NCBI RefSeq assembly: GCF_021513255.1
Contig: NZ_CP090977.1
Coordinates: 3,224,001-3,288,000, forward strand
DNA: 64,000 nucleotides
Reading direction: 5' to 3'
From: Planococcus sp. 107-1
GTDB lineage: Bacteria > Bacillota > Bacilli > Bacillales_A > Planococcaceae
The notes under the pieces were generated by a model, which was not told the origin of the DNA, did not search any database, and worked only from the letters and a program-made list of their open reading frames with translations. The translations under genes were made by a program, and so were the position numbers. This document shows, one piece after another, positions 1 through 64,000 of this stretch; positions within the stretch are counted from its first letter, which is position 1; each line of letters begins with the position of its first letter.

Positions 1-996
1 GAACAAAGAACCCCATAAGGTTTCCGGCTCAACGAAAGCTTCTTGGCCTTTCGCTTTTTCAAAACGTTTTTTCGCTTTGATAATTTCAACTTCAGAGGGC
101 TCAACTGCAAGAACTTCTCTGACCCCGCTGACAAACCCTAATTTGACAGCCAGTTTCCCTTCGCCTGAACCAAAGTCCACGACCGTTTTGGGATGCAGCG
201 TTTCTGCAGTTTCCGCAATTTTTTCATACCGCAATTCATTTAACCGTGATTTTTTCACAGGTTCCGCTTTCGGAGCTTCTGCAGTGGTATTTTCAACGAG
301 ACTGTATACTTCCTTAAAGCGCAGGGCTCGGCGGTATATCACTTCTCTCAGGGGGTGCTTTTCCAGCCATCCTTCGCCGTACCTCTCCAGCTTTTCAATC
401 TCCTTCTCGTCAATGAAATAATGTTTGTAGTCGTCGATTACTGGAATCAGGACAAATAAATGACGCAAGGAATTTTGTAAAGTTTGGATTCCCGCCAAAG
501 AAATCATGCGTACTTGGCTGCTTTCTTTTAAACGAAAGGAATAGTGAAGCTCCGGTTGGGTAATTTCCACTCCATAGCCCAGCGGTTCGAACAATTCTCT
601 TAGTTGGCGGTCTGAAAGCGTTGAATTTACTGGCCCGAGTTCGAGCGTAAAGGCGAAGGGATGCTCCACCCATTCCATCTGTTCTTCTTTAGGCTGGCCA
701 TTTAAAGCAGTCCCCAACGCAGAACGGATTAAGGATAAAAAGATGCTGCTCGCTGCAAATTCCCGGTCGTTTATATAATGGGTGATGTCATACGAATTTG
801 TTTTATTTTGAATCAGTCCAATCGGGTCCGGCGTGACAAAAATTGTTGCCTCCAGTTCATCTTCTGTGAACTTGCTATAGAAAAAGCGCACTAAGTGGCC
901 TTTTTGATTTCTTTCATATAGATTGTTTGGATTTTTAGACAACAGATGAGAAATCGACTTCACATTTTCACCCGTTGCACGAATCGTCAATTGCAT
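1..996 (-). CDS. hen1: Hen1-type 3'-terminal RNA ribose 2'-O-methyltransferase (3' end outside window)
   Basis: Reading leftward from the ATG at 996, 332 codons stay open to the window edge, so the C-terminus is missing. The N-terminal part has the bacterial Hen1 N-domain signature: start MQLTIRATGENVKSISHLLS, then FVTPDPIGLIQ, and HLFVLIPVIDDYKHYFIDE near residues 187-205, followed by ERYGEGWLEKHPLREVIYRR. A SAM-binding motif I (VVDFGSGEGKLA) follows around residue 280. In characterised bacteria Hen1 methylates the 2'-OH at the 3' end of cleaved RNA before ligation by its partner Pnkp, so that the repaired RNA resists re-cleavage. The metal-binding EExxH region and any pnkp gene would lie beyond the left edge and cannot be seen. 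The family call rests on remembered motifs and is strong; the repair role here is inferred from the family. Confidence 0.85.
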   Translation of the reverse strand, partial: MQLTIRATGENVKSISHLLSKNPNNLYERNQKGHLVRFFYSKFTEDELEATIFVTPDPIGLIQNKTNSYDITHYINDREFAASSIFLSLIRSALGTALNGQPKEEQMEWVEHPFAFTLELGPVNSTLSDRQLRELFEPLGYGVEITQPELHYSFRLKESSQVRMISLAGIQTLQNSLRHLFVLIPVIDDYKHYFIDEKEIEKLERYGEGWLEKHPLREVIYRRALRFKEVYSLVENTTAEAPKAEPVKKSRLNELRYEKIAETAETLHPKTVVDFGSGEGKLAVKLGFVSGVREVLAVEPSEVEIIKAKKRFEKAKGQEAFVEPETLWGSLF

Positions 997-1140
997 AATA
1001 AATCCCCCATCTCTCACTTCATATAAGATAAAACCAATATATCATATTAGCTGGAAATGATTTTATCGATGTCCATTTAACTCCACTCATTCTTTCACTT
1101 TTTAAACATGCTCTCATCATTTCATTTATATAAAACGAAA

Positions 1141-1179
1141 AAAGCCAGGAAAAAACCAATTTGAGGTTTCCTCCTGACT
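1141..1179 (-). terminator. Terminator of fbp
   Basis: An imperfect GC-containing hairpin (left arm near 1144-1157, right arm near 1165-1177) is followed on the minus strand by a T-rich run. It lies just past the fbp stop codon and before the hen1 start region. Confidence 0.6.
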
Positions 1180-1202
1180 TCATTCGTTGGCTGAATTGTA
1201 AA

Positions 1203-3137
1203 TCAGTCCATATACCGATGTTCTCTTAAACTGTTCAAGCTTTCAATTTGCTGGAGCAATCCTTTACCGATATTCGTTTCGCGGACCACTTTCCGTTCGA
1301 GTTCTTCATCGACCAGCCGCTTGACTGACAAGACGTCTGTTTCATTGGATAACACTTCTTCTTTCGAGTTGAACAATTGATGGGCAACGAGCTGCATGCC
1401 GTAAGAATTATACAGCAGCGTGTAGCCGGCAATCCCTGTAGTGGACTGATAGGCTTTCGAGAATCCCCCGTCGATGACAAGCATCTTGCCGTTCGCTTTG
1501 ACCGGATCTTCTCCATCACGCTCTTTTACCGGGGTATGTCCGTTGATGATGCGACCCTGGTCTGGATTCAAATCAAATTCCTCAAGCATGCGGCGGCATA
1601 CTTCCTCGTCTTCGCGCAAGTAATAGTACGGGTTTTTCCGTTCTTTATGCGTTTCTTTTTCCTTGATGAAATACCGTTCGAATGTTGTCATTTCGCGCTT
1701 TCCAAAAAGTGAAGAATTTTCGCCTGTCCACAGATACCAAATCATGTCAGTCGCAAAATCCTCGGTTTCTTCCGGATGGGCAAATGCGTGGCGCATATAG
1801 CGTTCGAATACATCCAAGAGCTCACGTCCGGCATAGGTCTTGCCTTCGATTTCCATCGCTTTCATGCTGCCGTCTTCATCCAATGGAATACATCCGTGAA
1901 TCAGCAAATTGCCGTTGTATTTCAAATACAGGCTGCCTTTTTTCATGAGGAATTTCATATGGCGCGCCAATTTCTCCGACTGCTGGATTGAAAACAGCAA
2001 TTTGTCGATCACTTGCTGCTCTTCTTCCAATAATTCATCCGGTTTTTCCGGATTGATGGTGGCAAAGCATGTATTTTCAAGCGAATAGGTTTTTCCATGG
2101 ATGGTCGCTTCGCTTTTCTCGTAATCCACTTTTTCCAATAGCAAGCGGTCTTCCATGTGGAAGCACGGGCGGCGCTTGATGATCGGCGCTTCCAATTTAA
2201 ACTGGATGATTGAAATCGCTTGATGGATTTTCGTAATCTGAAGCTGTTCCTGTTCGGTCAAGTTCTCACCGGAAATGCGCTTCGGACGGAATACCGGATT
2301 GTCCTCGTAGTATTTCTCCGCCAGATTCAAAAGCGGCCGCAAATTGATGCCGTAGACGTCTTCGATGATATCGAGGTTGTTGTAGCGTGCACAGATGCGG
2401 ATGATGTTCGCCAAGCAGACTTTCGATCCGGCAAAGGCACCGATCCATAAGGCATCGTGGTTCCCCCACTGGATATCGACGGAATGATAATCGATGAGCG
2501 TATCCATAATTTTATGCGGATCCGGTCCCCGGTCGTAGATGTCACCTACGACATGAAGATGATCCACAACCAGCCGCTGCGTCGTATAAGCAAGGCCGAT
2601 AATCAACTTATCAGCTTGTCCTAGTGAAATGATGCGTTCTAGAATCTTGTCGTAATAATCTTTTTTATTCTTAAATTCGTCGGTTTTATATAATAATTCT
2701 TCAATAATATAAACAAATTGCTTCGGCAAGGCTTTACGGATTTTGGAACGGGTATACTTCGAGGAGGCATAGGAAATAAGTTTCAGCATCCGTTCGATGA
2801 CTTCAATATACCAATTCCGCAATTCCTGTTTGCTGCTGAAACCGCTCTTGATCATTTGCAGCTTTTCTTCCGGGTAATAGACCAAAGTCGCAAACTCGTT
2901 CAACTCTTTTTCCTGCATTTCGTTTTTGAAAAGGTCGCGGATCTTCACTTTCACGTTGCCGGAACCGTTCCGCAATACATGCTGGAATGCCTGATATTCG
3001 CCATGTAAATCACTGACAAAATGTTCCGTTCCTTTTGGCAAATCAAGTATGGCTTCAAGATTAATGATTTCGGTGACGACTTTTTCTTCCGTATCGTATT
3101 TTTGCGCCAGCAAATCCAAATACTTTAAATTTAACAT
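1203..3137 (-). CDS. fbp: Fructose-1,6-bisphosphatase class III
   Basis: This 644-residue protein has the length and sequence character of the Firmicute class III fructose-1,6-bisphosphatase, a gluconeogenic enzyme unrelated to classes I and II. It shows the calcineurin-like metallophosphatase blocks in order: [12 protein letters not shown] near residue 41, [12 protein letters not shown] near 198 and [12 protein letters not shown] near 224. A late [20 protein letters not shown] block supplies further conserved His/Asp residues. The start has an AAGGGGGATTCCTG ribosome binding site a few bases upstream. It is monocistronic: a terminator follows and about 360 bases separate it from the divergent gene to the right. 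The reading frame is intact, unlike many genes in this window. In the family, activity is manganese-dependent and stimulated by phosphoenolpyruvate; regulation is not visible here. Confidence 0.93.
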
Positions 3138-3519
3138 CAGGAATCCCCCTTCAATTTTTCGTTCTGATGAATCTGAATCTGAGCTGTTCAGCAGAAATTC
3201 ATTCTGTACGTCTATTTTAGCAGATATGGGACTGTCTTTAGTATATGTGTTTGCTTAATTGGAGAATATTGTTTCTATTCTATGTACAATTAAAATAATT
3301 CAAAATTCCAGATTCGGTACTATCTTCTTTGGAAGCAATCCAGTAGAATAGTCACAATGGTAATTATATCCTTTTTATTTCAAATAATTAGAAAAGAATC
3401 GGTGCAGTTTTGGAAACACTCAGGTAGAATAAAGAAAGTTTAGAGATTACGGATTTTTTAAAGAATTTATTTTAAAACAATGGAATTAGAAGTTTTTAAT
3501 GAAGGGAGGGTTAATTTAT
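3138..3519. other. Divergent intergenic region with two copies of a 23-nt repeat
   Basis: This AT-rich region between fbp and the PAS-GGDEF gene carries no gene. Two imperfect direct repeats of 23 nt lie at 3328-3350 and 3409-3431, exactly 81 nt apart, with 19 of 23 positions identical. Both begin TTTGGAA and end GTAGAATA. Both face the PAS-GGDEF gene. They could be tandem regulator sites or tandem promoters; the spacing between the two conserved halves is too short for an ordinary sigma-A promoter. Confidence 0.5.
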
Positions 3520-5940
3520 ATGAAGGATTTATCGTTGAAATTGGGGCAAGACATTTTGGCTTCTACCGCTCTTTTTGATGTTGTTAAAGACCCGGTCTTC
3601 CTTATGGAAGAAGATAACGGTTCTTTTCGCTACCTCTATGTAAATCCCTCCGCTTTAGCACTTATGCCGACGCAGGATCTCATCGGAAAACGAATAGAAG
3701 ATGTATTAGATGCAGAACAAAGCCAGAATATTAACGGTTATCACCATGAAGTGATTGCTACCGGGGAATCCGTGGAATTTCTTGAAAAAGTGGATACAAA
3801 AAATGGCGTATTTATCGGTGAAACCGTGCTTAATCCGATATTTTCCGCAGATGGGCAGTGCCGCCATATCTTATCCATCATTCGGGATGTGACAGAACGG
3901 GAGTACAAGAAAAAAGACCTTCAAGTGACCCAAAAACAGATTGAAATTGAGCGGAAACGGCTCGATTCCATCGTTGAAAACAATGCAAATGCTGTCTTTG
4001 AGTTTGATGAGCAGAAAAAGTTTCTCCGCATCAATCAAAAAGTCACCGAAGTAACAGGGTTGACGGAAGAAGAGCTGATTGGCCAATCCGTCGTTTCAAT
4101 GGTTGTTGAATCCTGCCTGGAAAATACGCTTTACCATTTTGACCAGGCGCTTCAAGGGCACGCCATTGACTTTGAGACAGCTATCTACAATAAAGATCAA
4201 TCCATCGTTAATTTTTATGTAAATACCATTCCAATTGTAGTCGATGAAAAAGTGATTGGGGTCTACATAATTGCAAAGGACATTACCGAACAGAAAAAAA
4301 TGATGGGTCTTCTGCAAGAAAGTGAGCAGCGCTATAAATCTTTATATGCTAATCATCCGCATGGCATCTTCACTTTTGACCGCCACGGTTTTTTAGAAAG
4401 TATAAATGCGGGAGCAGAAAATATTACGGGATATACGATCCAAGAGTTGAAAGATGGGGACTTTAGAACCGCTCTCATGCCTTTAGAAATGGATAAAGTG
4501 AAGCGGCTTTTCTATAAAACCGTCAAGACGAAGCAGCCGCAGCGCTATGAACTGAGTTTCCTCCATAAAAACGGGCAGCTTATTGATTTGCAGGCCATGA
4601 ATATTCCGATTATCGTCAACGAAAAATTGGTGGGAATCCACGGAATTGCAACAGATATCACCGAAGTCAAACATGCCTATAATGCGTTGAATGAGACGAA
4701 AGAAAATCTTGAAGTCTTCTGGAATAATTCGGCTGATCCCATTTTCTTTATTGATACCAACGGAGATATCGTAAGAGTAAATCCCGCATTTGAAGAAACT
4801 TTCGGCTTTACGGAAGAAGAAATGGTGAACGGAAAAGGCACCATCATTCCCCCGCATATGCTGGAAGATCAACTTGCCATTGTGGAAAGAATTTCAAAAG
4901 GGGAAACGGTGAATTCCCACGATACCATTCGCATGACCAAGTCTGGGAAATCATTAAATATCATTTCTTCCTATTCCCCTGTCCGGAATGCAGACAAAGA
5001 AATTGTTGGAGCTACGATCATTTACAAGAATGTGACGGAATTGAAAAAAGCCGAAATTGAACTTCAAAAAAGCCAGGAAAAATACAAACTGATCACAGAA
5101 AGCACGTTTGATATCATCACCCTGGTCGATCTTTCAGGGCGGATCGAATATGTATCCCCTGCTTACGAACGTGTTTCAGGGTTCGATATCGAATCCTTTA
5201 TCGGCAAACCCTTTACGACAAATGTGCATCCTGAGGACCAGGCGATTCTACGCAACAGCGTCTCTTCCGTCATTGAAGGCGGGAAACCGGCAACGATTGA
5301 AGTCCGTTTCCTGAACCAGGAAGGCCAATACATCTGGATGGAAGTTTCACCGACCCCTGTTATCGAAGATGGAAAAGTGAAGAAATTCTTCACGATTGCC
5401 CGCGATATTACAGAGCGCCGGAAACTCCAGGATAAAATTGCGAGAATGGCTTTTTATGACCATTTAACCGCCATCCCGAACCGGAGAACTTTTGACGAAC
5501 GGCTTGAAAAAGCGGTGCTGGAAGCGAATCAAACCGGCAAGAAGGCAGCCATTCTAATGCTCGATGGACGCAAATTCAAAGAAATCAACGACCGTTTCGG
5601 ACATGATGCAGGAGACGCCGTCATCAAAGAAATGGCTATGCGCCTGCAAGGTTCCATGGGGCCAGGTCAGACAGCTGCAAGGCTCGGCGGAGATGAAATG
5701 GGTGTCATTCTTCCTGCGATCGATTCTATGCTGCCCGCTGAAGAGATGGCGAAACGGATCATCCAGTCCTTTGAAGCCCCGCTTAACTATAATGGCGTCG
5801 ATATTCAAATTGGTGCCGGCATTGGCATAGCCATCTATCCGGACCACGCGACAACTGAAAAACAATTGATTAAACGCGCTGACATGGCCTTGTATGAAGC
5901 GAAGAAATCGAATCGCAATGAGTACCGGTTCTATCGCTAA
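3520..5940 (+). CDS. Five-PAS sensor protein with C-terminal GGDEF domain (degenerate)
   Basis: The ATG at 3520 is preferred because AAGGGAGGG at 3501-3509 is an ideal ribosome binding site for it; the earlier in-frame ATG at 3499 lies before that site. The 806-residue product has no obvious membrane segment or signal peptide. Five PAS/PAC repeats start near residues 17, 146, 267, 395 and 518, each ending in an (R/K)D(V/I)TE-type PAC tail. The GGDEF domain runs from about 638 to the end. The signature reads ARLGGDEMGV, so the fifth residue is Met, and the usual LDLDxFK segment reads LDGRKFK, keeping the first Asp but losing the second. The RxxD product-inhibition site is absent. There is no EAL domain. 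Diguanylate cyclase activity is thus plausible but uncertain; it may be a weak enzyme or a signalling scaffold. A terminator follows directly. Confidence 0.85.
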   Translation: MKDLSLKLGQDILASTALFDVVKDPVFLMEEDNGSFRYLYVNPSALALMPTQDLIGKRIEDVLDAEQSQNINGYHHEVIATGESVEFLEKVDTKNGVFIGETVLNPIFSADGQCRHILSIIRDVTEREYKKKDLQVTQKQIEIERKRLDSIVENNANAVFEFDEQKKFLRINQKVTEVTGLTEEELIGQSVVSMVVESCLENTLYHFDQALQGHAIDFETAIYNKDQSIVNFYVNTIPIVVDEKVIGVYIIAKDITEQKKMMGLLQESEQRYKSLYANHPHGIFTFDRHGFLESINAGAENITGYTIQELKDGDFRTALMPLEMDKVKRLFYKTVKTKQPQRYELSFLHKNGQLIDLQAMNIPIIVNEKLVGIHGIATDITEVKHAYNALNETKENLEVFWNNSADPIFFIDTNGDIVRVNPAFEETFGFTEEEMVNGKGTIIPPHMLEDQLAIVERISKGETVNSHDTIRMTKSGKSLNIISSYSPVRNADKEIVGATIIYKNVTELKKAEIELQKSQEKYKLITESTFDIITLVDLSGRIEYVSPAYERVSGFDIESFIGKPFTTNVHPEDQAILRNSVSSVIEGGKPATIEVRFLNQEGQYIWMEVSPTPVIEDGKVKKFFTIARDITERRKLQDKIARMAFYDHLTAIPNRRTFDERLEKAVLEANQTGKKAAILMLDGRKFKEINDRFGHDAGDAVIKEMAMRLQGSMGPGQTAARLGGDEMGVILPAIDSMLPAEEMAKRIIQSFEAPLNYNGVDIQIGAGIGIAIYPDHATTEKQLIKRADMALYEAKKSNRNEYRFYR

Positions 5941-5964
5941 AAGGGGCCTTTTCTACAAATGAAG

Positions 5965-6003
5965 AATCCGGTGAAAAGTAGCATTTTCCGCCGGATTTTT
6001 TTA
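5965..6003 (+). terminator. Terminator of PAS-GGDEF gene
   Basis: A hairpin with arms AATCCGGTGAAAA and TTTTCCGCCGGATT is followed by a run of seven T residues. Confidence 0.85.
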
Positions 6004-6190
6004 TCTCCTCTTTTGTTTCATCTTCTCTTTCAGAATTAAAATTAATGATAACTACAATTATTTCATTGCTGTATCATTTTTGTATTTCGCCGATTGAAAG
6101 AAAATAAGGTGTTATAATTAGAACAAAAGCATAGCTTTGGATTCTCCAGACTTTTTTTAGTCACTTTCCGATGCGAGAGGAGAATACCTT

Positions 6191-6424
6191 ATGAAAAAAG
6201 AAAGCATTCGCGCTCTTTTAGAAACGATTTGCGAATATAATAATGTCCGAATCACTCAAACGTTTACAAAAGAGGACGTAGATCAGATTCTTGTAAAATG
6301 CGTTCCAGATACCCAAATACTCGAACTGACTTACTTGCACACCGGAACCGTTGAACAATATCAATCGGTGACAGAAGCAGCAGAAGTCATCCACCAAGCG
6401 CTTTATTCTCCCGTCGTTGTTTAA
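6191..6424 (+). CDS. Small protein of unknown function (77 aa)
   Basis: A GAGAGGAGAA ribosome binding site precedes the ATG at ideal spacing, and a terminator follows, so this is very probably a real single gene. The product is short, soluble-looking and mildly acidic, with one helix-like start (KKESIRALLETICEYNN) and a later ELTYLHTGTVEQYQSVTEAA segment that could be a beta strand followed by a helix. There is no signal peptide, transmembrane segment or metal motif. I do not recognise the family. The next gene (6612) is also small, solitary and terminator-flanked, and has a similar strand-then-helix ending, but no clear sequence identity links them. Confidence 0.7.
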   Translation: MKKESIRALLETICEYNNVRITQTFTKEDVDQILVKCVPDTQILELTYLHTGTVEQYQSVTEAAEVIHQALYSPVVV

Positions 6425-6456
6425 TTATTCTTTTGGAAGCTACTCATAAAACAGGA

Positions 6457-6488
6457 AAATCCGTGCCGAAAATCAGCACGGATTTTTC
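6457..6488 (+). terminator. Terminator
   Basis: Arms AAAATCCGTGC and GCACGGATTTTT form a near-perfect stem with a T tail, directly after the 77-aa gene. Confidence 0.85.
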
Positions 6489-6611
6489 ATTTGACGAAAT
6501 ATAGGTGAATTGGCCTTCAAGAAATAGTTTGCACTAGTGATTAATGTCCAATCTAAAAGGGAAACTATAAATAAACGAAAAGGCAGATACAAAGAGAGGA
6601 TCTGGACAACT

Positions 6612-6923
6612 ATGCCGACACGAGATGAAAATCATGATACGAAGGTGAGCCGTGCAATTGATGCCCTTGCCCTCAACCAGGAACAAGATGTAAGAACTAA
6701 AATTATTGATACCAGTTTGTATTCGGTTTTTCTCATATCTTCAAGCGACTCTCGTAACGAGTCTTGCCAAGTTCTATTGGTTGAGCATACCCCGGCAAAA
6801 GAACCGGTAGCTTTTGTTTTGACTCTAGAAATCAAGACATCCGCCACAAAAACGGAAATCCTGAAAAAAGTCGCTGCCGCTGTAGAAACACATTTCATAG
6901 AACCGAATCATGCGGTTTACTAA
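6612..6923 (+). CDS. Small protein of unknown function (103 aa)
   Basis: The ATG at 6612 is chosen because AGAGAGGA lies about 11 bases upstream; the longer frame from a GTG at 6537 has no ribosome binding site and codes for a basic stretch unlike the rest. The product starts MPTRDENHDTKVSRAIDALA and ends with a Lys/Glu helix, TEILKKVAAAVETHF. It is hydrophilic, with no signal peptide or membrane segment. No family is recognised. It ends just before a strong hairpin shared with the convergent copA gene. Confidence 0.6.
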   Translation: MPTRDENHDTKVSRAIDALALNQEQDVRTKIIDTSLYSVFLISSSDSRNESCQVLLVEHTPAKEPVAFVLTLEIKTSATKTEILKKVAAAVETHFIEPNHAVY

Positions 6924-6939
6924 CTTTTTATTTAAGCAA

Positions 6940-6979
6940 AAGCCGAAAGCATTTTTACATGCTTTCGGCTTTTTTTTTG
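6940..6979. terminator. Bidirectional terminator between small gene and copA
   Basis: A perfect 13-bp stem (6940-6952 with 6959-6971) and a loop of six bases. A nine-T run follows on the plus strand and an A-rich flank lies on the other side, so it can serve both convergent genes. Confidence 0.9.
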
Positions 6980-6986
6980 TAAAGAT

Positions 6987-9406
6987 TTAGTTTTTGCCTA
7001 ATTTCACCCGCTGCAAGCGCAATGAATTTAAAACAACAGATACGGAACTGAAAGCCATTGCGGTGCCCGCTACCCAAGGGGCCAGCAAGCCAATTGCAGC
7101 AATCGGAATCCCGACCGTATTGTAGGCAAATGCCCAAAATAGGTTCTGTTTGATATTGCGCATCGTTTTCCGGCTCATGAGAATCGCTTCGGCAATGCTA
7201 TTCAAGTCGCCGCGGATCAATGTGATATCGGCCGCTTCCATCGCAACATCCGTTCCGGTGCCGATTGCCATCCCGATATTGGCTGTGGCCAATGCCGGTG
7301 CGTCATTGATGCCGTCGCCGACCATCGCCACTTTTTTGCCTTCTAGCTGCAATTTTTTCACTTCGTCCGCTTTTCCTTCCGGCAGCACCTCTGCAATCAC
7401 CGCGTCGACACCGACTTGTTTGCCGATTGCTTGTGCGGTCCGTTCGTTGTCGCCAGTCATCATGATGACGCGGATGCCCATTTTCTGAAGGCGTTTGATG
7501 GCCTCTTCCGATGTTTCTTTAATCGTATCGGCTACAGCAACGAGCCCTGCATATTCTCCGTTAATGGCTACTAGCATCGCTGTCTTGCCGACGCTTTCCA
7601 AACTTTCCATTTGCGGCATCACGGCTGACACGTCAATTCCATATTGCTCCATCAATTTCCGGGTACCGACGAGAACGCCTTGCCCTGAAACCGTCGATTG
7701 AATTCCATATCCCGGCACCGCTTCAAAATACTGAACTTGTCCAAGTTCAATCTCTTTTTCCTGAATTCCTTGGACAATGGCTTGTGCTAACGGATGCTCG
7801 GATTGTTTTTCGGCTGCTCCAATGAGTGCCAGAAACTTTTCTTGTTCCTGTCCATCTGCAAGGAGAACATCTGTCAGTACCGGTTTCCCGTGCGTGACAG
7901 TGCCTGTTTTATCGACCACGACGGTATCGATGCTTTGCGTCTGTTCCAAATGTTCGCCGCCTTTGAAAAGGATGCCCATTTCGGCTGACCGGCCAGAACC
8001 TGCCATGATCGATGTTGGGGTCGCAAGGCCGAGCGCACATGGACAAGCGATTACAAGCACGGCAATCAACACTTCAAGTGCCAGCGTAAAATTGCCCGGC
8101 TCCACCCAGATAAACCACACGAGGAAAGTCAGAATCGCAATGCCGACGACGATTGGCACGAAAATGCCCGAAATCTTATCTGCCATGCGCTGAATCGGCG
8201 CTTTGGTTCCTTGCGCATCTTCTACCACTTTAATGATTTGCGCGAGTGCGGTATCCCGTCCTACTTTAGTGGCTTTCATTTTAATGGATCCATTGCTGTT
8301 GATCGTTGAACCGTATAAAGCGTCGCCTTCGGTTTTATCGACCGGCAGGCTTTCTCCAGTCAGCATCGATTCATCCACCGCTGTCGACCCTTCCAGCACT
8401 TCTCCGTCAACCGGAATTTTTTCTCCCGGCTTCACGAAAATCGTATCGCCGATGACAACTTCTTCTAACAAAACTTCCCGTTCTTCGCCGCCGCGCAAAA
8501 CCATTGCCGTTTTCGCCTGGAGTCCCATCAGTTTTTTGATGGCTTCTGAAGAGCGGCCTTTCGCTTTTGCTTCAAAGAGCTTTCCAAGGATAATCAATGT
8601 AATTAAAACCGCACTTGTTTCAAAATACAATTGCGCCCCGTGATGCGTCCCTGCCATCACGATTGCCTGATAGACCGAATAGAAATAGGCTGCGGATGTC
8701 CCTAGTACCACCAGCACGTCCATATTGGCACTGCCGTTGCGCAAGGCTTTATAAGCTCCCACGTAGAATTGTTTTCCGATGATAAACTGAACCGGAGTTG
8801 CCAGCAGCATTTGCACCCATGGATTCATCAGAAATTCCGGAACATAGAGAAACGACGTAAATGAAAAATGGCCGACCATTGTCCAGAGTAAGGGCAAAGA
8901 TAAAATAGCTGAGATGATAAATTTCCGCTTCTGGTCCTGGATCGCCTTTTCGCGGTAATCAATTTGTTCGTGGTCTTCCTGTTTTTGATGGGCACCGTAC
9001 CCTAATTTTTCTACCTTTTTGATGATATCGCCAATCGCCAGTTCAGATGGATTGAATTCAATTGTCGCTCTTTCAAGCGCTAAGTTGACGTTGGCTGATG
9101 CTACTCCGTCAAGTCGGCTAATGCCTTTTTCGATGCGGTCGCACAAGCTGCGCACGTCATGCCCGTAATATCAAATTCCGCTTTCTGTTTCACGACGCCA
9201 TAGCCGAGCGCATCAATTTTCTTTTCAAAATCCGCTTCGCTAAGCTTTGATGGATCGTATTGGATAGACGATTTTTCAAGCGCTAAATTGACATTGGCTT
9301 TTTCGACGCCATCCATTCGGCTAATGCCTTTTTCAATGCGGGTGGCACAAGCTGCGCATGTCATGCCCGTAATCTGGAAATTTGCTTGCTTTGATTCAAC
9401 TGCCAT
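6987..9406 (-). CDS. copA: Copper-exporting P1B-type ATPase CopA, interrupted by a single-base frame break
   Basis: CopA pumps Cu(I) out of the cytosol. Two N-terminal metal-binding domains carry GMTCAAC motifs. The transport core shows the CPC motif ([13 protein letters not shown]), the phosphorylation site DKTGT, SEHPLA and [10 protein letters not shown], with about eight membrane segments. The frame breaks near 9136-9138 within the second metal-binding domain: the first copy has GCGGG where the second has GCGG, so one base is missing. Restoring it gives 806 codons, the usual length. As read, the upstream frame would end at 9101 after about 101 residues, and the rest would begin near 9155. 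Because many genes here have the same kind of one-base break, a sequencing indel is most likely; a true mutation or a -1 frameshift at the nearby AAAAAG are alternatives. A CsoR-type operator sits 18 bases upstream of the start. Confidence 0.9.
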
Positions 9407-9424
9407 CGTTAGTCCTCCTCCCTT

Positions 9425-9441
9425 ATACTGCTAGGGGGTAT
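9425..9441. promoter_or_regulatory. CsoR-type operator upstream of copA
   Basis: ATACTGCTAGGGGGTAT fits the ATAC-N9-GTAT layout with a G run on one side. The same 17-bp layout occurs before copZ, csoR and the ydhK-like gene in this block. Confidence 0.75.
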
Positions 9442-9446
9442 ATTTT

Positions 9447-9479
9447 CGTTAAAAACAAAGAGTGCTGAAAAGCACTCTT
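9447..9479 (-). terminator. Terminator of copZ
   Basis: Arms AAGAGTGC (9458-9465) and GCACTCTT (9472-9479) are followed on the minus strand by a T-rich run. It overlaps the copZ stop codon and separates copZ from copA, so copA must use its own promoter. Confidence 0.85.
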
Positions 9480-9681
9480 ATACGACGTCATATCCCTGAT
9501 CTTCGATTGTTTCCTGGATTTTATCCAATGAAGTTTGGCTGTTATCGAACGCAACTGCCACTTCTCCTTTTTCAAGGTCCACTTTTACAGATGAGACGCC
9601 TTGCAGCTCTCCAACACTTGATTCCACTGCATTTACACAATGCGCGCAAGACATGCCTTCAACTTTCAATGTTTCATTCAT
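9478..9681 (-). CDS. copZ: Copper chaperone CopZ
   Basis: This 67-residue protein is a single heavy-metal-associated domain. The Cu(I)-binding motif is GMSCAHCV at residues 9-16, and the C-terminal DQGYDVV is typical of the fold. CopZ carries Cu(I) in the cytosol and delivers it to CopA and to the repressor CsoR. A good AGGAGG-like ribosome binding site precedes the ATG. It lies between csoR and copA, all on the same strand, but is flanked by its own operator (9721-9737) and terminator, so it is likely a separately transcribed member of the copper regulon. Confidence 0.95.
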   Translation of the reverse strand: MNETLKVEGMSCAHCVNAVESSVGELQGVSSVKVDLEKGEVAVAFDNSQTSLDKIQETIEDQGYDVV

Positions 9682-9720
9682 TTGATATTCCTCCTAATGA
9701 TTGATTTCCTTCAACTTACC

Positions 9721-9737
9721 ATACCCCTAAAGGGTAT
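9721..9737. promoter_or_regulatory. CsoR-type operator upstream of copZ
   Basis: ATACCCCTAAAGGGTAT is a near-perfect palindrome and fits the ATAC-N9-GTAT layout of the other three copper operators in this block. Confidence 0.85.
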
Positions 9738-9755
9738 ACAATAGTTTTGCTTTGA

Positions 9756-10043
9756 TTATTTCGTCATTGTCTTCATAACATCCATCAGCTCATTGATCGC
9801 TTCTTCGCCTTTGTTTTCTTTGATGGCTTTTGATACGCAATGATGTGTATGGTCTTCCAGCAACGCAAGTGACACTTTGTTCATCGCAGACTGAATGGCG
9901 CTTACTTGATGAAGAATATCTACGCAGTAACGGTCGTTTTCCACCATTTGATGGACTCCCCGTACTTGCCCTTCAATCCGCTTCAGCCGGTTCAAAAGCT
10001 GCTGTTTGTTTGGCTGCACTGTCGATTTGATTGTCTCTTCCAT
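9756..10043 (-). CDS. csoR: Copper-sensing transcriptional repressor CsoR
   Basis: The ATG at 10043 (MEETIKSTVQPNKQQ) has an ideal GGGAGG site; the longer frame upstream lacks one. The 95-residue all-helical protein shows LNRLKRIEGQVRGVHQMV, RYCVDIL and HTHHCV, giving the Cys / His / Cys set used by the CsoR family to bind Cu(I). Copper binding releases the protein from DNA and derepresses copper export genes. An operator-like site lies about 23 bases upstream, suggesting autoregulation. The short N-terminal extension and the x-H-C pattern separate it from RcnR and FrmR relatives. Confidence 0.95.
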   Translation of the reverse strand: MEETIKSTVQPNKQQLLNRLKRIEGQVRGVHQMVENDRYCVDILHQVSAIQSAMNKVSLALLEDHTHHCVSKAIKENKGEEAINELMDVMKTMTK

Positions 10044-10065
10044 ATAATGAACCTCCCGAATCATA

Positions 10066-10082
10066 ATACCCTATACCCGTAT
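10066..10082. promoter_or_regulatory. CsoR-type operator upstream of csoR
   Basis: ATACCCTATACCCGTAT has the ATAC-N9-GTAT ends but a less symmetric centre than the other copper operators. It lies directly upstream of the csoR ribosome binding site. Confidence 0.65.
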
Positions 10083-10127
10083 TATAGAGTGAATCCGTAA
10101 AAATGTCAAAAAAGCGGATTGTTGCTT

Positions 10128-10679
10128 TTATTCGGCTGAAAGCTCGTTTTCGACGAGCCATTTATGATTTTTTATTTCTTCATTGCCTGAAGCGGGAGTG
10201 AAATCCACCATATAGACCGTGGTTTTTTCGACAGATTCAATTATGGCTTCGGCACCTTGCATTCCTTCCATATGGCTCGCATCGACTGTCACCTTATCAC
10301 CTGCCTGAAAAGCCTCTTCCCCGGCGTTTTCAATTTCTTCATGGATGATCCATTTATGGTTTTCGACTCGTTCTCCTCCATTTTCAGGTGTGTAGGAAAT
10401 GGCGTAGGCGATTGTATCAAAAGCACCGGCCACAGTTGCTTCGGCGCCTTGCATTCCTTCCATATGATCGGCATCCATAAGAACGCTGCTGCCTTCTTCA
10501 TACTTAGGGTTTAGGGCCTTTTCCAAGCCATCCGGCAGCTCCCCTGTACTTGAATGTTCCATATGCCCGTTCTCATGGTCCATCGTTTCCTGGTTGCCGC
10601 TTTCGTTGCCGGAACAGGCAGCTAATGCCATGGCAATAGCCAACATGAGACCATACATGAGAAGATTTCTAAATTTCAC
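10128..10679 (-). CDS. YdhK-family (DUF1541) lipoprotein, probable copper-responsive surface protein
   Basis: A signal peptide ending in the lipobox LAAC predicts a lipoprotein on the outer face of the membrane. After a Met/His/Glu-rich linker come two related repeats, each with a DADHMEGMQGAEA or DASHMEGMQGAEA segment and ending in an ENHKW or IKNHKW box. This duplicated architecture is that of the YdhK/DUF1541 family. The His/Met pairs are chemically suited to copper, and the gene has its own copy of the copper operator (10773-10789), so membership of the CsoR regulon is likely. Metal binding itself is inference. Total length 183 residues. The biochemical function of the family is not established to my knowledge. 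Confidence 0.8.
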   Translation of the reverse strand: MKFRNLLMYGLMLAIAMALAACSGNESGNQETMDHENGHMEHSSTGELPDGLEKALNPKYEEGSSVLMDADHMEGMQGAEATVAGAFDTIAYAISYTPENGGERVENHKWIIHEEIENAGEEAFQAGDKVTVDASHMEGMQGAEAIIESVEKTTVYMVDFTPASGNEEIKNHKWLVENELSAE

Positions 10680-10772
10680 GGTGATCGTCTCCTTTGCTGT
10701 TTGATAACGAGATGAAAAGTTTGGCTGCCCGCGCTATTGAAGAACCTTCCGTTGCTTCACCAATAATATACA

Positions 10773-10789
10773 ATACCCCCCTATAGTAT
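10773..10789. promoter_or_regulatory. CsoR-type operator upstream of ydhK-like gene
   Basis: ATACCCCCCTATAGTAT keeps the 17-bp ATAC-N9-GTAT layout. It lies about 95 bases before the lipoprotein start, in the region shared with the divergent CPBP gene. Confidence 0.75.
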
Positions 10790-10900
10790 GTAAAGCGTTT
10801 TGGCCAATTAATAGCTATTTTTAAAAAAACGCTTGCAGGTGACCTTACGTCATCCGCTACGCTGAGAGTAAGAAGATAAATTTTGGAGGGAAAATAACCA

Positions 10901-11593
10901 ATGAAAATGAATGTAACAATGAATCTCTGGAGTTGGAAAGAACTGCTGTACGTTTTGATTCTAACTTTAATGGCTGTACCTATTGTTATTGAATACGGAC
11001 TTTTCCATTACTTACTTGGCCTTTTTGAAAATGAATTATACGCAGGCACTGCCACCGGGTTTGCCATGTCCCTCATCTTTTTGGGCGGACTGTATTTAAT
11101 CGTTCTGAAGCCAAATCATCAATCTTGGAAAGCGTTCGGCGTGCAATCTTTTGCGATTAAGCATTGGAAGTTTATCCTTTGGTGGACGGTTATTTTAATT
11201 GTTGCCAGTATATTAATCGTCGTTGGCATGTCCTTCCTTGGCATCGGAACAGCTAACAGCAAAACGGAAAGCCTGCAGTCGCAGATGACGCTGCTGAATT
11301 TCGTGATTGCCTTTGTTTCTGCTGCAATCATCTCGCCTGTTTATGAAGAAATTTTCTATCGCGGGTTTCTTTACCGCTTTTTCAGCAGCCGCTTCGGCAT
11401 CATTGCAGGACTCTTGATCAGTTCAACCATTTTCACGATTGTCCACATTCCAACCTATAATACCTTGCCTGTGAATTTTGTTTCCGGACTTATTTTTGCT
11501 TGGGCTTTCCAAAAAACCGGCTCGGTCATCCCTGGCATCATCATACACGGTGCTTTCAATGGACTGGCTGTCATCTTGACTTCATTCGCCTAA
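10901..11593 (+). CDS. CPBP family intramembrane glutamic endopeptidase
   Basis: The 230-residue protein is highly hydrophobic, with about seven to eight membrane segments. It shows the ordered CPBP (Abi/CAAX) motifs: YEEIFYRGFLYRFF near residue 147 (the EExxxR motif), FTIVHIPTY near 187 and HGAFNGLA near 217. Family members are membrane proteases related to eukaryotic Rce1; in bacteria some act in bacteriocin self-immunity or regulated proteolysis, but the substrate cannot be told here. GGAGGG before the ATG supports the start. It is monocistronic, ending in a terminator shared with the convergent merR-type gene. Confidence 0.9.
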   Translation: MKMNVTMNLWSWKELLYVLILTLMAVPIVIEYGLFHYLLGLFENELYAGTATGFAMSLIFLGGLYLIVLKPNHQSWKAFGVQSFAIKHWKFILWWTVILIVASILIVVGMSFLGIGTANSKTESLQSQMTLLNFVIAFVSAAIISPVYEEIFYRGFLYRFFSSRFGIIAGLLISSTIFTIVHIPTYNTLPVNFVSGLIFAWAFQKTGSVIPGIIIHGAFNGLAVILTSFA

Positions 11594-11598
11594 AAGTA

Positions 11599-11643
11599 AA
11601 ACCCTTCAAAGCAAGAATGATCCTTGCCTCGAAGGGTTTATTT
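11599..11643. terminator. Bidirectional terminator
   Basis: Outer arms AAACCCTTC and GAAGGGTTT enclose an inner GCAAG/CTTGC stem, with a T-rich flank. It lies between the convergent CPBP and MerR genes and overlaps the end of the latter. Confidence 0.8.
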
Positions 11644-12375
11644 TCCCGCTGCCTTTTCCAAAAACTCAATGACGGCTGGATCAATGGGGTATAGACCTAA
11701 TTGTTCAGACGCTTTGGCTGATTTTCGAACTTCCCAGAAGTCATCCGCCAACTGCAGATCATTTCCGAACGTTTCCGCTGAAAGAAAATTCATGTCTTCC
11801 ACAATTAGCTGTGCCTCCACGGACTCAGGAGAAACACCATTTGCCAGGCAAAGCTCAATCCGTTTGATGAGGTTGATCCATTTTTTTGTCGAAACATCCG
11901 CGCTTTCAAGTTTTGGCAACGCCTGTTTCAACTGGCCTTGCTGCGCTTCAGAAAAATACCGGTTCCAATCCTTATCCTTTTTAGACTTCGCTACCAGTTC
12001 AATCAGGTCTTCCCAGTGAAGCGCCCCTTCCAAATCCAGTACATTCAGCAGCGATTGCGTATGGTCCATTGAAAGCTGAAGCCGTCCCATCTCTTCTGCC
12101 AGCAACGCTTTATGGGCAGTTAAAACTGCAGACAGTGATTGTTCCGAAAGAACTTTCCGACTGTCTTCAAGCGATAAGTCCAGCGATTTGAGCAGCAGGA
12201 TTTTTTCCAGATCCAAAATTTCCGCATCCGAATAATACCGCTTGCCGCCCGCTTCTTTTTTTGCCGGCTGCACAAGCCCAATCTGATCGTAATAGCGGAT
12301 GGTGCGGACAGAAACTGCTAATCGTTTTGCCAGTTCGCCTGTTGAAATGTAAACTGTGTCTTTTTCGGTTTCCAA
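11638..12375 (-). CDS. MerR-family transcriptional regulator
   Basis: The start is a TTG at 12375, supported by AGGGGGAAAAGGA just upstream. Residues 10-75 form a classic MerR winged-helix: STGELAKRLAVSVRTIRYYD, QIGLVQPAKK and GGKRYYSDAEILDLEKI. A coiled dimerisation helix follows. The C-terminal half (about 120 residues) is helical, acidic and resembles the TipAS-like/antibiotic-sensing tails found in long MerR proteins, but no Cys metal site is present, so it is unlikely to sense metals. The neighbour is an MFS transporter gene on the same strand; MerR proteins often control adjacent exporters, but the transporter here pairs better with the ROK gene. Confidence 0.85.
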   Translation of the reverse strand: METEKDTVYISTGELAKRLAVSVRTIRYYDQIGLVQPAKKEAGGKRYYSDAEILDLEKILLLKSLDLSLEDSRKVLSEQSLSAVLTAHKALLAEEMGRLQLSMDHTQSLLNVLDLEGALHWEDLIELVAKSKKDKDWNRYFSEAQQGQLKQALPKLESADVSTKKWINLIKRIELCLANGVSPESVEAQLIVEDMNFLSAETFGNDLQLADDFWEVRKSAKASEQLGLYPIDPAVIEFLEKAAGK

Positions 12376-12412
12376 TCCTTTTCCCCCTACATTTTCATCG
12401 TCATTAATACTA

Positions 12413-13639
12413 TCACGTTACAGAAGAGTTTATTTTTCCCTGCAATTCTTTTTTGTTTTTCATCAATGTATTCAGCCTTTCCGCTCCTAAGAACATTGCT
12501 GCAATCAAGACTGTCACGAAAATCGGAAAAATGCCGAGTGTCGTATAAGCTGCCAACGATCCGAGAAGTGGCGGGATAAACGTGCTGCCTGTATAAGCGA
12601 AAGCCATTTGATACCCCATAATCGACTGGGCATGCTCTCTGCCAAAACGCGCCGTCGTTTCATGCAGCATGCACGGAAAAATCGGTGCGAGGCCTAAACC
12701 GACTAGGATAAATCCTGCCAGTGAAATTCCGATCGGCAAAGGCAGTACGAGCAGTAAAGCACCTGTCAGTGCGATTAATTGGCCCATTCGGATTAAGGTT
12801 CGGTTGTTGACCCGGAACGTCACAAATCCGGTGATGAATCGGCCTACCGTGATTCCGCCAAAGTAAAACGAAACCCAACGTGCTGCCGTGTCGACTTCAA
12901 GCCCCTTCATCTCTACGAGGAAACTGCCGCCCCATAAGCCCATTGTGGCTTCAGCCCCGCAATAAAACAAAAAGGTGGCCAAAGCGAATTTCACGCCTTT
13001 GATCCGGAGCGGTTTTGTTTCTTTAAGCTTTTTGTTCTCTACAGGCAATGCGCCCTCTTTTGTCTGTTCTTCCGGAACCGATTTGGACTTTTCGTTTTTC
13101 TTCCATAAAGGAAGGGCAAAAAACAGAATCACCACTAAAGCGAATTGAATGCAGGCAATGATCAAATAGCCGTTCCGCCATGACCGTTCACCCGCTAATG
13201 AAAAGGCAAGAATGATGGGGCCAAGCGTAGCGCCGACTCCCCAGAAACTATGAAGCCAGCTCATATGATGCGCTTTGTAGTTTTCCGCTACGTAATGATT
13301 TAAGCCGGCATCAATCGATCCGGCCCCTAAACCAAGCGGGATGGCAAAAAGGAATAGCCAGAAAAGCGACGGCGAAAAAGAAAAGCCGAGCAAAGCAGCG
13401 GCCGTCATCAAACAACTGGCGAATGCGATTTTTCCCGTGCCGAAACGTTTCAGCAGCGTACCGCTCACTAAGCTTGAAAGAATGGTGCCTCCTGCAATGA
13501 CCATGAACAAAAATCCGGCTGTTTCGAGCGGCGCGCCGTATGCAGGCTGCATAGCAGGCCAGGCAGCTCCAAGAAGTGAATCCGGCAAGCCAAGGCTGAT
13601 AAATGCTAAATAGATGATGATCAGAAATAATACAGCCAC
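12413..13639 (-). CDS. MFS transporter (FucP/sugar-permease-like)
   Basis: The GTG at 13639 is the likely start because TGGAGGGACTGCCC places a strong ribosome binding site just before it; the ATG at 13654 lies inside that site. The roughly 408-residue protein has twelve hydrophobic segments with a soluble Lys/Glu-rich central loop near residue 190. The start region SLGLPDSLLGAAWPAM and HMSWLHSFWGVGATLGP are typical of a Bacillales MFS group related to fucose/glucose permeases. It follows the ROK-family repressor gene by 26 bases on the same strand, so the two are probably one operon and the cargo is likely a sugar or sugar derivative. The substrate is not determined. Confidence 0.85.
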   Translation of the reverse strand: MAVLFLIIIYLAFISLGLPDSLLGAAWPAMQPAYGAPLETAGFLFMVIAGGTILSSLVSGTLLKRFGTGKIAFASCLMTAAALLGFSFSPSLFWLFLFAIPLGLGAGSIDAGLNHYVAENYKAHHMSWLHSFWGVGATLGPIILAFSLAGERSWRNGYLIIACIQFALVVILFFALPLWKKNEKSKSVPEEQTKEGALPVENKKLKETKPLRIKGVKFALATFLFYCGAEATMGLWGGSFLVEMKGLEVDTAARWVSFYFGGITVGRFITGFVTFRVNNRTLIRMGQLIALTGALLLVLPLPIGISLAGFILVGLGLAPIFPCMLHETTARFGREHAQSIMGYQMAFAYTGSTFIPPLLGSLAAYTTLGIFPIFVTVLIAAMFLGAERLNTLMKNKKELQGKINSSVT

Positions 13640-13665
13640 GGGCAGTCCCTCCATTTATCAACAGT

Positions 13666-14661
13666 TCAATTCGGGTTGAGCATCAAACGAAGCCCAAGAC
13701 TTTTCAGTCCATGCAAATAATCTTGTTTCCAGTCACTGCTTATAAGCTCCGGCAAATGTTCGGAAGGAATAAACTGCGAACTGGCTTCGGTAATTTCTTT
13801 TAATTCACTTTGAGAAATGTCTTCATAGCTGAAAATTATTTGATGGGGATTAAGGATGGCTGAAATCGAAGCTACCATGCGCCCTAATGCATCATTTCGG
13901 TTTTTTTGCTCCAGAGCCTGCCAGAAGTTCGCTTGGTCATATTGCGGAATCAACGAAATTTCGCCTGAAAAAAATGTACTTCCTCGCACTACATCGCCAT
14001 TCACCATAATTCCAGCACCCGGACCATTCTGCCCTAAATAGATATAGACTAGCGATTGCTCAGCGCTCATTCCTTGATGGCGATGGTAGCCAAGAACAGC
14101 TGCATTCATGTCATTTTCAACTGCTGTCGGCATTGAAAAGCGCTTCTCAAGATGCGTTTTCAAATCGAAGTCTTGCAGCTGGCCGTAATCCGGTATGTAA
14201 ATGACCCGTCCATTGTTGATTGCCCCAGGAACCCCTATCGAAAGCGAGCTGATTTTGGGATGTTTTTCCAAACAGCCAGTGATAAGAGCTTCCAATAATT
14301 CAATGCTGTTCCCTGTAAGAACGCTTGCTTCTGTTCCCTGCTCTTTTACTTTCCCGGCACAATTAAATAGGGCATAATGCGTTGCAGACTTTTCTAAGAA
14401 AACGGCCAGTCCCAAGCTATATTCAGGATTGTAAGCATAGCGCTTCGCTCTTCTACCGCCGCTTGAATCGTCTTGGCCAAGTTCTAACACTTCGCCTTCT
14501 TTCCCCATTTGCCCAAGGAATTTGCTGATAGTCGGAAAACTGATATCCAACGCTTCGCTCAGCTCTGCTTTCGTAGCGCTTCCAAGTTCCAAAAGGGTTG
14601 AGCGAATGCTTGTCGAAATTGCCTGCTTCATGGATTTAGGTGTTGTCATCAAGTCACCCAT
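13666..14661 (-). CDS. ROK-family transcriptional repressor
   Basis: An N-terminal winged helix (ATKAELSEALDISFPTISKFLGQM) is joined to a sugar-kinase-like ROK domain with SLSIGVPGAINNGR and VENDMNAAVLGYHR and a degenerate nucleotide loop (LGQNGPGAGIMVNGDVVRG). The zinc-binding CxCGxxGC motif of active ROK kinases is absent, consistent with a pure repressor responding to a sugar ligand. Two starts are possible: ATG 14661, or ATG 14649, which has GGGTGACTT immediately upstream. A perfect 11-bp inverted repeat lies about 25 bases upstream and is a good autoregulatory operator. The downstream MFS gene is the probable target. Confidence 0.87.
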   Translation of the reverse strand: MGDLMTTPKSMKQAISTSIRSTLLELGSATKAELSEALDISFPTISKFLGQMGKEGEVLELGQDDSSGGRRAKRYAYNPEYSLGLAVFLEKSATHYALFNCAGKVKEQGTEASVLTGNSIELLEALITGCLEKHPKISSLSIGVPGAINNGRVIYIPDYGQLQDFDLKTHLEKRFSMPTAVENDMNAAVLGYHRHQGMSAEQSLVYIYLGQNGPGAGIMVNGDVVRGSTFFSGEISLIPQYDQANFWQALEQKNRNDALGRMVASISAILNPHQIIFSYEDISQSELKEITEASSQFIPSEHLPELISSDWKQDYLHGLKSLGLRLMLNPN

Positions 14662-14684
14662 TCGATTTTCCGCTCCATTCCCCC

Positions 14685-14710
14685 AACTTATTAAACTTCT
14701 TTAATAAGTT
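14685..14710. promoter_or_regulatory. Perfect inverted repeat, probable ROK repressor operator
   Basis: Arms AACTTATTAAA and TTTAATAAGTT are exactly complementary with a 4-nt CTTC spacer. Its size and AT-rich composition suit ROK (XylR/NagC-like) operators, and it lies just upstream of the ROK gene. Confidence 0.7.
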
Positions 14711-14893
14711 TTTTTATTACTTTATCACCCGACTGGCCGGAAAACAATGGCTTTTTTTATCGTTTGTGACTTTTATAACAAGAACTTCTCTTTGAATAAT
14801 GAAAGTTATAAGACAAAAAGCAAAAAGGATGGAAATTCAGCATCGGCTAGGTTAAAGTAATCTTCGTAGCTATAAGAGGAGATATTGTAAATA

Positions 14894-15793
14894 ATGAAAA
14901 AGCAATCACAGAAAACATTATGGGCTCAAGTCGTGAAAACCGGAATCATCAAATCGAATCTGATTCCAATGGTGGCCGGATTGATGCTCGCTTTATACAC
15001 ATACGAGTACAGCTTTATCGACCATATTGACGACCTTATTCTGGCCTTTATCGGAACCGCCCTCATCATCGGGGCATCTGGTTCATTCAATAATATATAC
15101 GACCGCGACATCGATGCGGTGATGGCCCGTACAAAAGGCCGTCCCACTGTAACGGGATCGATTTCCATCAAGAAAGTTGCTGTCGTGGCGGTCTTGCTGC
15201 TGGCTGTCGGTTTGACGCTATTGTATTTCACTTCCCCATTAGCCGCTTTTCTCGGCTTTTTAGGCGTTTTTTTCTACGTGGTCCCTTATACGATGTGGAC
15301 CAAGCGCCATACTATTTGGAATACGGAAGTGGGAAGCATCTCAGGAGCAATGCCTCCTTTGATCGGCTGGGCTGCTGTGGCCCCTGATATTTGGCATCCG
15401 GCATGCTGGGCATTGTTTTTGATCATGGTCATTTGGCAAATGCCGCATTTTTACGCGATTGCCATCCGGAAACATGATGACTACGCTGCTGCGAAAATTC
15501 CTATGCTCCCTGTCGCCAAAGGGGCAAAACGCACTTTCCTGCAAAGCAATATCTATTTGGTTTTGCTGGTGCTGTCGAGTTTCCTGTTCCTGCCGCTTAG
15601 TCTCGGACTGACTTTGGTGTCGTTGCTGTTGGGCCTGATGTGGCTTGGACTCAGTCTTTTTGGTTCACGCAAGATGAAAGTGAAGGATTGGGCAAATAAA
15701 ATGTTCCTATTCTCCCTCATCCATATGATGGTCATTTTCTTCACCGTCATCATCTACGCTTCGATCGGACTGGTTATGGCTTCAGTTTCCTAA
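14894..15793 (+). CDS. ctaB: Protoheme IX farnesyltransferase (heme O synthase)
   Basis: This UbiA-family membrane prenyltransferase of 299 residues transfers farnesyl to heme B to make heme O for terminal oxidases. The catalytic motifs are clear: FNNIYDRDIDAVMARTKGRP near residues 65-84 (NxxxDxxxD) and the second Asp-rich region RKHDDYAAAKIPMLPV near 195. About nine membrane segments are visible. AGAGGAG precedes the ATG. It stands alone here, away from a cta operon; the b(o/a)3-type oxidase genes at the right end of the window are possible users of the product, but only by inference. A terminator follows. Confidence 0.95.
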   Translation: MKKQSQKTLWAQVVKTGIIKSNLIPMVAGLMLALYTYEYSFIDHIDDLILAFIGTALIIGASGSFNNIYDRDIDAVMARTKGRPTVTGSISIKKVAVVAVLLLAVGLTLLYFTSPLAAFLGFLGVFFYVVPYTMWTKRHTIWNTEVGSISGAMPPLIGWAAVAPDIWHPACWALFLIMVIWQMPHFYAIAIRKHDDYAAAKIPMLPVAKGAKRTFLQSNIYLVLLVLSSFLFLPLSLGLTLVSLLLGLMWLGLSLFGSRKMKVKDWANKMFLFSLIHMMVIFFTVIIYASIGLVMASVS

Positions 15794-15822
15794 TGAAATA
15801 AATAAAAAAATCGACACATTGA

Positions 15823-15863
15823 AAAAGCAGGGATTCAGCATAGAGCTGGGTTCCTGCTTTTTT
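15823..15863 (+). terminator. Terminator of ctaB
   Basis: Outer arms AAAAGCAGG and CCTGCTTTT close over an imperfect TTCAGC/GCTGGG inner stem and are followed by T residues. Confidence 0.75.
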
Positions 15864-15909
15864 GCCGATTATAATGGCATCTGCACCTCTTAAGATTCCG
15901 CTGAATCAC

Positions 15910-16263
15910 TTAGTACAATCCCGTCCCGCCGAGCTTCAGCCAAGTCTCCACAATGTAGTGATGGGCAAGTCTATCGTCTTCGAAGTTCTTTTTACTATAG
16001 ATTTGTCCCCGCTCTCTGAAGAATGTGATCCACTTTCCGTTCTCCTTATAAGCATAGAACCCTTCGACCCGGTCCTCCTTGCCTTTCATCTTACTAAGCG
16101 GAAGGCCATGCACAGCGGTGTATGCGAGCACTTCTTCTTTGCTGACTGTGAAAACTTCGCTGTATTTGCTGTGCTCCATATTGTCAACGCCCAGTGTTTC
16201 ACAAGCGAATTGATACGGATTTCCATAAAGCAAGACTTCTATTTGTTTTTGTTTGGCTACCAT
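15910..16263 (-). CDS. Conserved-looking protein of unknown function (117 aa)
   Basis: GAGGAG lies ahead of the ATG at good spacing. The product is hydrophilic, with an early IEVLLYGNPYQFACETLGVD segment, a central helix and the C-terminal WITFFRERGQIYSKKNFEDD, HHYIVETWLKLGG. It has one Cys, no signal peptide and no membrane segment. I do not recognise the family. It is flanked by ctaB on the opposite strand and lies downstream of the SDR gene on the same strand with about 140 bases between. Confidence 0.65.
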   Translation of the reverse strand: MVAKQKQIEVLLYGNPYQFACETLGVDNMEHSKYSEVFTVSKEEVLAYTAVHGLPLSKMKGKEDRVEGFYAYKENGKWITFFRERGQIYSKKNFEDDRLAHHYIVETWLKLGGTGLY

Positions 16264-16404
16264 AAGTTCAGCTCCTCATTTATTTATTGTATACAAGCTT
16301 CTTACTTTGAGTATAACTTTCCAGTCCCCTTATTGCAGACTTCGGCATCAGCTTTCCTCCTAATAGAATAACTCCCATCTGTATTAAACAGATGGGAGTT
16401 ATTC

Positions 16405-17189
16405 TTATCCGCGAAGCATATTACGGCCACCATTAACGGCAATAATCTGTCCGTTGATGTAACCTGAAGCATCAGATGCCAAGAAAACCATGACTGGAGC
16501 CATGTCACGGTCAACATCACCCATTTCCCCCGCATCGGAACTTTCATTTTTTCAGCAGCAAGAAACTTCGCACGCTCTTCTTCCTCTAAATGATCCAAGT
16601 ATTCCTGATACATTGGGGTCTTCATTGTAGGGTTTACACAATTGCTGCGAATGTCATATTTTATCGCCCATTCATTAGCAATTGAACGTGTCCAAGAGAG
16701 GACAGCCCCTTTTGCCGCTGCATATAAAGCACCGTTTGGCTGGCCTGCTAATGCAACATCAGATGAGAAGTTGATGATAGCACCTTCTCCTTCTTGTGTT
16801 TTCATAATTTTACAAGCTGCTTGGTTGGCATAGATTGTACCATTGATATTTATTCCCCATACAAAGTCCATGTCTTCCGGCGTATAATTTTCAGCCGGTT
16901 TCAAAGATTCAATCCCTGCTACGTGGGCTAAGACATCAAGGCCTCCCATTTCCTTCGCTGCTTGATCAAATACAGAAAATACTTCTTCTGCATTTCCAAT
17001 ATTGCAATGGTAATAGGTCGCTTTTCCTGGACCCGCTTCGTTTGCCTCTCTCACAATTTCTTGTCCCCGCTCATCCGCTATATCTAAAACAGCTACAAGA
17101 GCTCCTTCACGTACGTAGGCTTTGACAGTTCCTGCTCCGATACCGCTAGCTCCGCCAGTCACGATAATGCGCTTCCCTTCTAATTGCAT
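16405..17189 (-). CDS. Short-chain dehydrogenase/reductase, interrupted by a single-base frame break
   Basis: The NAD(P)-binding start reads RIIVTGGASGIGAGTV (TGxxxGIG), followed by HVAGI, the catalytic Ser region INFSSDVAL and the YAAAK active-site motif. A C-run at 16525-16530 is one base short. Restoring it continues the frame into a normal SDR ending with SDASGYINGQIIAVNGG and a stop at 16405, giving 261 residues. Read literally, the frame runs into an unrelated tail to 16302. The ATG at 17189 has AGGAGTG upstream. A TetR gene lies upstream on the same strand and may control it. A sequence resembling a CcpA cre box (TGAAAGCGTTCTCT, 17226-17239) lies in its promoter region, with one mismatch. 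Substrate unknown. Confidence 0.85.
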
Positions 17190-17272
17190 CCAAATCACTC
17201 CTTCATTTTGTTAGTTCCAGTATAATGAAAGCGTTCTCTGGAAAGCAGTCTCAAAGCAGCTCATCCGTTACA

Positions 17273-17306
17273 CCAAAGGTGACATTCCGATAAAAATGTC
17301 ACCTTT
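17273..17306. terminator. Hairpin at the end of the TetR gene
   Basis: Arms AAAGGTGACATT and AATGTCACCTTT form a strong stem that overlaps the TetR stop codon. The T-rich flank is on the plus-strand side, so its role as a minus-strand terminator is only moderate. Confidence 0.5.
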
Positions 17307-17901
17307 TCTTATTTTGTGATATATCCCGCCAAACTGGAATTGTCCATTTTTCATAATAGCTCGCCATTTTTTTAGGAGAGACGACCATGCCATCGCGGAT
17401 CCACTTAATCAACAACATAGTATGCGATGCCGCATAAAAGTAAACGGTGTATTCTTTATCTTCCTGCGGCATATCGATGGATGCCAAAGATTGGCTCAGC
17501 ATTTCAATATTATGCTTCAAAATAAATTCTTGAAGTGAATTTTGTCCGGTAAAGCTGCTGATGCCCGCATAAAAGTCCCGGTCTTCATAAACTTGCCGAT
17601 ACAGCCATTCCATCATCAACGCAACCGGCAAGTCGTCATGTGCTGCATAGAGCTTTCTCAATTCTTCAAAAGGCTGAATGAGGCTCTTTAATAGGATGTG
17701 TTCGATCACATCATTTTTATCTTTAAAATAACTATAAAAAGTTTTTCGCGATACTTGAGCTGTTTCACAGATTTGTGATACAGTCAGTTTTTCAAAGCTT
17801 TTCTTTACGACCAGCTCACGAAACCCCTTGATTAACTTATTTTTTGCAGAATGGCCCTGGTATTCTTTGCCGTCGACAATAGGCATATTCTCGTCCATCA
17901 T
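17299..17901 (-). CDS. TetR-family transcriptional regulator
   Basis: The ATG at 17901 follows GGAGG with six bases of spacing. The N-terminal helix-turn-helix is typical: FEKLTVSQICETAQVSRKTF then YSYFKDKNDVIEHIL. The C-terminal ligand domain of about 130 residues resembles the TetR_C group seen in DhaS/YhgE-like regulators. It is upstream of and codirectional with the SDR gene, separated by about 110 bases with a hairpin, so it may regulate the SDR, its own expression or both. The ligand is unknown. The region upstream has no obvious perfect palindrome. Confidence 0.85.
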   Translation of the reverse strand: MMDENMPIVDGKEYQGHSAKNKLIKGFRELVVKKSFEKLTVSQICETAQVSRKTFYSYFKDKNDVIEHILLKSLIQPFEELRKLYAAHDDLPVALMMEWLYRQVYEDRDFYAGISSFTGQNSLQEFILKHNIEMLSQSLASIDMPQEDKEYTVYFYAASHTMLLIKWIRDGMVVSPKKMASYYEKWTIPVWRDISQNKKR

Positions 17902-18004
17902 TAGCAACCTCCGCCTCGTTTACCTAGTGATTCATTCTGTACCAGTTTATCAGCAAATGGATTTAGCAACTGAACTCTCTATCTTATTTCCAGCGCTGTC
18001 ATTT

Positions 18005-18046
18005 AAAACAAGAGCAAGCCAAAATAGGCACTGCTCTCTTTTTGTA
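18005..18046 (-). terminator. Terminator of selB-selA
   Basis: On the minus strand, AGAGCAGTGCC pairs with GGCTTGCTCT and is followed by TGTTTT, right after the selA stop codon. Confidence 0.75.
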
Positions 18047-18051
18047 TGCGA

Positions 18052-19455
18052 TCATTTAATTTTCTGCAGACCTTCAACAATCTCCAACATCTCCGCCGAA
18101 TCGATCGTACGGAAATCGAGGCAGACTTTTTCATCTTCAATCCGGGCAATGACCGGTGGGCGGGCATTTCGCATTTTTTTGGAAAGCTGCTCGGCGGAAT
18201 AGCGCGCGTGGGATATAGCCGCGATGCAAGTCGGCAATTCTACGCCGGGCATCGTGCCTCCGCCTATTTGCGAAACACTTTCTCTAATATCGATTTGGAA
18301 TGTGTCTGCCTGGAGCGCCATTTCAGCTGCAAAATCTTCAGTTTGTTTTTGGATTTTCTCGTAAGGTTTCATGATATCCCGGACCGTCGGAAGTTCGCGG
18401 GTCTTCATTTCGCCGGATAGATACGCTTTCACTGTTTCTTCCAAAGCAGCAAAACTCATTTTATCCACTCTTAAAACGCGCGCCAGTTGATGTTTTTTTA
18501 ATCGGTCGATCAATTCCTTTTTCCCTGCAATAATGCCGGCCTGCGGTCCTCCAAGCAATTTGTCTCCGCTGAATGACACCAAGTCCACTCCCGCTTGGAT
18601 CACTTCTTTGACTAGCGGCTCATCTCCGATTCCGTGCTTTTTGAAATCATATAAAGCCCCGCTCCCCAAATCTTCGTAGAACACCAACCCATCGTTATTG
18701 TTTTTTAATTCCACAAGCGCCTGAGTTTCTACATTTTCGGTAAAGCCGATCATTTTAAAATTGCTGGTATGGACTTTCATCACCATCGCGGTTTCTTCCG
18801 ATAACGCATTCTCGTAATCGGCTCGATGTGTTTTATTCGTGGTGCCGACTTCGACCAAATGCGCTCCGCTTTCCTCCATGATGGAAGATACGCGGAAAGA
18901 GCCGCCGATTTCGACTAATTGCCCTCTGGAAACAATCACTTCACGGCCCTTTGCCAGGGCAGACAGCACCAAAAACACTGCCGCTGCGTTATTGTTCACG
19001 ACCATCGCCGCTTCCGCTCCGGTCGCTTCTTTCAATAATTCCTCGATAATGTCGTGGCGTGACCCTCTTTTTCCGTCTGCCACTTGATATTCCAAATTCG
19101 AATAATGTCTGGCTGTCCTTGCGACATGTTCTACTGCCCGTTCACTCAGTTTCGAACGCCCTAAATTCGTATGAAGGACCGTACCCGTCCCGTTGATGAC
19201 TCTCATCAGCCGGTCCTCATTCCACTTCGCGGCTTTTCTTTCAGCATTGCCAAAGATCAGTTCCGGAAAGTCCTGGTTTTCAGGTTCGTAAGGCAATTTG
19301 CCGTAAAGCAGCCGTTCACGCAGTGCCTGGACTTCCTGTTGGATGAATTTCGTCGCCTGTCCTGCAGTCAGCTCGTATTCGGCTATCAACCCGGCAAACC
19401 GTTCGTCTTTCTGCAATTCATGGACCGGCGGAATTTCACGAAGATAATCTCTCAT
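18052..19455 (-). CDS. selA: L-seryl-tRNA(Sec) selenium transferase SelA
   Basis: SelA is a PLP enzyme that converts Ser-tRNA(Sec) to Sec-tRNA(Sec) with selenophosphate from SelD. The 467-residue protein has the normal length and family landmarks: RVINGTGTVLHTNLGRS, AAMVVNNNAAAVFL, and the PLP-lysine region VSFSGDKLLGGPQAGIIAG. A good GAGGAA ribosome binding site precedes the ATG. It lies 30 bases after the end of selB and is the second gene of a selB-selA operon. The frame is intact. With selB, selC and selD nearby, the window holds the complete bacterial selenocysteine incorporation set. Confidence 0.96.
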   Translation of the reverse strand: MRDYLREIPPVHELQKDERFAGLIAEYELTAGQATKFIQQEVQALRERLLYGKLPYEPENQDFPELIFGNAERKAAKWNEDRLMRVINGTGTVLHTNLGRSKLSERAVEHVARTARHYSNLEYQVADGKRGSRHDIIEELLKEATGAEAAMVVNNNAAAVFLVLSALAKGREVIVSRGQLVEIGGSFRVSSIMEESGAHLVEVGTTNKTHRADYENALSEETAMVMKVHTSNFKMIGFTENVETQALVELKNNNDGLVFYEDLGSGALYDFKKHGIGDEPLVKEVIQAGVDLVSFSGDKLLGGPQAGIIAGKKELIDRLKKHQLARVLRVDKMSFAALEETVKAYLSGEMKTRELPTVRDIMKPYEKIQKQTEDFAAEMALQADTFQIDIRESVSQIGGGTMPGVELPTCIAAISHARYSAEQLSKKMRNARPPVIARIEDEKVCLDFRTIDSAEMLEIVEGLQKIK

Positions 19456-19485
19456 CCTATTTCCTCATTTCCCAATAACTTTTTT

Positions 19486-21382
19486 CTATGATTCAGTCCA
19501 TTTTCTCTGTTCATCTGTTCGGACTGTTATTTTCAATTCATCCAGCAATTCTAAAAACGGGATTAAGTATTTTCTTGAAACGCCAAGAACGTCTTTTGCT
19601 TGTTTTAGATTGAAGGCTCCACCTGTCGCCTCTTTCAGCTTAGCTATGGAATAATCCAAAGCTGAATGATGGATCAAAACCTCTTCTGTCAGGCGATAAG
19701 CCTTCCCTGTCTGAAGAAGATAAAATGTCAGATCCAGCAATTCCTGTTTCGGCACAGGTGAGCCGGCTGAATAACTGTCCCATTTTTCTGCTTGGAGTCC
19801 ATCTTTTTGGAGCGCTGCAATCATCTGTTCCATCCGCGTTTTCCACTGTTTTGGAAGATGCGGCATAAATGAACCGAGTGCGATAAACTGGTCCGCTTTT
19901 TTCAATGCGCCTTCTCCGCCATTTTATCCAATGTGTATTCAATAAACAACTTCGGATAAACAGTGCTGAATGCCTGAACAAGCTCCGCTTTCCCTTGTCC
20001 CTGCCTCATCGGATGCATTTCATGGAAATGATTTAACCGTTCTGTTAATTCATCGGCTAATTTGATAAAAGATTTAAGCAGGCTATATCGCTGATTTCCG
20101 ATTTCAAGCACTGTACCATTAGCTAAGAGCTCGTTGACCGTATCTTTCAGCACAGATTCATCAAGGGATGTTTGCTGGATCAGTTCTTTGAAATCCAGTA
20201 CGACGTATTTTTGCAGCACATCGGCTAAAAGATCTTCCGGCGTCCCTTCTTTTATCTTCTGCAGCATCGCGATCGTCTCTTCCCCGAAACGGTATTTGCC
20301 GCCTTTCGGCTGAATTATCCAACCTCCGCCAAGCGTTTCGACCGGTGTCGGCCGGCGCAAGATGAACCGGTCGCCGCGGCGCACCACGATTTCTTCGTCA
20401 AGCCGGATTTGGCACAGCACTTCGCTTTCGCTTTGCGCGAGTTCATTGCGGTCGAAAAAGACGATTTTGCCCATCACTTCCGAGGTTCCCGTATGAATTT
20501 TGACCGGAGCCCGCTGCTTTAATGGAACAAATGGGCTATCCACGAGTTCTAACGCAATATCAAGCGTGTCCGTCACAAGAAAGTGTTCGGATGATACGAG
20601 TACGTCTCCGCGCAAAATTTCATCTTTTTCAATCCCGCCGAGATTAATCGCCGTGCGCTGGCCGGCACGCGCAAACTCCTGCTCTTCATTATGAACTTGA
20701 ATTTGGCGCGCTTTTACACTCGCGCCTTTTGGCAGAACAGTCAACTGGCTTCCCTTTTGGACGGCGCCTTCATAAATCGTGCCTCTGACTACGGTCCCTT
20801 GGCCTTGAACCGAAAAAACCTGGTCAATCGGCAAACGGAAAGATCCGTATGCGTCACGAAGCTGCACTTGTTTTAATTCCTCGGAAATGGCCCCTTTCAA
20901 ATCCTCGATGCCTTTCCCAGACAAGCTGTCGACTAAGACATAGGGGGCTTCATCAAAAATGGTGCCCGCTAACCGGTCCCGAATGTCCTCTTCAACAAGT
21001 TCGAGCATGACTTCATCGACCCGGTCGATTTTCGAAATCGCTACAATGCAGCGCTTGATGCCGAGGAATTGAAGAATTTCAAGGTGTTCTTCCGTCTGCG
21101 GCATCACGCCTTCATCCGCTGCCACGACCAGAACAACCAAGTCGATGCCTGCGACGCCTGCAATCATTTGACGGATGAATTTTTCATGCCCAGGCACATC
21201 GACAATCGAAACATGGGTGCCATCTTCCGTTTGGAGCGGCGCATAGCCTGGTTCGATGGAAATGCCCGCTCTTTTTCCTCTTTCAATCGGTCCGTATCAA
21301 CGTTTGTCAGGGCTTTCGTCAACGTGGTCTTCCCGTGGTCAATATGCCCTGCCATTCCGATCGTATAATAAGTTTCGGCCAT
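19486..21382 (-). CDS. selB: Selenocysteine-specific elongation factor SelB, with two single-base frame breaks
   Basis: SelB delivers Sec-tRNA to UGA codons marked by a SECIS hairpin. The start [20 protein letters not shown] gives the G1 loop, and [10 protein letters not shown] the G3 motif. The C-terminal winged helices ([36 protein letters not shown]) bind the SECIS. Two frame breaks are seen: near 21264-21267, where a G run after KEEKER is one base short (expected continuation [10 protein letters not shown]), and near 19906-19915, after DKMAEK, again one G short. Restoring both joins three open segments into 632 residues, a normal SelB length. Sequencing indels are the likely cause, since a non-functional SelB would make the rest of the intact machinery useless. 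It is the first gene of the selB-selA operon and diverges from selC. Confidence 0.93.
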
Positions 21383-21524
21383 TGCCTTCACACACTTTCT
21401 CTGATTGATTCGTATCTTTACTTTAAGCTTTGGCGAGTGCGTATTCAAGGAAAGGAATTCACGTAGAAATCCGCTTTGTTGCACTCCTCGTTTTTTCGTT
21501 ATAAACTGAAACAGGTTCATCTAT

Positions 21525-21621
21525 GGGGTTGGATGGGTGACTGGTGTCTTCCTGGGTCTTCAAAACCCTGAGGGGCCTGCGTGCCAGGCTCGGTGGGTTC
21601 GATTCCCACACAATCCCGCCA
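21525..21621 (+). tRNA. selC: tRNA-Sec (anticodon UCA)
   Basis: A 97-nt tRNA with the anticodon loop CTTCAAA (anticodon TCA) inside a GGGT/ACCC stem region, a T arm GTGGG-TTCGATT-CCCAC, and a long variable arm with stem GCCTG/CAGGC. The acceptor begins GGGGTTG and pairs with CAATCCC (one G-U), then discriminator G and an encoded CCA at 21619-21621. The oversized variable arm and UCA anticodon identify selenocysteine tRNA. It is divergent from selB and followed by its own terminator. Confidence 0.95.
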
Positions 21622-21635
21622 TACATAGTTAGTGG

Positions 21636-21659
21636 AAACCGCCTGCGGGCGGTTTTTTA
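21636..21659 (+). terminator. Terminator of selC
   Basis: A perfect 8-bp stem, AAACCGCC/GGCGGTTT with loop TGCG, is followed by T residues. Confidence 0.92.
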
Positions 21660-21824
21660 TTTTTTATTTTGAATCTGCTTGGCATACTTAAAACTTTTCC
21701 TTTTCAGTGCACTAAAGCATTAAAAGTGACAAATAAGCATGAATTCATGATAATTGGAAGAGGAATTTCTATTCTGTATTTCCTCAACCATGCTCGAATT
21801 TGAGTAGATGAAGGACTGAAAAGC

Positions 21825-22820
21825 ATGAAAATTATTTTAGCTTCACCTAATTTTCCTCAGCCCCGTGGAAATACGGTAACCGTCCAGCGAATTTCCGATA
21901 ATCTGCAGAAGCTCGGGGTTGAATCAGTGATCATCTCTACAACCGATGACCGTTCTGCACAGTCGCTTCCCGAAGCTGATCTTGTGCATGGATTCCATGC
22001 CTACCAGTTTTATCAGTTTATGAAGAAATTAGCAGCTCCGCCCAAAAGATATGTCGTCACTTTGACCGGAACTGATCTGAACCTCGACTTATTCGATAAG
22101 GATAAGCGGAATGATGTCCTTTCTTCTTTAAGAGGCGCTTCGGCTGTGCATGTTTTTGATGCTCAGGCTGCGGGCATACTAGTAGAAGAATTACCTGAAA
22201 TCGCCGAGAAGATTTCGGTCATCGCTCAAGGCAATAGTGTTTTTTCGGATTCGGATGCTCCTGCATTGAAAGAGCCGGGTACTTTTCTCTTCATTCTTCC
22301 GGCAGGCATCCGCAAAGTGAAAAATGTACCGGCAGCGATTGAAATGCTGGCAGAACTTCATAAATTGAAGCCGGAGATCCGGCTATGGATTGCGGGCCCG
22401 GTCCTTGAAGAGGACGAGGGCAAAACTGTTTTGGGACTTGTACAGAAACACAGCGGCTGGGTTTCTTACCTTGGCCAGCTTCCCCATTCTTCTATGGGGT
22501 CCCTTTACGAACAGGCAGACGTTCTGCTCAACACTTCCCTTGCTGAAGGCCAGCCTGCTGCGATTTTAGAAGCGATGGGTTATGGGTGCGCTGTATTGGT
22601 TTCCGACGTCCAAGGCAACAATGGCATTGTGTCCCATTTAGAAACAGGTTTGCTTTACAAGAACAAATCTGAATTTCTAGCGCATGCAAGGCGATTGATG
22701 GAAAATAGCGAACTAAGGCAAAATGTCGGGATGAATGCCAAAAAGCGGATTGCTGAACAGCATTCTGGCCAGAACGAGGCGGAAAAGTTTCTCGAAATTT
22801 ACAAAAAGATTTTAAATTGA
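21825..22820 (+). CDS. GT-B glycosyltransferase resembling selenosugar synthase SenB
   Basis: The 331-residue protein has the two-domain GT-B (GT4-like) layout. The N-terminal half has MKIILASPNFPQPRGNTVTV, a HGFHAYQFYQFM segment and RYVVTLTGTDLNLD. The C-terminal half has GQLPHSSMGSLYEQADVLLN, the EG...ILEAMGYG nucleotide-sugar motif and SDVQGNNGIV. From memory, this order (GN-x-x-T near the start, LTGTDL, LG-x-L-x-H, EG-x-x-x-ILEA, GN-x-G) matches SenB, which joins selenophosphate to a UDP-sugar in selenoneine biosynthesis. The gene ends 22 bases before selD, which makes selenophosphate, and the two share a transcript. No SenA-like gene is visible. A plain GT4 enzyme for cell-surface sugars is the alternative; the selenosugar role is inference from context and motif layout. 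Confidence 0.72.
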   Translation: MKIILASPNFPQPRGNTVTVQRISDNLQKLGVESVIISTTDDRSAQSLPEADLVHGFHAYQFYQFMKKLAAPPKRYVVTLTGTDLNLDLFDKDKRNDVLSSLRGASAVHVFDAQAAGILVEELPEIAEKISVIAQGNSVFSDSDAPALKEPGTFLFILPAGIRKVKNVPAAIEMLAELHKLKPEIRLWIAGPVLEEDEGKTVLGLVQKHSGWVSYLGQLPHSSMGSLYEQADVLLNTSLAEGQPAAILEAMGYGCAVLVSDVQGNNGIVSHLETGLLYKNKSEFLAHARRLMENSELRQNVGMNAKKRIAEQHSGQNEAEKFLEIYKKILN

Positions 22821-22842
22821 CTTATTAAAGGAGAGAATACAA

Positions 22843-23892
22843 ATGGCTGAAAAAGAAAACGTACGTTTAACGACTTTATCAACTAAAGGCGGCTGAGGCT
22901 GCAAAATTGGTCCTGAGGACCTGGCGCAGGTTCTGCGCCATTTACCGAGAAATGTGCAAGACCCTAATCTGCTTGTCGGCTTAGATACAGCTGATGATGC
23001 CGGTGTCTACAAAATCAACGACGAAGTCGCACTTGTGCAGACTTTGGACTTTTTCACACCGATTGTCGACGATCCTTATATGTTCGGGCAAATCGGTGCC
23101 GCAAATTCATTGAGCGACGTTTATGCCATGGGCGGAAAACCGCTGACGGTCATGAATATCGTTGCTTTCCCTATCAATACCTTGGATAAAAGCATCTTGG
23201 CAGATATTTTAGCCGGTGCTTCCGATAAAGTGAAAGAATCCGGCGCTACTTTGGTCGGCGGCCACTCCATCGACGATAAGGAACCGAAGTTTGGCCTTTC
23301 AGTCACAGGCACGATCCATCCAGAGCGCATCCGTTCGAATGCGGGCGCAAAACCGGGCGACCGTTTGATTTTGACGAAACCGATTGGTGTCGGCATCTTA
23401 ACCACGGCTATCAAACAGGATATTTTGGAAAAAGAAGATTTGGAAGAAGTCATGAATGTTATGGCTGCTTTGAACAAGGATGCGGCAGAAGCGATGGAGA
23501 ATTACCAGGTCAACGCTTGTACCGATATTACTGGTTTCGGACTCCTTGGACACACCATGGAAATCGCAAAAGGCGGAAACGTCGGTGTCACGATTTCCAA
23601 TAAAGACGTTCCAGTCTTGTCCAAAGCAAGAGAACTTGCTGAGAAGCACGTGATTCCTGGCGGCACTTACAAGAATCATAGTTGGCTAGCGGACGACATC
23701 GATTACAGCAGCGATATCAGCAAACTCGATCAATTGATCCTTTGCGATGCTGTTACCTCGGGCGGCCTCTTGATTTCTGTTCCTGCTGATGAAGCGGATG
23801 CGCTGCAGCGCGACTTGTTGGAACGTAATGTCCAATCTTCTATTGTTGGAGAAGTGACAAGCGAAAATGCCGGAAGAATCCGCGTCATTTAA
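22843..23892 (+). CDS. selD: Selenide, water dikinase SelD, itself a selenoprotein (in-frame UGA = Sec18)
   Basis: SelD makes selenophosphate from selenide and ATP. AAAGGAGAG precedes the ATG at 22843. The frame reads MAEKENVRLTTLSTKGG, then TGA at 22894-22896, then GCKIGPEDLAQVLRHL and continues without break to 23892. The TGA sits at the catalytic position that is Cys or Sec in SelD proteins (GG-U/C-GCK), so it is selenocysteine and not a stop; a naive annotation would wrongly begin near 22954. Hairpins fitting a SECIS follow the UGA. Later landmarks include GLDTADDAGVYKI, DFFTPIVDDPY, GQIGAANSLSDVYAMGG and GGHSIDD. The full protein is 349 residues. Neighbours: the SenB-like gene upstream in the same operon and a terminator downstream. 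Confidence 0.96.
22909..22940 (+). promoter_or_regulatory. SECIS element(s) in selD
   Basis: Two adjacent hairpins follow the UGA. The first is GGTCC-TGA-GGACC at 22909-22921. The second is a perfect 8-bp stem TGGCGCAG-GTT-CTGCGCCA at 22922-22940. The second closely resembles the GCAGGUCUGC core remembered for the E. coli fdhF SECIS, with G first in the loop. Loop distances from the UGA are 17 and 33 bases. Confidence 0.75.
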
Positions 23893-23928
23893 TTTTCGAA
23901 GATCTATAGGGAATAATCTATTAACCCA

Positions 23929-23956
23929 CAAGGGCTCTACATGAGCCCTTGTTTTC
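23929..23956 (+). terminator. Terminator of the senB-like/selD operon
   Basis: A perfect 9-bp stem CAAGGGCTC/GAGCCCTTG with a 5-nt loop is followed by TTTT. Confidence 0.9.
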
Positions 23957-23994
23957 CGATTTAATGGAACCATACTAAAAATGAGGTGTGCAAG

Positions 23995-24903
23995 TTGAAA
24001 AAGTGGAATTTATTGGCATTCGCGTTGGTTTTGGCATTGATATTGTCAGCCTGCGGCAATGCTTCAGAAGATGAAAGTTCAGAGTCCGGCAATAAAGAAG
24101 AAGCGAAAGACGCCTTTACGATCGGCGTTATTCCCGTTCAAACTGAAGGCGAAATGGATACGGCCATGACAAAGCTTCAAACGCTTTTGAGCGAAGAGCT
24201 TGACCGCGAAGTTTCTATTGAGGTCTATCCAGACTATAACGGCGTTGTAGAAGCGATGAATTACGATCAAATCGATATGGCTTATTTAGGGCCTCTCACT
24301 TACGTTATCGCTGAAGCAAGCAGCAACGCAAAAGCGATTATCACGCAATTGATCGATGGGAAGCCTTATTACCATTCTTACATCATTACGCATAAAGACA
24401 GCCCGTTGACTTCCATGGAAGATTTGGTGGCAAATGCAGGGGAAACGAATTTTGCGTTTGGTGACCCGAACTCAACTTCAGGTGCATTGATCCCGATGAT
24501 TGAATTGCAGGACCAGGGTGTCTATAAATCAGAAGATGAGCATGATTTCGCTTCAGTGCGCTTTACAGGATCACACGATGCTACAGCATTAGCTGTCCAG
24601 AATAAACAAGTCGATGCAGCCGCGATTGACAGCGCCATTTATGATCAGCTGGTCGAATCCGGCAAAGTGGATGGCGAACAGTTTAAAACGATCTGGCAAT
24701 CTGAGGAATTGTTCCAATACCCTTGGGCAGTCCTTGAAAGCACAGACGAGGAAACGATCAAGACTTTACAGGAAACTTTCTTGGCTATCGAAGACCCTGA
24801 AATTTTAGGTGCATTCGGAGCAAGCGGGTTTACTGAAGCTTCAAACGAAGATTATGAAAGCATTAAACAGGCAGCAATTCAGCAGGGAATCATTAAAGAA
24901 TAG
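23995..24903 (+). CDS. PhnD-like substrate-binding lipoprotein of an ABC transporter
   Basis: The TTG at 23995 (MKKWNLLAF) is preferred, with GAGGTG seven bases upstream; a GTG three codons earlier lies within that site. A signal peptide ends in the lipobox LSAC, predicting a membrane-anchored lipoprotein. The mature protein is a PhnD/PtxB-family binding protein: FTIGVIPVQTEGEM, a YNGVVEAM segment, DMAYLGPLTYV and the ligand-loop signature FGDPNSTSGALIP. The family binds phosphonates, phosphite or related oxyanions. No phosphonate-degradation genes are seen in the window, while selenium genes lie immediately upstream, so the cargo is uncertain. It is the first gene of an operon with permease, ATPase and a deacetylase gene. 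Confidence 0.87.
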   Translation: MKKWNLLAFALVLALILSACGNASEDESSESGNKEEAKDAFTIGVIPVQTEGEMDTAMTKLQTLLSEELDREVSIEVYPDYNGVVEAMNYDQIDMAYLGPLTYVIAEASSNAKAIITQLIDGKPYYHSYIITHKDSPLTSMEDLVANAGETNFAFGDPNSTSGALIPMIELQDQGVYKSEDEHDFASVRFTGSHDATALAVQNKQVDAAAIDSAIYDQLVESGKVDGEQFKTIWQSEELFQYPWAVLESTDEETIKTLQETFLAIEDPEILGAFGASGFTEASNEDYESIKQAAIQQGIIKE

Positions 24904-24905
24904 AG

Positions 24906-25670
24906 TTGATCCGTGTGTGGTTTAAAAAAAGCAATTTCCTTACATTAGCTATACTGATCTTACTGGTGTTCTTCAGCATGCGGCTGACGGAATTCGATTT
25001 GTCGAAATTCAAGGATTTCCGCAATATGATCGACTTCTTGTCGCAATGGTTCCCGATGGACTTCTCTTTGCTTCCGAATATGGTGCAGGATACGCTTGAA
25101 ACCTTGGCAATGGCGTTCCTCGGGAGTGTCTTTGGTTTGATTATTGCCTTGCCGATCAGCTTCTTGGCTGCACGCAACACGTCGCCTTCACCGATTCTTT
25201 TCCAATTTTCGCGAATTGCGCTGAGCTTTGTACGCTCGATTCCGGAAATTGTGTTCGGGTTGATTTTGCTGACCACTTTAGGCCTTGGACCATTCCCTGC
25301 CGTTATCGCGATTATGTTCCACAATATCGGCGTATTCGGAAAACTGATTTCGGAATTGATCGAAGCTGCCGATCCTGGTCCGCAAGAAGCGATGAAAGCA
25401 GTCGGCTCGAAAACTTGGGTGGCGAATCTTTTCAGCATTTTGCCGCAAATTTGGCCGAATGTGCTGTCTCAATTTTTCTATCGCTTCGAAGTGGCCATCC
25501 GCACTTCCCTGATTCTCGGATTTATCGGCGGCGGCGGAATCGGACAGCGGCTGTTCAATGATTTCAAGACCTTCCAATACTCTTCCGTTTCACTTGATGT
25601 GCTGATCATCATGATTATGGTTATTATCATCGACTTCTTGGCCAGCTCCATCCGGAAGCGGATTATATGA
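24906..25670 (+). CDS. PhnE-like ABC transporter permease
   Basis: This 254-residue membrane protein has about six hydrophobic segments and starts at a TTG three bases after the binding-protein stop, indicating tight coupling. The EAA-type cytoplasmic loop that contacts the ATPase is visible as ELIEAADPGPQEAMKAVGSK, a hallmark of PhnE permeases. LRSIPEIVFGL-like and GFIGGGGIGQRLFND segments are also characteristic. Only one PhnE gene is present, whereas many homologous systems have two; the transporter could be a homodimer. Substrate as for the neighbouring binding protein. Confidence 0.88.
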   Translation: MIRVWFKKSNFLTLAILILLVFFSMRLTEFDLSKFKDFRNMIDFLSQWFPMDFSLLPNMVQDTLETLAMAFLGSVFGLIIALPISFLAARNTSPSPILFQFSRIALSFVRSIPEIVFGLILLTTLGLGPFPAVIAIMFHNIGVFGKLISELIEAADPGPQEAMKAVGSKTWVANLFSILPQIWPNVLSQFFYRFEVAIRTSLILGFIGGGGIGQRLFNDFKTFQYSSVSLDVLIIMIMVIIIDFLASSIRKRII

Positions 25671-25683
25671 AGGAGGCAGAATC

Positions 25684-26454
25684 ATGATTGAAATAAAGAA
25701 TTTATCGGTGCTTTATGCCGGAAATACCGAAGAGTCGCTTTCAGATGTGAATCTTTCTCTTCAAAAAGGAGATTTTATCTGCGTACTCGGAAAAAGCGGT
25801 GCCGGGAAATCGACTTTTATCCGCTGCATCAACGGTTTGCAAAAACCGACCGGCGGAGAAATTCTCCTGGACGGAAAAACGATCACTTATGCAAAAGAAG
25901 AAGATCTGCGGAAAATACGCCGGGAAATGGGAATGATTTTTCAGCATTTCAATTTGATTCCCCGTCTCAGCGTTTTGCAAAATGTCATGACGGGAACATT
26001 CGGCTACCGCAATTCTTTTAAAAATCTTTTCGGCATGTTTACGGCTGAAGAATTAAAGCGGGCTAGAAGCGTCATTGCCGAAGTCGGATTAGCTGAAATG
26101 GCCACTCGACGGATTGAAAATCTAAGCGGCGGCCAAAAACAGCGCGTCGGCATTGCACGGGCACTTGTCCAGCAGCCGCGTGTTTTGCTCGGCGATGAAC
26201 CGGTCGCAAGTCTAGATCCCGGAACATCTGACCGCATCTTTACGCTATTGAAAGAAATGCATGAACGCCTTGGACTGTTGACCATTATTAATGTCCACGA
26301 CATTGAACTGGCCAAGCGCTACGCGACACGTATTGTGGCATTAAAAGACGGAAAAGTGATTTTTGATGGGCTTCCGAAAGATTTCAAGGAAGCCGAGTAC
26401 CAGGAAACTTACGAATCCCAATCGGCAGATGCATACTTTGGCGCCGAAATCTGA
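25684..26454 (+). CDS. PhnC-like ABC transporter ATP-binding protein
   Basis: All ABC ATPase motifs are present in 256 residues: Walker A GKSGAGKST, Q-loop FQHFNLIPRL, signature LSGGQKQR, Walker B VLLGDEPVASLD and the switch His in INVHDIELA. The sequence NLIPRLSVLQNVMTG is typical of the PhnC subgroup. AAGGAGG precedes the ATG. It energises the PhnE-like permease. The stop codon is followed after 20 bases by the ATG of the deacetylase gene with its own strong ribosome binding site. Confidence 0.9.
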   Translation: MIEIKNLSVLYAGNTEESLSDVNLSLQKGDFICVLGKSGAGKSTFIRCINGLQKPTGGEILLDGKTITYAKEEDLRKIRREMGMIFQHFNLIPRLSVLQNVMTGTFGYRNSFKNLFGMFTAEELKRARSVIAEVGLAEMATRRIENLSGGQKQRVGIARALVQQPRVLLGDEPVASLDPGTSDRIFTLLKEMHERLGLLTIINVHDIELAKRYATRIVALKDGKVIFDGLPKDFKEAEYQETYESQSADAYFGAEI

Positions 26455-26474
26455 CATCAAAAGGAGTTTTTTGG

Positions 26475-27113
26475 ATGATTAAAAGCCCTTGAGCAGTGGA
26501 TTACACCAGAGTCGTGTACGGCTCTTCCAACCCGGAAATTGTAACTAGCCTAAAACCTGATCCAGCTGTAAAATCGGTCGCCCTCACGTTTGACGATGGC
26601 CCGAGCCGGGTGTTGCCGGAAATTCTGGATATCTTAAAACAAGAAAATGTTCCCGCTGCGTTCTTTTGGCAGACACGCCTTCTCCACCCGGAACGTCCGT
26701 GGAAAAGAGTTTTGGATGAAGGCCATTTAATTGGAACGCATACGGTAAAGCATAAAAACCTGACGGCTCTTTCCTACGAGGAACAGTACCGTGATATCCG
26801 AAACAGCCTATCAAAAATCAGTGAAATCACTGGAGCAAAACCTATTTATTTCCGTCCTCCTTTCGGTCAATTCAATGATGATACCTTAAAGGCCGCACGC
26901 GAATTGAATTTAAAAACCGTTATGTGGCGAGTGGCTTCGATGGACTGGGAGCTACAAAAGAATCCCGAAAATCTAGTGACCACTGTTGTTGACAATTTAG
27001 AGGACGGTGCGATTATTCTGCTCCATGAACTTCAGCATACCGTTCAGATGCTGCCAAAATTGATCCAAGCCATACGCGAGCAAGGCTATACGTTCAAATC
27101 ATTGGATGCTTAA
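26475..27113 (+). CDS. NodB-fold polysaccharide deacetylase with an in-frame UGA at codon 6 (candidate selenoprotein or nonsense codon)
   Basis: The catalytic domain is intact: the TFDDGPS motif, zinc ligands in GTHTVKH, YFRPPFGQFN, a late VASMDW, and LLHELQHT. No signal peptide is seen, so the roughly 212-residue protein seems cytosolic. The best start is the ATG at 26475, with AAAAGGAG eight bases upstream. It reads MIKSP, then TGA (26490-26492), then AVDYTRVVYGSSNPEIV in the same frame. Options: (a) UGA is selenocysteine, supported by a SECIS-like hairpin at 26508-26525 and full Sec machinery next door; (b) a TGG Trp codon has changed to TGA by mutation or error, as MIKSPWAVDY would be an ordinary sequence; (c) translation begins at GTG 26496, which has a poor ribosome binding site. 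The frame breaks elsewhere here are indels, not substitutions. It is the last gene of the PhnDCE-like operon. Confidence 0.8.
26508..26525 (+). promoter_or_regulatory. SECIS-like hairpin in deacetylase gene
   Basis: AGAGTCG-TGTA-CGGCTCT forms a 7-bp stem (one G-U) with a 4-nt loop having G in the second position. The loop begins 22 bases after the in-frame UGA. These features fit the loose bacterial SECIS consensus as I remember it, but such hairpins also arise by chance. Confidence 0.4.
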
Positions 27114-27129
27114 TGGATTTCTTCAACCG

Positions 27130-27174
27130 AAGAGGCCTGGAACTTTGTGTTTTTCAAAGTTCCAGGCCTCTTTA
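27130..27174. terminator. Bidirectional terminator
   Basis: A perfect 18-bp stem (27130-27147 with 27155-27172) with a 7-nt loop lies between the convergent deacetylase and racemase genes. Confidence 0.95.
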
Positions 27175-27876
27175 TTTGTTCATTTCCAAAATGGCGGCAA
27201 CAATTGCGTCCACGTGGATGTCAGTGGTGTTCAGCTGATGCATCTTTGTATCTTCCGGCTTGATGATCATCGGCAATTCGGTGCAGCCAAGAATAATCCC
27301 TTCAATCCCGTTGCGCTTTTCCATCTTAGAAATGATGTCCAGGAACCGCTCTTTCGTATCCGGCTTAACAATGCCTTTCTCCAATTCCTTGACGATTTTC
27401 TCATGGAGATACTGTTGCTCTTCTTCATTCGGCATCTGCACTTCGATGAGGCTCTTTTCAAAAGGATGAAGGAAAAAGTCATTCTCCATCGTGAACTTTG
27501 TTCCAAGCAGCCCTACTTTTTTAATATTAAGCTGACGCACCTTTTCTGCCGTTTCTTCTACAATGCTGATCAGCGGAATACCCACTTTCTCCTGAACTTG
27601 GCCAAAAACGATATGAGGCGTATTTGCTGCGAGAACAGCAAAGTCGGCACCTGCTTTTTCTAATCGATGCACTGCCCCTACTAAGTAATCGATCAATTCA
27701 TTCGTTTTGCCATTTTCCAACAGCTCGAAAATTTTATACATATTGATGCTATTAATCAGAAACTCAGGCAAACTTTCCGAATCCCCGGATTTTTTCTGGA
27801 ATTTCGAAATAATCGCCTGGTAATATTCAACGGTCGACTCTGGGCCAGTGCCTCCGATCAATCCTAAAGTCTTCAT
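27172..27876 (-). CDS. Aspartate/glutamate racemase family protein
   Basis: The ATG at 27876 (MKTLGLIGGTGPESTVEYYQ) has GGAGGAGGGG upstream and is clearly the start; the longer frame is not supported. The 234-residue protein has the family start LGLIGGTGPEST, the first active-site region AVLAANTPHIVF and the second, IILGCTELPMII. The second Cys is present. At the first site the residue before NT is Ala where many racemases have Cys, as also occurs in some RacX/YgeA-like enzymes, so the exact substrate and activity are uncertain. Monocistronic, with a terminator shared with the deacetylase. Confidence 0.85.
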   Translation of the reverse strand: MKTLGLIGGTGPESTVEYYQAIISKFQKKSGDSESLPEFLINSINMYKIFELLENGKTNELIDYLVGAVHRLEKAGADFAVLAANTPHIVFGQVQEKVGIPLISIVEETAEKVRQLNIKKVGLLGTKFTMENDFFLHPFEKSLIEVQMPNEEEQQYLHEKIVKELEKGIVKPDTKERFLDIISKMEKRNGIEGIILGCTELPMIIKPEDTKMHQLNTTDIHVDAIVAAILEMNK

Positions 27877-27943
27877 GTCAAATCCCCTCCTCCTGTCGGC
27901 TAGAACCCACTCTCTTGGTGTATACCCGTTTGGCTGCAATAAA

Positions 27944-27976
27944 ATAGAGGAAGAATGATAAAATTCTTCCTCTCCC
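27944..27976 (-). terminator. Terminator of M28-like gene
   Basis: AGAGGAAGAAT (27946-27956) and ATTCTTCCTCT (27963-27973) form a perfect 11-bp stem followed by ATTTTATT on the minus strand. Confidence 0.85.
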
Positions 27977-27978
27977 TA

Positions 27979-29050
27979 TTATTTCGCTTGTTTAAATCCT
28001 TCTTCGTCCGTTTCTATCGCAAACGGTGGTTGACTTGTACAAGCTTCGAAAAGGATGGCCATATATTGCAGACAATCTGCTCTTAAATCTTCCGCTTCCG
28101 TTTTTCGGTTACTTCGGTCTGCTTGAATCGAAGCCCTCACAGTTGCAGGGAGGCCCCCTTTTCTCAGCTCGAAGCCTTCGTGATGTCTGGCATCCAAATG
28201 AAGATGAAGCAAGCATTCACTTTGCTGCTCTTCCCATGAAGCCTGATAGTGCTTGGATAAAAAGAGCAGACGGACCGATTTATCCAAGAAGAGGTTCTGT
28301 AATGACAAAACACGTGCCATTTCTAATAGTACAGCATTAGTTCCAGCACTTTCTGCAGAATCGATGGTGCTGCTGACTTGGATGAAGTCCTGGGAAGCTT
28401 GGCTCCTGATTCCGGCTGTCAGCGTTGGAATTTCCCCGCCAGCCCGTTTCAACTTCGGTCATTAGCCAACAGCACGCTTCTTCTGGAGCTGCAGACCAGC
28501 TGTTCTTCAATTTCTCTCCTTCTTTCTCGCTCATAGCCAGAACAGGGATGCTTGCAAAGTATTTTTGGGCAAAGTCGACTTTAGCCTTTTCGCTTTTTAG
28601 AGATAAGGCTTCCCGAACCGATTCGCCTTCAATGAAAACAATTGCTTTGGCTCCTGCCTTTTCAGCCATCTTGACAATTTCTGAAGATACCATTCCTTCA
28701 GTTACGAAAATCTCTTTTGAAGGTGCAATGTTTTCTTGCCAGCATGTAACGTAGCGAAGCTTACCGTTTAATCCGATTTCCCCCGTAGAAGTTGACATCG
28801 AATGTGCCGAACAAAGAAATTCTTCGCCATGAAAGGATAAACGGGCGTGGATTGGTAAACTGATAAAGCTGTCATGGAAACTCAATTTCGCTTCTACGCC
28901 TAGAATTTCAAGCACTTCTTTGGCATATTGGAAACTGCGAAGCTCCTTTTTTGCAACAGGAAAACTCGTTTCTTTGATAAACTGGTTCTTAAATGATTGC
29001 AGTTGATTTTCAGAAATTGCTTCCAGCAGCTCTCTTTCAATCCGCTCCAT
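27979..29050 (-). CDS. M28-type aminopeptidase-like protein, with a single-base frame break and degenerate metal site
   Basis: Two overlapping frames (29050 to about 28445, and about 28447 to 27979) together make a 356-residue protein once one extra base near 28444-28449 is removed (…WLMTEVKRAGGEIPTLTAGI…). The N-terminal half resembles the PA-like insert of M28 peptidases (VTEGMVSSEIVKMAEKAGAK, AIVFIEGES). The second half has IQVSSTIDSAESAGTNAVLL, in the place where active M28 enzymes have a His-x-Asp and an Asp-Asn metal motif. Those ligands are missing here, so it may be a non-catalytic member or a decayed gene. The start at 29050 or 29056 follows AAAGGGGA. No signal peptide is visible. 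Confidence 0.6.
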
Positions 29051-29231
29051 GGTCATTCCCCTTTCCTTGTAAGCCGTCTCCAGCAGAATCAGACACTTCA
29101 TTAAACATGCAGTTTTTTTGTAAATATTTTGAAAGGTTATTTCGGTATGGAATTTTTTTAAGTATAAATGGAATTTTACTAAAATACAATAAAATTTAGA
29201 ATATTTAGATTTTACAAACTGGTAAATGATA

Positions 29232-29266
29232 AAAAGACGGATGGCCCAATCTGCCACCCGTCTTTT
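29232..29266 (-). terminator. Terminator of ribT-like gene
   Basis: AAAAGACGG/CCGTCTTTT outer arms with an inner ATGGC/GCCAC stem, adjacent to the stop codon at 29270. Confidence 0.85.
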
Positions 29267-29269
29267 CGT

Positions 29270-29674
29270 TTACTTATATGAATGGTTTAATCCAGTATGT
29301 GCAAGTCCAGTAATTCTACTATGCGTCTTTTTACTTCTGCATTTAGCAAGAAATTCTTCTGTTTCATCAGTGGTTTTCATTTCTTTTTTCAACATCATTT
29401 GCTGAAGTTTATCCACCATCATTAGACCGTATCCTTCTCCTCTATGCGAAGGCAGAACCGAGACGTGGTGTACAATGAAATAATCTTCTTCGACTTCAAT
29501 CCCGATCAGCCCGACATAACTTTCGTTTACTTTCAGTAAATACAATTGCCATGACGGGTTTTTTTCATAGCGAAGCATGGAGTGGCGTAAGTTAGTTAAA
29601 TTTTTCTCCTGAGGCATGAACGACAGTAAACCCATAGCAATCTTTTCACATGATTTCTTGTATCTGACTAACAT
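29270..29674 (-). CDS. GNAT acetyltransferase, RibT-like
   Basis: The ATG at 29674 follows GAGGATG. The start MLVRYKKSCEKIAMGLLSFM is almost the same as the remembered start of Bacillus subtilis RibT. The acetyl-CoA-binding region VSVLPSHRGEGYGLMMVDKL follows near residue 75. The protein is 134 residues. In B. subtilis ribT closes the riboflavin operon, but no rib genes are present here and the substrate is unknown. The upstream neighbour (29709-30131) is separated by 35 bases on the same strand and may share a transcript. Confidence 0.8.
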   Translation of the reverse strand: MLVRYKKSCEKIAMGLLSFMPQEKNLTNLRHSMLRYEKNPSWQLYLLKVNESYVGLIGIEVEEDYFIVHHVSVLPSHRGEGYGLMMVDKLQQMMLKKEMKTTDETEEFLAKCRSKKTHSRITGLAHTGLNHSYK

Positions 29675-29708
29675 AAGCACATCCTCGATTCGTAGATCTT
29701 GTTGGTGG

Positions 29709-30131
29709 TCAATTCATGTAAACTCGTCCGTCCAATTGATCAATAATTTCCAAAGCTGCCGCCAGACGCTCAGCAAAACATTCAGGGGGCTCTTTCGATT
29801 CCATAGAAACACACACAATATTCGGATTAGAAACCAATTTCTGGCGGTAATTAGTCGGCAACGGAATTTGATGCTTTCTTAATCGATTTAAAAATGCCGG
29901 GTATTCTTCTGGCAAGAGATAAATCTCCGCTTTGTTGAAAGCAGAACCGTCATCTCTCAAATGGTGAAAAGAAATATCAAGATCCAATGTGCAATAAAAG
30001 CAAGACTTACTTGCCCGTATTTCTAATGTCCGCTGTTTTTTGACTGTGCATTCTTCGCCCAACCATTCAATCTCTGCATTCATAACCATTCCAACTTTTT
30101 CGCCCATTTGCTCTAATCGGTCCATTTCCAT
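29709..30131 (-). CDS. Protein of unknown function, possibly DUF1259-like (140 aa)
   Basis: ATG 30131 or 30125 both follow AGGAGCTG; the second has better spacing. The product is hydrophilic with a Cys pair CFYCTLDLD, a central EIYLLPEEYPAFLNRLRKHQ helix region, then NIVCVSMESKEPPECFAERL. The order strand, LLPEEY helix, strand, ending helix faintly resembles DUF1259 (LppY/LpqO) proteins, but the similarity is from memory and weak. Cysteine content (four Cys) is high for its size. It lies just downstream of the small CxxC gene and upstream of the RibT-like gene, all on one strand. Confidence 0.6.
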   Translation of the reverse strand: MEMDRLEQMGEKVGMVMNAEIEWLGEECTVKKQRTLEIRASKSCFYCTLDLDISFHHLRDDGSAFNKAEIYLLPEEYPAFLNRLRKHQIPLPTNYRQKLVSNPNIVCVSMESKEPPECFAERLAAALEIIDQLDGRVYMN

Positions 30132-30150
30132 CAGCTCCTATTGATTCTTT

Positions 30151-30362
30151 TTACCGTCTATTCATTTCATCTTCTAAGCTTGTATGAAACGTTTCACAAT
30201 AACAGCATTTCTTGTACCGCTTCGCTTGGAGTAATTGATTGATGTAATTGACACAATCCGTAAATTCTCTCAATGCAGCTGGGGTTCCGACAAATCCGCA
30301 ACGGTCACCGGCAAACTTCTGGAGATGGATACTTTTTTTCGATGATCAATGAAATAAGTCAT
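30151..30362 (-). CDS. Small CxxC protein of unknown function, with a single-base frame break
   Basis: AAGGGG lies before ATGs at 30368 and 30362. The frame runs MTYFIDHRKK and then an A-run (A7 near 30330-30337) appears one base short. With the base restored the protein continues SIHLQKFAGDRCGFVGTPAA, ends with KKCCYCETFHTSLEDEMNRR and has 70 residues in total. The CCYC motif suggests metal binding or redox activity. No family recognised. The break is of the same homopolymer type as in eleven other places in this window. It lies 20 bases upstream of the 29709-30131 gene. Confidence 0.55.
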
Positions 30363-30399
30363 ACGCATAGCCCCTTTTAGTTAATAAAAGACGCAAAAA

Positions 30400-30660
30400 A
30401 ACACCGAAAAGAATTTGACGTAATTCTTTGCGGCGTTGTTTACAGCACTATTGTCTGTTCCATCCTGCCCTTTTATCCAATTGTTTATCCTCAACAACTT
30501 GATGTTTTTTAGCTGCTTTCAGACTAATACAAAATTTAGAGTTTGTAAAGCCGTTAGTCCTAGCAATTTATACTTTAATTGTCTAAATATCACTTTTTTG
30601 ATGTTAAGGGGCCTTTAGTTTATCGTTTCCCCTTATGTATTTCATTTAAACCCTTTTTTT
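30400..30660 (-). other. Intergenic region after the ABC exporter operon with terminator and second hairpin
   Basis: No convincing gene is found here. A 16-nt-arm hairpin (30400-30415 with 30422-30437, 14 of 16 paired or wobble) is followed on the minus strand by a T run: a good terminator. About 200 bases upstream, AAGGGG/CCCCTT arms at 30607-30636 form a weaker hairpin just past the permease stop. The stretch between could be a long 3' UTR or a small RNA. Confidence 0.45.
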
Positions 30661-31366
30661 AATCCATCATTCTTTTTTTGTAAATTATGGCTGTCAGCGC
30701 GCCTGCAGCTGCGGTCCAGATGAAAATGATGCCAAATTGCATAGCCGTTTCACTAAAACCGGCGCCATTTTCCACTTTCGATGCAATTTCAATAAGCTGC
30801 ACGCTCGGAAGGTATTCCACCACTTTTAAAACAGGATACTTTTCTGCTAAAGGCAACAAGAATGAACCGAACGAGAAAATCCCAAGAACCGGCAAGATAA
30901 TGACGGAGGCTTCCATAACAGATTTGGCCCATAAGCCGAGCAGCGTCCCAAGCGCAATATAGAAAAACGAAGACAAGACAATCGCAAGTGACACAATCAG
31001 CAGGTTCGCTGGCTGATATTCGGACAATAAGGCACCGGCTACTATAACCAAAATGGTCAATACAAACGTTAGCAAACTTTTGCCGCTCAGAATCTCGAAC
31101 GTACTGGCCGGTGAAAGCATTAAACCGCGAAGCGTATTTTGTTCTTTTTCTTCTGCAATCAAGCAGCATTGGACAAAGGTTGCGACCATGGCAAACGTCA
31201 AATTGATGATCATATAATGTGCATCAAGCGTATCGACTCCCATGCGCCCATAAAGTGCCGCTACAAATAATGGCATAAAGAGGACGACTGAAACTGCTAT
31301 ATTCCGTGAAAAATCCTTGAAATCCTTTTGAAAAATTGCGTTTACCCGTTTGATTGATTCGTTCAT
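30659..31366 (-). CDS. ABC-2 type transporter permease
   Basis: The 235-residue protein has about six hydrophobic segments. The region CCLIAEEKEQNTLRGLMLSP between segments 2 and 3 is a signature of ABC-2 (NatB-like) permeases. The ATG overlaps the stop codon of the ATPase gene by four bases, so translation is coupled. With the ATPase it would form an exporter; the regulator just upstream is the LytTR-ABC protein. The cargo is unknown; related operons are linked to sodium, antimicrobial peptides or cell-envelope stress. Confidence 0.87.
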   Translation of the reverse strand: MNESIKRVNAIFQKDFKDFSRNIAVSVVLFMPLFVAALYGRMGVDTLDAHYMIINLTFAMVATFVQCCLIAEEKEQNTLRGLMLSPASTFEILSGKSLLTFVLTILVIVAGALLSEYQPANLLIVSLAIVLSSFFYIALGTLLGLWAKSVMEASVIILPVLGIFSFGSFLLPLAEKYPVLKVVEYLPSVQLIEIASKVENGAGFSETAMQFGIIFIWTAAAGALTAIIYKKRMMD

Positions 31367-32210
31367 GCTAATACCCTCCCTGTCGCTTTTACAAAAATAT
31401 CGCCGAGTGTCGGTTCGTTTGAATGGATGGTTGCTACTTGTCCGTTTTTCATGAACTCATATAGCACCTGTGCATCTTCAGTGCCTGTAGACAGCACCAC
31501 TTTTTCTTCGTTTTTCAATTCGACTGTCATCGTGCCGTCTGCATAACGCTTCTTTAGTTGATCCGGTGTATCCATCAACTGGATTTTCCCTTTGTTCAGG
31601 AAAGCCACCCGGTCGCATAAAGTATCCGCTTCTTCCATATCATGCGTGGTCAGGAAAATCGTCGTCCCTTTTTCATTCAATGCACGAAGCCCTTTGTAGA
31701 TATGGCGGGTATTGACCGGATCAAGCGCTGACGTCGGTTCGTCCAAAAACAGCAGCTCCGGTGCATGGAGCAAGGTACGTGCCAAAAGCACACGCTGCGT
31801 CATGCCTTTCGATAAGGCAGAAACCTTTTTCTTCCGGTCTTCCTGCAGATTGACCGATTCCAGCACCTCATTGATCTTGCTGAGCGGCATGCCATACAGC
31901 TCACAATATAACTTCAGGTTTTCATAAACGGTCATTCTTTTATACAAGCCGCTGTTATCGGTAAGCACACCAAAGCGTTGGCGATATTCGGGCTTCTTCA
32001 ATTTAGAAATGGATTCGCCGAAGACAGTCGCGCTTCCTACAGTCGGCTCCAATTGTCCGGTAAGAATTTTAATCGTTGTGGTCTTCCCAGATCCGCTTGG
32101 TCCGAGGAAACCAAAAATCTCCCGCGTTTTACCGTAAAACTCAAATCCTCAATTGCTGGCTGGTTGGCGAAGATTTTTGCCATCGCGTTCACTTCAATGA
32201 TATTTTCCAT
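31363..32210 (-). CDS. ABC transporter ATP-binding protein, with a single-base frame break at the Walker A region
   Basis: The ATG at 32210 follows GGAGGAATGACAA and starts MENIIEVNAMAKIFANQPAI. Near 32129-32133 a G run is one base short just before the Walker A loop. Restoring it gives EIFGFLGPSGSGKTTTIKIL and joins smoothly to the open frame that continues with TVYENLKLYCELYGM. The signature LSKGMTQR, Walker B ELLFLDEPTSALDP and TTHDMEEA switch are all present. The full protein is 282 residues, a typical NatA-like ATPase. Without the restored base the Walker A loop would be lost from the downstream frame. It is coupled to the permease gene and lies just downstream of direct repeats that look like LytTR sites. 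Confidence 0.87.
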
Positions 32211-32296
32211 TTGTCATTCCTCCTGAATCTGTTTCGGCTTCTGCCTGTTGCTAATTACAGATTAACGGGAAAAGACAGGGGAAACATCATATTTCA

Positions 32297-32329
32297 GGTG
32301 AAAGGAGCCATTTCTGGGGTGAATGGAGC
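32297..32329. promoter_or_regulatory. Direct repeats spaced 21 bp, probable LytTR binding site
   Basis: GGTGAAAGGAGC (32297-32308) and GGTGAATGGAGC (32318-32329) differ at one base and start exactly 21 bp apart, two turns of the helix. That arrangement is the usual one for LytTR regulators. The site lies between the LytTR gene and the ABC exporter genes. Confidence 0.7.
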
Positions 32330-33355
32330 TTATTTCATGCCCAATATTCCCTTTAACTCCGCCATTTTGCTTTTTGACAACGGAATCGATGACTTTTTTG
32401 CATCCTCAAGAACAAGGCTATAGCTGTTTCGCGTCCAAGTGATGACTTCCCGCACCTTTTGAAGGTTAACGATATAGGAACGATGGCAGCGGAAAAATCC
32501 ATAAGGCAATAATCGCTGTTCAAGTTCACTCAACGTAAAATAGCTCGGGAAGGCTTCGCCTTTAATGTATAAAAAAGACTGGCCTTCGGAACTCTCGATG
32601 TAATCGATTTCCGGCGGATCAAATAGGACAATCTTTTCGTTCACTTTGGTCGGTATTTTTTCAAAGCGAATGGGCTGGATGCTTTCTGCGGCCGCCGATT
32701 CTTCAACTTTTTCTTCAACTTCCGGTTCTTCCTCTAAAGTCTGAATTTGATAAAGTCCATTTTCATCAAGCCGATATACACGGTCTGCTGCGATTACGGC
32801 GTTTTCCAGATTTCCAGACAAAATGAAAACGGTCTTGCCAGCTGTTCGGAGTTCAGTTAACAGCGAAAGGAAAATCCGCTTCGATTCCATATCCAGGTTT
32901 TGGTCCGGCTCCTCCATCACCCATACGTCAGGGTTTTGAATATACAGAGCTGCCAATTGGATTCGCCGTTTTTCGGACGGTGTTAATTTTTCAAGCTTGG
33001 TATTTTTCTTTAGCTCTAATTGGACCTTCCGAATTATATCATCCACTTTATCAGGAGAATTATGAAGGTTTTTATAAAAGCGCAGTGCTTCTAAAACCGT
33101 GAGTCTTTTGTATACGCCATCGTTCAAGAATAAAAAGCCCATTTTCACTGATTTTTGGGCTAATGCCTGTCCCGCTAGCTGAATTTCGCCTTGCGATAAA
33201 GAACTTTTCCCTAAAAGCAGTTCCATCAGCTGGGATCGAATGTTCACATTCGAATAAATTGCCAAAACTTCTCCTGCAATTAAGGATAGATTGAACGCAG
33301 GAAAAACCAATGCATCGTTTTTATGCTTTTCTGCATCAATAAATGCCAGTGTCAT
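32330..33355 (-). CDS. Degenerate ABC ATPase domain fused to a LytTR DNA-binding domain
   Basis: Residues 1-210 follow the ABC ATPase fold, but the Walker A position reads AIYSNVNIRSQLMELL with no GxGK(S/T). The signature is LTPSEKRRIQLA and Walker B is VWVMEEPDQNLD. ATP binding is therefore probably lost. An acidic linker (EEEPEVEEKVEESAAAES) leads to a LytTR domain of about 95 residues (FLYIKGEAFPSYFTLSELEQ, GFFRCHRSYIVNLQKV, SYSLVLEDAKKSSIPLSKSK). The protein likely regulates the ABC-2 exporter genes downstream, using the 21-bp-spaced repeats. The dead ATPase domain may sense the state of the transporter by docking to it; that part is conjecture. Fusions of this type exist in Firmicutes. 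Confidence 0.85.
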   Translation of the reverse strand: MTLAFIDAEKHKNDALVFPAFNLSLIAGEVLAIYSNVNIRSQLMELLLGKSSLSQGEIQLAGQALAQKSVKMGFLFLNDGVYKRLTVLEALRFYKNLHNSPDKVDDIIRKVQLELKKNTKLEKLTPSEKRRIQLAALYIQNPDVWVMEEPDQNLDMESKRIFLSLLTELRTAGKTVFILSGNLENAVIAADRVYRLDENGLYQIQTLEEEPEVEEKVEESAAAESIQPIRFEKIPTKVNEKIVLFDPPEIDYIESSEGQSFLYIKGEAFPSYFTLSELEQRLLPYGFFRCHRSYIVNLQKVREVITWTRNSYSLVLEDAKKSSIPLSKSKMAELKGILGMK

Positions 33356-33450
33356 GTGATGCCCTCTTCTCTTGCTTGTATTTTCTCAATAATAAAATTA
33401 TAACAAATTTGCCCAACTGAAGAATCGGCTATTCGATTCACTGCAACAAT

Positions 33451-33486
33451 AAAAAAGCTGCAGAATTTTACTTCTGTAGCTTTTTT
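33451..33486 (-). terminator. Terminator of pabA-pabBC
   Basis: 15-nt arms (33451-33465 with 33472-33486) pair with a single G-U; T-rich on the minus-strand side. Confidence 0.9.
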
Positions 33487-33493
33487 CAGTCGA

Positions 33494-35230
33494 TTATTGA
33501 ATAATTTTCACTTTGAGCCATCCACGTACGCCATTTATAAACCAAACTGCTTCGCAATCTTCCAAATCGTTTTTGTTAATCTCTTTTTCTTCAATCTTTC
33601 CGGTATCCAAAAGAAATTGCCGATACGTACCTGCCAATAAGCCATTCTCTATCGGAGGCGTGTACAGGCGGCCATTCATCTCCACAACAAGATTGCCAAT
33701 GGCAAACTCCGTCAGCTGTTCGTGTTCATTCCATAAAAGGACTGAAAATACGCCTTCCACTTCAGATTCATGCTGTTTATATACTTGCCGATGCGTCGTC
33801 TTATGAAAAAGAAAAGGATTTTGGCTATTTACAGGTTCGTTGGCCAATTTACAGAGGACTGGCTCTTTTATCGGCGTGATTTTCTGCGCTTCTACTGCTA
33901 TTTCCCCGGTTTTGCTGAGCAATAAGCGCACTTTATAAACACCTTTCGAATGTGTTTTCGCACATTCTTTCAACTGCTTGCGAATTTCCCTTTCATTTCC
34001 CGGGAAATAAAAATACGCAGCTGAATTTTTCATTCGTTCCATATGATAGTCGATCAAAGGATATTTGCCGTCCTCCAATTTCAACGACTCGAGCAGTTGA
34101 AACTCAGGGCGTCTCTCTGTCAGCACTTTCGCTTTTACAACCAATTCCTGATATTCGCCTTCAGAAGTCGAATCCCATGTAATTCCGCCGCCTACACCGT
34201 AGCGGGCGGTCTGTTTTTCGGTGTCGATGACAACGGTCCGGATCGGCACATTGAATATTGCCTCTTTTTCGGGTGTGATAAACCCGATAGCCCCGCAATA
34301 CACATCACGGGAAGTTTGTTCGAGCGCTGCAATGTATTCCATCGTACTGACTTTTGGTGCGCCTGTTATCGATCCGCAAGGAAATAAGGCTTTGAACCAA
34401 TCAAGAACTGTCAATGCATCCTGCAGTTCCGCTTTAACCGTCGAAGTTAGCTGGTGAACCGTAGGGTATGTTTCCACTTTATACAGGTCCGATACGTGGA
34501 CGGTCCCTTTTTTCGCCAAACGGCTCATATCATTTCGCAGCAAATCAACAATCATCAAATTTTCAGCCTGCTCTTTTTCGGAAGCCAGCAATTCCTCGGA
34601 TTTCACTTTGTCTTCTGCTAGTGTACGTCCTCTTTTAGCCGTTCCTTTCATCGGCTTTGCCTCGATTGTTCCGTCTTTTATACGGAAGAACAGTTCGGGC
34701 GATGCTGACAGGATCCGATGCTTGCCTAAATCCAAATAAGCGCCGTAATCCGCCTGCTGATTGCGGGCCAATTGACGATAAAAAGAACGGTCGCTGCCAG
34801 TAAAATCGGCATGCAGCCGTTCGGTGTAGTTCACTTGGTACGTATGCCCTTCTTCAATAGCCGTTTTAATCCGGCTAATGCCTTCTTTATAAAGGCTTTT
34901 CGAACTCGCCATTCTCCATTCGGATACTTGATACGGTTTTTCCGGGAATTCTTCGCTTTGGATATGGACCTGATCGAAAATTCCAAACCAGACAAGAGGC
35001 ATTTCGGTTGAACCTTTTACTTTCATCGCTGGATTGAATGCAGGTGCTGCTTCGTAAGACAAATAGCCCGCCACATAAAATCCCTTGTCGATAGCTGCTT
35101 CTATCGCTTCCATGATTGCAGGGATGTCTTCCAAACGTTCCGTCTGCAAAACTTCTACCGGTTCTTTGAAAGCTTTCGGTTCTATCTTTCCCTCGCTATT
35201 GCGAAATTCATACAGCAAATATGGATTCAT
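33494..35230 (-). CDS. pabB: Fused aminodeoxychorismate synthase component I and 4-amino-4-deoxychorismate lyase (PabB-PabC)
   Basis: The ATG at 35230 (MNPYLLYEFRNSEGK) follows AGGGAGAATC; the longer frame is not supported. Residues 1 to about 370 are the chorismate-utilising domain, with PMKGTAKRGRT, the FPCGSITGAPKVSTME box and the GVGGGITWDSTSEGEYQE ending. Residues from about 385 to 578 form a fold-type IV PLP lyase/aminotransferase (YHMERMKNSAAYFYF, FHKTTHRQVYKQHE, GNLVVEMNGRLYTPPIENGL, AGTYRQFLL). The catalytic Lys of PabC lies in FHKTTH. Together with PabA this makes p-aminobenzoate for folate. The start overlaps the end of pabA by 23 bases. The fusion explains the absence of a separate pabC. 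Confidence 0.92.
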   Translation of the reverse strand: MNPYLLYEFRNSEGKIEPKAFKEPVEVLQTERLEDIPAIMEAIEAAIDKGFYVAGYLSYEAAPAFNPAMKVKGSTEMPLVWFGIFDQVHIQSEEFPEKPYQVSEWRMASSKSLYKEGISRIKTAIEEGHTYQVNYTERLHADFTGSDRSFYRQLARNQQADYGAYLDLGKHRILSASPELFFRIKDGTIEAKPMKGTAKRGRTLAEDKVKSEELLASEKEQAENLMIVDLLRNDMSRLAKKGTVHVSDLYKVETYPTVHQLTSTVKAELQDALTVLDWFKALFPCGSITGAPKVSTMEYIAALEQTSRDVYCGAIGFITPEKEAIFNVPIRTVVIDTEKQTARYGVGGGITWDSTSEGEYQELVVKAKVLTERRPEFQLLESLKLEDGKYPLIDYHMERMKNSAAYFYFPGNEREIRKQLKECAKTHSKGVYKVRLLLSKTGEIAVEAQKITPIKEPVLCKLANEPVNSQNPFLFHKTTHRQVYKQHESEVEGVFSVLLWNEHEQLTEFAIGNLVVEMNGRLYTPPIENGLLAGTYRQFLLDTGKIEEKEINKNDLEDCEAVWFINGVRGWLKVKIIQ

Positions 35231-35831
35231 TCGATGATTCTCCCTGTCGGTCTTTTTTCCAAGCAACTGCCTGTTCATAGCAATTTTCCAGCATTTGAAA
35301 CCCTTCCAAAGTCTTCACGGATTCCGGATGGAACTGGATGCCCGTAACCGGCAACGAACGATGGCGCACCCCCATTACAACGCCGTCTTCTGTCTTAGCT
35401 GTAACTTCCAAGCAGTCCGGCAAGGCCGCTGCATCAGCCACCAGCGAGTGGTAACGTGCTACGTTTGTCGGCGAAGCAATCCCCTCGAACACTCCCGTTT
35501 CGTTATGGTTGATAAGGGAAGATTTCCCGTGCATGGGCTGCTGCCCTTTTACGACCTTTCCCCCGAAATATTCGATGATGGTTTGATGGCCAAGGCATAC
35601 GCCAAGTATGGGAACTTCCATACTTAGTCCCGATAGGATCTCGCCTGTTGCTCCAGTTTGTTTTGGACGCCCTGGTCCTGGAGACAGCACGATCAAATCA
35701 GGCACTAGTTTTTTTATTTCATTTGCCGTCACTTGTTCATTTTGAAAAACCAAAAGCTCGGGATCGAATTGTTCCAGGTAATGGACCAGGTTATACGTAA
35801 AGGAGTCATGGTTATCGATGACAATTATCAT
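35208..35831 (-). CDS. pabA: Aminodeoxychorismate synthase glutamine amidotransferase component PabA
   Basis: The class I glutamine amidotransferase triad is visible: VPILGVCLGHQTI with the nucleophile Cys, and TGIQFHPESV with the His/Glu pair. The start MIIVIDNHDSFTYNLVHYLE is typical of PabA/TrpG proteins. It supplies ammonia to PabB. It may also serve anthranilate synthase, as PabA does in B. subtilis, but no trp genes are visible. Length 207 residues, slightly longer than average because of a Lys/Gln-rich C-terminal tail. Overlaps pabBC by 23 bases, so the two are translationally coupled. Confidence 0.9.
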   Translation of the reverse strand: MIIVIDNHDSFTYNLVHYLEQFDPELLVFQNEQVTANEIKKLVPDLIVLSPGPGRPKQTGATGEILSGLSMEVPILGVCLGHQTIIEYFGGKVVKGQQPMHGKSSLINHNETGVFEGIASPTNVARYHSLVADAAALPDCLEVTAKTEDGVVMGVRHRSLPVTGIQFHPESVKTLEGFQMLENCYEQAVAWKKDRQGESSNESIFAV

Positions 35832-35912
35832 GGCTTACCTCTTTCCAAGAATCGTTGATAGCTCCATTATACGGGCATTTCAAGGATGAGAGCGAGTTTT
35901 ACAGCTTGCCCT

Positions 35913-37097
35913 TTAACTATTCAGAACGGAGTAATGTTTTCTCAATCGGATATAATACGCCCACATCCGGTAAATAAAGCTAAGGAATAAGACAAAGGCA
36001 ATTGCCGGCAGCACGCCGAATAAAGAAAGCGTAGTGCCTTCATGCATGAACTCTTGAAATTCCCTATTGGCATTCAACGCATAAATGAAAAGCATTGGCA
36101 AAAACAGAATTGTATAGAGGCTGGCCATCCGGCGCGCACGTTTTAAATGGCTGCTTCCTTCCGTATAAATACGCGGCTTTTCTTCGCCTTCTCTATATTC
36201 CCGGCTCCAAATCACCCATTTTTCCATAGCTGACCAGGATTCAAAAATTTTCAGCCATCCCGCATCTTCGTATATCGAGAAATAACTGCTTTCAACCGTG
36301 CTCATGTATTCAGCGTGATAGCTCATGCATCGGGGTTCACCTTTCACAAAGTAAAATACCGTCCCGATCGTCCCGACGTGATGCAGCTGATAGCCTTGCT
36401 GCTCCATTTTTTCGAGCCAGCTTTCCAAGCGGTCAGGAGCATACATCCAGCCAAGCTTGACCTTTTTCACAAAATCACCGGAGGGCTGGGGAATTTTAGG
36501 TGTTGGCTGATGATGCTTCTGTTTTTCAGCTGCTGCAGCCGCTTTTTCTTGCAGCATCGCCTGATTGGATTTTTTAATTTTAACAATTGAGTAGCTTGCC
36601 AAACCAATTGCTCCAAACGTTAAAGCCAGGAAAAGATAGGTAATGGCCCATAACGGACTTGGTTCCACTGCGATTGTTCCGTCTTGGAACCAGGAAGAAG
36701 CAAGCGTCGACACATTCGCGAGCAGCACACCGAGCAGATAAAAAAGAAGGCCGAAGAAAACGAAGGAAACATTCCGGTTGTGGGTGATGATGCCTTGGCG
36801 GACTGGCGCTGTCTTGATGTCTTTTTCGGAATAGCTGTTTTTAAGGATTTGCCATTTGCCGCTCGCTGCAGCAATTTCCCAGCCGTTTTCCGTCAAACTG
36901 GATGCTAACACAGGCCCCTGATTTCGATCAAAGCTGATTCGGTATGAAAGGTTCTGCGGCGTAGCTTGCTCAAAATAGAAAGTCCGTGATGCTCTTTTTA
37001 ATTTTTTCAGAATGTATCCTTGACTAGCCATACCTTTCAGCCAGTTCTCTGTTTGTTCAACGTCATAGCTCCAAAATGGCTTAATTGCTTTTTTCAT
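35913..37097 (-). CDS. DUF2812 protein with two copies of the domain
   Basis: Two related units are seen: residues 1-95 (KPFWSYDVEQTENWLKGMAS, QGYILKKLKRASRTFYFEQA) and residues about 205-305 (YAPDRLESWLEKMEQQGYQL, HHVGTIGTVFYFVKGEPRCM). Each is followed by a pair of hydrophobic segments (near 125-175 and 325-375). DUF2812 proteins are usually encoded next to a PadR regulator, as here, and the start overlaps the padR-type gene by four bases. Function is unknown; the arrangement suggests a membrane protein regulated by PadR under envelope stress. Confidence 0.87.
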   Translation of the reverse strand: MKKAIKPFWSYDVEQTENWLKGMASQGYILKKLKRASRTFYFEQATPQNLSYRISFDRNQGPVLASSLTENGWEIAAASGKWQILKNSYSEKDIKTAPVRQGIITHNRNVSFVFFGLLFYLLGVLLANVSTLASSWFQDGTIAVEPSPLWAITYLFLALTFGAIGLASYSIVKIKKSNQAMLQEKAAAAAEKQKHHQPTPKIPQPSGDFVKKVKLGWMYAPDRLESWLEKMEQQGYQLHHVGTIGTVFYFVKGEPRCMSYHAEYMSTVESSYFSIYEDAGWLKIFESWSAMEKWVIWSREYREGEEKPRIYTEGSSHLKRARRMASLYTILFLPMLFIYALNANREFQEFMHEGTTLSLFGVLPAIAFVLFLSFIYRMWAYYIRLRKHYSVLNS

Positions 37098-37423
37098 AAA
37101 AAATCCCCCTCGTATTTCACTGCATTCTGATGAAGTTCCTTCAGCCTGCCAATTTCCGCAAGGATCAATTGTTTGCCAAGATCCGTAATTTCATATAGGG
37201 TCTTTCTTTCTTCATCGGCAAACACTGTGATGACACCATCTTTCTGCATTTTCGTCAATGTGCCGTAGACAGTTCCTGATCCTAGGCGCAGCCTGCCGCC
37301 TGAAATCTCTTCAACATGCTTTACAATGCCGTAGCCATGCCGCGGCTCTGTCAACGACAGCAAGATGTAGTAAGCCGTTTCTGTCATCGGAATGTATTTT
37401 TTCATCACTTTATCTGCATTCAT
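37094..37423 (-). CDS. PadR-family transcriptional regulator
   Basis: The 109-residue protein is a PadR winged helix: MTETAYYILLSLTEPRHGYG, IVKHVEEISGGRLRLGSGTV, YGTLTKMQKDGVI, then a C-terminal dimerisation helix. GGGAGAAGG precedes the ATG. It is the first gene of a two-gene operon with DUF2812. A perfect 12-bp inverted repeat lies directly upstream and is the likely autoregulatory operator. Confidence 0.93.
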   Translation of the reverse strand: MNADKVMKKYIPMTETAYYILLSLTEPRHGYGIVKHVEEISGGRLRLGSGTVYGTLTKMQKDGVITVFADEERKTLYEITDLGKQLILAEIGRLKELHQNAVKYEGDFL

Positions 37424-37440
37424 TGAAATTCCTTCTCCCT

Positions 37441-37483
37441 TTACTATGTCACACCACGACTATATCACGACGTGACATAGTAA
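37441..37483. promoter_or_regulatory. Perfect inverted repeat, probable PadR operator
   Basis: TTACTATGTCAC (37441-37452) and GTGACATAGTAA (37472-37483) are perfect complements 19 bp apart, with internal CACGAC/ATCACGAC sub-repeats. The site lies 18 bases upstream of the regulator start, where it would block its promoter. Confidence 0.78.
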
Positions 37484-37503
37484 GGCAATCAAATTTAATT
37501 AAA

Positions 37504-37537
37504 AAGAGCCGACTGCTCTTGGCAATCGGCTCCTCTT
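37504..37537 (-). terminator. Terminator of the half-size MFS/FAD operon
   Basis: GAGCCGA and TCGGCTC form a stem with a 13-nt loop, followed by a T-rich run on the minus strand. Confidence 0.7.
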
Positions 37538-37563
37538 ATCTAAAGAAATTCGTCCAGAACCGC

Positions 37564-38118
37564 TTATTCGGGTAAACCGGAGAATTGTTTTTCTTTTTTC
37601 ATGACGATAAATCCGCTCCAGGCAAAAACAGCGGAAGCGATATAAAAAATGCTGGAGATGGTGAAAAAGTCGACAAGGTAACCAGTTCCGATGACAGCCG
37701 CAGCTGCCGCAATGGAGGTCCAGATATGGTATTTGCCGATTTCTTTTCCTGCCGTTTCTTTGATGACATGCCGCGCGAGCACCGTTTTCTCTGAATTTCT
37801 TTGCACTGCCCCGAAGACGCCCATAATCACTTGTAGAATATAAACGTGCCAGATTTCATTGGCCAGCGGAAAGAATAAGAGCGTCAGCGCCATCCCCCAC
37901 GAATAAACGCCAAGCAGCCATTTATCACCCACTTTGTCTGCCAGTTTGCCGATAAACGGATAGCAAATAGCAGCAGTCAATGCAAAAAGTCCATACGCCC
38001 AGCCAAACTGGGAATACGAATTGCCGACATTATTGATCAATAAAATATAGAATGGAAAAATCATAGTTGAAGCCATGCCAATTGCGCCTTGATAGACGAT
38101 AAATCGTTTGTAGTTCAT
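37564..38118 (-). CDS. Half-size MFS-like membrane protein (six segments)
   Basis: The 184-residue protein has about six hydrophobic segments and the MFS motif A region GKLADKVGDKWLLGV between segments 2 and 3. It starts properly (MNYKRFIVYQGAIGMAS) overlapping the stop of the FAD oxidoreductase gene by four bases and ends with a normal hydrophilic tail and terminator. There is no sign of a lost second half in any frame on either side. It may act as a dimer, unlike ordinary 12-segment MFS carriers. The coupling to the oxidoreductase suggests joint function, for example transport of the substrate or product. Confidence 0.75.
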   Translation of the reverse strand: MNYKRFIVYQGAIGMASTMIFPFYILLINNVGNSYSQFGWAYGLFALTAAICYPFIGKLADKVGDKWLLGVYSWGMALTLLFFPLANEIWHVYILQVIMGVFGAVQRNSEKTVLARHVIKETAGKEIGKYHIWTSIAAAAAVIGTGYLVDFFTISSIFYIASAVFAWSGFIVMKKEKQFSGLPE

Positions 38119-39566
38119 TGCTTGTACTCCTCATAGAAAAGGTTCATAAATCGCTCTTTTGGATCGTATTTTCTTTTCAGCTCAAAAAATTCTTTTGTTC
38201 TTGGATAGGCTTCCGCCATTTGTTCTTTTGTCGGATAACCATAATACGGCAAGTAGTAGCTTCCCCCGTGATCGAGTGTGACGTCAATCATATTGCGGAT
38301 GACTCTTCCGGTATCTTCTATGCTTTGGCTATCTGTTCCTTGATTGATCAAGAGGACAAGGGAAAACATATCTTCTTTTGCATAGGACAGCACAGCTTTC
38401 TCATTTTCTTCGACATACCGTATCGTGATGTTCAATAGATTAAACGACTCTTCCTCGGCTAAGGTTTTTCTTAAATCATCGATATACGCTTCAAAATTGT
38501 CCACGGGGACAAAATATTCTTGCAGCACTTCGGTGTTTTTCGGATGGCTGTACTCCATAAACTCGGAATCCGAGCGCATGACGTTATTCCGTGAAATCTT
38601 TTTCCCATCAACCGACTCGGCATACGTTTTCTGGGTTTTCCAGAAGGCCTCTTTCCCTTCATCATTCAACCGGGCGAGACCTAAAAAGAATTTCGGCACA
38701 GCAATCAGTGTTTCTTCTTTCAGTTTCTGAGGCTCTGTTAAAAGGTCCTGCTGTGCCACTTCGCTGTAATTCATCACATACATTTCTTCCAGAAAAGATT
38801 CCGGGGAAATGGAGATGCGGGCCAAGTGCATTTTCACTTGGTCATTTTTAATTTTTTCTTTGAAGTAATCACTATACTCGTCGTAACGAAGCTGCTCCGA
38901 CTCGATTTGGTAAAGGGCATCGTCCGTCAGTTTTAACGTCACGTCCAAAATTACACCCATTAAACCGTAGCCACCGACGGCCGCTTTGAAAAGTTCTGAG
39001 TTTTGGTCCGCACTGAGTTCCAGGATAGTGCCTGTTGCATCAAGCAGGCGCATGGATTCAATCGTATCGATCAGGCCGTGGTTACGGATATCAAGGCCGT
39101 GGGCATTCACGCTGATGGATCCGCCGACTGTGAATATATTTTGCGACTGGCTGACTTTCAGGGCCAGTCCGGATGGATTGATGTGTTCTTGAATATCCCC
39201 CCACGTAGCCCCGCTCTGGACCGTGATGGTTTTCTTTTCCGCATCAAACTCCAAAATCTCATTATACGGCTTCATATCCAAAAGAATTCCATCCGGGTAT
39301 TCCGTATGGCCGCCTTGGCTATGCTGCATGCCGGCAATCGCAATCTCGTCACCTGCAGCATTCGCATCCCGTACAATCTGTTGGATATCGGAAGGGCTGT
39401 CGCCCGCTTTAACCGCCTTCATTTTCACCGGCAATAGACGGCTTCGGTCTTCTACAGTCGGACCGGCTGATTGGTCTGTAAAATAATGGAGCGATGCAGC
39501 AAAAATAAGAACATATGCCATAAGCATAAAATAGCGTTTCATAAAGTTAAAAATCGACTCCTTCAC
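38115..39566 (-). CDS. Membrane-anchored FAD-binding (PCMH/BBE-type) oxidoreductase
   Basis: A hydrophobic N-terminal segment (FMLMAYVLIFAASLHYF) without a clear cleavage site suggests an anchored extracytoplasmic enzyme. The FAD_binding_4 domain follows: IAIAGMQHSQGGHTEYPDGI, the LLDMKPYNEI and TVQSGATWGDIQ segments and the FTVGGSISVNAHGLD phosphate-binding region. The C-terminal part resembles sugar-lactone/alditol oxidases (KRKYDPKERFMNLFYEEYKQ). The start is a GTG at 39566 with AAGGTAAGG upstream. It is the first gene of a pair with the half-size MFS protein. The substrate is unknown; relatives oxidise sugars, polyols or aldonolactones. Confidence 0.82.
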   Translation of the reverse strand: MKESIFNFMKRYFMLMAYVLIFAASLHYFTDQSAGPTVEDRSRLLPVKMKAVKAGDSPSDIQQIVRDANAAGDEIAIAGMQHSQGGHTEYPDGILLDMKPYNEILEFDAEKKTITVQSGATWGDIQEHINPSGLALKVSQSQNIFTVGGSISVNAHGLDIRNHGLIDTIESMRLLDATGTILELSADQNSELFKAAVGGYGLMGVILDVTLKLTDDALYQIESEQLRYDEYSDYFKEKIKNDQVKMHLARISISPESFLEEMYVMNYSEVAQQDLLTEPQKLKEETLIAVPKFFLGLARLNDEGKEAFWKTQKTYAESVDGKKISRNNVMRSDSEFMEYSHPKNTEVLQEYFVPVDNFEAYIDDLRKTLAEEESFNLLNITIRYVEENEKAVLSYAKEDMFSLVLLINQGTDSQSIEDTGRVIRNMIDVTLDHGGSYYLPYYGYPTKEQMAEAYPRTKEFFELKRKYDPKERFMNLFYEEYKQ

Positions 39567-39636
39567 AAATCCTTACCTTTTATATTACACGAAGCGGCTG
39601 AAGTTTATGGCGTTATAGGATATTTTTCCAAAAGAA

Positions 39637-39665
39637 AACCACTAAGGGGAAATCCCTTAGTGGTT
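39637..39665 (-). terminator. Terminator of the hexuronate operon
   Basis: A perfect 12-bp stem AACCACTAAGGG/CCCTTAGTGGTT with a 5-nt loop, T-rich on the minus side, just past uxuA. Confidence 0.9.
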
Positions 39666-39680
39666 TCGGCTAAATCGGTT

Positions 39681-40752
39681 TTAGTTCACTTTCCTGCTTT
39701 GAGTCAGGCTATCCCAAATTCCCCATAAATACATGATGCCAAGCGCCCGGTCGTATAAACCGTATCCTGGACGGCAGATTTCGCCCCAAATGTGGCGGCC
39801 ATGGTCGGGTCTTGTATAGCCGGTAAATCCAATTTCATGAAAGGCTTTGACAATGCCTACAATGTCTACAGACCCGTCGCTCGCTTTATGGGAGGATTCG
39901 ATAAAATCTCCGTTGTCGAAATGCTTCAAGTTCCGGATATGCGCGAAAGGAATTCGTTCGCCAAATTCTTTAACGATGCTGATCAAATCATTTTCGGGAT
40001 TGGCGCCGAGTGAGCCGCTGCAAAACGTCAAGCCGTTCGATGAGCTGTCCACTAAACTTAGGAACCGTCTAATATTGTCCTGATTGGTGATGATTCTCGG
40101 CAAACCGAAAATCGGCCACGGCGGATCATCCGGATGGATGGCCATTTTGATGCCGTTCTCTTCTGCTACCGGAATAATCTGCTCGAGGAAATATTGAAGA
40201 TTGTCCCACAGCTTTTCTTCTGAAACGTTCTTGTAAGCTTCAAACAAATTCGCCAATTGCCCAAGCCGTTCCGGTTCCCAGCCCGGCAATGAAAATTCAT
40301 CGTTTGAAAGGAAGCTTGCCGCCAATTCTTCCGGCTGCATTGCATCGATTTTTGCTTTCTCATAGAACAACGCCGTCGAGCCATCTCCCACTTCCCCGAA
40401 TAAATCCGTACGGATCCAGTCAAAGACCGGCATGAAATTATAGCAGATCACTTTGACTCCTACTGTAGCCAGGTCTCGGATCGTCGCTTTGTAATTTTCA
40501 ATATACTGCTCCCGCTGAAGGCAGCCCGAGCTTAATATCTTCATGGATATTCACGCTTTCCACTACATCTATATTGAATCCATAATTGTCAGCTTCTGTT
40601 TTCATCGCTTGAATTTTATCCAGCGGCCATCTGTCGCCCGCTGCCTGGTCGTGCAGTGCCCAGACGATGCCTGTCACGCCTGGTATCTGCTTAATATTTG
40701 AAAGCGGAATATGATCATCGTTTTCTCCAAACCATCTAAATACCATTTGCAT
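39681..40752 (-). CDS. uxuA: Mannonate dehydratase, with a single-base frame break
   Basis: UxuA converts D-mannonate to 2-keto-3-deoxygluconate. The ATG at 40752 follows GGGTGAT and begins [20 protein letters not shown]. The frame breaks near 40522-40526, after EDIKLGLPS, where one extra base appears; removing it gives [16 protein letters not shown] and a 356-residue protein of normal length. The second segment shows the family blocks [41 protein letters not shown], and HIRNLK. Metal-binding His/Cys/Asp residues in those blocks are intact. It follows uxaC by 18 bases and is the last gene in the operon. A sequencing insertion is the likely cause of the break. Confidence 0.92.
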
Positions 40753-40770
40753 GTCTATCACCCAATCATC

Positions 40771-42174
40771 CTAGGACTCTATTGCTAAATACGCTTCGAT
40801 ATTGCCGTAGCATATATCTTTTATGATCATCTCTAAAATGTCGAAATCTGCAGGATACTCCCCGTTTTCAACCCATTTCCCGATAATATTGCAAAGAATT
40901 CTTCTGAAATATTCATGTCTTGTATAGGACAAAAAGCTTCTCGAATCCGTCAGCATGCCGACAAACCGGGCAAGCAAGCCATGATTGGCCAACACTTTAA
41001 TCTGCTCTTCCATGCCGTCGCGTTGGTCATTGAACCACCACGCCGTACCGAATTGGATTTTTCCCGGAATCTCTTCCTGGAAATTGCCGATCATGGATGC
41101 AACCATATGATTGTCCCGCGGATTGAGGTTGTAAATGACGGTCTTCGGCAATACCCCTTCGTAATCCAATGCGTTCAGCAAGTTCGATAAATCTTCCGCA
41201 TAGGTAAAATCGTGAATCGAATCAAATCCGGTATTCGGTCCGACAGATTCCAATTTCTTTTGGTTATTGCTTCTTAGCGCTCCGATATGCAATTGCATCG
41301 CCCAGCCATGCTGCGCATACATTTTGCCTAAGGCTTTCATGACAGCCGTTTTGTATTTGACGATGTCGTCTTTTTCTAAAGTTTCCTGCGCCAAAGCTTT
41401 TGCAAAGATACGATTTAGTTCTTCATCACTTGCTTCGAGATAGAAATTCGAATCCAATCCGTGGTCGGACAGACGGCAGCCTGATTCATGGAAATACTGG
41501 ACTCGTGCTTCCAAGCCTTCCACCAAGCCGGTGAAGTTTTCGGCTTTTACGCCCGTGACTTCTTCCATCCTGGAAATCCATTCCTTGAACGACGGGCTTT
41601 CGATATTCAACGCACCATCCGGCCGGAATGTCGGCAAGACATGGACATCAAACGACTCATCTTCTTTAATTTGCTTATGATACGCCAAGTCGTCCAACGG
41701 ATCATCTGTCGTACACAAGCCTTTGACATTCGATCGCTTGATCAGCTGCTGCGCCGTAAACGACTCTGTTTGAAGCAATGCATTGCACGTTTCCCAAATT
41801 TCATCGGCTGTTTTTGGACTGAGCGGTTTAGCAATGCCGAAATACCGCTTCAATTCCAAATGCGTCCAATGGTAAAGCGGGTTTCCTAATGTAAAAGGAA
41901 CGGTTTCCGCCCATTTTTGAAACTTCTCCCGGTCATCAGCTTCTCCGGTCACCCATTCTTCCGGTACGCCGTTAGTGCGCAAGGCGCGCCATTTATAATG
42001 GTCTCCGTCCAGCCAAATCTCCGCTAAATTGGCGAATGTTTTATTTTCTGCAATTTCCTTAGCCGTCAAATGGCAGTGGTAATCAAAAATTGGCATGTCT
42101 TTTGCAAATTCGTGATACAAAGTTTTAGCCGTTTCGGATTCCAGTAGGAAATCTTCATCCATGAATGCTTTCAT
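40771..42174 (-). CDS. uxaC: Glucuronate isomerase (uronate isomerase)
   Basis: The 467-residue protein has the normal length and begins MKAFMDEDFLLESETAKTLY, followed by the metal-binding IFDYHCHLTAKEIAEN. Further family blocks are LYHWTHLELKRYFGI, VKGLCTTDDPLDDL, LHIGALRSNN and GMLTDSRSFLSYTRHEYFRR. It interconverts D-glucuronate with D-fructuronate, and D-galacturonate with D-tagaturonate. GGAGGATTTG precedes the ATG. It lies between the SDR and uxuA genes; with a D-mannonate-forming reductase and UxuA it completes the glucuronate branch to KDG. Confidence 0.95.
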   Translation of the reverse strand: MKAFMDEDFLLESETAKTLYHEFAKDMPIFDYHCHLTAKEIAENKTFANLAEIWLDGDHYKWRALRTNGVPEEWVTGEADDREKFQKWAETVPFTLGNPLYHWTHLELKRYFGIAKPLSPKTADEIWETCNALLQTESFTAQQLIKRSNVKGLCTTDDPLDDLAYHKQIKEDESFDVHVLPTFRPDGALNIESPSFKEWISRMEEVTGVKAENFTGLVEGLEARVQYFHESGCRLSDHGLDSNFYLEASDEELNRIFAKALAQETLEKDDIVKYKTAVMKALGKMYAQHGWAMQLHIGALRSNNQKKLESVGPNTGFDSIHDFTYAEDLSNLLNALDYEGVLPKTVIYNLNPRDNHMVASMIGNFQEEIPGKIQFGTAWWFNDQRDGMEEQIKVLANHGLLARFVGMLTDSRSFLSYTRHEYFRRILCNIIGKWVENGEYPADFDILEMIIKDICYGNIEAYLAIES

Positions 42175-42201
42175 ACAAATCCTCCTCTGGCGAATGTTGG
42201 A

Positions 42202-42960
42202 TCAGTCCGTCAATAATCCGCCGTTGACTTCAATGATTTCACCCGTAATGTAGCCCGCGATGTCAGAAGCCAGATACACGGCAGTACCGGCAATTTCTTC
42301 AGGCGTGCCTTCTCTGCCAAGCGGCACTTGTTGTGCCATCGATGCTCTCAATTCCGGTGTGGAGTAGCGGTCGTGGAACGGCGTCGTAATGATTCCCGGC
42401 GCTATTCCGTTCACCCGGATACGGTCTCCAGCCAGTTCTTTTGCAAGCCCTCTTGTAAATGTACTGACCGCTCCTTTAGCAGCAGCATAAGCCACTGCGC
42501 CTCCACCGCCGCCGTTTCGTGCAGCAATTGAGGTCATATTAATGATATTGCCTTGCCCGCTCTTCTTCATAAGCGGCAAGACCGCTTGCGTCACATGGAA
42601 TACGGAAGTGAAATTGATGTTGATGATTTTTTCCAATGCTTCGATTTCAAGGTCTTCAATTTTGGCACGCTTGACCATCGTGCCGGCGTTATTGACGAGG
42701 ATGTCGATTCGGCCGAATTTGGTTTTGATGTCTTCAACCATTTCATCCACTTGTTTGCGGTCCGTCACGTCGCCGATAACCAAATGAGCTTTCGCTCCTC
42801 TATCCTGGACATTTTTCAATGTGATTTCAGCTTCTGCCGCGTTGGAATTTCCGTGAACGACGACAGCTGCTCCGCATTCTGCAAACTTCTCAGCAATCGC
42901 TCTTCCGATTCCCGTACTGCTGCCTGTAACCCAAACCACTTTTCCTTCAAAAGAAAACAT
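42202..42960 (-). CDS. SDR oxidoreductase, probable fructuronate reductase substitute
   Basis: The ATG at 42960 follows TGGAGGAGCG. The 252-residue protein is a classical SDR: VWVTGSSTGIGRAIAEKF, NNAGTM, the catalytic INMTSIA and YAAAKGAV motifs and a C-terminal GYITGEIIEVNGGL. The usual enzyme for D-fructuronate to D-mannonate, UxuB, belongs to a different long-chain family and is absent from this operon. Position between transport and uxaC/uxuA suggests this SDR does that step. A role as gluconate-5-dehydrogenase or KduD-like enzyme is the alternative. Substrate assignment is inference. Confidence 0.85.
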   Translation of the reverse strand: MFSFEGKVVWVTGSSTGIGRAIAEKFAECGAAVVVHGNSNAAEAEITLKNVQDRGAKAHLVIGDVTDRKQVDEMVEDIKTKFGRIDILVNNAGTMVKRAKIEDLEIEALEKIININFTSVFHVTQAVLPLMKKSGQGNIINMTSIAARNGGGGGAVAYAAAKGAVSTFTRGLAKELAGDRIRVNGIAPGIITTPFHDRYSTPELRASMAQQVPLGREGTPEEIAGTAVYLASDIAGYITGEIIEVNGGLLTD

Positions 42961-42994
42961 AAAACGCTCCTCCACTCTATTCAAAGCTTACGCA

Positions 42995-44275
42995 TTACAT
43001 CAATAAATCAGGGATGAATGTCACAATTTCCGGTACGAATACCAAGATCAGAACCAATACGACTACGCCTCCGATAAATGGCAGGGCTTCTTTGATGTAT
43101 TCTTCAATCGGCACTTTCATAATGGAAGTTGTCGTATACATCGTTACCCCGACCGGCGGCGTCATGCCTCCAAATGTAACGATTGTCATCATCAAAATAC
43201 CGAAATGTACAGGGTCTACACCCACTTGTGTGACAATCGGCAGGAAAATCGGTGTCAACAGCAAAACCAGCACCGTGGACTCGATGAACATCCCTGCGAT
43301 GACCAGGAACAGCAAGATCAACAGCAGCATCAATGTGCCATTGCTTGTAATGCCGATCAGGAAGTCCGCTGCGTTCTGCGGAAGACGGTCGTATGTAATC
43401 AAGAATCCTAAAATGGATGATGTTGAAATGATCAAGAGAATGGATGCATTATCGGTAACCGATTGCTCGATGGATTCGATAAAGTTCTTCCAGTTCAATT
43501 CTTTGTAAACGAAGAAGCCGATTACAAGTGCATAGACTACGGCAAAAGCGCCTGCTTCTGAAGCAGTGAAAATACCGAAACGAATTCCCACGACTAAAAT
43601 GACCGGGAATAATAACGCCCAAATACTGTCTTTGAAAGAAACAGCCACTTCCTTGAATGTGGCTCGTTTGATATTTTCATCTTGATCATATCCGCGTTTT
43701 TTAGCGACGAGGTATGAAACCAGCATCAATACGATCATCATGAGAATACCGGGAATGATTCCCGCTAAAAAGAGCTTGCCGATAGACACTTGGCCAACGT
43801 ATCCGTAGAGGATCAAACCGATACTCGGCGGGATTGTTGCGGTGATCAATGAGCTGATTGCAATAACTGCAGCCGAATAGCCGCCTGAATAGCCTCTGGC
43901 AATCATTTGATGCCCTAAGATCCGGCTTTGCATCGCTGCATCCGCATTGGCAGATCCGGAAACACCGCCCATGATCGTACTCAGTACGATGGAAACGTGC
44001 GCCAAGCTTCCGACTAAATGTCCAGTTAACGCATTGGAAAAACGGATCAGCCGTTTTGTGATTCCAGAAGAGTTCATCAAGTTTCCGGCTAAAATGAAGA
44101 AAGGCACAGCCAGCAACGGAAATGACTGCGTCCCCGCTACCATTCGCTGTGTTGTAATTTCAACCGGCAAATTCGGTTCCAAGATAAAGAATGACAAACT
44201 TGCAATACCGATGGCAAAAGCCACAGGCATATTCAAAAAGAGCAAAACGAAAAATATAACAGCGACAAGTAACAT
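42995..44275 (-). CDS. dctM: TRAP transporter large permease subunit (DctM)
   Basis: The ATG at 44275 (MLLVAVIFFVLLFLNMPVAF) has AAGAGGTGG upstream; the GTG three codons earlier overlaps it. The 426-residue protein has about 12 membrane segments and the DctM blocks PFFILAGNLMNSSGITKRL, GGVSGSANADAAM, ATIPPSIGLILYGY, TPIFLPIVTQVGVDPVHFGI and FGGMTPPVGV. Together with DctP and DctQ it makes a tripartite, ion-driven importer, likely for hexuronates given the operon. The gap to dctQ (about 150 bases) contains two strong hairpins. Confidence 0.93.
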   Translation of the reverse strand: MLLVAVIFFVLLFLNMPVAFAIGIASLSFFILEPNLPVEITTQRMVAGTQSFPLLAVPFFILAGNLMNSSGITKRLIRFSNALTGHLVGSLAHVSIVLSTIMGGVSGSANADAAMQSRILGHQMIARGYSGGYSAAVIAISSLITATIPPSIGLILYGYVGQVSIGKLFLAGIIPGILMMIVLMLVSYLVAKKRGYDQDENIKRATFKEVAVSFKDSIWALLFPVILVVGIRFGIFTASEAGAFAVVYALVIGFFVYKELNWKNFIESIEQSVTDNASILLIISTSSILGFLITYDRLPQNAADFLIGITSNGTLMLLLILLFLVIAGMFIESTVLVLLLTPIFLPIVTQVGVDPVHFGILMMTIVTFGGMTPPVGVTMYTTTSIMKVPIEEYIKEALPFIGGVVVLVLILVFVPEIVTFIPDLLM

Positions 44276-44338
44276 GGTTTCCACCTCTTATTCTGAATGA
44301 CTGTAAAAATTGAACGAAAGAAATCGCTCTGTGCTTCA

Positions 44339-44381
44339 GGCTTTTCCCGAAGAAAAGCCATCGGCCGAATTGAATTCGGCC
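44339..44381 (-). other. Two hairpins between dctQ and dctM
   Basis: GGCCGAATT-G-AATTCGGCC at 44363-44381 and GGCTTTTC/GAAAAGCC at 44339-44359 are adjacent strong stems. Neither is followed by a T run on the minus strand, so they look more like mRNA processing or stability elements than terminators. They would allow more DctP/DctQ than DctM to be made. Confidence 0.6.
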
Positions 44382-44428
44382 AATAACTTCAAAGCAGTTT
44401 AGCGGACTATCCGTAACGTTTATTCAAT

Positions 44429-44914
44429 TTATACAGATGTTGTTTTTAAAACGTTGATTTTCTGTGCCACTTTAAAAATCAGGGTGATCAACATTAAGAT
44501 GCTTCCAATCGGCACAGCCATTGTGATAAACGAATAACTTAGTGGAAGGTTACTGATTAAGCGCACTGAGTTTTCGATGCTTAACTGGATTCCAAAATTG
44601 ATCAGGAAAACCAGGAAGGCCATGATCAATACGTTAATAATGATTTCTAGCACGGCCTTTGTTTTCGGCTTCAGCTTTTTAACGAAAAAATCCACTCCAA
44701 TGTGGCGGTCTTCCCGGAGACAGCGATTGGCACCTAAAAAAATGACCCAAACAAATAAGAATTGAGCAAACTCCACAGACCAAGAGAGGGGGAATCCCAC
44801 CCATCTCATGACTGAGGCGATAAAGACAAACGCTACAACACCGATCATCAATAAATTAGTAATAAAATTCTCGAATTTTGCATAGCCGCCAGCTACTTTT
44901 TTTATCATTTTCAT
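44429..44914 (-). CDS. dctQ: TRAP transporter small permease subunit (DctQ)
   Basis: The 161-residue protein has four hydrophobic segments typical of DctQ. The region LFVWVIFLGANRCLREDRHI between segments 2 and 3 is diagnostic. It starts at ATG 44914 just after the dctP stop codon; the spacing suggests coupling. It forms the membrane complex with DctM. No frame problems. Confidence 0.9.
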   Translation of the reverse strand: MKMIKKVAGGYAKFENFITNLLMIGVVAFVFIASVMRWVGFPLSWSVEFAQFLFVWVIFLGANRCLREDRHIGVDFFVKKLKPKTKAVLEIIINVLIMAFLVFLINFGIQLSIENSVRLISNLPLSYSFITMAVPIGSILMLITLIFKVAQKINVLKTTSV

Positions 44915-44921
44915 CACTCAC

Positions 44922-45923
44922 TTATTTTCCTAGGATTTTATTGATCTCTTCACGAAGTTCTGTGTAACCGTCGAATTTTTCATAAACTGTATTGGTCGCT
45001 TCCTTAAATGGTTCGATATCCACTTCGTTGACTTCTACGCCTGCATCGATCATCTTCTGTTCGAATTCATCAAGCATGCCGATCGTATTTTCTGAAGCTT
45101 CTTCTCCCGCTTTGAACGATTCTTCAATGACGATGTCCTGATATTCTTCCGGCAGGCCATTCATCCAGTCAGCCCCAGCTACAATGCCCGTCAGCAATTG
45201 GAAGTGGCTCGTTTTCGTGATGTATTTAACGACTTCCTGAAGATTCGCTCCGTAAGTGGCCGGATGCTGCGCTTCCGCTCCATCAATAACTCCTTGTTGG
45301 ATCCCCGGATAAACTTCTGAGAAGGCCATGCCTGAAGGGCTTGCTCCCATTGCAGAAATGGTTTCTGTCCAGATTTCAGCTCCCGGTGTACGCAATTTCA
45401 AGCCTTTAAGATCGGCCGGCTTTTCAATTTTCTTATTCGTCAACAGGTGGCGGTCGCCTTGGTACCAGTTGAACGAAAGCACTTTCAGGTTATGGTTTTG
45501 TGCAAGTTCTTCTTCCCAGCCTTTGAATAGATCCGATTGGACAATTTTGCTCGCTTCATCGTAGCTGTCCGCTACGTAAGGAGCAGCCAAAATACCCATT
45601 TCAGGTTCCATTTCAGCAAGACGCCCAGCATCTACGATAACTGCCACGTTCGTGCCCACTTTTGCTTGTTCCAGGATATCTTTGTCATCCCCAAGCGAAC
45701 CGTTGCCGAAAATTTCGATATTCACTTTATCGTCCGTTTTTTCAGCTACGCTGTCTTTCCACTCCACCAATCCTTCATAAATCGGATCTGTTTCAGCTAA
45801 AGCGGTTCCGACTTTCAGTGTATAGACTTTGTCGTCCCCTTCGGCAGCGCTTTCACCGCCGCAAGCCCCTAGTAATAAAGCTGAAGAAATCATTAATGCT
45901 GACATAATACTGCGTTTTTTCAT
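44922..45923 (-). CDS. dctP: TRAP transporter substrate-binding lipoprotein (DctP)
   Basis: The ATG at 45923 (MKKRSIMSALMISSALLL) follows AAGGGGGATT. A lipobox LGAC marks it as a lipoprotein. The mature part has DctP-family landmarks: YTLKVGTALAETDPIYEGL, IFGNGSLGDDKDILEQ, LKGLKLRTPGAEIW with the conserved substrate-binding Arg, and EVYPGIQQGVIDGAEAQHPA. Operon context with uxaC and uxuA points to a hexuronate (glucuronate/galacturonate) as cargo. A CcpA-like cre site lies in the upstream region. Confidence 0.92.
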   Translation of the reverse strand: MKKRSIMSALMISSALLLGACGGESAAEGDDKVYTLKVGTALAETDPIYEGLVEWKDSVAEKTDDKVNIEIFGNGSLGDDKDILEQAKVGTNVAVIVDAGRLAEMEPEMGILAAPYVADSYDEASKIVQSDLFKGWEEELAQNHNLKVLSFNWYQGDRHLLTNKKIEKPADLKGLKLRTPGAEIWTETISAMGASPSGMAFSEVYPGIQQGVIDGAEAQHPATYGANLQEVVKYITKTSHFQLLTGIVAGADWMNGLPEEYQDIVIEESFKAGEEASENTIGMLDEFEQKMIDAGVEVNEVDIEPFKEATNTVYEKFDGYTELREEINKILGK

Positions 45924-45975
45924 CCGTAAATCCCCCTTGGTTTTATTGGATAGCAAAATTTTTAAATCCGTTCAT

Positions 45976-45989
45976 TTAAAGCGCTTACA
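45976..45989. promoter_or_regulatory. Probable CcpA cre site upstream of dctP
   Basis: Read on the minus strand, TGTAAGCGCTTTAA matches the TGWAANCGNTNWCA consensus with one mismatch. It lies about 55 bases upstream of dctP, fitting carbon catabolite repression of a sugar-acid operon. Confidence 0.6.
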
Positions 45990-46004
45990 TTTGGTCCCAA
46001 AAGC

Positions 46005-46693
46005 TTATTGCTTAAAATATTGCTGGTATTCGCTTTTCAGTTTTTCCTGCTCAAAAAGAAGCTTTTTCAAATGTTCCTCCATGGCTTTTTCTCCCAGGTC
46101 GGCATTTTTCTCTTTAATGGCAGTAAAGATCTTTTCGTGCTGCGATAGGATCAATTCCCAATTATAGTTGGCTGCCAAGCTCAGCATCCGAATCCGGTTC
46201 AAGTGGGCATTCATCTGTTGGATCAAGGCCCAAATCCGCTCTTTTCCGCTTCCTTCAGCAATGATTTTATGAAATTCTTCATCCAGTTCAAAAAGCCGGG
46301 TAAAGTTTTTTTCAGCCACGCATTTCTTTTGCAATTGCAGATTGGCTTCCAAGTCCTTCAACTTTTCTTCCGGGAAATCTTCACAGGCCACTCGCACAGT
46401 AGCTCTTTCCAAATGTTCTCTGATAAAGCGTGCTTCTTCGACATGGTATAAATCGATTAAAGCGATTTTCGTGCCGCGCTGCGGAAAACTTCCAATAATT
46501 CTTCCTGCGCTAATTTAACAAATGCTTCCCGAACCGGCGTCCTGCTTACTTGCAGCAAATCCGAAATTTCTTTTTCAGAAATTTGTTGGCCAGGTTCGAT
46601 AGCCAATGAAATGATATTTTCTCTCAATATTTCATAAACGTAGTCTTTAGTAGAAAAACTTTTGATTTTCTTAGTTGAATCGATGTTCAGCAC
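46005..46693 (-). CDS. GntR-family (FadR subfamily) regulator of the hexuronate operon, with a single-base frame break
   Basis: The N-terminal winged helix is clear: DYVYEILRENIISLAIEPGQ, then ISEKEISDLLQVSRTPVREA. After EELLEVF the frame breaks near 46486-46489, where TTCCGC should be TTCCCGC; with one base restored the text continues PQRGTKIALIDLYHVEEARF and joins the second open frame (ERATVRVACEDFPEEKLKDL…). That part is an FCD-type all-helical ligand domain with HKIIAEGSG and QHEKIFTAIKEKN. The total is 229 residues, normal for this family. It lies directly upstream of dctP on the same strand. A uronate or its product is the likely effector. Palindromes lie upstream. Confidence 0.87.
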
Positions 46694-46734
46694 TTAATCC
46701 CTCCTTTGCTTGGATTTCATGTTACCACATTAGC

Positions 46735-46752
46735 ATACTTGTATGGTAGTAT
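46735..46752. promoter_or_regulatory. Candidate GntR operator
   Basis: ATACTTGTATGGTAGTAT has ATACT/AGTAT arms, and overlaps a second palindrome CATACTTGTATG at 46734-46745. It lies 40 bases upstream of the regulator start. Confidence 0.4.
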
Positions 46753-46818
46753 TTTTTCAAATTATTTTTCAATTCAGTTTCAATGACTTTTCCGATAATT
46801 TCACTCGGATTAACTAAA

Positions 46819-46848
46819 AACAGACCCCTTAAATGTAAGGGATCTGTT
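46819..46848 (-). terminator. Terminator of the ribonucleotide reductase operon
   Basis: AACAGACCCCTTA pairs with TAAGGGATCTGTT (one G-U), T-rich on the minus side, just past the flavodoxin gene. Confidence 0.88.
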
Positions 46849-46862
46849 CTCATACTACATTC

Positions 46863-47339
46863 TCATGTATTTTCTGTTTTTAATTCTATATGCTTTTTCA
46901 ATGCGCTTTCAATGAATTTTTCACAGCGGATTTTATCTATTTCTTGCGGCTGCAACTCGATTTTCAAGGTAGCCGCTAAAGCGGTCTGGACAAATAGCAT
47001 ATCCCGAAACCGGTTTACAGCTCCGCAGAATTCTGCGAAAAAACTGTCGCCGGTGCCAAAAACTGCCGTTACGAGATGCTTCCGCTCCAAGGTTTCAAAG
47101 GCATGGAACAAGCTGTACAGCTCTTTTGGAATCTCGCCGTTTCCCCAAGTATAGGTGCCTACTAAGACAATATCGCAACGTAAGAGTTCAGTTAAAGGGA
47201 AATCGTTGATGGCCCAAAGCTCCGTTTCTAAACCATTCGCCTGGCAGATTTCCGCGAGCATTTCTGCGCTTGCTTTTGTATTGCCGGTAATGGACGCATA
47301 GACAATGGCGATTTTCGGCTTATAATTCGTCGAATCCAT
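46863..47339 (-). CDS. Flavodoxin encoded in the ribonucleotide reductase operon
   Basis: The ATG at 47339 (MDSTNYKPKIAIVYASITGN) lies within the last codons of the beta-subunit gene, so the two overlap by 20 bases; the longer frame upstream is spurious. The FMN phosphate loop reads YASITGNTKASAE, with GTYTWGNGEIPKELYSLF and FGTGDSFFAEFCGAV supplying the isoalloxazine loops. At 158 residues it is a normal short-chain flavodoxin. Class Ib reductases need the flavodoxin-like NrdI to build their dimanganese cofactor; no nrdI is seen, so this protein may fill that role or act as a general electron donor. That is inference from position. Confidence 0.88.
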   Translation of the reverse strand: MDSTNYKPKIAIVYASITGNTKASAEMLAEICQANGLETELWAINDFPLTELLRCDIVLVGTYTWGNGEIPKELYSLFHAFETLERKHLVTAVFGTGDSFFAEFCGAVNRFRDMLFVQTALAATLKIELQPQEIDKIRCEKFIESALKKHIELKTENT

Positions 47340-48366
47340 TGGACTGCGACACTTTCGAGTAAGTCCGGGATTTTTGTTCAAAAAAGTCGGATTTCGTGTC
47401 ATTCATCATGTCATCACCGAATACTTGTATCCACGGCATCGGATTGCTGCGTTCTTCGTAAAGATTATCGAGCCCAAGCTGCCGCAGGCGCTTGTTCGCC
47501 AAATATTCCACGTAGCCTTCGAACTCCTGAAGGTCGAGCCCTTCAATGCCTTCTAGAATATAGTGAGCCCATTCCTTTTCCAGCTGAACTGCTTTGTCAA
47601 TTGCTTCATAGACATAAGCAATATTTTCATCTGTGTTCAATTCCGGGTTTTCCGTCAATAGGATCCGGATGAATTGGGCGATGAAATAAGCATGCTGCAT
47701 TTCATCGCGTTGGATATAACTGATCATCGTACTGGTTTTCAGCATTTTCTGCTGGCGCGCCAAATGATAGAAGAAAGCAAAGCCGGCGTAGAAATAAATC
47801 CCTTCCAAGTTGATGGAGTTGACGCTTAGCTTGAAGAGGTTCTGGGCAGTCGGATTTTGCCGGAATTCCTCGTATGCATCCAAGATCAGCTCATTGCGCT
47901 TGCGGACGATCGGATCGCTTTTGGCTTGATTGAAGCGTTCATTTTGTTCGCTCACTGCCACCAATGAGCTGAGGATATAAGAATAGGATTCGGTATGGAC
48001 CGCTTCCTGCTGAGCAATGACGGCGAATATTGCTTTGAAGCTCGAGTCGGTCACGTAGTCCATCACCTGGCTCATCGTCGGCGTCTGCAGGCTGTCGAGT
48101 GATGCTAATTGGGTATTCAACCGCAAGAATACATCCTGTTCGGTTGCAGTTAAGCTGTCCCATTGTTTGATGTCATCCTGCATATTGATTTCCTGGGCTT
48201 TCCAGAAATTCGATAGCAGCGTCTGGTAAAGATCATACATTTGCGGGTAGGCAATGTCGTTCCAATTCAATAAACCGGAAGATTGGCCATTCAGGATACC
48301 TGTCGATTTATTCGGATGTTCCGGATTAAGCAGCTTAATTTTGGATAAAGGTGCATGTATGGACAT
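47320..48366 (-). CDS. Class I ribonucleotide reductase beta subunit
   Basis: The 348-residue helical protein has the radical-generating metal site: SNFWKAQEINMQDDIKQW, the EAVHTESYSYIL region with Glu-x-x-His and the radical Tyr, SINLEGIYFYAGFAFF, and RDEMQHAYFIAQF with the second Glu-x-x-His pair. The C-terminus ends in an acidic/hydrophobic tail as needed to dock to the alpha subunit. It follows the alpha gene by 12 bases. Subclass (Ia or Ib) cannot be settled by eye; the flavodoxin partner favours Ib-like chemistry. With the alpha subunit it reduces ribonucleotides to deoxyribonucleotides. Confidence 0.9.
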   Translation of the reverse strand: MSIHAPLSKIKLLNPEHPNKSTGILNGQSSGLLNWNDIAYPQMYDLYQTLLSNFWKAQEINMQDDIKQWDSLTATEQDVFLRLNTQLASLDSLQTPTMSQVMDYVTDSSFKAIFAVIAQQEAVHTESYSYILSSLVAVSEQNERFNQAKSDPIVRKRNELILDAYEEFRQNPTAQNLFKLSVNSINLEGIYFYAGFAFFYHLARQQKMLKTSTMISYIQRDEMQHAYFIAQFIRILLTENPELNTDENIAYVYEAIDKAVQLEKEWAHYILEGIEGLDLQEFEGYVEYLANKRLRQLGLDNLYEERSNPMPWIQVFGDDMMNDTKSDFFEQKSRTYSKVSQSNGFDEL

Positions 48367-48378
48367 ATTCGTTCCTCC

Positions 48379-50662
48379 TTAGCTTTGGCAAGCTTCGCAT
48401 TCTTCAATTTCCGCCTGCGATGTGCTGCGTACATAATAAGTCGTTTTTAACCCCTGTGCCCAAGCTTCGACATGCATTTCCAACAAATCTTTTGCTTTGA
48501 TCGTATGCGGAACATATAAATTGAAACTGATGCCTTGGTCGATATGGCGCTGGCGTGCCGCGTTTTGGCGGATGCTCCATTTTTTGGTCCAGGACATGGC
48601 GGGCTCGGCGGTAGTAATCGTACGTATTGTGGTTCAAGTCAGGTGCTGTCACTTTGAATTTGAAGTTTTTCTTTTCCTCTGCATACTCGACTGCGTACAA
48701 TGGATCGATGCCGTCCGTTGAACCGCCGATTTTTGCTGTTGACGAGTTCGGCGCGACTGCCATCATCCAGCCGTTGCGGACGCCGTTCTCAGTGATTTCT
48801 TTTTGCAAATCGGTCCAGCGGCCGCTTGTGTATTGTTTGCGTTCAAAATACTCGCCTGTCTGCCATTCCGAGCCGCTGAACTCGCGGTAAGCGCCTTTTT
48901 CCTTGGCAAGTTCCATAGAAGAGCGGATCGTATGGTAGGCAATTTCTTCATATAACTTATCAGCGAACGCCACGGCTTCTTCTGATTCCCAGTGGATGCC
49001 TTCAAGTGCGAGCAAATGGTGCCATCCGAAAGTTCCACTTCCCACCGCTCTGTATTTTTTATTCGTTGCATCCGCCTGGCCGACGGAAATGGTGTTCAAG
49101 TCGATGACATTATCGAGCATGCGCATCTGGATTGGAATGAGACGCTCCAGCACTTCCGCTTTCACCGCACGCGGCAAGTTGATCGACGACAAGTTGCAGA
49201 CAACGAAGTCGCCTGGTTTCCGGATCATGACCAGGTTGCCGTCTTCGTCGGTATATTCTTTTGTAATCGTTGTCGCTGACATATTTTGTGCAATTTCTGT
49301 ACACAAATTACTGCAGTAGATCGACGTACGCCCTTTTCCGCGCATATGCTTGTTCGGATTTTGCCGGTTCACTTCGTCGCGATAGAACATATAAGGTGTC
49401 CCCGTTTCAAGCTGCGATACCATGATGCGCGCCATGATATCCATCGCCCGGTAAGTTTTTCGCGGCAAGAGCGGATTCGCTGCCGCTTCCTCGTATTTTT
49501 CAGTAAAATGCTTTACATCGTTTTCATCATAGAAATCTTCAAGTCCAAGTGCCGTCCCGTTTTCATCTTTCCATCCCATGACGCCTTTGACTTGATGCGG
49601 ACAGAAGGTATGCCACTCGCCGATGCTCCGGCCATTCTCATCTTTTTCATTCAGCTTTTCCATAAATAGATCCGGTATCGAAACTCCCGTGAAAATGTCA
49701 TGCGCTTTTCGGCGTTCATCGCCATTGTTCGTTTTCAAGTCCAGGAAGCCGTTCATAATATCTTTATGGAAGACGTCCAAGTAAATAGCGACCGCACCCT
49801 GGCGCTGTCCAAGCTGATCCACACTGACTGCTGTATCATTGACCAAGCGGATCCACGGAATCACACCGGACGAGTTGCCTTTGAATTTTTTAATGTCCGA
49901 TCCGAGCGCACGGACTTTGCCGTAGTAAATGCCGATGCCGCCTCCGTCTTTGCTCAGGCGGGCAATGTCCCAGTTATTTAAGTAAATGCCGTCGAGCGAA
50001 TCGTCCACCGTGTCGATAAAGCAGGAAGACAGCTGCCCGAAGCTCTTGCCAGCATTGGACAAGGTCGGTGTTGCCACTGTCATATAAAGGTTGCTCATCG
50101 CCCAATAAGCTTCTTTTACCAGATCTAGCCGTTTTTCTCGTGGTTCATTTTGCATCAAAGTCATCGCGATGACCAGGAAGCGCTCCTGCGGCAATTCGTG
50201 GATATTTCCTTCATAATCCTTCGCCACATAACGGTCTGCCAATAAAAACAGGCCGATATAATTGAACAGCAAGTCCCGCTCAGCATCGATTTCCTTGCCC
50301 AGCTCCTTGATTTCTTCCTCGGAATAGCTTTCCAGCAAGTCGCTCGAATAGATGCCGACTTCACTTAAATTCTTCACCAACTTATAGAAATCGCCGTATT
50401 TATCTTGCGGCGGATAGTTCCGGTTCTTTGCAGCTTTTTCATACAATTCTTCTAAATACAGTTCAGCCGCTACAAATGTCCAATCCGGTTCTGCCATGGA
50501 AATCCGGTTGAGTGCATATATAAGTGATTGTTCGGCCTTCGCTTCATGTCCAAGTGTTTCCAGTTTCGCGAGAAGAGGTGCAACATCCAAGTTATAAATT
50601 TTTTCCGCCCGGTGGATGGCTTTTTCAACTGTGCCTTTTTCCGAATAAACGATGGGATTCAT
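48379..50662 (-). CDS. Class I ribonucleotide reductase alpha subunit, with a single-base frame break near the C-terminus
   Basis: The ATG at 50662 (MNPIVYSEKGTVEKAIHRAE) has CAAAGGAG upstream, and lies 1 base after the thioesterase stop. Active-site features are visible: GQLSSCFIDTVDD, YCSNLCTEI, VVCNLSSINLPRAV and the APNSSTAKIGGSTDGIDPLY loop. An A-run near 48577-48582 has one extra base; removing it changes QKMEHPP to QKWSIRQNAARQRHIDQGIS and gives a normal C-terminal domain ending EECEACQS, the CxxC tail used for re-reduction. Full length is 760 residues. There is no recognisable N-terminal ATP-cone. The operon is thioesterase - alpha - beta - flavodoxin, behind a cobalamin riboswitch. 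Confidence 0.92.
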
Positions 50663-50663
50663 C

Positions 50664-51149
50664 TCAAACCAGCTCCTTTGCAAATTCATTGATTTTCATG
50701 CGCTGCTGCTTTCGATCTTGTGCGCTTTTGAATAATTGTTTTTCTTTTTCGCTTTCTGGCACCACTGCTGGCACCGGCGTCGGTTTGCCTTTATCATCCA
50801 CAGCCACCATCGTCAGGATCGCAGTTGTCGTCAAGGTTTTTTCAGTTGTTTCAATGTTTTGGCATTCCGCTTTTATGTAGACTTCCATCGAGGTCCGGCC
50901 GGTGGAAATCACCACGCCTTCCAAAAGCAGGACATTCCCGACTGTAGCGGAAGATAAAAAGTTGACCGTATCGATTGAAGCGGTCACTACTGCTTTTCCG
51001 CTATGTTTCATGGCGGTAATTGCCGCAATTTCATCAATATAGGCAAGTACCGTTCCACCGAATATCGTCCCCATATGGTTCGTGTCGGGCGGCAGCACGA
51101 GCCTTGTTTGCACCGTCCGTGAAATGCTTCCCGAAATTTGTTTTTCCAT
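50664..51149 (-). CDS. Hotdog-fold acyl-CoA thioesterase
   Basis: The 161-residue protein has acyl-CoA hydrolase landmarks: LVLPPDTNHMGTIFGGTVLA with the catalytic Asn/His/Gly region, YIDEIAAITAMKHSG and VNFLSSATVGNVLLLEGVV. It would hydrolyse medium- or long-chain acyl-CoA. Its stop codon is next to the start of the ribonucleotide reductase alpha gene, so it is the first gene of that operon, and the cobalamin riboswitch controls it as well. A functional link with nucleotide reduction is not obvious; it may simply be read through. The C-terminal 30 residues are Lys/Gln-rich. Confidence 0.9.
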   Translation of the reverse strand: MEKQISGSISRTVQTRLVLPPDTNHMGTIFGGTVLAYIDEIAAITAMKHSGKAVVTASIDTVNFLSSATVGNVLLLEGVVISTGRTSMEVYIKAECQNIETTEKTLTTTAILTMVAVDDKGKPTPVPAVVPESEKEKQLFKSAQDRKQQRMKINEFAKELV

Positions 51150-51183
51150 TGCAGTTCAATCCTCCATTACTTGTTTTAAAGAC

Positions 51184-51215
51184 AAAAAACCCCGCCTTCT
51201 CTGAGAGAAGACGGG
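51184..51215 (-). terminator. Riboswitch-associated terminator
   Basis: CCCGCCTTCTC and GAGAAGACGGG form an 11-bp stem (one G-U) with loop TGA, followed by six T residues on the minus strand. It lies between the cobalamin riboswitch and the first gene of the operon, so it is the likely expression platform. Confidence 0.88.
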
Positions 51216-51317
51216 TATATAAACGCAAATAATCCAACGGAAAACAGCAGAAATCCACTGTTCCTTGCAGAGTACCTTCGTTATACCTCCCAGCTCCCGG
51301 AGAAGATCATAAACTTA

Positions 51318-51480
51318 TAACGAGGCAGGTCTCCTGGCTTGTGCTTCCTCCTACACTACGGCCTTCCCATCCATTGGACAGTGGTTTTCCATAGTTCGTC
51401 AGCACTTACAGTTGCGGGTACAGCTCCGGTTTTCACGGATTCCCTATTAAGCCTTTTCAGGCACCATCATTATCGGCGAC
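51318..51480 (-). promoter_or_regulatory. Cobalamin (B12) riboswitch
   Basis: Read on the minus strand, the conserved blocks occur in order: GGTGCCTGAAAAGGCTTAAT, AGGGAATCCGTG, CCGGAGCTGTACCCGCAACT, GTAAGTGCTGACGAA, CCACTG, ATGGGAAGG and the B12 box AGCCAGGAGACCTGCC. This is a standard cobalamin riboswitch. It faces the thioesterase-nrd operon and is followed by an intrinsic terminator, so cobalamin should switch the operon off. Confidence 0.95.
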
Positions 51481-51565
51481 ACTATATATAGTGTTCAAAA
51501 ATAAATATAAACACTAATTATTGTATTTATTTACTATAATCCAGCTTTGTGGATTTTACAAGCGA

Positions 51566-52390
51566 TTACAGGTAAACGACAAAAATCAAGGCCGCAAGTA
51601 CGATTCGATAAATCGCAAATGGCATCAATTTGATTTTATCAATCAATTTCAAGAAGAATTTAACAACAACTAAAGCTACCACAAAAGCACTGATGAATCC
51701 GACCACAAAAAATGGAAGTGCCTCCACCGTAATATACTGCCAGTTTTTCAATAACGACAAGCCGCTTGCTCCAAGCATGATCGGCACTGCCATGATAAAG
51801 GTAAAATCGGCTGCTGATTTGTGGCTCATTTTCAAAAGAACCCCGCCGGCTATGGTCGATCCTGAACGGGAGAAACCTGGCCATAAACCAAGACATTGGA
51901 AAAGCCCCATGCCAAGCGCTTGTTTATAAGTCATCTGGTCAACCGTATCGATATGCGGTTTCTTTTTGGTAAAGTAATCCGCAATTAGCATAAGCACTGC
52001 ACCCAGCACTAAGCCGATAATAACGGTCTCAACCGAAAAAAGGTATTCATCTATGTAATCTTCGAAAGCCAAACCAAGCACTCCGGCCGGGATTAACCCG
52101 ACAATTACTTTCGTCAAACTCAAACGCTGCTTTTTCTCAGCCGTTTTGCTTCTATCTAAACCAAGCAAGTCTTTGAAACGGTCTCTAAAGATGATCACGA
52201 CCGCTAAAATGGAACCTAACTGAATGACGACTTTAAACGTATTCGCCACCGGTTCACTGAACAGCTCTTTTGAATTCAGCCAGATGTCATCAACGATGAT
52301 CATATGCCCTGTTGAAGAAACTGGCGCAAACTCTGTTAAACCTTCCACAATTCCCAGTACAATCGCAACAAAAATTTCCCACAAATCCAT
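51566..52390 (-). CDS. uppP: Undecaprenyl-diphosphatase (UppP/BacA)
   Basis: The 274-residue, eight-segment membrane protein recycles undecaprenyl diphosphate for cell-wall synthesis and can give bacitracin resistance. Both catalytic regions are present: IVEGLTEFAPVSSTGHMII near residue 15 (with E and SSTGH) and WPGFSRSGSTIAGGVLL near residue 168. GGAGAAAG precedes the ATG. It is upstream of the riboswitch-controlled operon on the same strand but separated by the riboswitch, so is transcribed independently. Confidence 0.95.
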   Translation of the reverse strand: MDLWEIFVAIVLGIVEGLTEFAPVSSTGHMIIVDDIWLNSKELFSEPVANTFKVVIQLGSILAVVIIFRDRFKDLLGLDRSKTAEKKQRLSLTKVIVGLIPAGVLGLAFEDYIDEYLFSVETVIIGLVLGAVLMLIADYFTKKKPHIDTVDQMTYKQALGMGLFQCLGLWPGFSRSGSTIAGGVLLKMSHKSAADFTFIMAVPIMLGASGLSLLKNWQYITVEALPFFVVGFISAFVVALVVVKFFLKLIDKIKLMPFAIYRIVLAALIFVVYL

Positions 52391-52819
52391 TCTGTTCTTT
52401 CTCCTTAAAATCGTTCATATTGTCCGATTCGTTTTATTTTATCTAATTTCTCTTCCATGTCGTGAGCAGCTAAAAAAGAAGTCTTTTTCATTTAACTCGA
52501 CACTGGCCTTTAAAGTCAAGCTGCTCTGAATCCTTAATTCACTTGTTTCGGTAATTTCCTATTGAAAGATGCAGAAACTCTATTTATCATACACCTTTTT
52601 CCTTTTCTTGTTGCATTTAATCCTTAAAATCCTTTCAAATACATAAGCAGTCAGCTTCGATACATTTTTTCGCAATAATTAATTTCTGAATCCTTTTTCT
52701 TTTTGTTTCATGAACAAAAGACTTTCATTAATTAAAAATGGTGGTATGATAATTAATTGTGATTTCAATATATCAATAGCCTTAGATTAGCAGTTTACTA
52801 TCAAAAGTGGAGATGTACG
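52391..52819. other. Intergenic region between uppP and MFS gene
   Basis: About 430 bases, AT-rich, with no credible gene. An inverted repeat TTTTGTT-TCATG-AACAAAA lies at 52701-52719, and a TATGAT -10-like element near 52744-52749 faces the MFS gene. The repeat could be an operator for that gene. Confidence 0.4.
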
Positions 52820-54127
52820 ATGAAACAAATTACAGGATATTCCTTTCACTATGGCTGGGTGATTATCGCGCTTGCTGCGCTGTCCCAGTTTTTTTCTGGT
52901 CCCGGACAAACTTATTCCAACTCGATTTTCATTGATTATTACATAGACGAATTTGGATGGAGCCGTTCAACGGTTTCCGGCATCTATTCAGCGGCCACTT
53001 TGGCTTCCGGATTTCTGCTGTTCTTTATCGGCCGTTTGATCGACCGCAATGGCTCCCGCAAAATGGCCGTCATTGTTTCCTTGGCACTTGCAGCTGCCTG
53101 TATGTTCAATAGTTTTGTCACCAGCCTTGTCATGCTCTTTATCGGTTTCTTTTTCATCCGCTTATTGGGCCAAGGATCGATGGCGCTGATTTCAAGCTCC
53201 TTGATCCCTCAATGGTTTGTGAAAAAAAGAGGCCGAGCCATCAGCATCGCAGCAATCGGCGGTTTGGTCAGTTCGGCCGCATTTCCGCTGCTGAACGTGT
53301 GGCTGATCGGTTCTTTTGGTTGGCGCGCTTCTTGGCTGATCCTCGGCGCTATCATCATTATCTGCTTTACCCCGCTGGCCTTTTTCCTGATTCAGAACAA
53401 ACCGGAAGACATGGGCTTGCTGCCTGATAATGGAGACGCCAAAAAACAAGGGAAGATACAGAACGCCGCGGAAGAAATCAGCTGGACGGTGAAAGAAGCC
53501 TCCAAAACAAAAGCGTTTTGGCTTTTGCTGTTTTGTGCAGCCATTCCGGGCATCGTTAATACCGGCCTTACTTTTCATTTAGTTTCGATTTTTCAAGAAA
53601 AAGAGTTGTCTCTTGAAACAGCTGCCAGTGTTTTGAGTATCACTGCCTTGATTGGTTTACCCGTGACTTTCTTGACGGGTATGCTGCTTGAAAAAGTGAA
53701 AGTGCAATATATGCTGGCCTTGCTGTTTTTCGGAGAAATTGTTTCTCTGCTGTTGCTTCAAAACACCAGCACTTTAGGAATGGCCATTGTGTTCGGGCTT
53801 GTCTGGGGAGTCAGCATGGGTGTTGAACGGATCGTCATGGCTGTCGTCTGGCCGAATTATTTCGGACGCAAACATATCGGCAGCATCAGCGGCATCTCAA
53901 TGGCGATGATCGTGGCCGGCTCAGCACTCGGCCCATTGCCGCTCGGCATCGCGTATGACCTGTTCGGCGGCTATACGGAAATTCTTTGGGGAATCTTGCT
54001 GTTCCCGCTTCTCGGCATGTTTGCCGCCTTCCTTGCGAGCCCTCCTCGTAAACAAGGTGAACAAAACGTCGAATCGTTCAAAGAAGAACTTCTTCAAAAA
54101 CAGACAGAGCCTTTACTCTATGAGTAA
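52820..54127 (+). CDS. MFS transporter (OFA/monocarboxylate-like)
   Basis: The 435-residue protein has twelve hydrophobic segments. The start YSFHYGWVIIALAALSQFFS and IDYYIDEFGWSRSTVSGIYS are typical of the MCT/OFA branch of MFS carriers, which move monocarboxylates or oxalate/formate-type anions. Motif A appears as FIGRLIDRNGSRKMAV. The central loop is Lys/Glu-rich, and the C-terminus is hydrophilic. Monocistronic, with a hairpin overlapping the stop codon. No adjacent catabolic gene hints at the cargo. Confidence 0.87.
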   Translation: MKQITGYSFHYGWVIIALAALSQFFSGPGQTYSNSIFIDYYIDEFGWSRSTVSGIYSAATLASGFLLFFIGRLIDRNGSRKMAVIVSLALAAACMFNSFVTSLVMLFIGFFFIRLLGQGSMALISSSLIPQWFVKKRGRAISIAAIGGLVSSAAFPLLNVWLIGSFGWRASWLILGAIIIICFTPLAFFLIQNKPEDMGLLPDNGDAKKQGKIQNAAEEISWTVKEASKTKAFWLLLFCAAIPGIVNTGLTFHLVSIFQEKELSLETAASVLSITALIGLPVTFLTGMLLEKVKVQYMLALLFFGEIVSLLLLQNTSTLGMAIVFGLVWGVSMGVERIVMAVVWPNYFGRKHIGSISGISMAMIVAGSALGPLPLGIAYDLFGGYTEILWGILLFPLLGMFAAFLASPPRKQGEQNVESFKEELLQKQTEPLLYE

Positions 54128-54134
54128 GGGCTCT
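54106..54134 (+). terminator. Hairpin at the end of the MFS gene
   Basis: AGAGCCTTTACTC pairs with GAGTAAGGGCTCT across a 3-nt loop and is followed by only a short T run. It overlaps the stop codon. Confidence 0.6.
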
Positions 54135-54159
54135 TTGCGTATAGACATTAAATTTCTCC

Positions 54160-54900
54160 TTACTTCCTAGCAATCACCAGAAATCGCTTTGAATTCGTCT
54201 GGATTCCTTTGTCAGTTTGATATTGCTCGATGAATTCCTGAAGGCGAGCGAAATCTCCTTCTTGTTCCCCGAAGCCTGGAATAATGGGTGTATGCATGAG
54301 AAGAAAAAGCAAATCTTCCGGGCGCTCCAAGTATTCCGCTGCATCGTATTCACGAATTTCTATGTTCGAAAACCCGGCATCTGCCAGTTCGCTTTCGCAA
54401 GCATCCCGTAATGTGCCGTCCTGCTCTCCAAACGACTGGCCGCGTCCAAATGCGGCCTTCAGATTCGCTTTATCCGCCTCACTGACTTGTTGGGTATAGA
54501 AAGTCCCGCCTTTTTTCAATACTCGCCATACTTCTTTGGCATCAAACGGGGCATGTCGGCTCGAAAGGTGATCAAAAGAACTATCCGGTAACGGCAGTGT
54601 TTCAGAAGATGCTTCCAGAAAACGCACATGTGCATAACCGGTTTTAGCCAAATTGGCCTTAGCCGTTTCAATCATGGCTTTTGACCGGTCAATCGCTGTC
54701 ACGGAGGAAAAGGAAGAGGCGATTTCCAGCATTTTTTCACCGCCGCCTGTTCCAAGATCCAGTAGCGCGGCTGACCTTTCTGCATTTTCCGCCACAATCT
54801 TATAGAAGTCCCAGAGCTCTCCTTCCGTCCGACTCCGCAGACGGCTGAAATCCCAGCCATTCACTTTCCCGACCGCTTCATAAAATTGTTCTTCGTTCAT
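54160..54900 (-). CDS. Class I SAM-dependent methyltransferase
   Basis: The 246-residue protein has a Methyltransf_11/25 core: ALLDLGTGGGEKMLEIASSF (motif I), VTAIDRSKAMIETAKANL (motif II), and LPLPDSSFDHLSSRHAPFDA (motif III/post). The C-terminal part has GTFYTQQVSEADKANLK. The substrate is a small molecule or unknown. The start overlaps the preceding hydrolase gene by four bases (ATGA), so the two are translationally coupled. Confidence 0.88.
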   Translation of the reverse strand: MNEEQFYEAVGKVNGWDFSRLRSRTEGELWDFYKIVAENAERSAALLDLGTGGGEKMLEIASSFSSVTAIDRSKAMIETAKANLAKTGYAHVRFLEASSETLPLPDSSFDHLSSRHAPFDAKEVWRVLKKGGTFYTQQVSEADKANLKAAFGRGQSFGEQDGTLRDACESELADAGFSNIEIREYDAAEYLERPEDLLFLLMHTPIIPGFGEQEGDFARLQEFIEQYQTDKGIQTNSKRFLVIARK

Positions 54901-55484
54901 TTCTCCTCCTCACTTCTGGAAGGCTGTGAAGTAAATTCATGCATCAATTCTGCCGTTGTCACGACATGCGCGAACTCTCCGTGCAAAGTTGCGAGCGAAA
55001 CCGAATGGATGGTCTCCGGATCTATCCGGTTTCCGTCCGGATCTTTTAGTTCATAGGCAGCCGTCGCATCCGAGACGACATAAGTCGAGAAGCCCAAGTT
55101 TCCGCTCATCCTCGCAGTAGTAGAAATACAGTGAGGTGTAGTCAATCCTACAATCACTACTGTCGTGATTCCGTTCATGCGCAAGATTTCTTCCAGATTG
55201 GTGCCGATGAACGCACTGTTCACTTTCTTCGTGATGACCGTTTCCTTGCCTGTCGGCTGAAGGTCCTCTTTAATTTCATGGCTTTCCTTGTGGGGATAGA
55301 ACAGCGATTCCGGATTGTCAGACCGGTGCTGAACGTGGAGGACGAATCCATTGTTGTTCCTCCATGCTGCCAGGATCTCAGCCATTCTCGCTTCCGCTTC
55401 CGGGTTATTTCGCTCTCCCCACGATTCATCATCAAAAGCTTGCTGCACATCGACTATCAATAATGCCGTTTTTCCTTTATCCAT
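54897..55484 (-). CDS. Isochorismatase-family cysteine hydrolase
   Basis: The family triad is visible in 195 residues: TALLIVDVQQAFDD with the catalytic Asp, TVITKKVNSAFIGTNLEEIL with the Lys, and VVIVGLTTPHCISTTARMSG with the nucleophilic Cys. Family members hydrolyse amides such as nicotinamide, or similar compounds; the exact substrate is unclear. GGAAAGGAAGATTCGG precedes the ATG. Coupled to the methyltransferase gene by a four-base overlap. Confidence 0.9.
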   Translation of the reverse strand: MDKGKTALLIVDVQQAFDDESWGERNNPEAEARMAEILAAWRNNNGFVLHVQHRSDNPESLFYPHKESHEIKEDLQPTGKETVITKKVNSAFIGTNLEEILRMNGITTVVIVGLTTPHCISTTARMSGNLGFSTYVVSDATAAYELKDPDGNRIDPETIHSVSLATLHGEFAHVVTTAELMHEFTSQPSRSEEEK

Positions 55485-55555
55485 CCGAATCTTCCTTTCC
55501 TGAATACCATCGTCTGTAGTTATTTCTGTTTTCGAAGCGCAAACTCCTTTGAAAA

Positions 55556-55594
55556 TAAAAAAAGCCCGGCAAGCTGCAGCAGCTCGCCAGGCAA
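55556..55594 (-). terminator. Terminator of gpx
   Basis: On the minus strand GCCTGGCGAGCTG pairs with CAGCTTGCCGGGC and is followed by seven T residues. Confidence 0.9.
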
Positions 55595-55604
55595 GAATGG
55601 TTGG

Positions 55605-56081
55605 TTATTTCCCCAAAACTTTTTTGATGTCTTTTTCGAACGCTTCCGGCTTTTCCTGCGGCGAATAACGCGCAATCAAATTCCCTTCAGGATCCACTAG
55701 AAACTTGGTGAAATTCCATTTGATGCTTTTCGACAAGAAGCCTTTGCTGTTGGACGTCAAGTAGTTAAAAAGCGGATGCGCTTCTTTGCCATTGACTTTA
55801 ACAATCCCATGCATCGGAAAAGTGACCCCGTAGCTCATGCGGCACGCTTCCTCCGCTTCTTCTGCGCTTCCAAGCTCCTGCTTGAACTGGTCCGAAGGAA
55901 AACCGAGCACCACCAAGCCGTCGTCTTTGTAAGTTGAATACAGGTTTTCCAAGCTGTCGAATTGATCGCTCAATCCGCATTTTGTCGCCGTATTGACGAT
56001 GAGCATGGCCTTGCCTTTGTATTCGCTGAGAGAATAGGCATCCCCATCTGCTTTTGGAACCGTCATATCATAAATACTCAT
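55605..56081 (-). CDS. Glutathione-peroxidase-family thiol peroxidase (Cys type)
   Basis: At 158 residues it has the Gpx fold with the N-terminal KAMLIVNTATKCGLSDQFDS box. The peroxidatic residue is Cys (TKCG), encoded by a normal Cys codon, not UGA, despite the selenium machinery in the window. The second family motif LVVLGFPSDQF has Ser-Asp where FPCNQF is usual. Trp/Asn site WNFTKFLVD is intact. It probably uses thioredoxin to reduce peroxides. It lies next to ohrR-ohr, making a peroxide-defence cluster. Confidence 0.92.
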   Translation of the reverse strand: MSIYDMTVPKADGDAYSLSEYKGKAMLIVNTATKCGLSDQFDSLENLYSTYKDDGLVVLGFPSDQFKQELGSAEEAEEACRMSYGVTFPMHGIVKVNGKEAHPLFNYLTSNSKGFLSKSIKWNFTKFLVDPEGNLIARYSPQEKPEAFEKDIKKVLGK

Positions 56082-56116
56082 CCCACATCACTCCCGTTCT
56101 TCGCTTCGTTTCGCTT

Positions 56117-56560
56117 TTATAAATCCATTCCACTGAAGAAGGCATTCAATTCTTTTAAATTCTTCATCAGCGTAATGGCATTCACATCCATGAAATTGCA
56201 GCTGATCAGCTTTTCTGCAACTGCCTGTTCAATCGGTTCATGTTCTGCTTTCGCTTTTTCGGTCAGTGAAATAATGTAGGCACGCTTATCTTCTTTTGAC
56301 TGCTCCTTGTTCAGCCGGCCTTGTGCAATCATCCGGCTGATGATTGGATTCAACGTTCCGGTTCCAAGGCCGAGCCGCTCACCGATATCTTTTGTGAGCA
56401 GCCGGTCTTCTTCCCAGAGGACAAGCAAAACCAAGTACTGCGTGAATGTCAGATTGAACGGTTCGAGGACCCTCGCATACATTTTCGTAAAATTGCTTGA
56501 AGCTTTATAGACTTCAAAGCATAATTGCTGATCCAGTTGAGTCATTCTTTCCATTTTCAT
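56117..56560 (-). CDS. ohrR: MarR-family organic hydroperoxide regulator OhrR
   Basis: The start is at ATG 56560 or 56554, both following AATGGGTG. Sequence MTQLDQQLCFEVYKASSNFT contains the redox-sensing Cys of OhrR (LxxQLCF). The winged helix follows: LTKDIGERLGLGTGTLNPII, SRMIAQGRLNKEQSKEDKRA. One further Cys (LISCNF) near the C-terminus could make it a two-Cys type. Oxidation by organic peroxides releases the protein from DNA. It lies 38 bases downstream of ohr on the same strand, so the two are probably co-transcribed. Confidence 0.93.
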   Translation of the reverse strand: MKMERMTQLDQQLCFEVYKASSNFTKMYARVLEPFNLTFTQYLVLLVLWEEDRLLTKDIGERLGLGTGTLNPIISRMIAQGRLNKEQSKEDKRAYIISLTEKAKAEHEPIEQAVAEKLISCNFMDVNAITLMKNLKELNAFFSGMDL

Positions 56561-56598
56561 CACACCCATTTTATATTTCACCGGCACCTAAGAGCGGT

Positions 56599-57018
56599 TT
56601 ACAGGACAACGATTTCCACGTCAATGGAATCTTTGATCGCTTTTGAATACGGGCAGTAGTCATGCGCTTTTGCCACATATTCTTCTTTTTTCTCTTGGTC
56701 GATGCCGGCAATGTCGACTTCTAACTTCGCAGCTAACTTCACGCCGCCTTTTTCTTTATCGCCAATCAGGTAAATTGTAGCTTTGACTTCGCTTTTCTCA
56801 ACTTCCACTTTATCTTTTTCTAGTACTAATTCTAAGGCACTGTTAAAGCAAGCGCTATAGCCTGCAGCAAATAATTGTTCGGGATTCGTAGCAGTTGTCG
56901 CTTCTCCTCCAAGTGCTTTCGGTTTCGCTACATCCATGAAGAAGATATTGTCTTCCGAATATACTTCCCCTTGTCTTCCGCCAGTGTTGATGATTGTTGT
57001 TTCATAAAGTGCTTTCAT
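56599..57018 (-). CDS. ohr: Organic hydroperoxide resistance protein Ohr
   Basis: The ATG at 57018 follows GGAGGG with good spacing. The 139-residue OsmC-fold protein has both catalytic Cys residues: AAGYSACFNSALELV and AHDYCPYSKAIKD. LGGEATTATNPEQLFA is another family block. Ohr reduces organic hydroperoxides using lipoylated proteins. Regulation by the adjacent OhrR is expected; a palindromic site lies upstream. Confidence 0.96.
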   Translation of the reverse strand: MKALYETTIINTGGRQGEVYSEDNIFFMDVAKPKALGGEATTATNPEQLFAAGYSACFNSALELVLEKDKVEVEKSEVKATIYLIGDKEKGGVKLAAKLEVDIAGIDQEKKEEYVAKAHDYCPYSKAIKDSIDVEIVVL

Positions 57019-57064
57019 CATTCATCCCTCCAACATTTTATATCTTACACGATCTATATTAAAC

Positions 57065-57082
57065 TGCATCGCGCACGATGTA
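57065..57082. promoter_or_regulatory. Candidate OhrR operator
   Basis: TGCATCGCGCACGATGTA is palindromic (arms TGCATCG/CGATGTA, one mismatch) and lies about 50 bases upstream of ohr. It resembles TACA...TGTA type MarR sites but does not match the Bacillus OhrR box closely. Confidence 0.35.
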
Positions 57083-57114
57083 AACGAATCTGCTCATGCC
57101 GCTTTTATTTTCCA

Positions 57115-57141
57115 CAAAAAAACTGCCTTTAAAGGGCAGCT
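57115..57141 (-). terminator. Terminator of the small basic protein gene
   Basis: CTGCC/GGCAG stem with seven T residues following on the minus strand. Confidence 0.75.
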
Positions 57142-57156
57142 TCATCATTCTTGTAT

Positions 57157-57348
57157 TTAGCCGTCGATCCATTCAGGCGGCTCGTTGTTAGCCGATTGAT
57201 CAGATTTTGATCCATCAGATTTTTTGTTGGCTTTGCTCGTATACGGCTTAAAGCTTTTCGCTTTGTTGGCGCCGGTTTTCCAGCGGTTCCAGCCTTTTTT
57301 TCCGGTCCCTTGGCCTACGCCGCTTTTGGCTTTCGCTTTTTTAGTCAT
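57157..57348 (-). CDS. Small basic protein, DUF3934-like (63 aa)
   Basis: The product starts MTKKAKAKSGVGQGTGKKGW and continues NRWKTGANKAKSF, then a Ser/Lys/Asn-rich tail ending EPPEWIDG. The GxGQGTGKKGWNRW segment is, from memory, the DUF3934 signature of short Bacillales proteins. About a quarter of the residues are Lys, so nucleic-acid or ribosome association is conceivable, but no function is known. Upstream is a moderate GGAGTGATAAC ribosome binding site. Confidence 0.7.
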   Translation of the reverse strand: MTKKAKAKSGVGQGTGKKGWNRWKTGANKAKSFKPYTSKANKKSDGSKSDQSANNEPPEWIDG

Positions 57349-57439
57349 GTTATCACTCCGTTACTTTCTGGGAATCCTCTTATCATAACAGGTTTTTGCC
57401 ATTTTCACATCTTTCTTAAAAATATGGACGAGCTTCCTG

Positions 57440-59727
57440 TTACAATAAGGTCTTTTCCCAACCCTCCTGCATCTTCTTCAATTCTTTCAGAAGAACCGGT
57501 TTACTGAAATAGAAGCCTTGCAGGTAAGAGCCATTTTTTGCGGAAACAAAATCGCGCTGCTCTTCCGTTTCGATTCCTTCCGTCACCAATTGAATATTCA
57601 AGTCATACAAGGTGCTGTAAATTCCTTTCAGCAAAGCCGTGTCTTTTTCGCTGGCAGGCACTTGCCGAAGGAAACTGCGGTCGATTTTCACGATATCGAC
57701 ATCCAGTTCCAGGAGATGGTACAGCGAGGAAGTCCCGACGCCGAAATCATCCAAGGCCACTTGGATATTTCGCAGCTTCAACTCATTGATGAAAGCCACG
57801 ATTTCTTCATGTTCTGCTACCGTATCACTTTCCGTGATTTCGATTTGCAGCTGATGCGCCGGAAAATCGTTTTCTTCCAGGACGTCGTCAATCAGTTCAA
57901 TCAATTCGCCTTTAAATCTCAGCTGAGCTTTTGAAACGTTGATCGCCAGTGAAAGCGCCTGTCCATTTTCTTCGTTCCATTTTTGGATATCCTTTACCGC
58001 ATTGCGAATGACCCAATCGCCGATGTCTTTCATCATTCCCGTTTCTTCTGCCAGCGGAATGAAACGCAAAGGCGCAATCAGTCCTTCTTTCGGGTGATTC
58101 CAGCGGATGAGCGCTTCTACAGCTTGGATGCGCTCACCTTTATTGTCCATAATCGGCTGGTACTCCAAGAAAAACTCATTATTTTCAACGGCATCCACTA
58201 AGTCGTTTTTAAGATTCAGCAAATATTTGTAGAGATGCTTGTCTGTGATGTCTTCGTAGAAAACGTAATTGTTTTTGCCATTCTTTTTTGCTGCGTACAT
58301 TGCGACATCCGCGTATTGCAGCAAGTCGTCTAGAGTTCTGGCGTTCGCCGGATAAAAGCTGATTCCGATGCTTGCCGAAATGCTGGTGGTCACTTTGCCC
58401 AGATTGAACACTTTTTGGATTGCTGCCATCACTTCTGTAATTTCACCGGTCAATTTTGTCTTTTCGGCAGTATCTGAAATTAAAATGAATTCATCGCCGC
58501 CGATGCGGTACAAGCGGCTTCCTTTCCGCAAAGACTTGGCATTCAGCCGCCGGCCAATCTGTTTCAATACTTCATCGCCGCTATTATGGCCATATAAATC
58601 GTTGATCCGCTTGAAACCATCCAAGTCAAAAAACAGAACGGAAAAAGATGCCTGTTCTTTTTCGATGCGCTTTAAGAAATCTTTATACAAGCTGAATCGG
58701 TTTGGAAGGCCGGTCAATTGGTCAAAAAAGGCCAGCTTTGATACATCCGCATGGGCTTTTTCCAAACTGCTCAGCATGTTTTGAATCGAATTTTCCAGAT
58801 CAGTTATTTCATCTTCGACATTTCTGGAATTTTCGACTTCCAAAGATTGTGCTTTATCGAAATCCACATCTTTTAGTTGCACGGAAAGATGCGAAATCCG
58901 TGATAAGACCAGCATGTCCATTAAATAGTAGACAAGGATGACCAAAATAATGGTAGCGATAGCCAACGCCAGGAAAAGGCCATTCATGCTGCTCAACTTC
59001 TGCTGGTAATACTTCCGCTCTTTCTTCAATTCAAGCGTCAAACCGTCACTAACCGCAAGCAAGCTGCTCAATGTCTTTTCATCCAGTTCCTGAATTTTCA
59101 GATCTCCTGCTTCTTTATTGACTACTTGCACATCCAGCGCCAATGTATTGCGCATCGTATAAAAAAAGATTCGTTCAGGAAAATACCTGAAGCCAGATGG
59201 CCTGCCGACGGGCCTTGGCCTTCGCTTTTCAGAATTTCATCCACTGCAACCATCACCGATCCAAAACTGGAATCTTCTATGATCACTAGCCCGTTTCCAT
59301 TTTCAGCTTCTTCGATGATTTCCGGAACCTGCTGCAAGCTGCGAGCCAAATCCAACTCCGTGCCATCTGCTAAGTCGTAGCCATTCGCATAGATGACCTC
59401 GTCTTTTGTATTGATGAAAACCATTAAATTAATGGCACTGTTTTCAAATGTTTCTGGAATTAGATTGGAACCAATATACGCTTCGCTGCGATTTTGCATA
59501 AAGGCGTAGGAATCGTCCCATACCGCCCAATCGCGGTTAAAACGCTGCAAATCCATCTTTTCCGACTCGATGTAGCTTTCCACACGTTTCCGGTCGGTTT
59601 CCAAGGATTCCTCATCCATCAACTTGGCGTCGTTCAATATGACGGGCCGCATGAAAAGGAAGAGTAAAATGATAAATGCTGCCATTGTAATGCCGATAAG
59701 TCCCGCAGTCTTCATCTTTAGTGTCAT
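57440..59727 (-). CDS. Membrane sensor GGDEF-EAL protein (CHASE4-like), with a single-base frame break
   Basis: It starts with a membrane segment (IGITMAAFIILLFLFMRPV), then an extracytoplasmic domain with FNRDWAVWDDSYAFMQNRS and FINTKDEVIYANGYDLADGT that fits CHASE4, a second membrane segment (LFLALAIATIILVILVYYL) and a HAMP-like linker. The cytoplasmic part has an intact GGDEF (RLYRIGGDEFILIS) and an intact EAL domain (AVEALIRWNHPKEGL, LDDFGVGTSSLYHLLELDVD). The RxxD inhibition site is lost (RKGS). The frame breaks in a T-run (plus strand A7, 59161-59167) after NESFF; one base restored gives YTMRNTLALDVQ and 762 residues. It can be expected to make and break c-di-GMP. Confidence 0.88.
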
Positions 59728-59760
59728 ATCGTCTCTCCCAAATCTTCATGATGTTTTGAA

Positions 59761-59780
59761 GCCGTTTTTACGAAAACGGC
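59761..59780. terminator. Hairpin after the GNAT/DinB operon
   Basis: GCCGTTTT/AAAACGGC stem with flanking T/A runs, between the GGDEF-EAL start and the end of the GNAT operon. Confidence 0.6.
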
Positions 59781-59823
59781 TTTTCTTTTACTATCGGCAG
59801 TTTTTTGATTTTCTTAATGGAAA

Positions 59824-60369
59824 TTAACGGTACTTGATGAAATTCAAGAAATCCTCACGGTAAAAAGCATTTAATACACAAGGCTGTTTTTCCTTTTTTT
59901 CAAGAGCCGCCAGTTCTTCCGGGAAATCCGCTTCTACGTTAAGGCGGATAAATGGCAACTTTTGCTGAGCTTTTTGCGACCGGATGTTCACTTTCCGCGC
60001 GCCGGCAAACACATGCTCCAAGCCCAACTCTTCGAATGCGATTTTCAGGATGGCGATTTTGGAAGCCTCATTATACCCTTGCCCCCAGAACGGATGGGCA
60101 ATCCAGGTGCCCATATGGCAGGACTTTTTGCTTCTGTCGATGAACATCAGATCGGTCAGCCCAATCAGGTTTCCGCTCTCGTCTAAAATAACGCGCGGCA
60201 AGCTTCTTCCTTCCTGCTCTTCTTTCTGCACTCTTCCAATAAAAGCTTTTGTGTCCTCAACCGTGCCATCGGGCAATCCTAATGCGTCTTTCACTGGAGG
60301 CGCTGATGAATAGGTATATATTTCCCCCGCATATTTCAAGTCGTGTTTCACTAATTGGATTTTTTTCAT
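59824..60369 (-). CDS. GNAT-family N-acetyltransferase (Rim-like)
   Basis: The ATG at 60369 overlaps the previous stop by four bases. Residues show GNLIGLTDLMFIDRSKKSCH, then TWIAHPFWGQGYNEASKIAI as the acetyl-CoA loop region, and EELGLEHVFAGARKVNIRSQ. It resembles the RimJ/RimL-like acetyltransf_3 group. Substrate unknown. Length 181 residues. It is the last of four coupled genes. Confidence 0.87.
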   Translation of the reverse strand: MKKIQLVKHDLKYAGEIYTYSSAPPVKDALGLPDGTVEDTKAFIGRVQKEEQEGRSLPRVILDESGNLIGLTDLMFIDRSKKSCHMGTWIAHPFWGQGYNEASKIAILKIAFEELGLEHVFAGARKVNIRSQKAQQKLPFIRLNVEADFPEELAALEKKEKQPCVLNAFYREDFLNFIKYR

Positions 60370-60914
60370 TGCCTTGACTCTCTCCATTCCTCTTCTAAGA
60401 TGCTATAGACGAAGGAATCCCGCCAACCGTCCCGCAATCGAATATTTTCCCGGAGCCTTCCTTCCTTTGACATGCCCAATTTTTCAAGGACTCTATAGGA
60501 AGCCGCATTTCTAGGGTCGCAGGTCGCAAACACCCTATGAAGTTTCTGGTCGTTAAATGCGAATTGCAGAACTTGGGCAGCTGCTTCTCCCGCAATGCCC
60601 CGCCCCCAGAAATCCGGATGCAAAATATAGCCGATTTCGCCAGTCCGATTCACTTCGTCCCGGATATTCAATTCAACTGCTCCTATCATCTTTTTCGTTT
60701 CTCCGACTGTAATTGCAAAAATGAATTGCCTTCTCGGAATGGCTTTCGCTTCCATTAAAACTTCGTGCACATAGGCCTTGCTGTCTTCTTTTGAATTTGG
60801 CCCCCAGGCTTGATGGCGAGACACCATTTCCAAAGAAGCGTACGCATGGACACTTGCCCAATCTTCTTCCACAATTTCCCGCAACTGAATTCTTTTCTCT
60901 ATCGGCTCAGGCAT
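60366..60914 (-). CDS. GNAT-family N-acetyltransferase (RimJ/RimL-like)
   Basis: The 182-residue protein has acetyltransf_3 landmarks: IQLREIVEEDWASVHAYASL, FAITVGETKKMIGAVELNIR, YILHPDFWGRGIAGEAAAQV (acetyl-CoA loop) and the C-terminal RVLEKLGMSKEGRLRENIRL. Such enzymes acetylate protein N-termini, aminoglycosides or small amines. It overlaps the DinB-like gene by eight bases and the next GNAT gene by four. Confidence 0.9.
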   Translation of the reverse strand: MPEPIEKRIQLREIVEEDWASVHAYASLEMVSRHQAWGPNSKEDSKAYVHEVLMEAKAIPRRQFIFAITVGETKKMIGAVELNIRDEVNRTGEIGYILHPDFWGRGIAGEAAAQVLQFAFNDQKLHRVFATCDPRNAASYRVLEKLGMSKEGRLRENIRLRDGWRDSFVYSILEEEWRESRQ

Positions 60915-61437
60915 CGGCGATCTTCTCCACTTTCAATTTCCGTTTAATCAGCCGGATTTGGCCGCGGTGGCTGATTTCATCTTCCATCACATGGAACCAT
61001 AAATAATATTGATTGAACGAAACACCATTCGGCCAAACGCCTTCTTCGTAAAGCCAGAGGTCTTCCTTTTCTTTAAAGAGGCGCAAGGTTTCTTTTCGTG
61101 TGTCATCAAGTAAGTGAAGATAGAAATCCAGCGGTTTTCCGTGAATCTCTTTTTGCCCTCTCTCCCCCAACTCGAGAGCCGCCGACCAATCTGCCAACTC
61201 CTTTTCTGTCAAATCGCGCTTCTCAAACGCAATCACTTGATGGACCTTTTCAATGGCAGCCATATGATACAAAAGCGCACCGATCGAATTGCTGGCGGCC
61301 TCTTCCATATAATCCAATTCAATCTCCCCGAGCCCAGCAACTTCCGCTTTGGTGAGAGAACGTGTATGGTCAAGTTGGAACAGCAATTCCCCGATTTTCC
61401 CGCTGAATCCTTGGAGCGGTTTGATGGTGTAGTTCAT
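60907..61437 (-). CDS. DinB-family protein
   Basis: The 176-residue four-helix protein has the DinB-like metal site: ALLYHMAAIEKVHQVI with a first His, and WFHVMEDEISHRGQIRLIKR with the later His pair. Family members include metal-dependent thiol transferases and damage-inducible proteins. The precise reaction is unknown. It is coupled at both ends: its start overlaps a GNAT gene by four bases and its end overlaps the next by eight. Confidence 0.9.
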   Translation of the reverse strand: MNYTIKPLQGFSGKIGELLFQLDHTRSLTKAEVAGLGEIELDYMEEAASNSIGALLYHMAAIEKVHQVIAFEKRDLTEKELADWSAALELGERGQKEIHGKPLDFYLHLLDDTRKETLRLFKEKEDLWLYEEGVWPNGVSFNQYYLWFHVMEDEISHRGQIRLIKRKLKVEKIADA

Positions 61438-61916
61438 TCTCTGGCAGCCCCTTCTTTTTTGAAATAGCCGAGCGTCGTTTTCCCATTCAATTTTTCGGTT
61501 TTTCCTGTTTGTTCATACCCCAATTTTTCGTACAAATGGCAGTTGCCGCGCTCTTCCAGAATGGTTGCCAATTCCCACGTAGCCGCTTGTGCAAAAATTT
61601 CTTCCACTCGCTTCATCACTTCCTGGGCAATGCCGAATCCTTGATACGACGGATCGACGAATAACGGCCCGATCCAGTATTGGCGGTTGTCTCTCCAATG
61701 GACCCGGATGCCTCCAGCCAACTCTCCGTCTGCTATGATTTTATAAAAGCGTCCTGAAGGATGTTCGATTCGCAGCAACAGCCGTTCTATAGACTCATTG
61801 GCTGGGCTGGTTTCGAAATCCTGATACTTATCCAACAAAGGCTGAAAAGCCGCTTTCTGCATTATATGAAGCACCGGTGCATCTTCTGCTGTTGCCAGTT
61901 CTAAAAAGATTTTCAT
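61434..61916 (-). CDS. GNAT-family N-acetyltransferase
   Basis: The ATG at 61916 (MKIFLELATAEDAPVLHIMQ) has AGGAAGTGGCAGG upstream; the longer frame is unsupported. Landmarks: GRFYKIIADGELAGGIRVHW, GPLFVDPSYQGFGIAQEVMK as the acetyl-CoA loop, and HLYEKLGYEQTGKTEKLNGK. The 160-residue size suits single-domain GNATs. First gene of the four-gene coupled cluster; substrate unknown. Confidence 0.87.
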   Translation of the reverse strand: MKIFLELATAEDAPVLHIMQKAAFQPLLDKYQDFETSPANESIERLLLRIEHPSGRFYKIIADGELAGGIRVHWRDNRQYWIGPLFVDPSYQGFGIAQEVMKRVEEIFAQAATWELATILEERGNCHLYEKLGYEQTGKTEKLNGKTTLGYFKKEGAARE

Positions 61917-62017
61917 CCTGCCACTTCCTGTTCCCCGACTTAAGTAGTTTTTATTGTAGTATCTATTATAGGCATGAAGCCTCATTGCTGAATAGTCTGT
62001 TTTTTATGAGAAAGAAA

Positions 62018-62052
62018 AAAACTGCCTTTCCATAGTGCGGAAAGGCAGTTTT
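62018..62052. terminator. Bidirectional terminator after the oxidase operon
   Basis: Perfect 14-bp stem AAAACTGCCTTTCC/GGAAAGGCAGTTTT with a 7-nt loop. Confidence 0.93.
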
Positions 62053-62056
62053 CTTT

Positions 62057-62143
62057 CTATTCTTCGTCAGATATACTGGTTTCGATCAGCATGGCGGTAA
62101 AAACGATGAAGATAATCATTAATGATAATGCGGTGATCAACAT
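62057..62143 (-). CDS. Cytochrome c oxidase subunit IIa (28-residue membrane peptide)
   Basis: Too short for most gene finders. GGAGTTGAG lies about nine bases before the ATG at 62143. The product MLITALSLMIIFIVFTAMLI, followed by ETSISDEE, is one transmembrane helix with an acidic tail. Its position 12 bases after subunit I matches the tiny subunit IIa known in ba3-type oxidases, where it replaces a helix missing from subunit II. A terminator follows immediately, closing the operon. Confidence 0.75.
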   Translation of the reverse strand: MLITALSLMIIFIVFTAMLIETSISDEE

Positions 62144-62155
62144 TGCGCTCAACTC

Positions 62156-63807
62156 CTACCAAGTTTTGAATCCTTCCGATCCAGGCGGTGCATGGTGAAT
62201 CATATGGCTTAGCGGAATCGCATAGGCAGCAACAATTAGGAAGACGGCGATTCCAATCCAAATCCACCAATTTTCCAGCCATTTCGGTGTGTTTTCTTTA
62301 TCGCTGTCCGCCATCGGAAATTCAACTACATCTTCAGGCTTCACAGCTTTTGGCGACAAGAACATCGTCATGACGACGATATAGATGAGAATCATGGCGG
62401 AAAGGAAGAGGATGCTTCCTCCAACAGCCATCGTTACGTGATTGGTTAAAATCCCATCAAACCATTCAAGAGCGGCGGGATGATCGTTATAGCCTGAATA
62501 GGCAGTCCGTCTCGGAGCACCGAGAAGCCCCAAGATGTGCTGGGCTGTCGACATCAGCAGCATTCCGATGGACCACGTGATGATTTGGACGAATCCGAGG
62601 ATTTGCATCGATTTTGTAAATTTGCGTCCGGTCAAATACGGAATGAGCCAGAACGTCATCCCCATGAAAGTCATTGCTACCGGCGTTCCGACTGTGATAT
62701 GGAAATGCCCGACGATCCATAAAGTATTGTGGACGACTTCGTTCAATTGGAAACTTGCATTGATGATTCCGCCGCGCCGCCAGGAATAAAGAATGCCATC
62801 GCAATAAAGATTGACGTGAAGCGGACATCTTTCCATGGAAGTTTTGTGAACCAGCCGAATAGCCCGGTTCCTCCTTTTTTGCGTCCTGAAATTTCAAAGT
62901 TGGCAAACATGGAGAATGCCGTCATCAAAGACGGAATAATAACCATGAATGTCAAAACTACCTGAAGGAATTTCCAGAAATTCGAAATCCCCGGTTCCGT
63001 CAACTGATGGTGGAACCCAACCGGAATAGAGAATAAGATAAATAAAACAAACGATAAGCGTGCCAAGGAATCACTGAAAACTTTGACGCCGAGTATTTTT
63101 GGTACGATCACATACCAGGCCATATAAGCAGGCAGCAGCCAGAAGTAGACAAGCGGATGTCCGAAATACCAGAACAGGGAACGGCTCAATTCAACATTGA
63201 TGGTATCTGTCCAGCCGAATGCCCACGGGATGTATTGGAATAAGACCGTTGCCACAACCCCTAAACAGGCAATAATCCAAAGGATGATCGTCGTAATCGT
63301 CATAAAAGCGAATAAAGGGCTGAGTTCCCCTTTATGGTTTCTGCGCCACACCACATAATGGCCGACTAAAGCGAAACTGCTAATCCATGTTCCGACAATG
63401 ACCAATGCCAAGCCGACGTAAAACCAGCCGCTGCCTTTAAGCGGTGCGTAAAATGTATAAAGGACTGAAGCTTCACCGGAAACGATCATGACTGTCGCCA
63501 TCACCGTGCCAAGCAAAGTTACCCAGAAGCCGATCCATGAAAACAGACGGACTTTCGGGCCGAACGTCCCCAAACTTTTACTCATGCCGGTAATGAAAAA
63601 TCCAAAGATGAAAAAGGTCGTAAATATAAGTGCGAGCAGCACACCGTGTGCCGTTAAAATTTGATAATAATCCAGCCAAGCCGGCAATTGAAGTGCATCA
63701 TTCCGGATAAAAACTTGAAGCAGCCCGCATAAGGTCCCGATTAAAAAGGCCGTATACGCAACGCCGATATTCCATAAAGCTATTTTTCGATCTTGTGCAG
63801 CAATCAT
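62156..63807 (-). CDS. cbaA: b(o/a)3-type cytochrome c oxidase subunit I, with a single-base frame break
   Basis: Heme-copper oxidase subunit I with about 13 membrane helices. Key residues: the low-spin heme ligand in YYQILTAHGVLLALIF, copper ligands in WYFGHPLVYFWLLP and GFHHQLTEP, and the final VGHFHITVGTPVA. HPLVYF instead of HPEVYI is typical of the ba3/B family. The frame breaks near 62773-62777, after FFIPGGA, where a G run is one base short; one base restored gives GGIINASFQLNEVVHNTLW and 550 residues, a normal length. It starts two bases after subunit II. It reduces O2 to water and pumps protons. Confidence 0.93.
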
Positions 63808-63809
63808 GT

Positions 63810-64000
63810 TTAATACACCTCTATTTCATTGAACATCATATGATGCCCTGTTCCGCAATATTCATTGCAGAGAATCAAGTATTTTCCGGGTTTATCGAAT
63901 GTATAGGATTTTGTCGTGATGCGCCCCGGCACGACCATCATATTCACTTTTGTATCATCAATCGTAAAACTGTGGACCACATCGGTGCTGGTCACTTTGA
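63810..64000 (-). CDS. cbaB: Cytochrome c oxidase subunit II, ba3-type (5' end outside window)
   Basis: The open frame runs from the right window edge to a stop at 63810, giving the C-terminal 62 residues. The CuA site is complete: CNEYCGTGHHMM provides two Cys, His and Met, and DVVHSFTIDD provides the first His. It accepts electrons from cytochrome c. The N-terminal membrane anchor lies beyond the window. First visible gene of the cbaB-cbaA-subunit IIa operon. Confidence 0.92.
   Translation of the reverse strand, partial: KVTSTDVVHSFTIDDTKVNMMVVPGRITTKSYTFDKPGKYLILCNEYCGTGHHMMFNEIEVY

Follow-up and report, generated by a model that had tools for sequence, protein, structure and literature searches.

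The window, a 64,000-nucleotide stretch of the Planococcus sp. 107-1 chromosome (bases 3224001-3288000; the genome is one contig of 3.51 Mb), carries directly upstream of selD a family 4 glycosyltransferase (GT) whose family is placed by sequence trees as sister to SenB. On balance, we favor the view that this protein is a selenium glycosyltransferase whose product is deacetylated to 1-seleno-glucosamine. More tentatively, as a substantial possibility, we propose that many Sec-decoding Bacillota, together with Nitrospirota and deltaproteobacterial relatives, make 1-seleno-glucosamine by means of such a SenB-sister GT and a deacetylase that can be of any of three interchangeable kinds.

Organization of the selenocysteine locus

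Rightward from position 18052, selA and selB on the minus strand are followed on the plus strand by selC, the GT gene, selD, a PhnD-PhnE-PhnC-type importer, and a 205-aa NodB-type deacetylase:

18052-19455, minus strand: selA, L-seryl-tRNA(Sec) selenium transferase (TIGR00474, 562.3 bits, cut-off 267.9)
19902-21400, minus strand: selB, as two overlapping ORFs in different frames
21525-21617, plus strand: selC, tRNA-Sec (Rfam RF01852, 65 bits, gathering threshold 47; ARAGORN anticodon TCA)
21634-21657, plus strand: terminator-like hairpin after selC (-15.4 kcal/mol, z -3.6; also in the pattern scan)
21825-22820, plus strand: SenB-sister GT4 glycosyltransferase, proposed Se-glycosyltransferase (ORF of 331 aa)
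22843-23892, plus strand: selD, selenophosphate synthetase (TIGR00476, 420.9 bits, cut-off 125, with TGA read as U)
23928-23952, plus strand: terminator-like hairpin after selD (-18.3 kcal/mol, z -6.0; absent from the pattern scan)
23986-24903, plus strand: PhnD-type substrate-binding lipoprotein of an ABC importer (PF12974, 247.3 bits; TIGR01098, 224.6 bits, cut-off 112.05)
24906-25670, plus strand: PhnE-type permease (TIGR01097, 266.6 bits, cut-off 216.7)
25684-26454, plus strand: PhnC-type ATPase (TIGR02315, 307.1 bits, cut-off 266.1)
26496-27113, plus strand: NodB-type polysaccharide deacetylase, proposed selenosugar N-deacetylase (PF01522, 120.4 bits, cut-off 23.1)
27129-27173, plus strand: strong terminator-like hairpin of 19 pairs, closing the block

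The initial annotation had placed the GT gene between selC and selD, and this ORF is real, with coordinates that agree; the selD ATG at 22843 lies 22 bases 3' of the GT stop codon. The hairpins after selC and after selD flank the GT-selD pair, as had also been claimed, and we infer that the two genes are read on one transcript. The pattern scan returned eight terminator-like sites in total, which is at the level of shuffled sequence (mean 7.1), and the promoter-like site at 21726-21754 upstream of the GT gene is likewise at chance level (nine such sites found; shuffle mean 7.5).

The in-frame TGA of selD at 22894-22896, codon 18, is taken as selenocysteine. The protein scores above the TIGR00476 cut-off and has Sec at the GG(U/C)GCK site (context GG-TGA-GCK), as expected of a SelD. 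The description of a complete selenocysteine locus holds for selA, selC, and selD, which are intact, but not for selB, which in this assembly is split near 21200 into two reading frames; in Planococcus ruber (locus L132), selB is a single ORF of 678 aa. Among the best 80 of 307 relatives, P. ruber is also the closest named one at this locus, with 86% identity for the GT and 97% for SelD. Within the importer, the PhnD-type protein scores below the cut-offs of both the PhnD model TIGR03431 (211.6 against 261.1) and the 'putative selenate' model TIGR04553 (162.1 against 250). We propose a selenium oxyanion as the importer's substrate.

Relationship of the glycosyltransferase to SenB and BshA

The motifs reported for the GT (GNTVT, LTGTDL, GQLPH, ILEA, and GNNG) are all read in its sequence, and the likeness to SenB drawn from them stands in part. 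SenB entries are the best phmmer matches in the PDB and occupy the top 11 rows of a Foldseek search with the predicted GT fold (AF2 pLDDT 95.2), at 21-24% identity in fold comparisons; the tree and most pocket residues, described below, agree. Membership of SenB proper is ruled out, with 78.3 bits against the SenB model TIGR04348, whose curated cut-off is 300, and EGQPAA in place of EGGAHV. The GT is therefore a relative of SenB and not a SenB. Among the NCBIfam models matched, the best and full-length match is NF038229, 'GPMC system family 4 glycosyltransferase', with 291.6 bits and a cut-off of 400 that is not reached.

The main rival reading takes the GT and the deacetylase for a BshA/BshB-like pair. 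The two would then attach glucosamine to an acceptor without selenium, an organic acid such as malate, on the way to a small thiol or carrier that helps in handling selenide, with SelD as a mere neighbor in the regulon. In its favor, the profile comparison ranks BshA above SenB, and VIA-align ties SenB with BshA, MshA, and others by Z as the structural match to the GT; as far as the predicted model goes, structural closeness alone cannot choose between SenB and BshA. Against it, the profile alignment starts only at residue 44-49 for BshA chains and already at residue 3-4 for SenB, and BshA has H at the position of SenB T83 (LHGTD), where SenB and the family have TGTD. The GT also scores 51.6 bits against the NCBIfam BshA model, under its curated cut-off of 273.7. 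With the tree evidence that follows, we consider this reading unlikely, though it deserves more weight than the other alternatives discussed below.

Two trees separate the family from ordinary GT4 enzymes. The first, of 83 rows and without BshA, contains 61 family rows, left from 101 by thinning at 72% identity, the 101 proteins being drawn from overlapping sets in which some genomes occur twice; L184, which is frameshifted, and L208, which starts inside the gene, were kept out of the trees. The second was thinned by hand to 31 of these 61 family rows and 16 of 18 ordinary GT4 controls from the same genus, together with three SenB, one partial BshA, and one Streptomyces plasmid homologue. In the second tree, a branch with support 99/98 separates the family, SenB, and the Streptomyces row from all other rows, and the same split is found in the first (SH-aLRT 95). 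None of the 10 controls scanned, out of the 18, passed the BshA cut-off, and a plasmid search with one GT4 control found nothing; the BshA row is therefore a partial B. subtilis sequence. This row is placed among the ordinary GT4 enzymes, and forcing the family together with it was rejected (p-AU 3.2e-5, for the one partial row). The family thus groups with SenB; a position among ordinary cell-surface GT4 enzymes, which the initial annotation had named as a refuting outcome, was not observed. Since the SenB branch is long (2.3 changes per column) and the Streptomyces row nests inside the family, 'sister' is the most that can be claimed.

According to excerpts of two papers on SenB (PMC10891094; PMC10702425), the proposed binding site for selenophosphate comprises N20, H58, R61, T83, T85, and R155, activity is lost when two or three of N20, T83, and T85 are changed to alanine, and splitting of the Se-P bond requires K158. 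The excerpts of PMC10891094 further indicate that V157 contacts the donor's N-acetyl group and that SenB prefers UDP-GlcNAc. In the same 61 family rows as in the first tree, N20, R155, K158, E231, and E239 are kept in 61, T83 and T85 in 60, and T23 in 58, and the window GT has all of them. The H58 position holds H in 44 rows and N in 17, while the R61 position is variable, with R in 18 of 61, a basic residue (R, K, or H) in 42 of 61, and Q in the window GT. The G233 position is Q in 55 of the 61 rows, and the V157 position is V or I in every one. In the 18 controls, N20 is found in three, T83 in none, and T85 in two, whereas K158 (15/18), E231 (18/18), and E239 (18/18) are general GT4 features. 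The motif pair GN-x-x-[TS] and [TG]G[TS]D[LIV] occurs in 100 of the 101 family proteins (the remaining one starts inside the gene), in all three SenB, in the one Streptomyces homologue, and in none of the 18 controls.

A search of viral contigs found no relatives of the GT, and a search of plasmids found no close orthologue, with nine records that match weakly, the best at 30% identity.

Conservation of the block and its association with selD

The 80 named loci, which are the best 80 of 307 relatives, comprise 55 of Bacillales type and 25 others. In 47 of the 55 Bacillales-type loci, selD is the next gene downstream of the GT gene in the same orientation, and in 49 it lies somewhere in the compared stretch; this gene order is far beyond chance, and a survey across Bacillales, which had been suggested as a check, accordingly finds the linkage conserved. 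A PhnE-like permease is present in 49 and a NodB-type deacetylase in 50 of the 55, with selA or selB within the compared stretch in only 23. Clustering of 54 Bacillales-type loci recovers each of the six block genes (GT, selD, phnDEC, and deacetylase) in 47 to 53 loci, selA in 23, and selB in 22; no other gene exceeds 14 loci. GT-selD-phnDEC-deacetylase is therefore a conserved Bacillales block, although the locus sets overlap in species, so that these counts are not independent. The 25 other loci belong to Syntrophomonas and its kin, other Bacillota, one Nitrospirota, and one deltaproteobacterial genome. They have no selD within the compared stretch, which is short in several of them. A deacetylase or deacetylase-like gene adjoins the GT gene in 20 of these 25 loci: a PIG-L deacetylase is directly upstream in 18, and a different, weakly PDA-like protein is directly downstream in two. 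Deacetylase families were assigned from the representatives scanned.

In the window's genus, the GT, selD, tRNA-Sec, and the deacetylase coincide in one set of 24 genomes out of 46, selD and tRNA-Sec being counted as present when over cut-off. GT scores are at least 396 bits in these 24 genomes and at most 55 for the next best, and the deacetylase homologues score at least 282 bits in the 24 and at most 110 elsewhere. Among 261 genomes of the order, 27 have the GT and 86 have selD; the 27 are exactly those with a TGA-type selD, and the GT is found in none of the 59 other selD genomes. This agreement at genus and order level largely reflects one block that is present or absent together, and genomes in which the GT and selD lie apart are the better test of linkage. 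Hypergeometric figures, which treat each genome as independent, were given no weight. For GT loci without a visible selD, selD is over cut-off elsewhere in 30 of 31 genomes, with the TGA visible in 28 and only partial selD matches in the other two. The one GT genome without selD is a metagenome-assembled Bacillus whose GT copy is frameshifted. In a phylum sample of 398 genomes, selD is present in 18 of 18 GT genomes, against 260 of 398 overall, a modest signal because the 18 fall into six families. In these samples, the GT is nearly restricted to selD genomes. Conversely, selD-positive genomes without the GT exist in the same class (G503, G616, and G654), and the GT is therefore not part of the Sec machinery itself.

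Many Bacillaceae blocks have no selA, selB, or selC nearby. A stand-alone selenium trait without Sec was considered and dropped, since the TGA is found in selD of all 48 readable block loci (L162 gives no reading) and selA was found in every one of the 31 GT genomes tried, seven of them shared with the 31 genomes that lack selD beside the GT. The GG-TGA-GCK context recurs in selD of relatives, one of which has AG-TGA-GCK. The confinement of the GT to Sec users could be simple, as SelD itself contains selenocysteine here; alternatively, the GT product may serve selenium delivery.

Surface polymers are frequent substrates of both GT4 enzymes and NodB-type deacetylases, and the pairing of the two might represent an ordinary surface-glycan GT and a cell-wall deacetylase, carried in a mobile or co-inherited Sec block. 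The joint presence or absence of the block parts in the window's genus would suit this reading. However, the tree (16 controls) and the pocket (18 controls) separate the GT from GT4 enzymes of the same genus, the GT and selD stay adjacent where selA and selB lie apart from them, and selD is present in 30 of 31 genomes in which it is not beside the GT. Tree, pocket, and gene context thus all disfavor an ordinary cell-surface GT4, a reading that we regard as the least probable of those considered.

Deacetylase partners, predicted product and known systems

The initial annotation had seen no second enzyme for a selenosugar pathway. The deacetylase at 26496-27113, in the same block, is likely that second enzyme, and SelD can play the part of SenC; no SenA was seen within the block, and the clustering of 54 loci showed no further conserved gene. 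The window deacetylase contains TFDDGP, H[ST]xxH, RPPFG, and LHE, which we take to be the catalytic motifs of NodB-type deacetylases. All five motif patterns tested are present in 33 of 47 Bacillales homologues, and TFDDGP is found in 44 of the 47, after 21-33 residues. No signal peptide or anchor is apparent in the 47 homologues by Kyte-Doolittle hydropathy, the highest 15-residue mean before TFDDGP being 0.77; for the three homologues without TFDDGP, the first 20 residues were scanned instead, and starts were called mechanically. As substrate, a small soluble molecule is a better fit than the cell wall, and the missing hydrophobic N-terminus argues further against the surface-glycan reading.

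In the other loci, the PIG-L proteins of Syntrophomonas type are nearest to BshB1, at 100.5 to 124.7 bits for the four scanned (cut-off 182.5), which is a further point for the BshA/BshB-like alternative; the block, however, holds no further conserved gene to complete a thiol. The larger PDA-like protein scores just over the PF01522 gathering threshold in two of three members scanned and has no match in the third. The pairing of one GT with apparently three kinds of deacetylase points to an N-acetylhexosamine in the GT product.

In the pathway that we favor, selenium would enter through the importer, perhaps as selenite, an anion that resembles phosphite; this is the weakest step. SelD makes selenophosphate, as is known for its family. 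The GT would then move the N-acetylhexosamine of UDP-GlcNAc, or of a close UDP-HexNAc, onto the selenium of selenophosphate with release of phosphate, giving 1-seleno-N-acetylglucosamine. The NodB-type deacetylase, or PIG-L in Syntrophomonas-type bacteria, would strip the acetyl group to yield 1-seleno-glucosamine. Such a route would follow the logic of BshA/BshB and MshA/MshB but use selenium as the nucleophile, and the product, a small selenol, might speculatively serve Sec-using cells as a redox buffer or as a store or carrier of selenium.

The selenosugar could also be an intermediate of a longer pathway, with later enzymes encoded elsewhere, or serve detoxification or export of excess selenium. 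SenB works in this way in selenoneine synthesis, according to excerpts of PMC10891094, and beyond the six block genes, selA, and selB, no gene occurs in more than 14 of 54 loci. The conserved deacetylase rather suggests an amino sugar as the product, and we hold a longer pathway to be quite unlikely.

Few biological uses of selenium are known. If correct, the proposal would place beside SenB a second clade of Se-glycosyltransferases, one that both gene order and gene content connect with SelD and a deacetylase, and would offer a concrete predicted metabolite. The first steps of bacillithiol and mycothiol synthesis would thereby gain a selenium counterpart, linking low-molecular-weight thiol pathways with selenium metabolism. 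In the accessible part of a 2026 review (PMC13188914), the biological uses given are Sec, selenouridine, the molybdoenzyme cofactor, selenoneine, and ovoselenol, and the predicted product would be a selenometabolite class beyond these. Excerpts of PMC10891094 call SenB the only functionally identified Se-glycosyltransferase in 2024 and add two close SenB homologues, and an excerpt of PMC5322559 includes one glycosyltransferase, Shel_25140, among the STRING partners of YedE in Slackia. Among the matches listed in our literature search, mostly openly licensed with few subscription papers, we found no report of a selD-linked cluster of a GT and a deacetylase, nor the term 'GPMC system'.

Several known systems resemble the cluster in part. 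NF038229 is the best full-length profile match, although the GT remains under its cut-off, and the name of the model carries no function. In bacillithiol synthesis, BshA transfers GlcNAc and de-N-acetylation follows. The order of steps and the fold are thus similar to BshA/BshB1, and the Syntrophomonas-type partner is nearest to BshB1; however, the GT falls far below the BshA cut-off, the grouping with BshA is rejected, and the Bacillales partner is of NodB type, a different Pfam family from PIG-L. The likeness to SenB (TIGR04348; PDB 8JJN, 8FBX) includes the sister clade, the top Foldseek rows, a selenophosphate synthetase as partner, and the retention of GN-x-x-T, TGTD, R155, K158, E231, and E239. 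Unlike SenB, the GT has Q for R61 besides its low profile score, low identity, and EGQPAA segment, and it occurs with a deacetylase partner in Bacillota hosts that use Sec, with no SenA in the block. We regard the cluster as a probable variant of the known SenB-type Se-glycosyltransferase pathway.

PhnDEC-type importer and the placement of selD

The selD gene of the window is linked to genes for an ABC importer:

23986-26454: genes of a PhnDEC-type ABC importer

These genes encode a candidate selenium importer, which scores 162.1 bits against the NCBIfam "putative selenate" model, below the cut-off of 250. In Vulcanibacillus modesticaldus, a PhnDEC-type importer is linked to the glycosyltransferase and deacetylase genes at a locus (L175) devoid of selD; this genome carries two selD genes with an in-frame TGA taken as selenocysteine, neither of them within the 21 kb around the glycosyltransferase gene. 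Among the 261 genomes sampled from the taxonomic order, 59 from the family of the window carry selD without TGA and also lack the glycosyltransferase, and are presumably selenouridine users.

Assembly quality and record naming

Two further features of the window are:

19902-21400: selB, split over two reading frames
51307-51484, minus strand: Cobalamin riboswitch (RF00174, 100.9 bits)

Because selB is split and the listed completeness of this assembly is 94.28, compared to 99-100 for the remaining 45 searched within its genus, the frame split likely results from sequencing indels. In another record, titled Pseudomonas sp. ISL-84, a typical Bacillaceae block of glycosyltransferase, selD, phnDEC, and deacetylase genes is found, with a glycosyltransferase 55% identical to that of the window. 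The organism given for this record appears to be mistaken, or its assembly to be a mixture.

A distant homologue in Streptomyces

A distant homologue of the glycosyltransferase was found on a plasmid of Streptomyces sp. NBC_01546 (locus L214):

L214, 9962-10972: distant glycosyltransferase homologue

It displays the GN-x-x-T and GGTD motifs, falls in the same clade as the glycosyltransferase family, and has neighbouring genes that encode an alpha/beta hydrolase, a HAD hydrolase, and an MFS transporter. The plasmid carries no selD. Human GLT1D1 appears to resemble this homologue, and no enzyme seems to be known for mammalian selenosugar synthesis. A literature search combining GLT1D1 and selenium returned three papers, none with a title on this subject.
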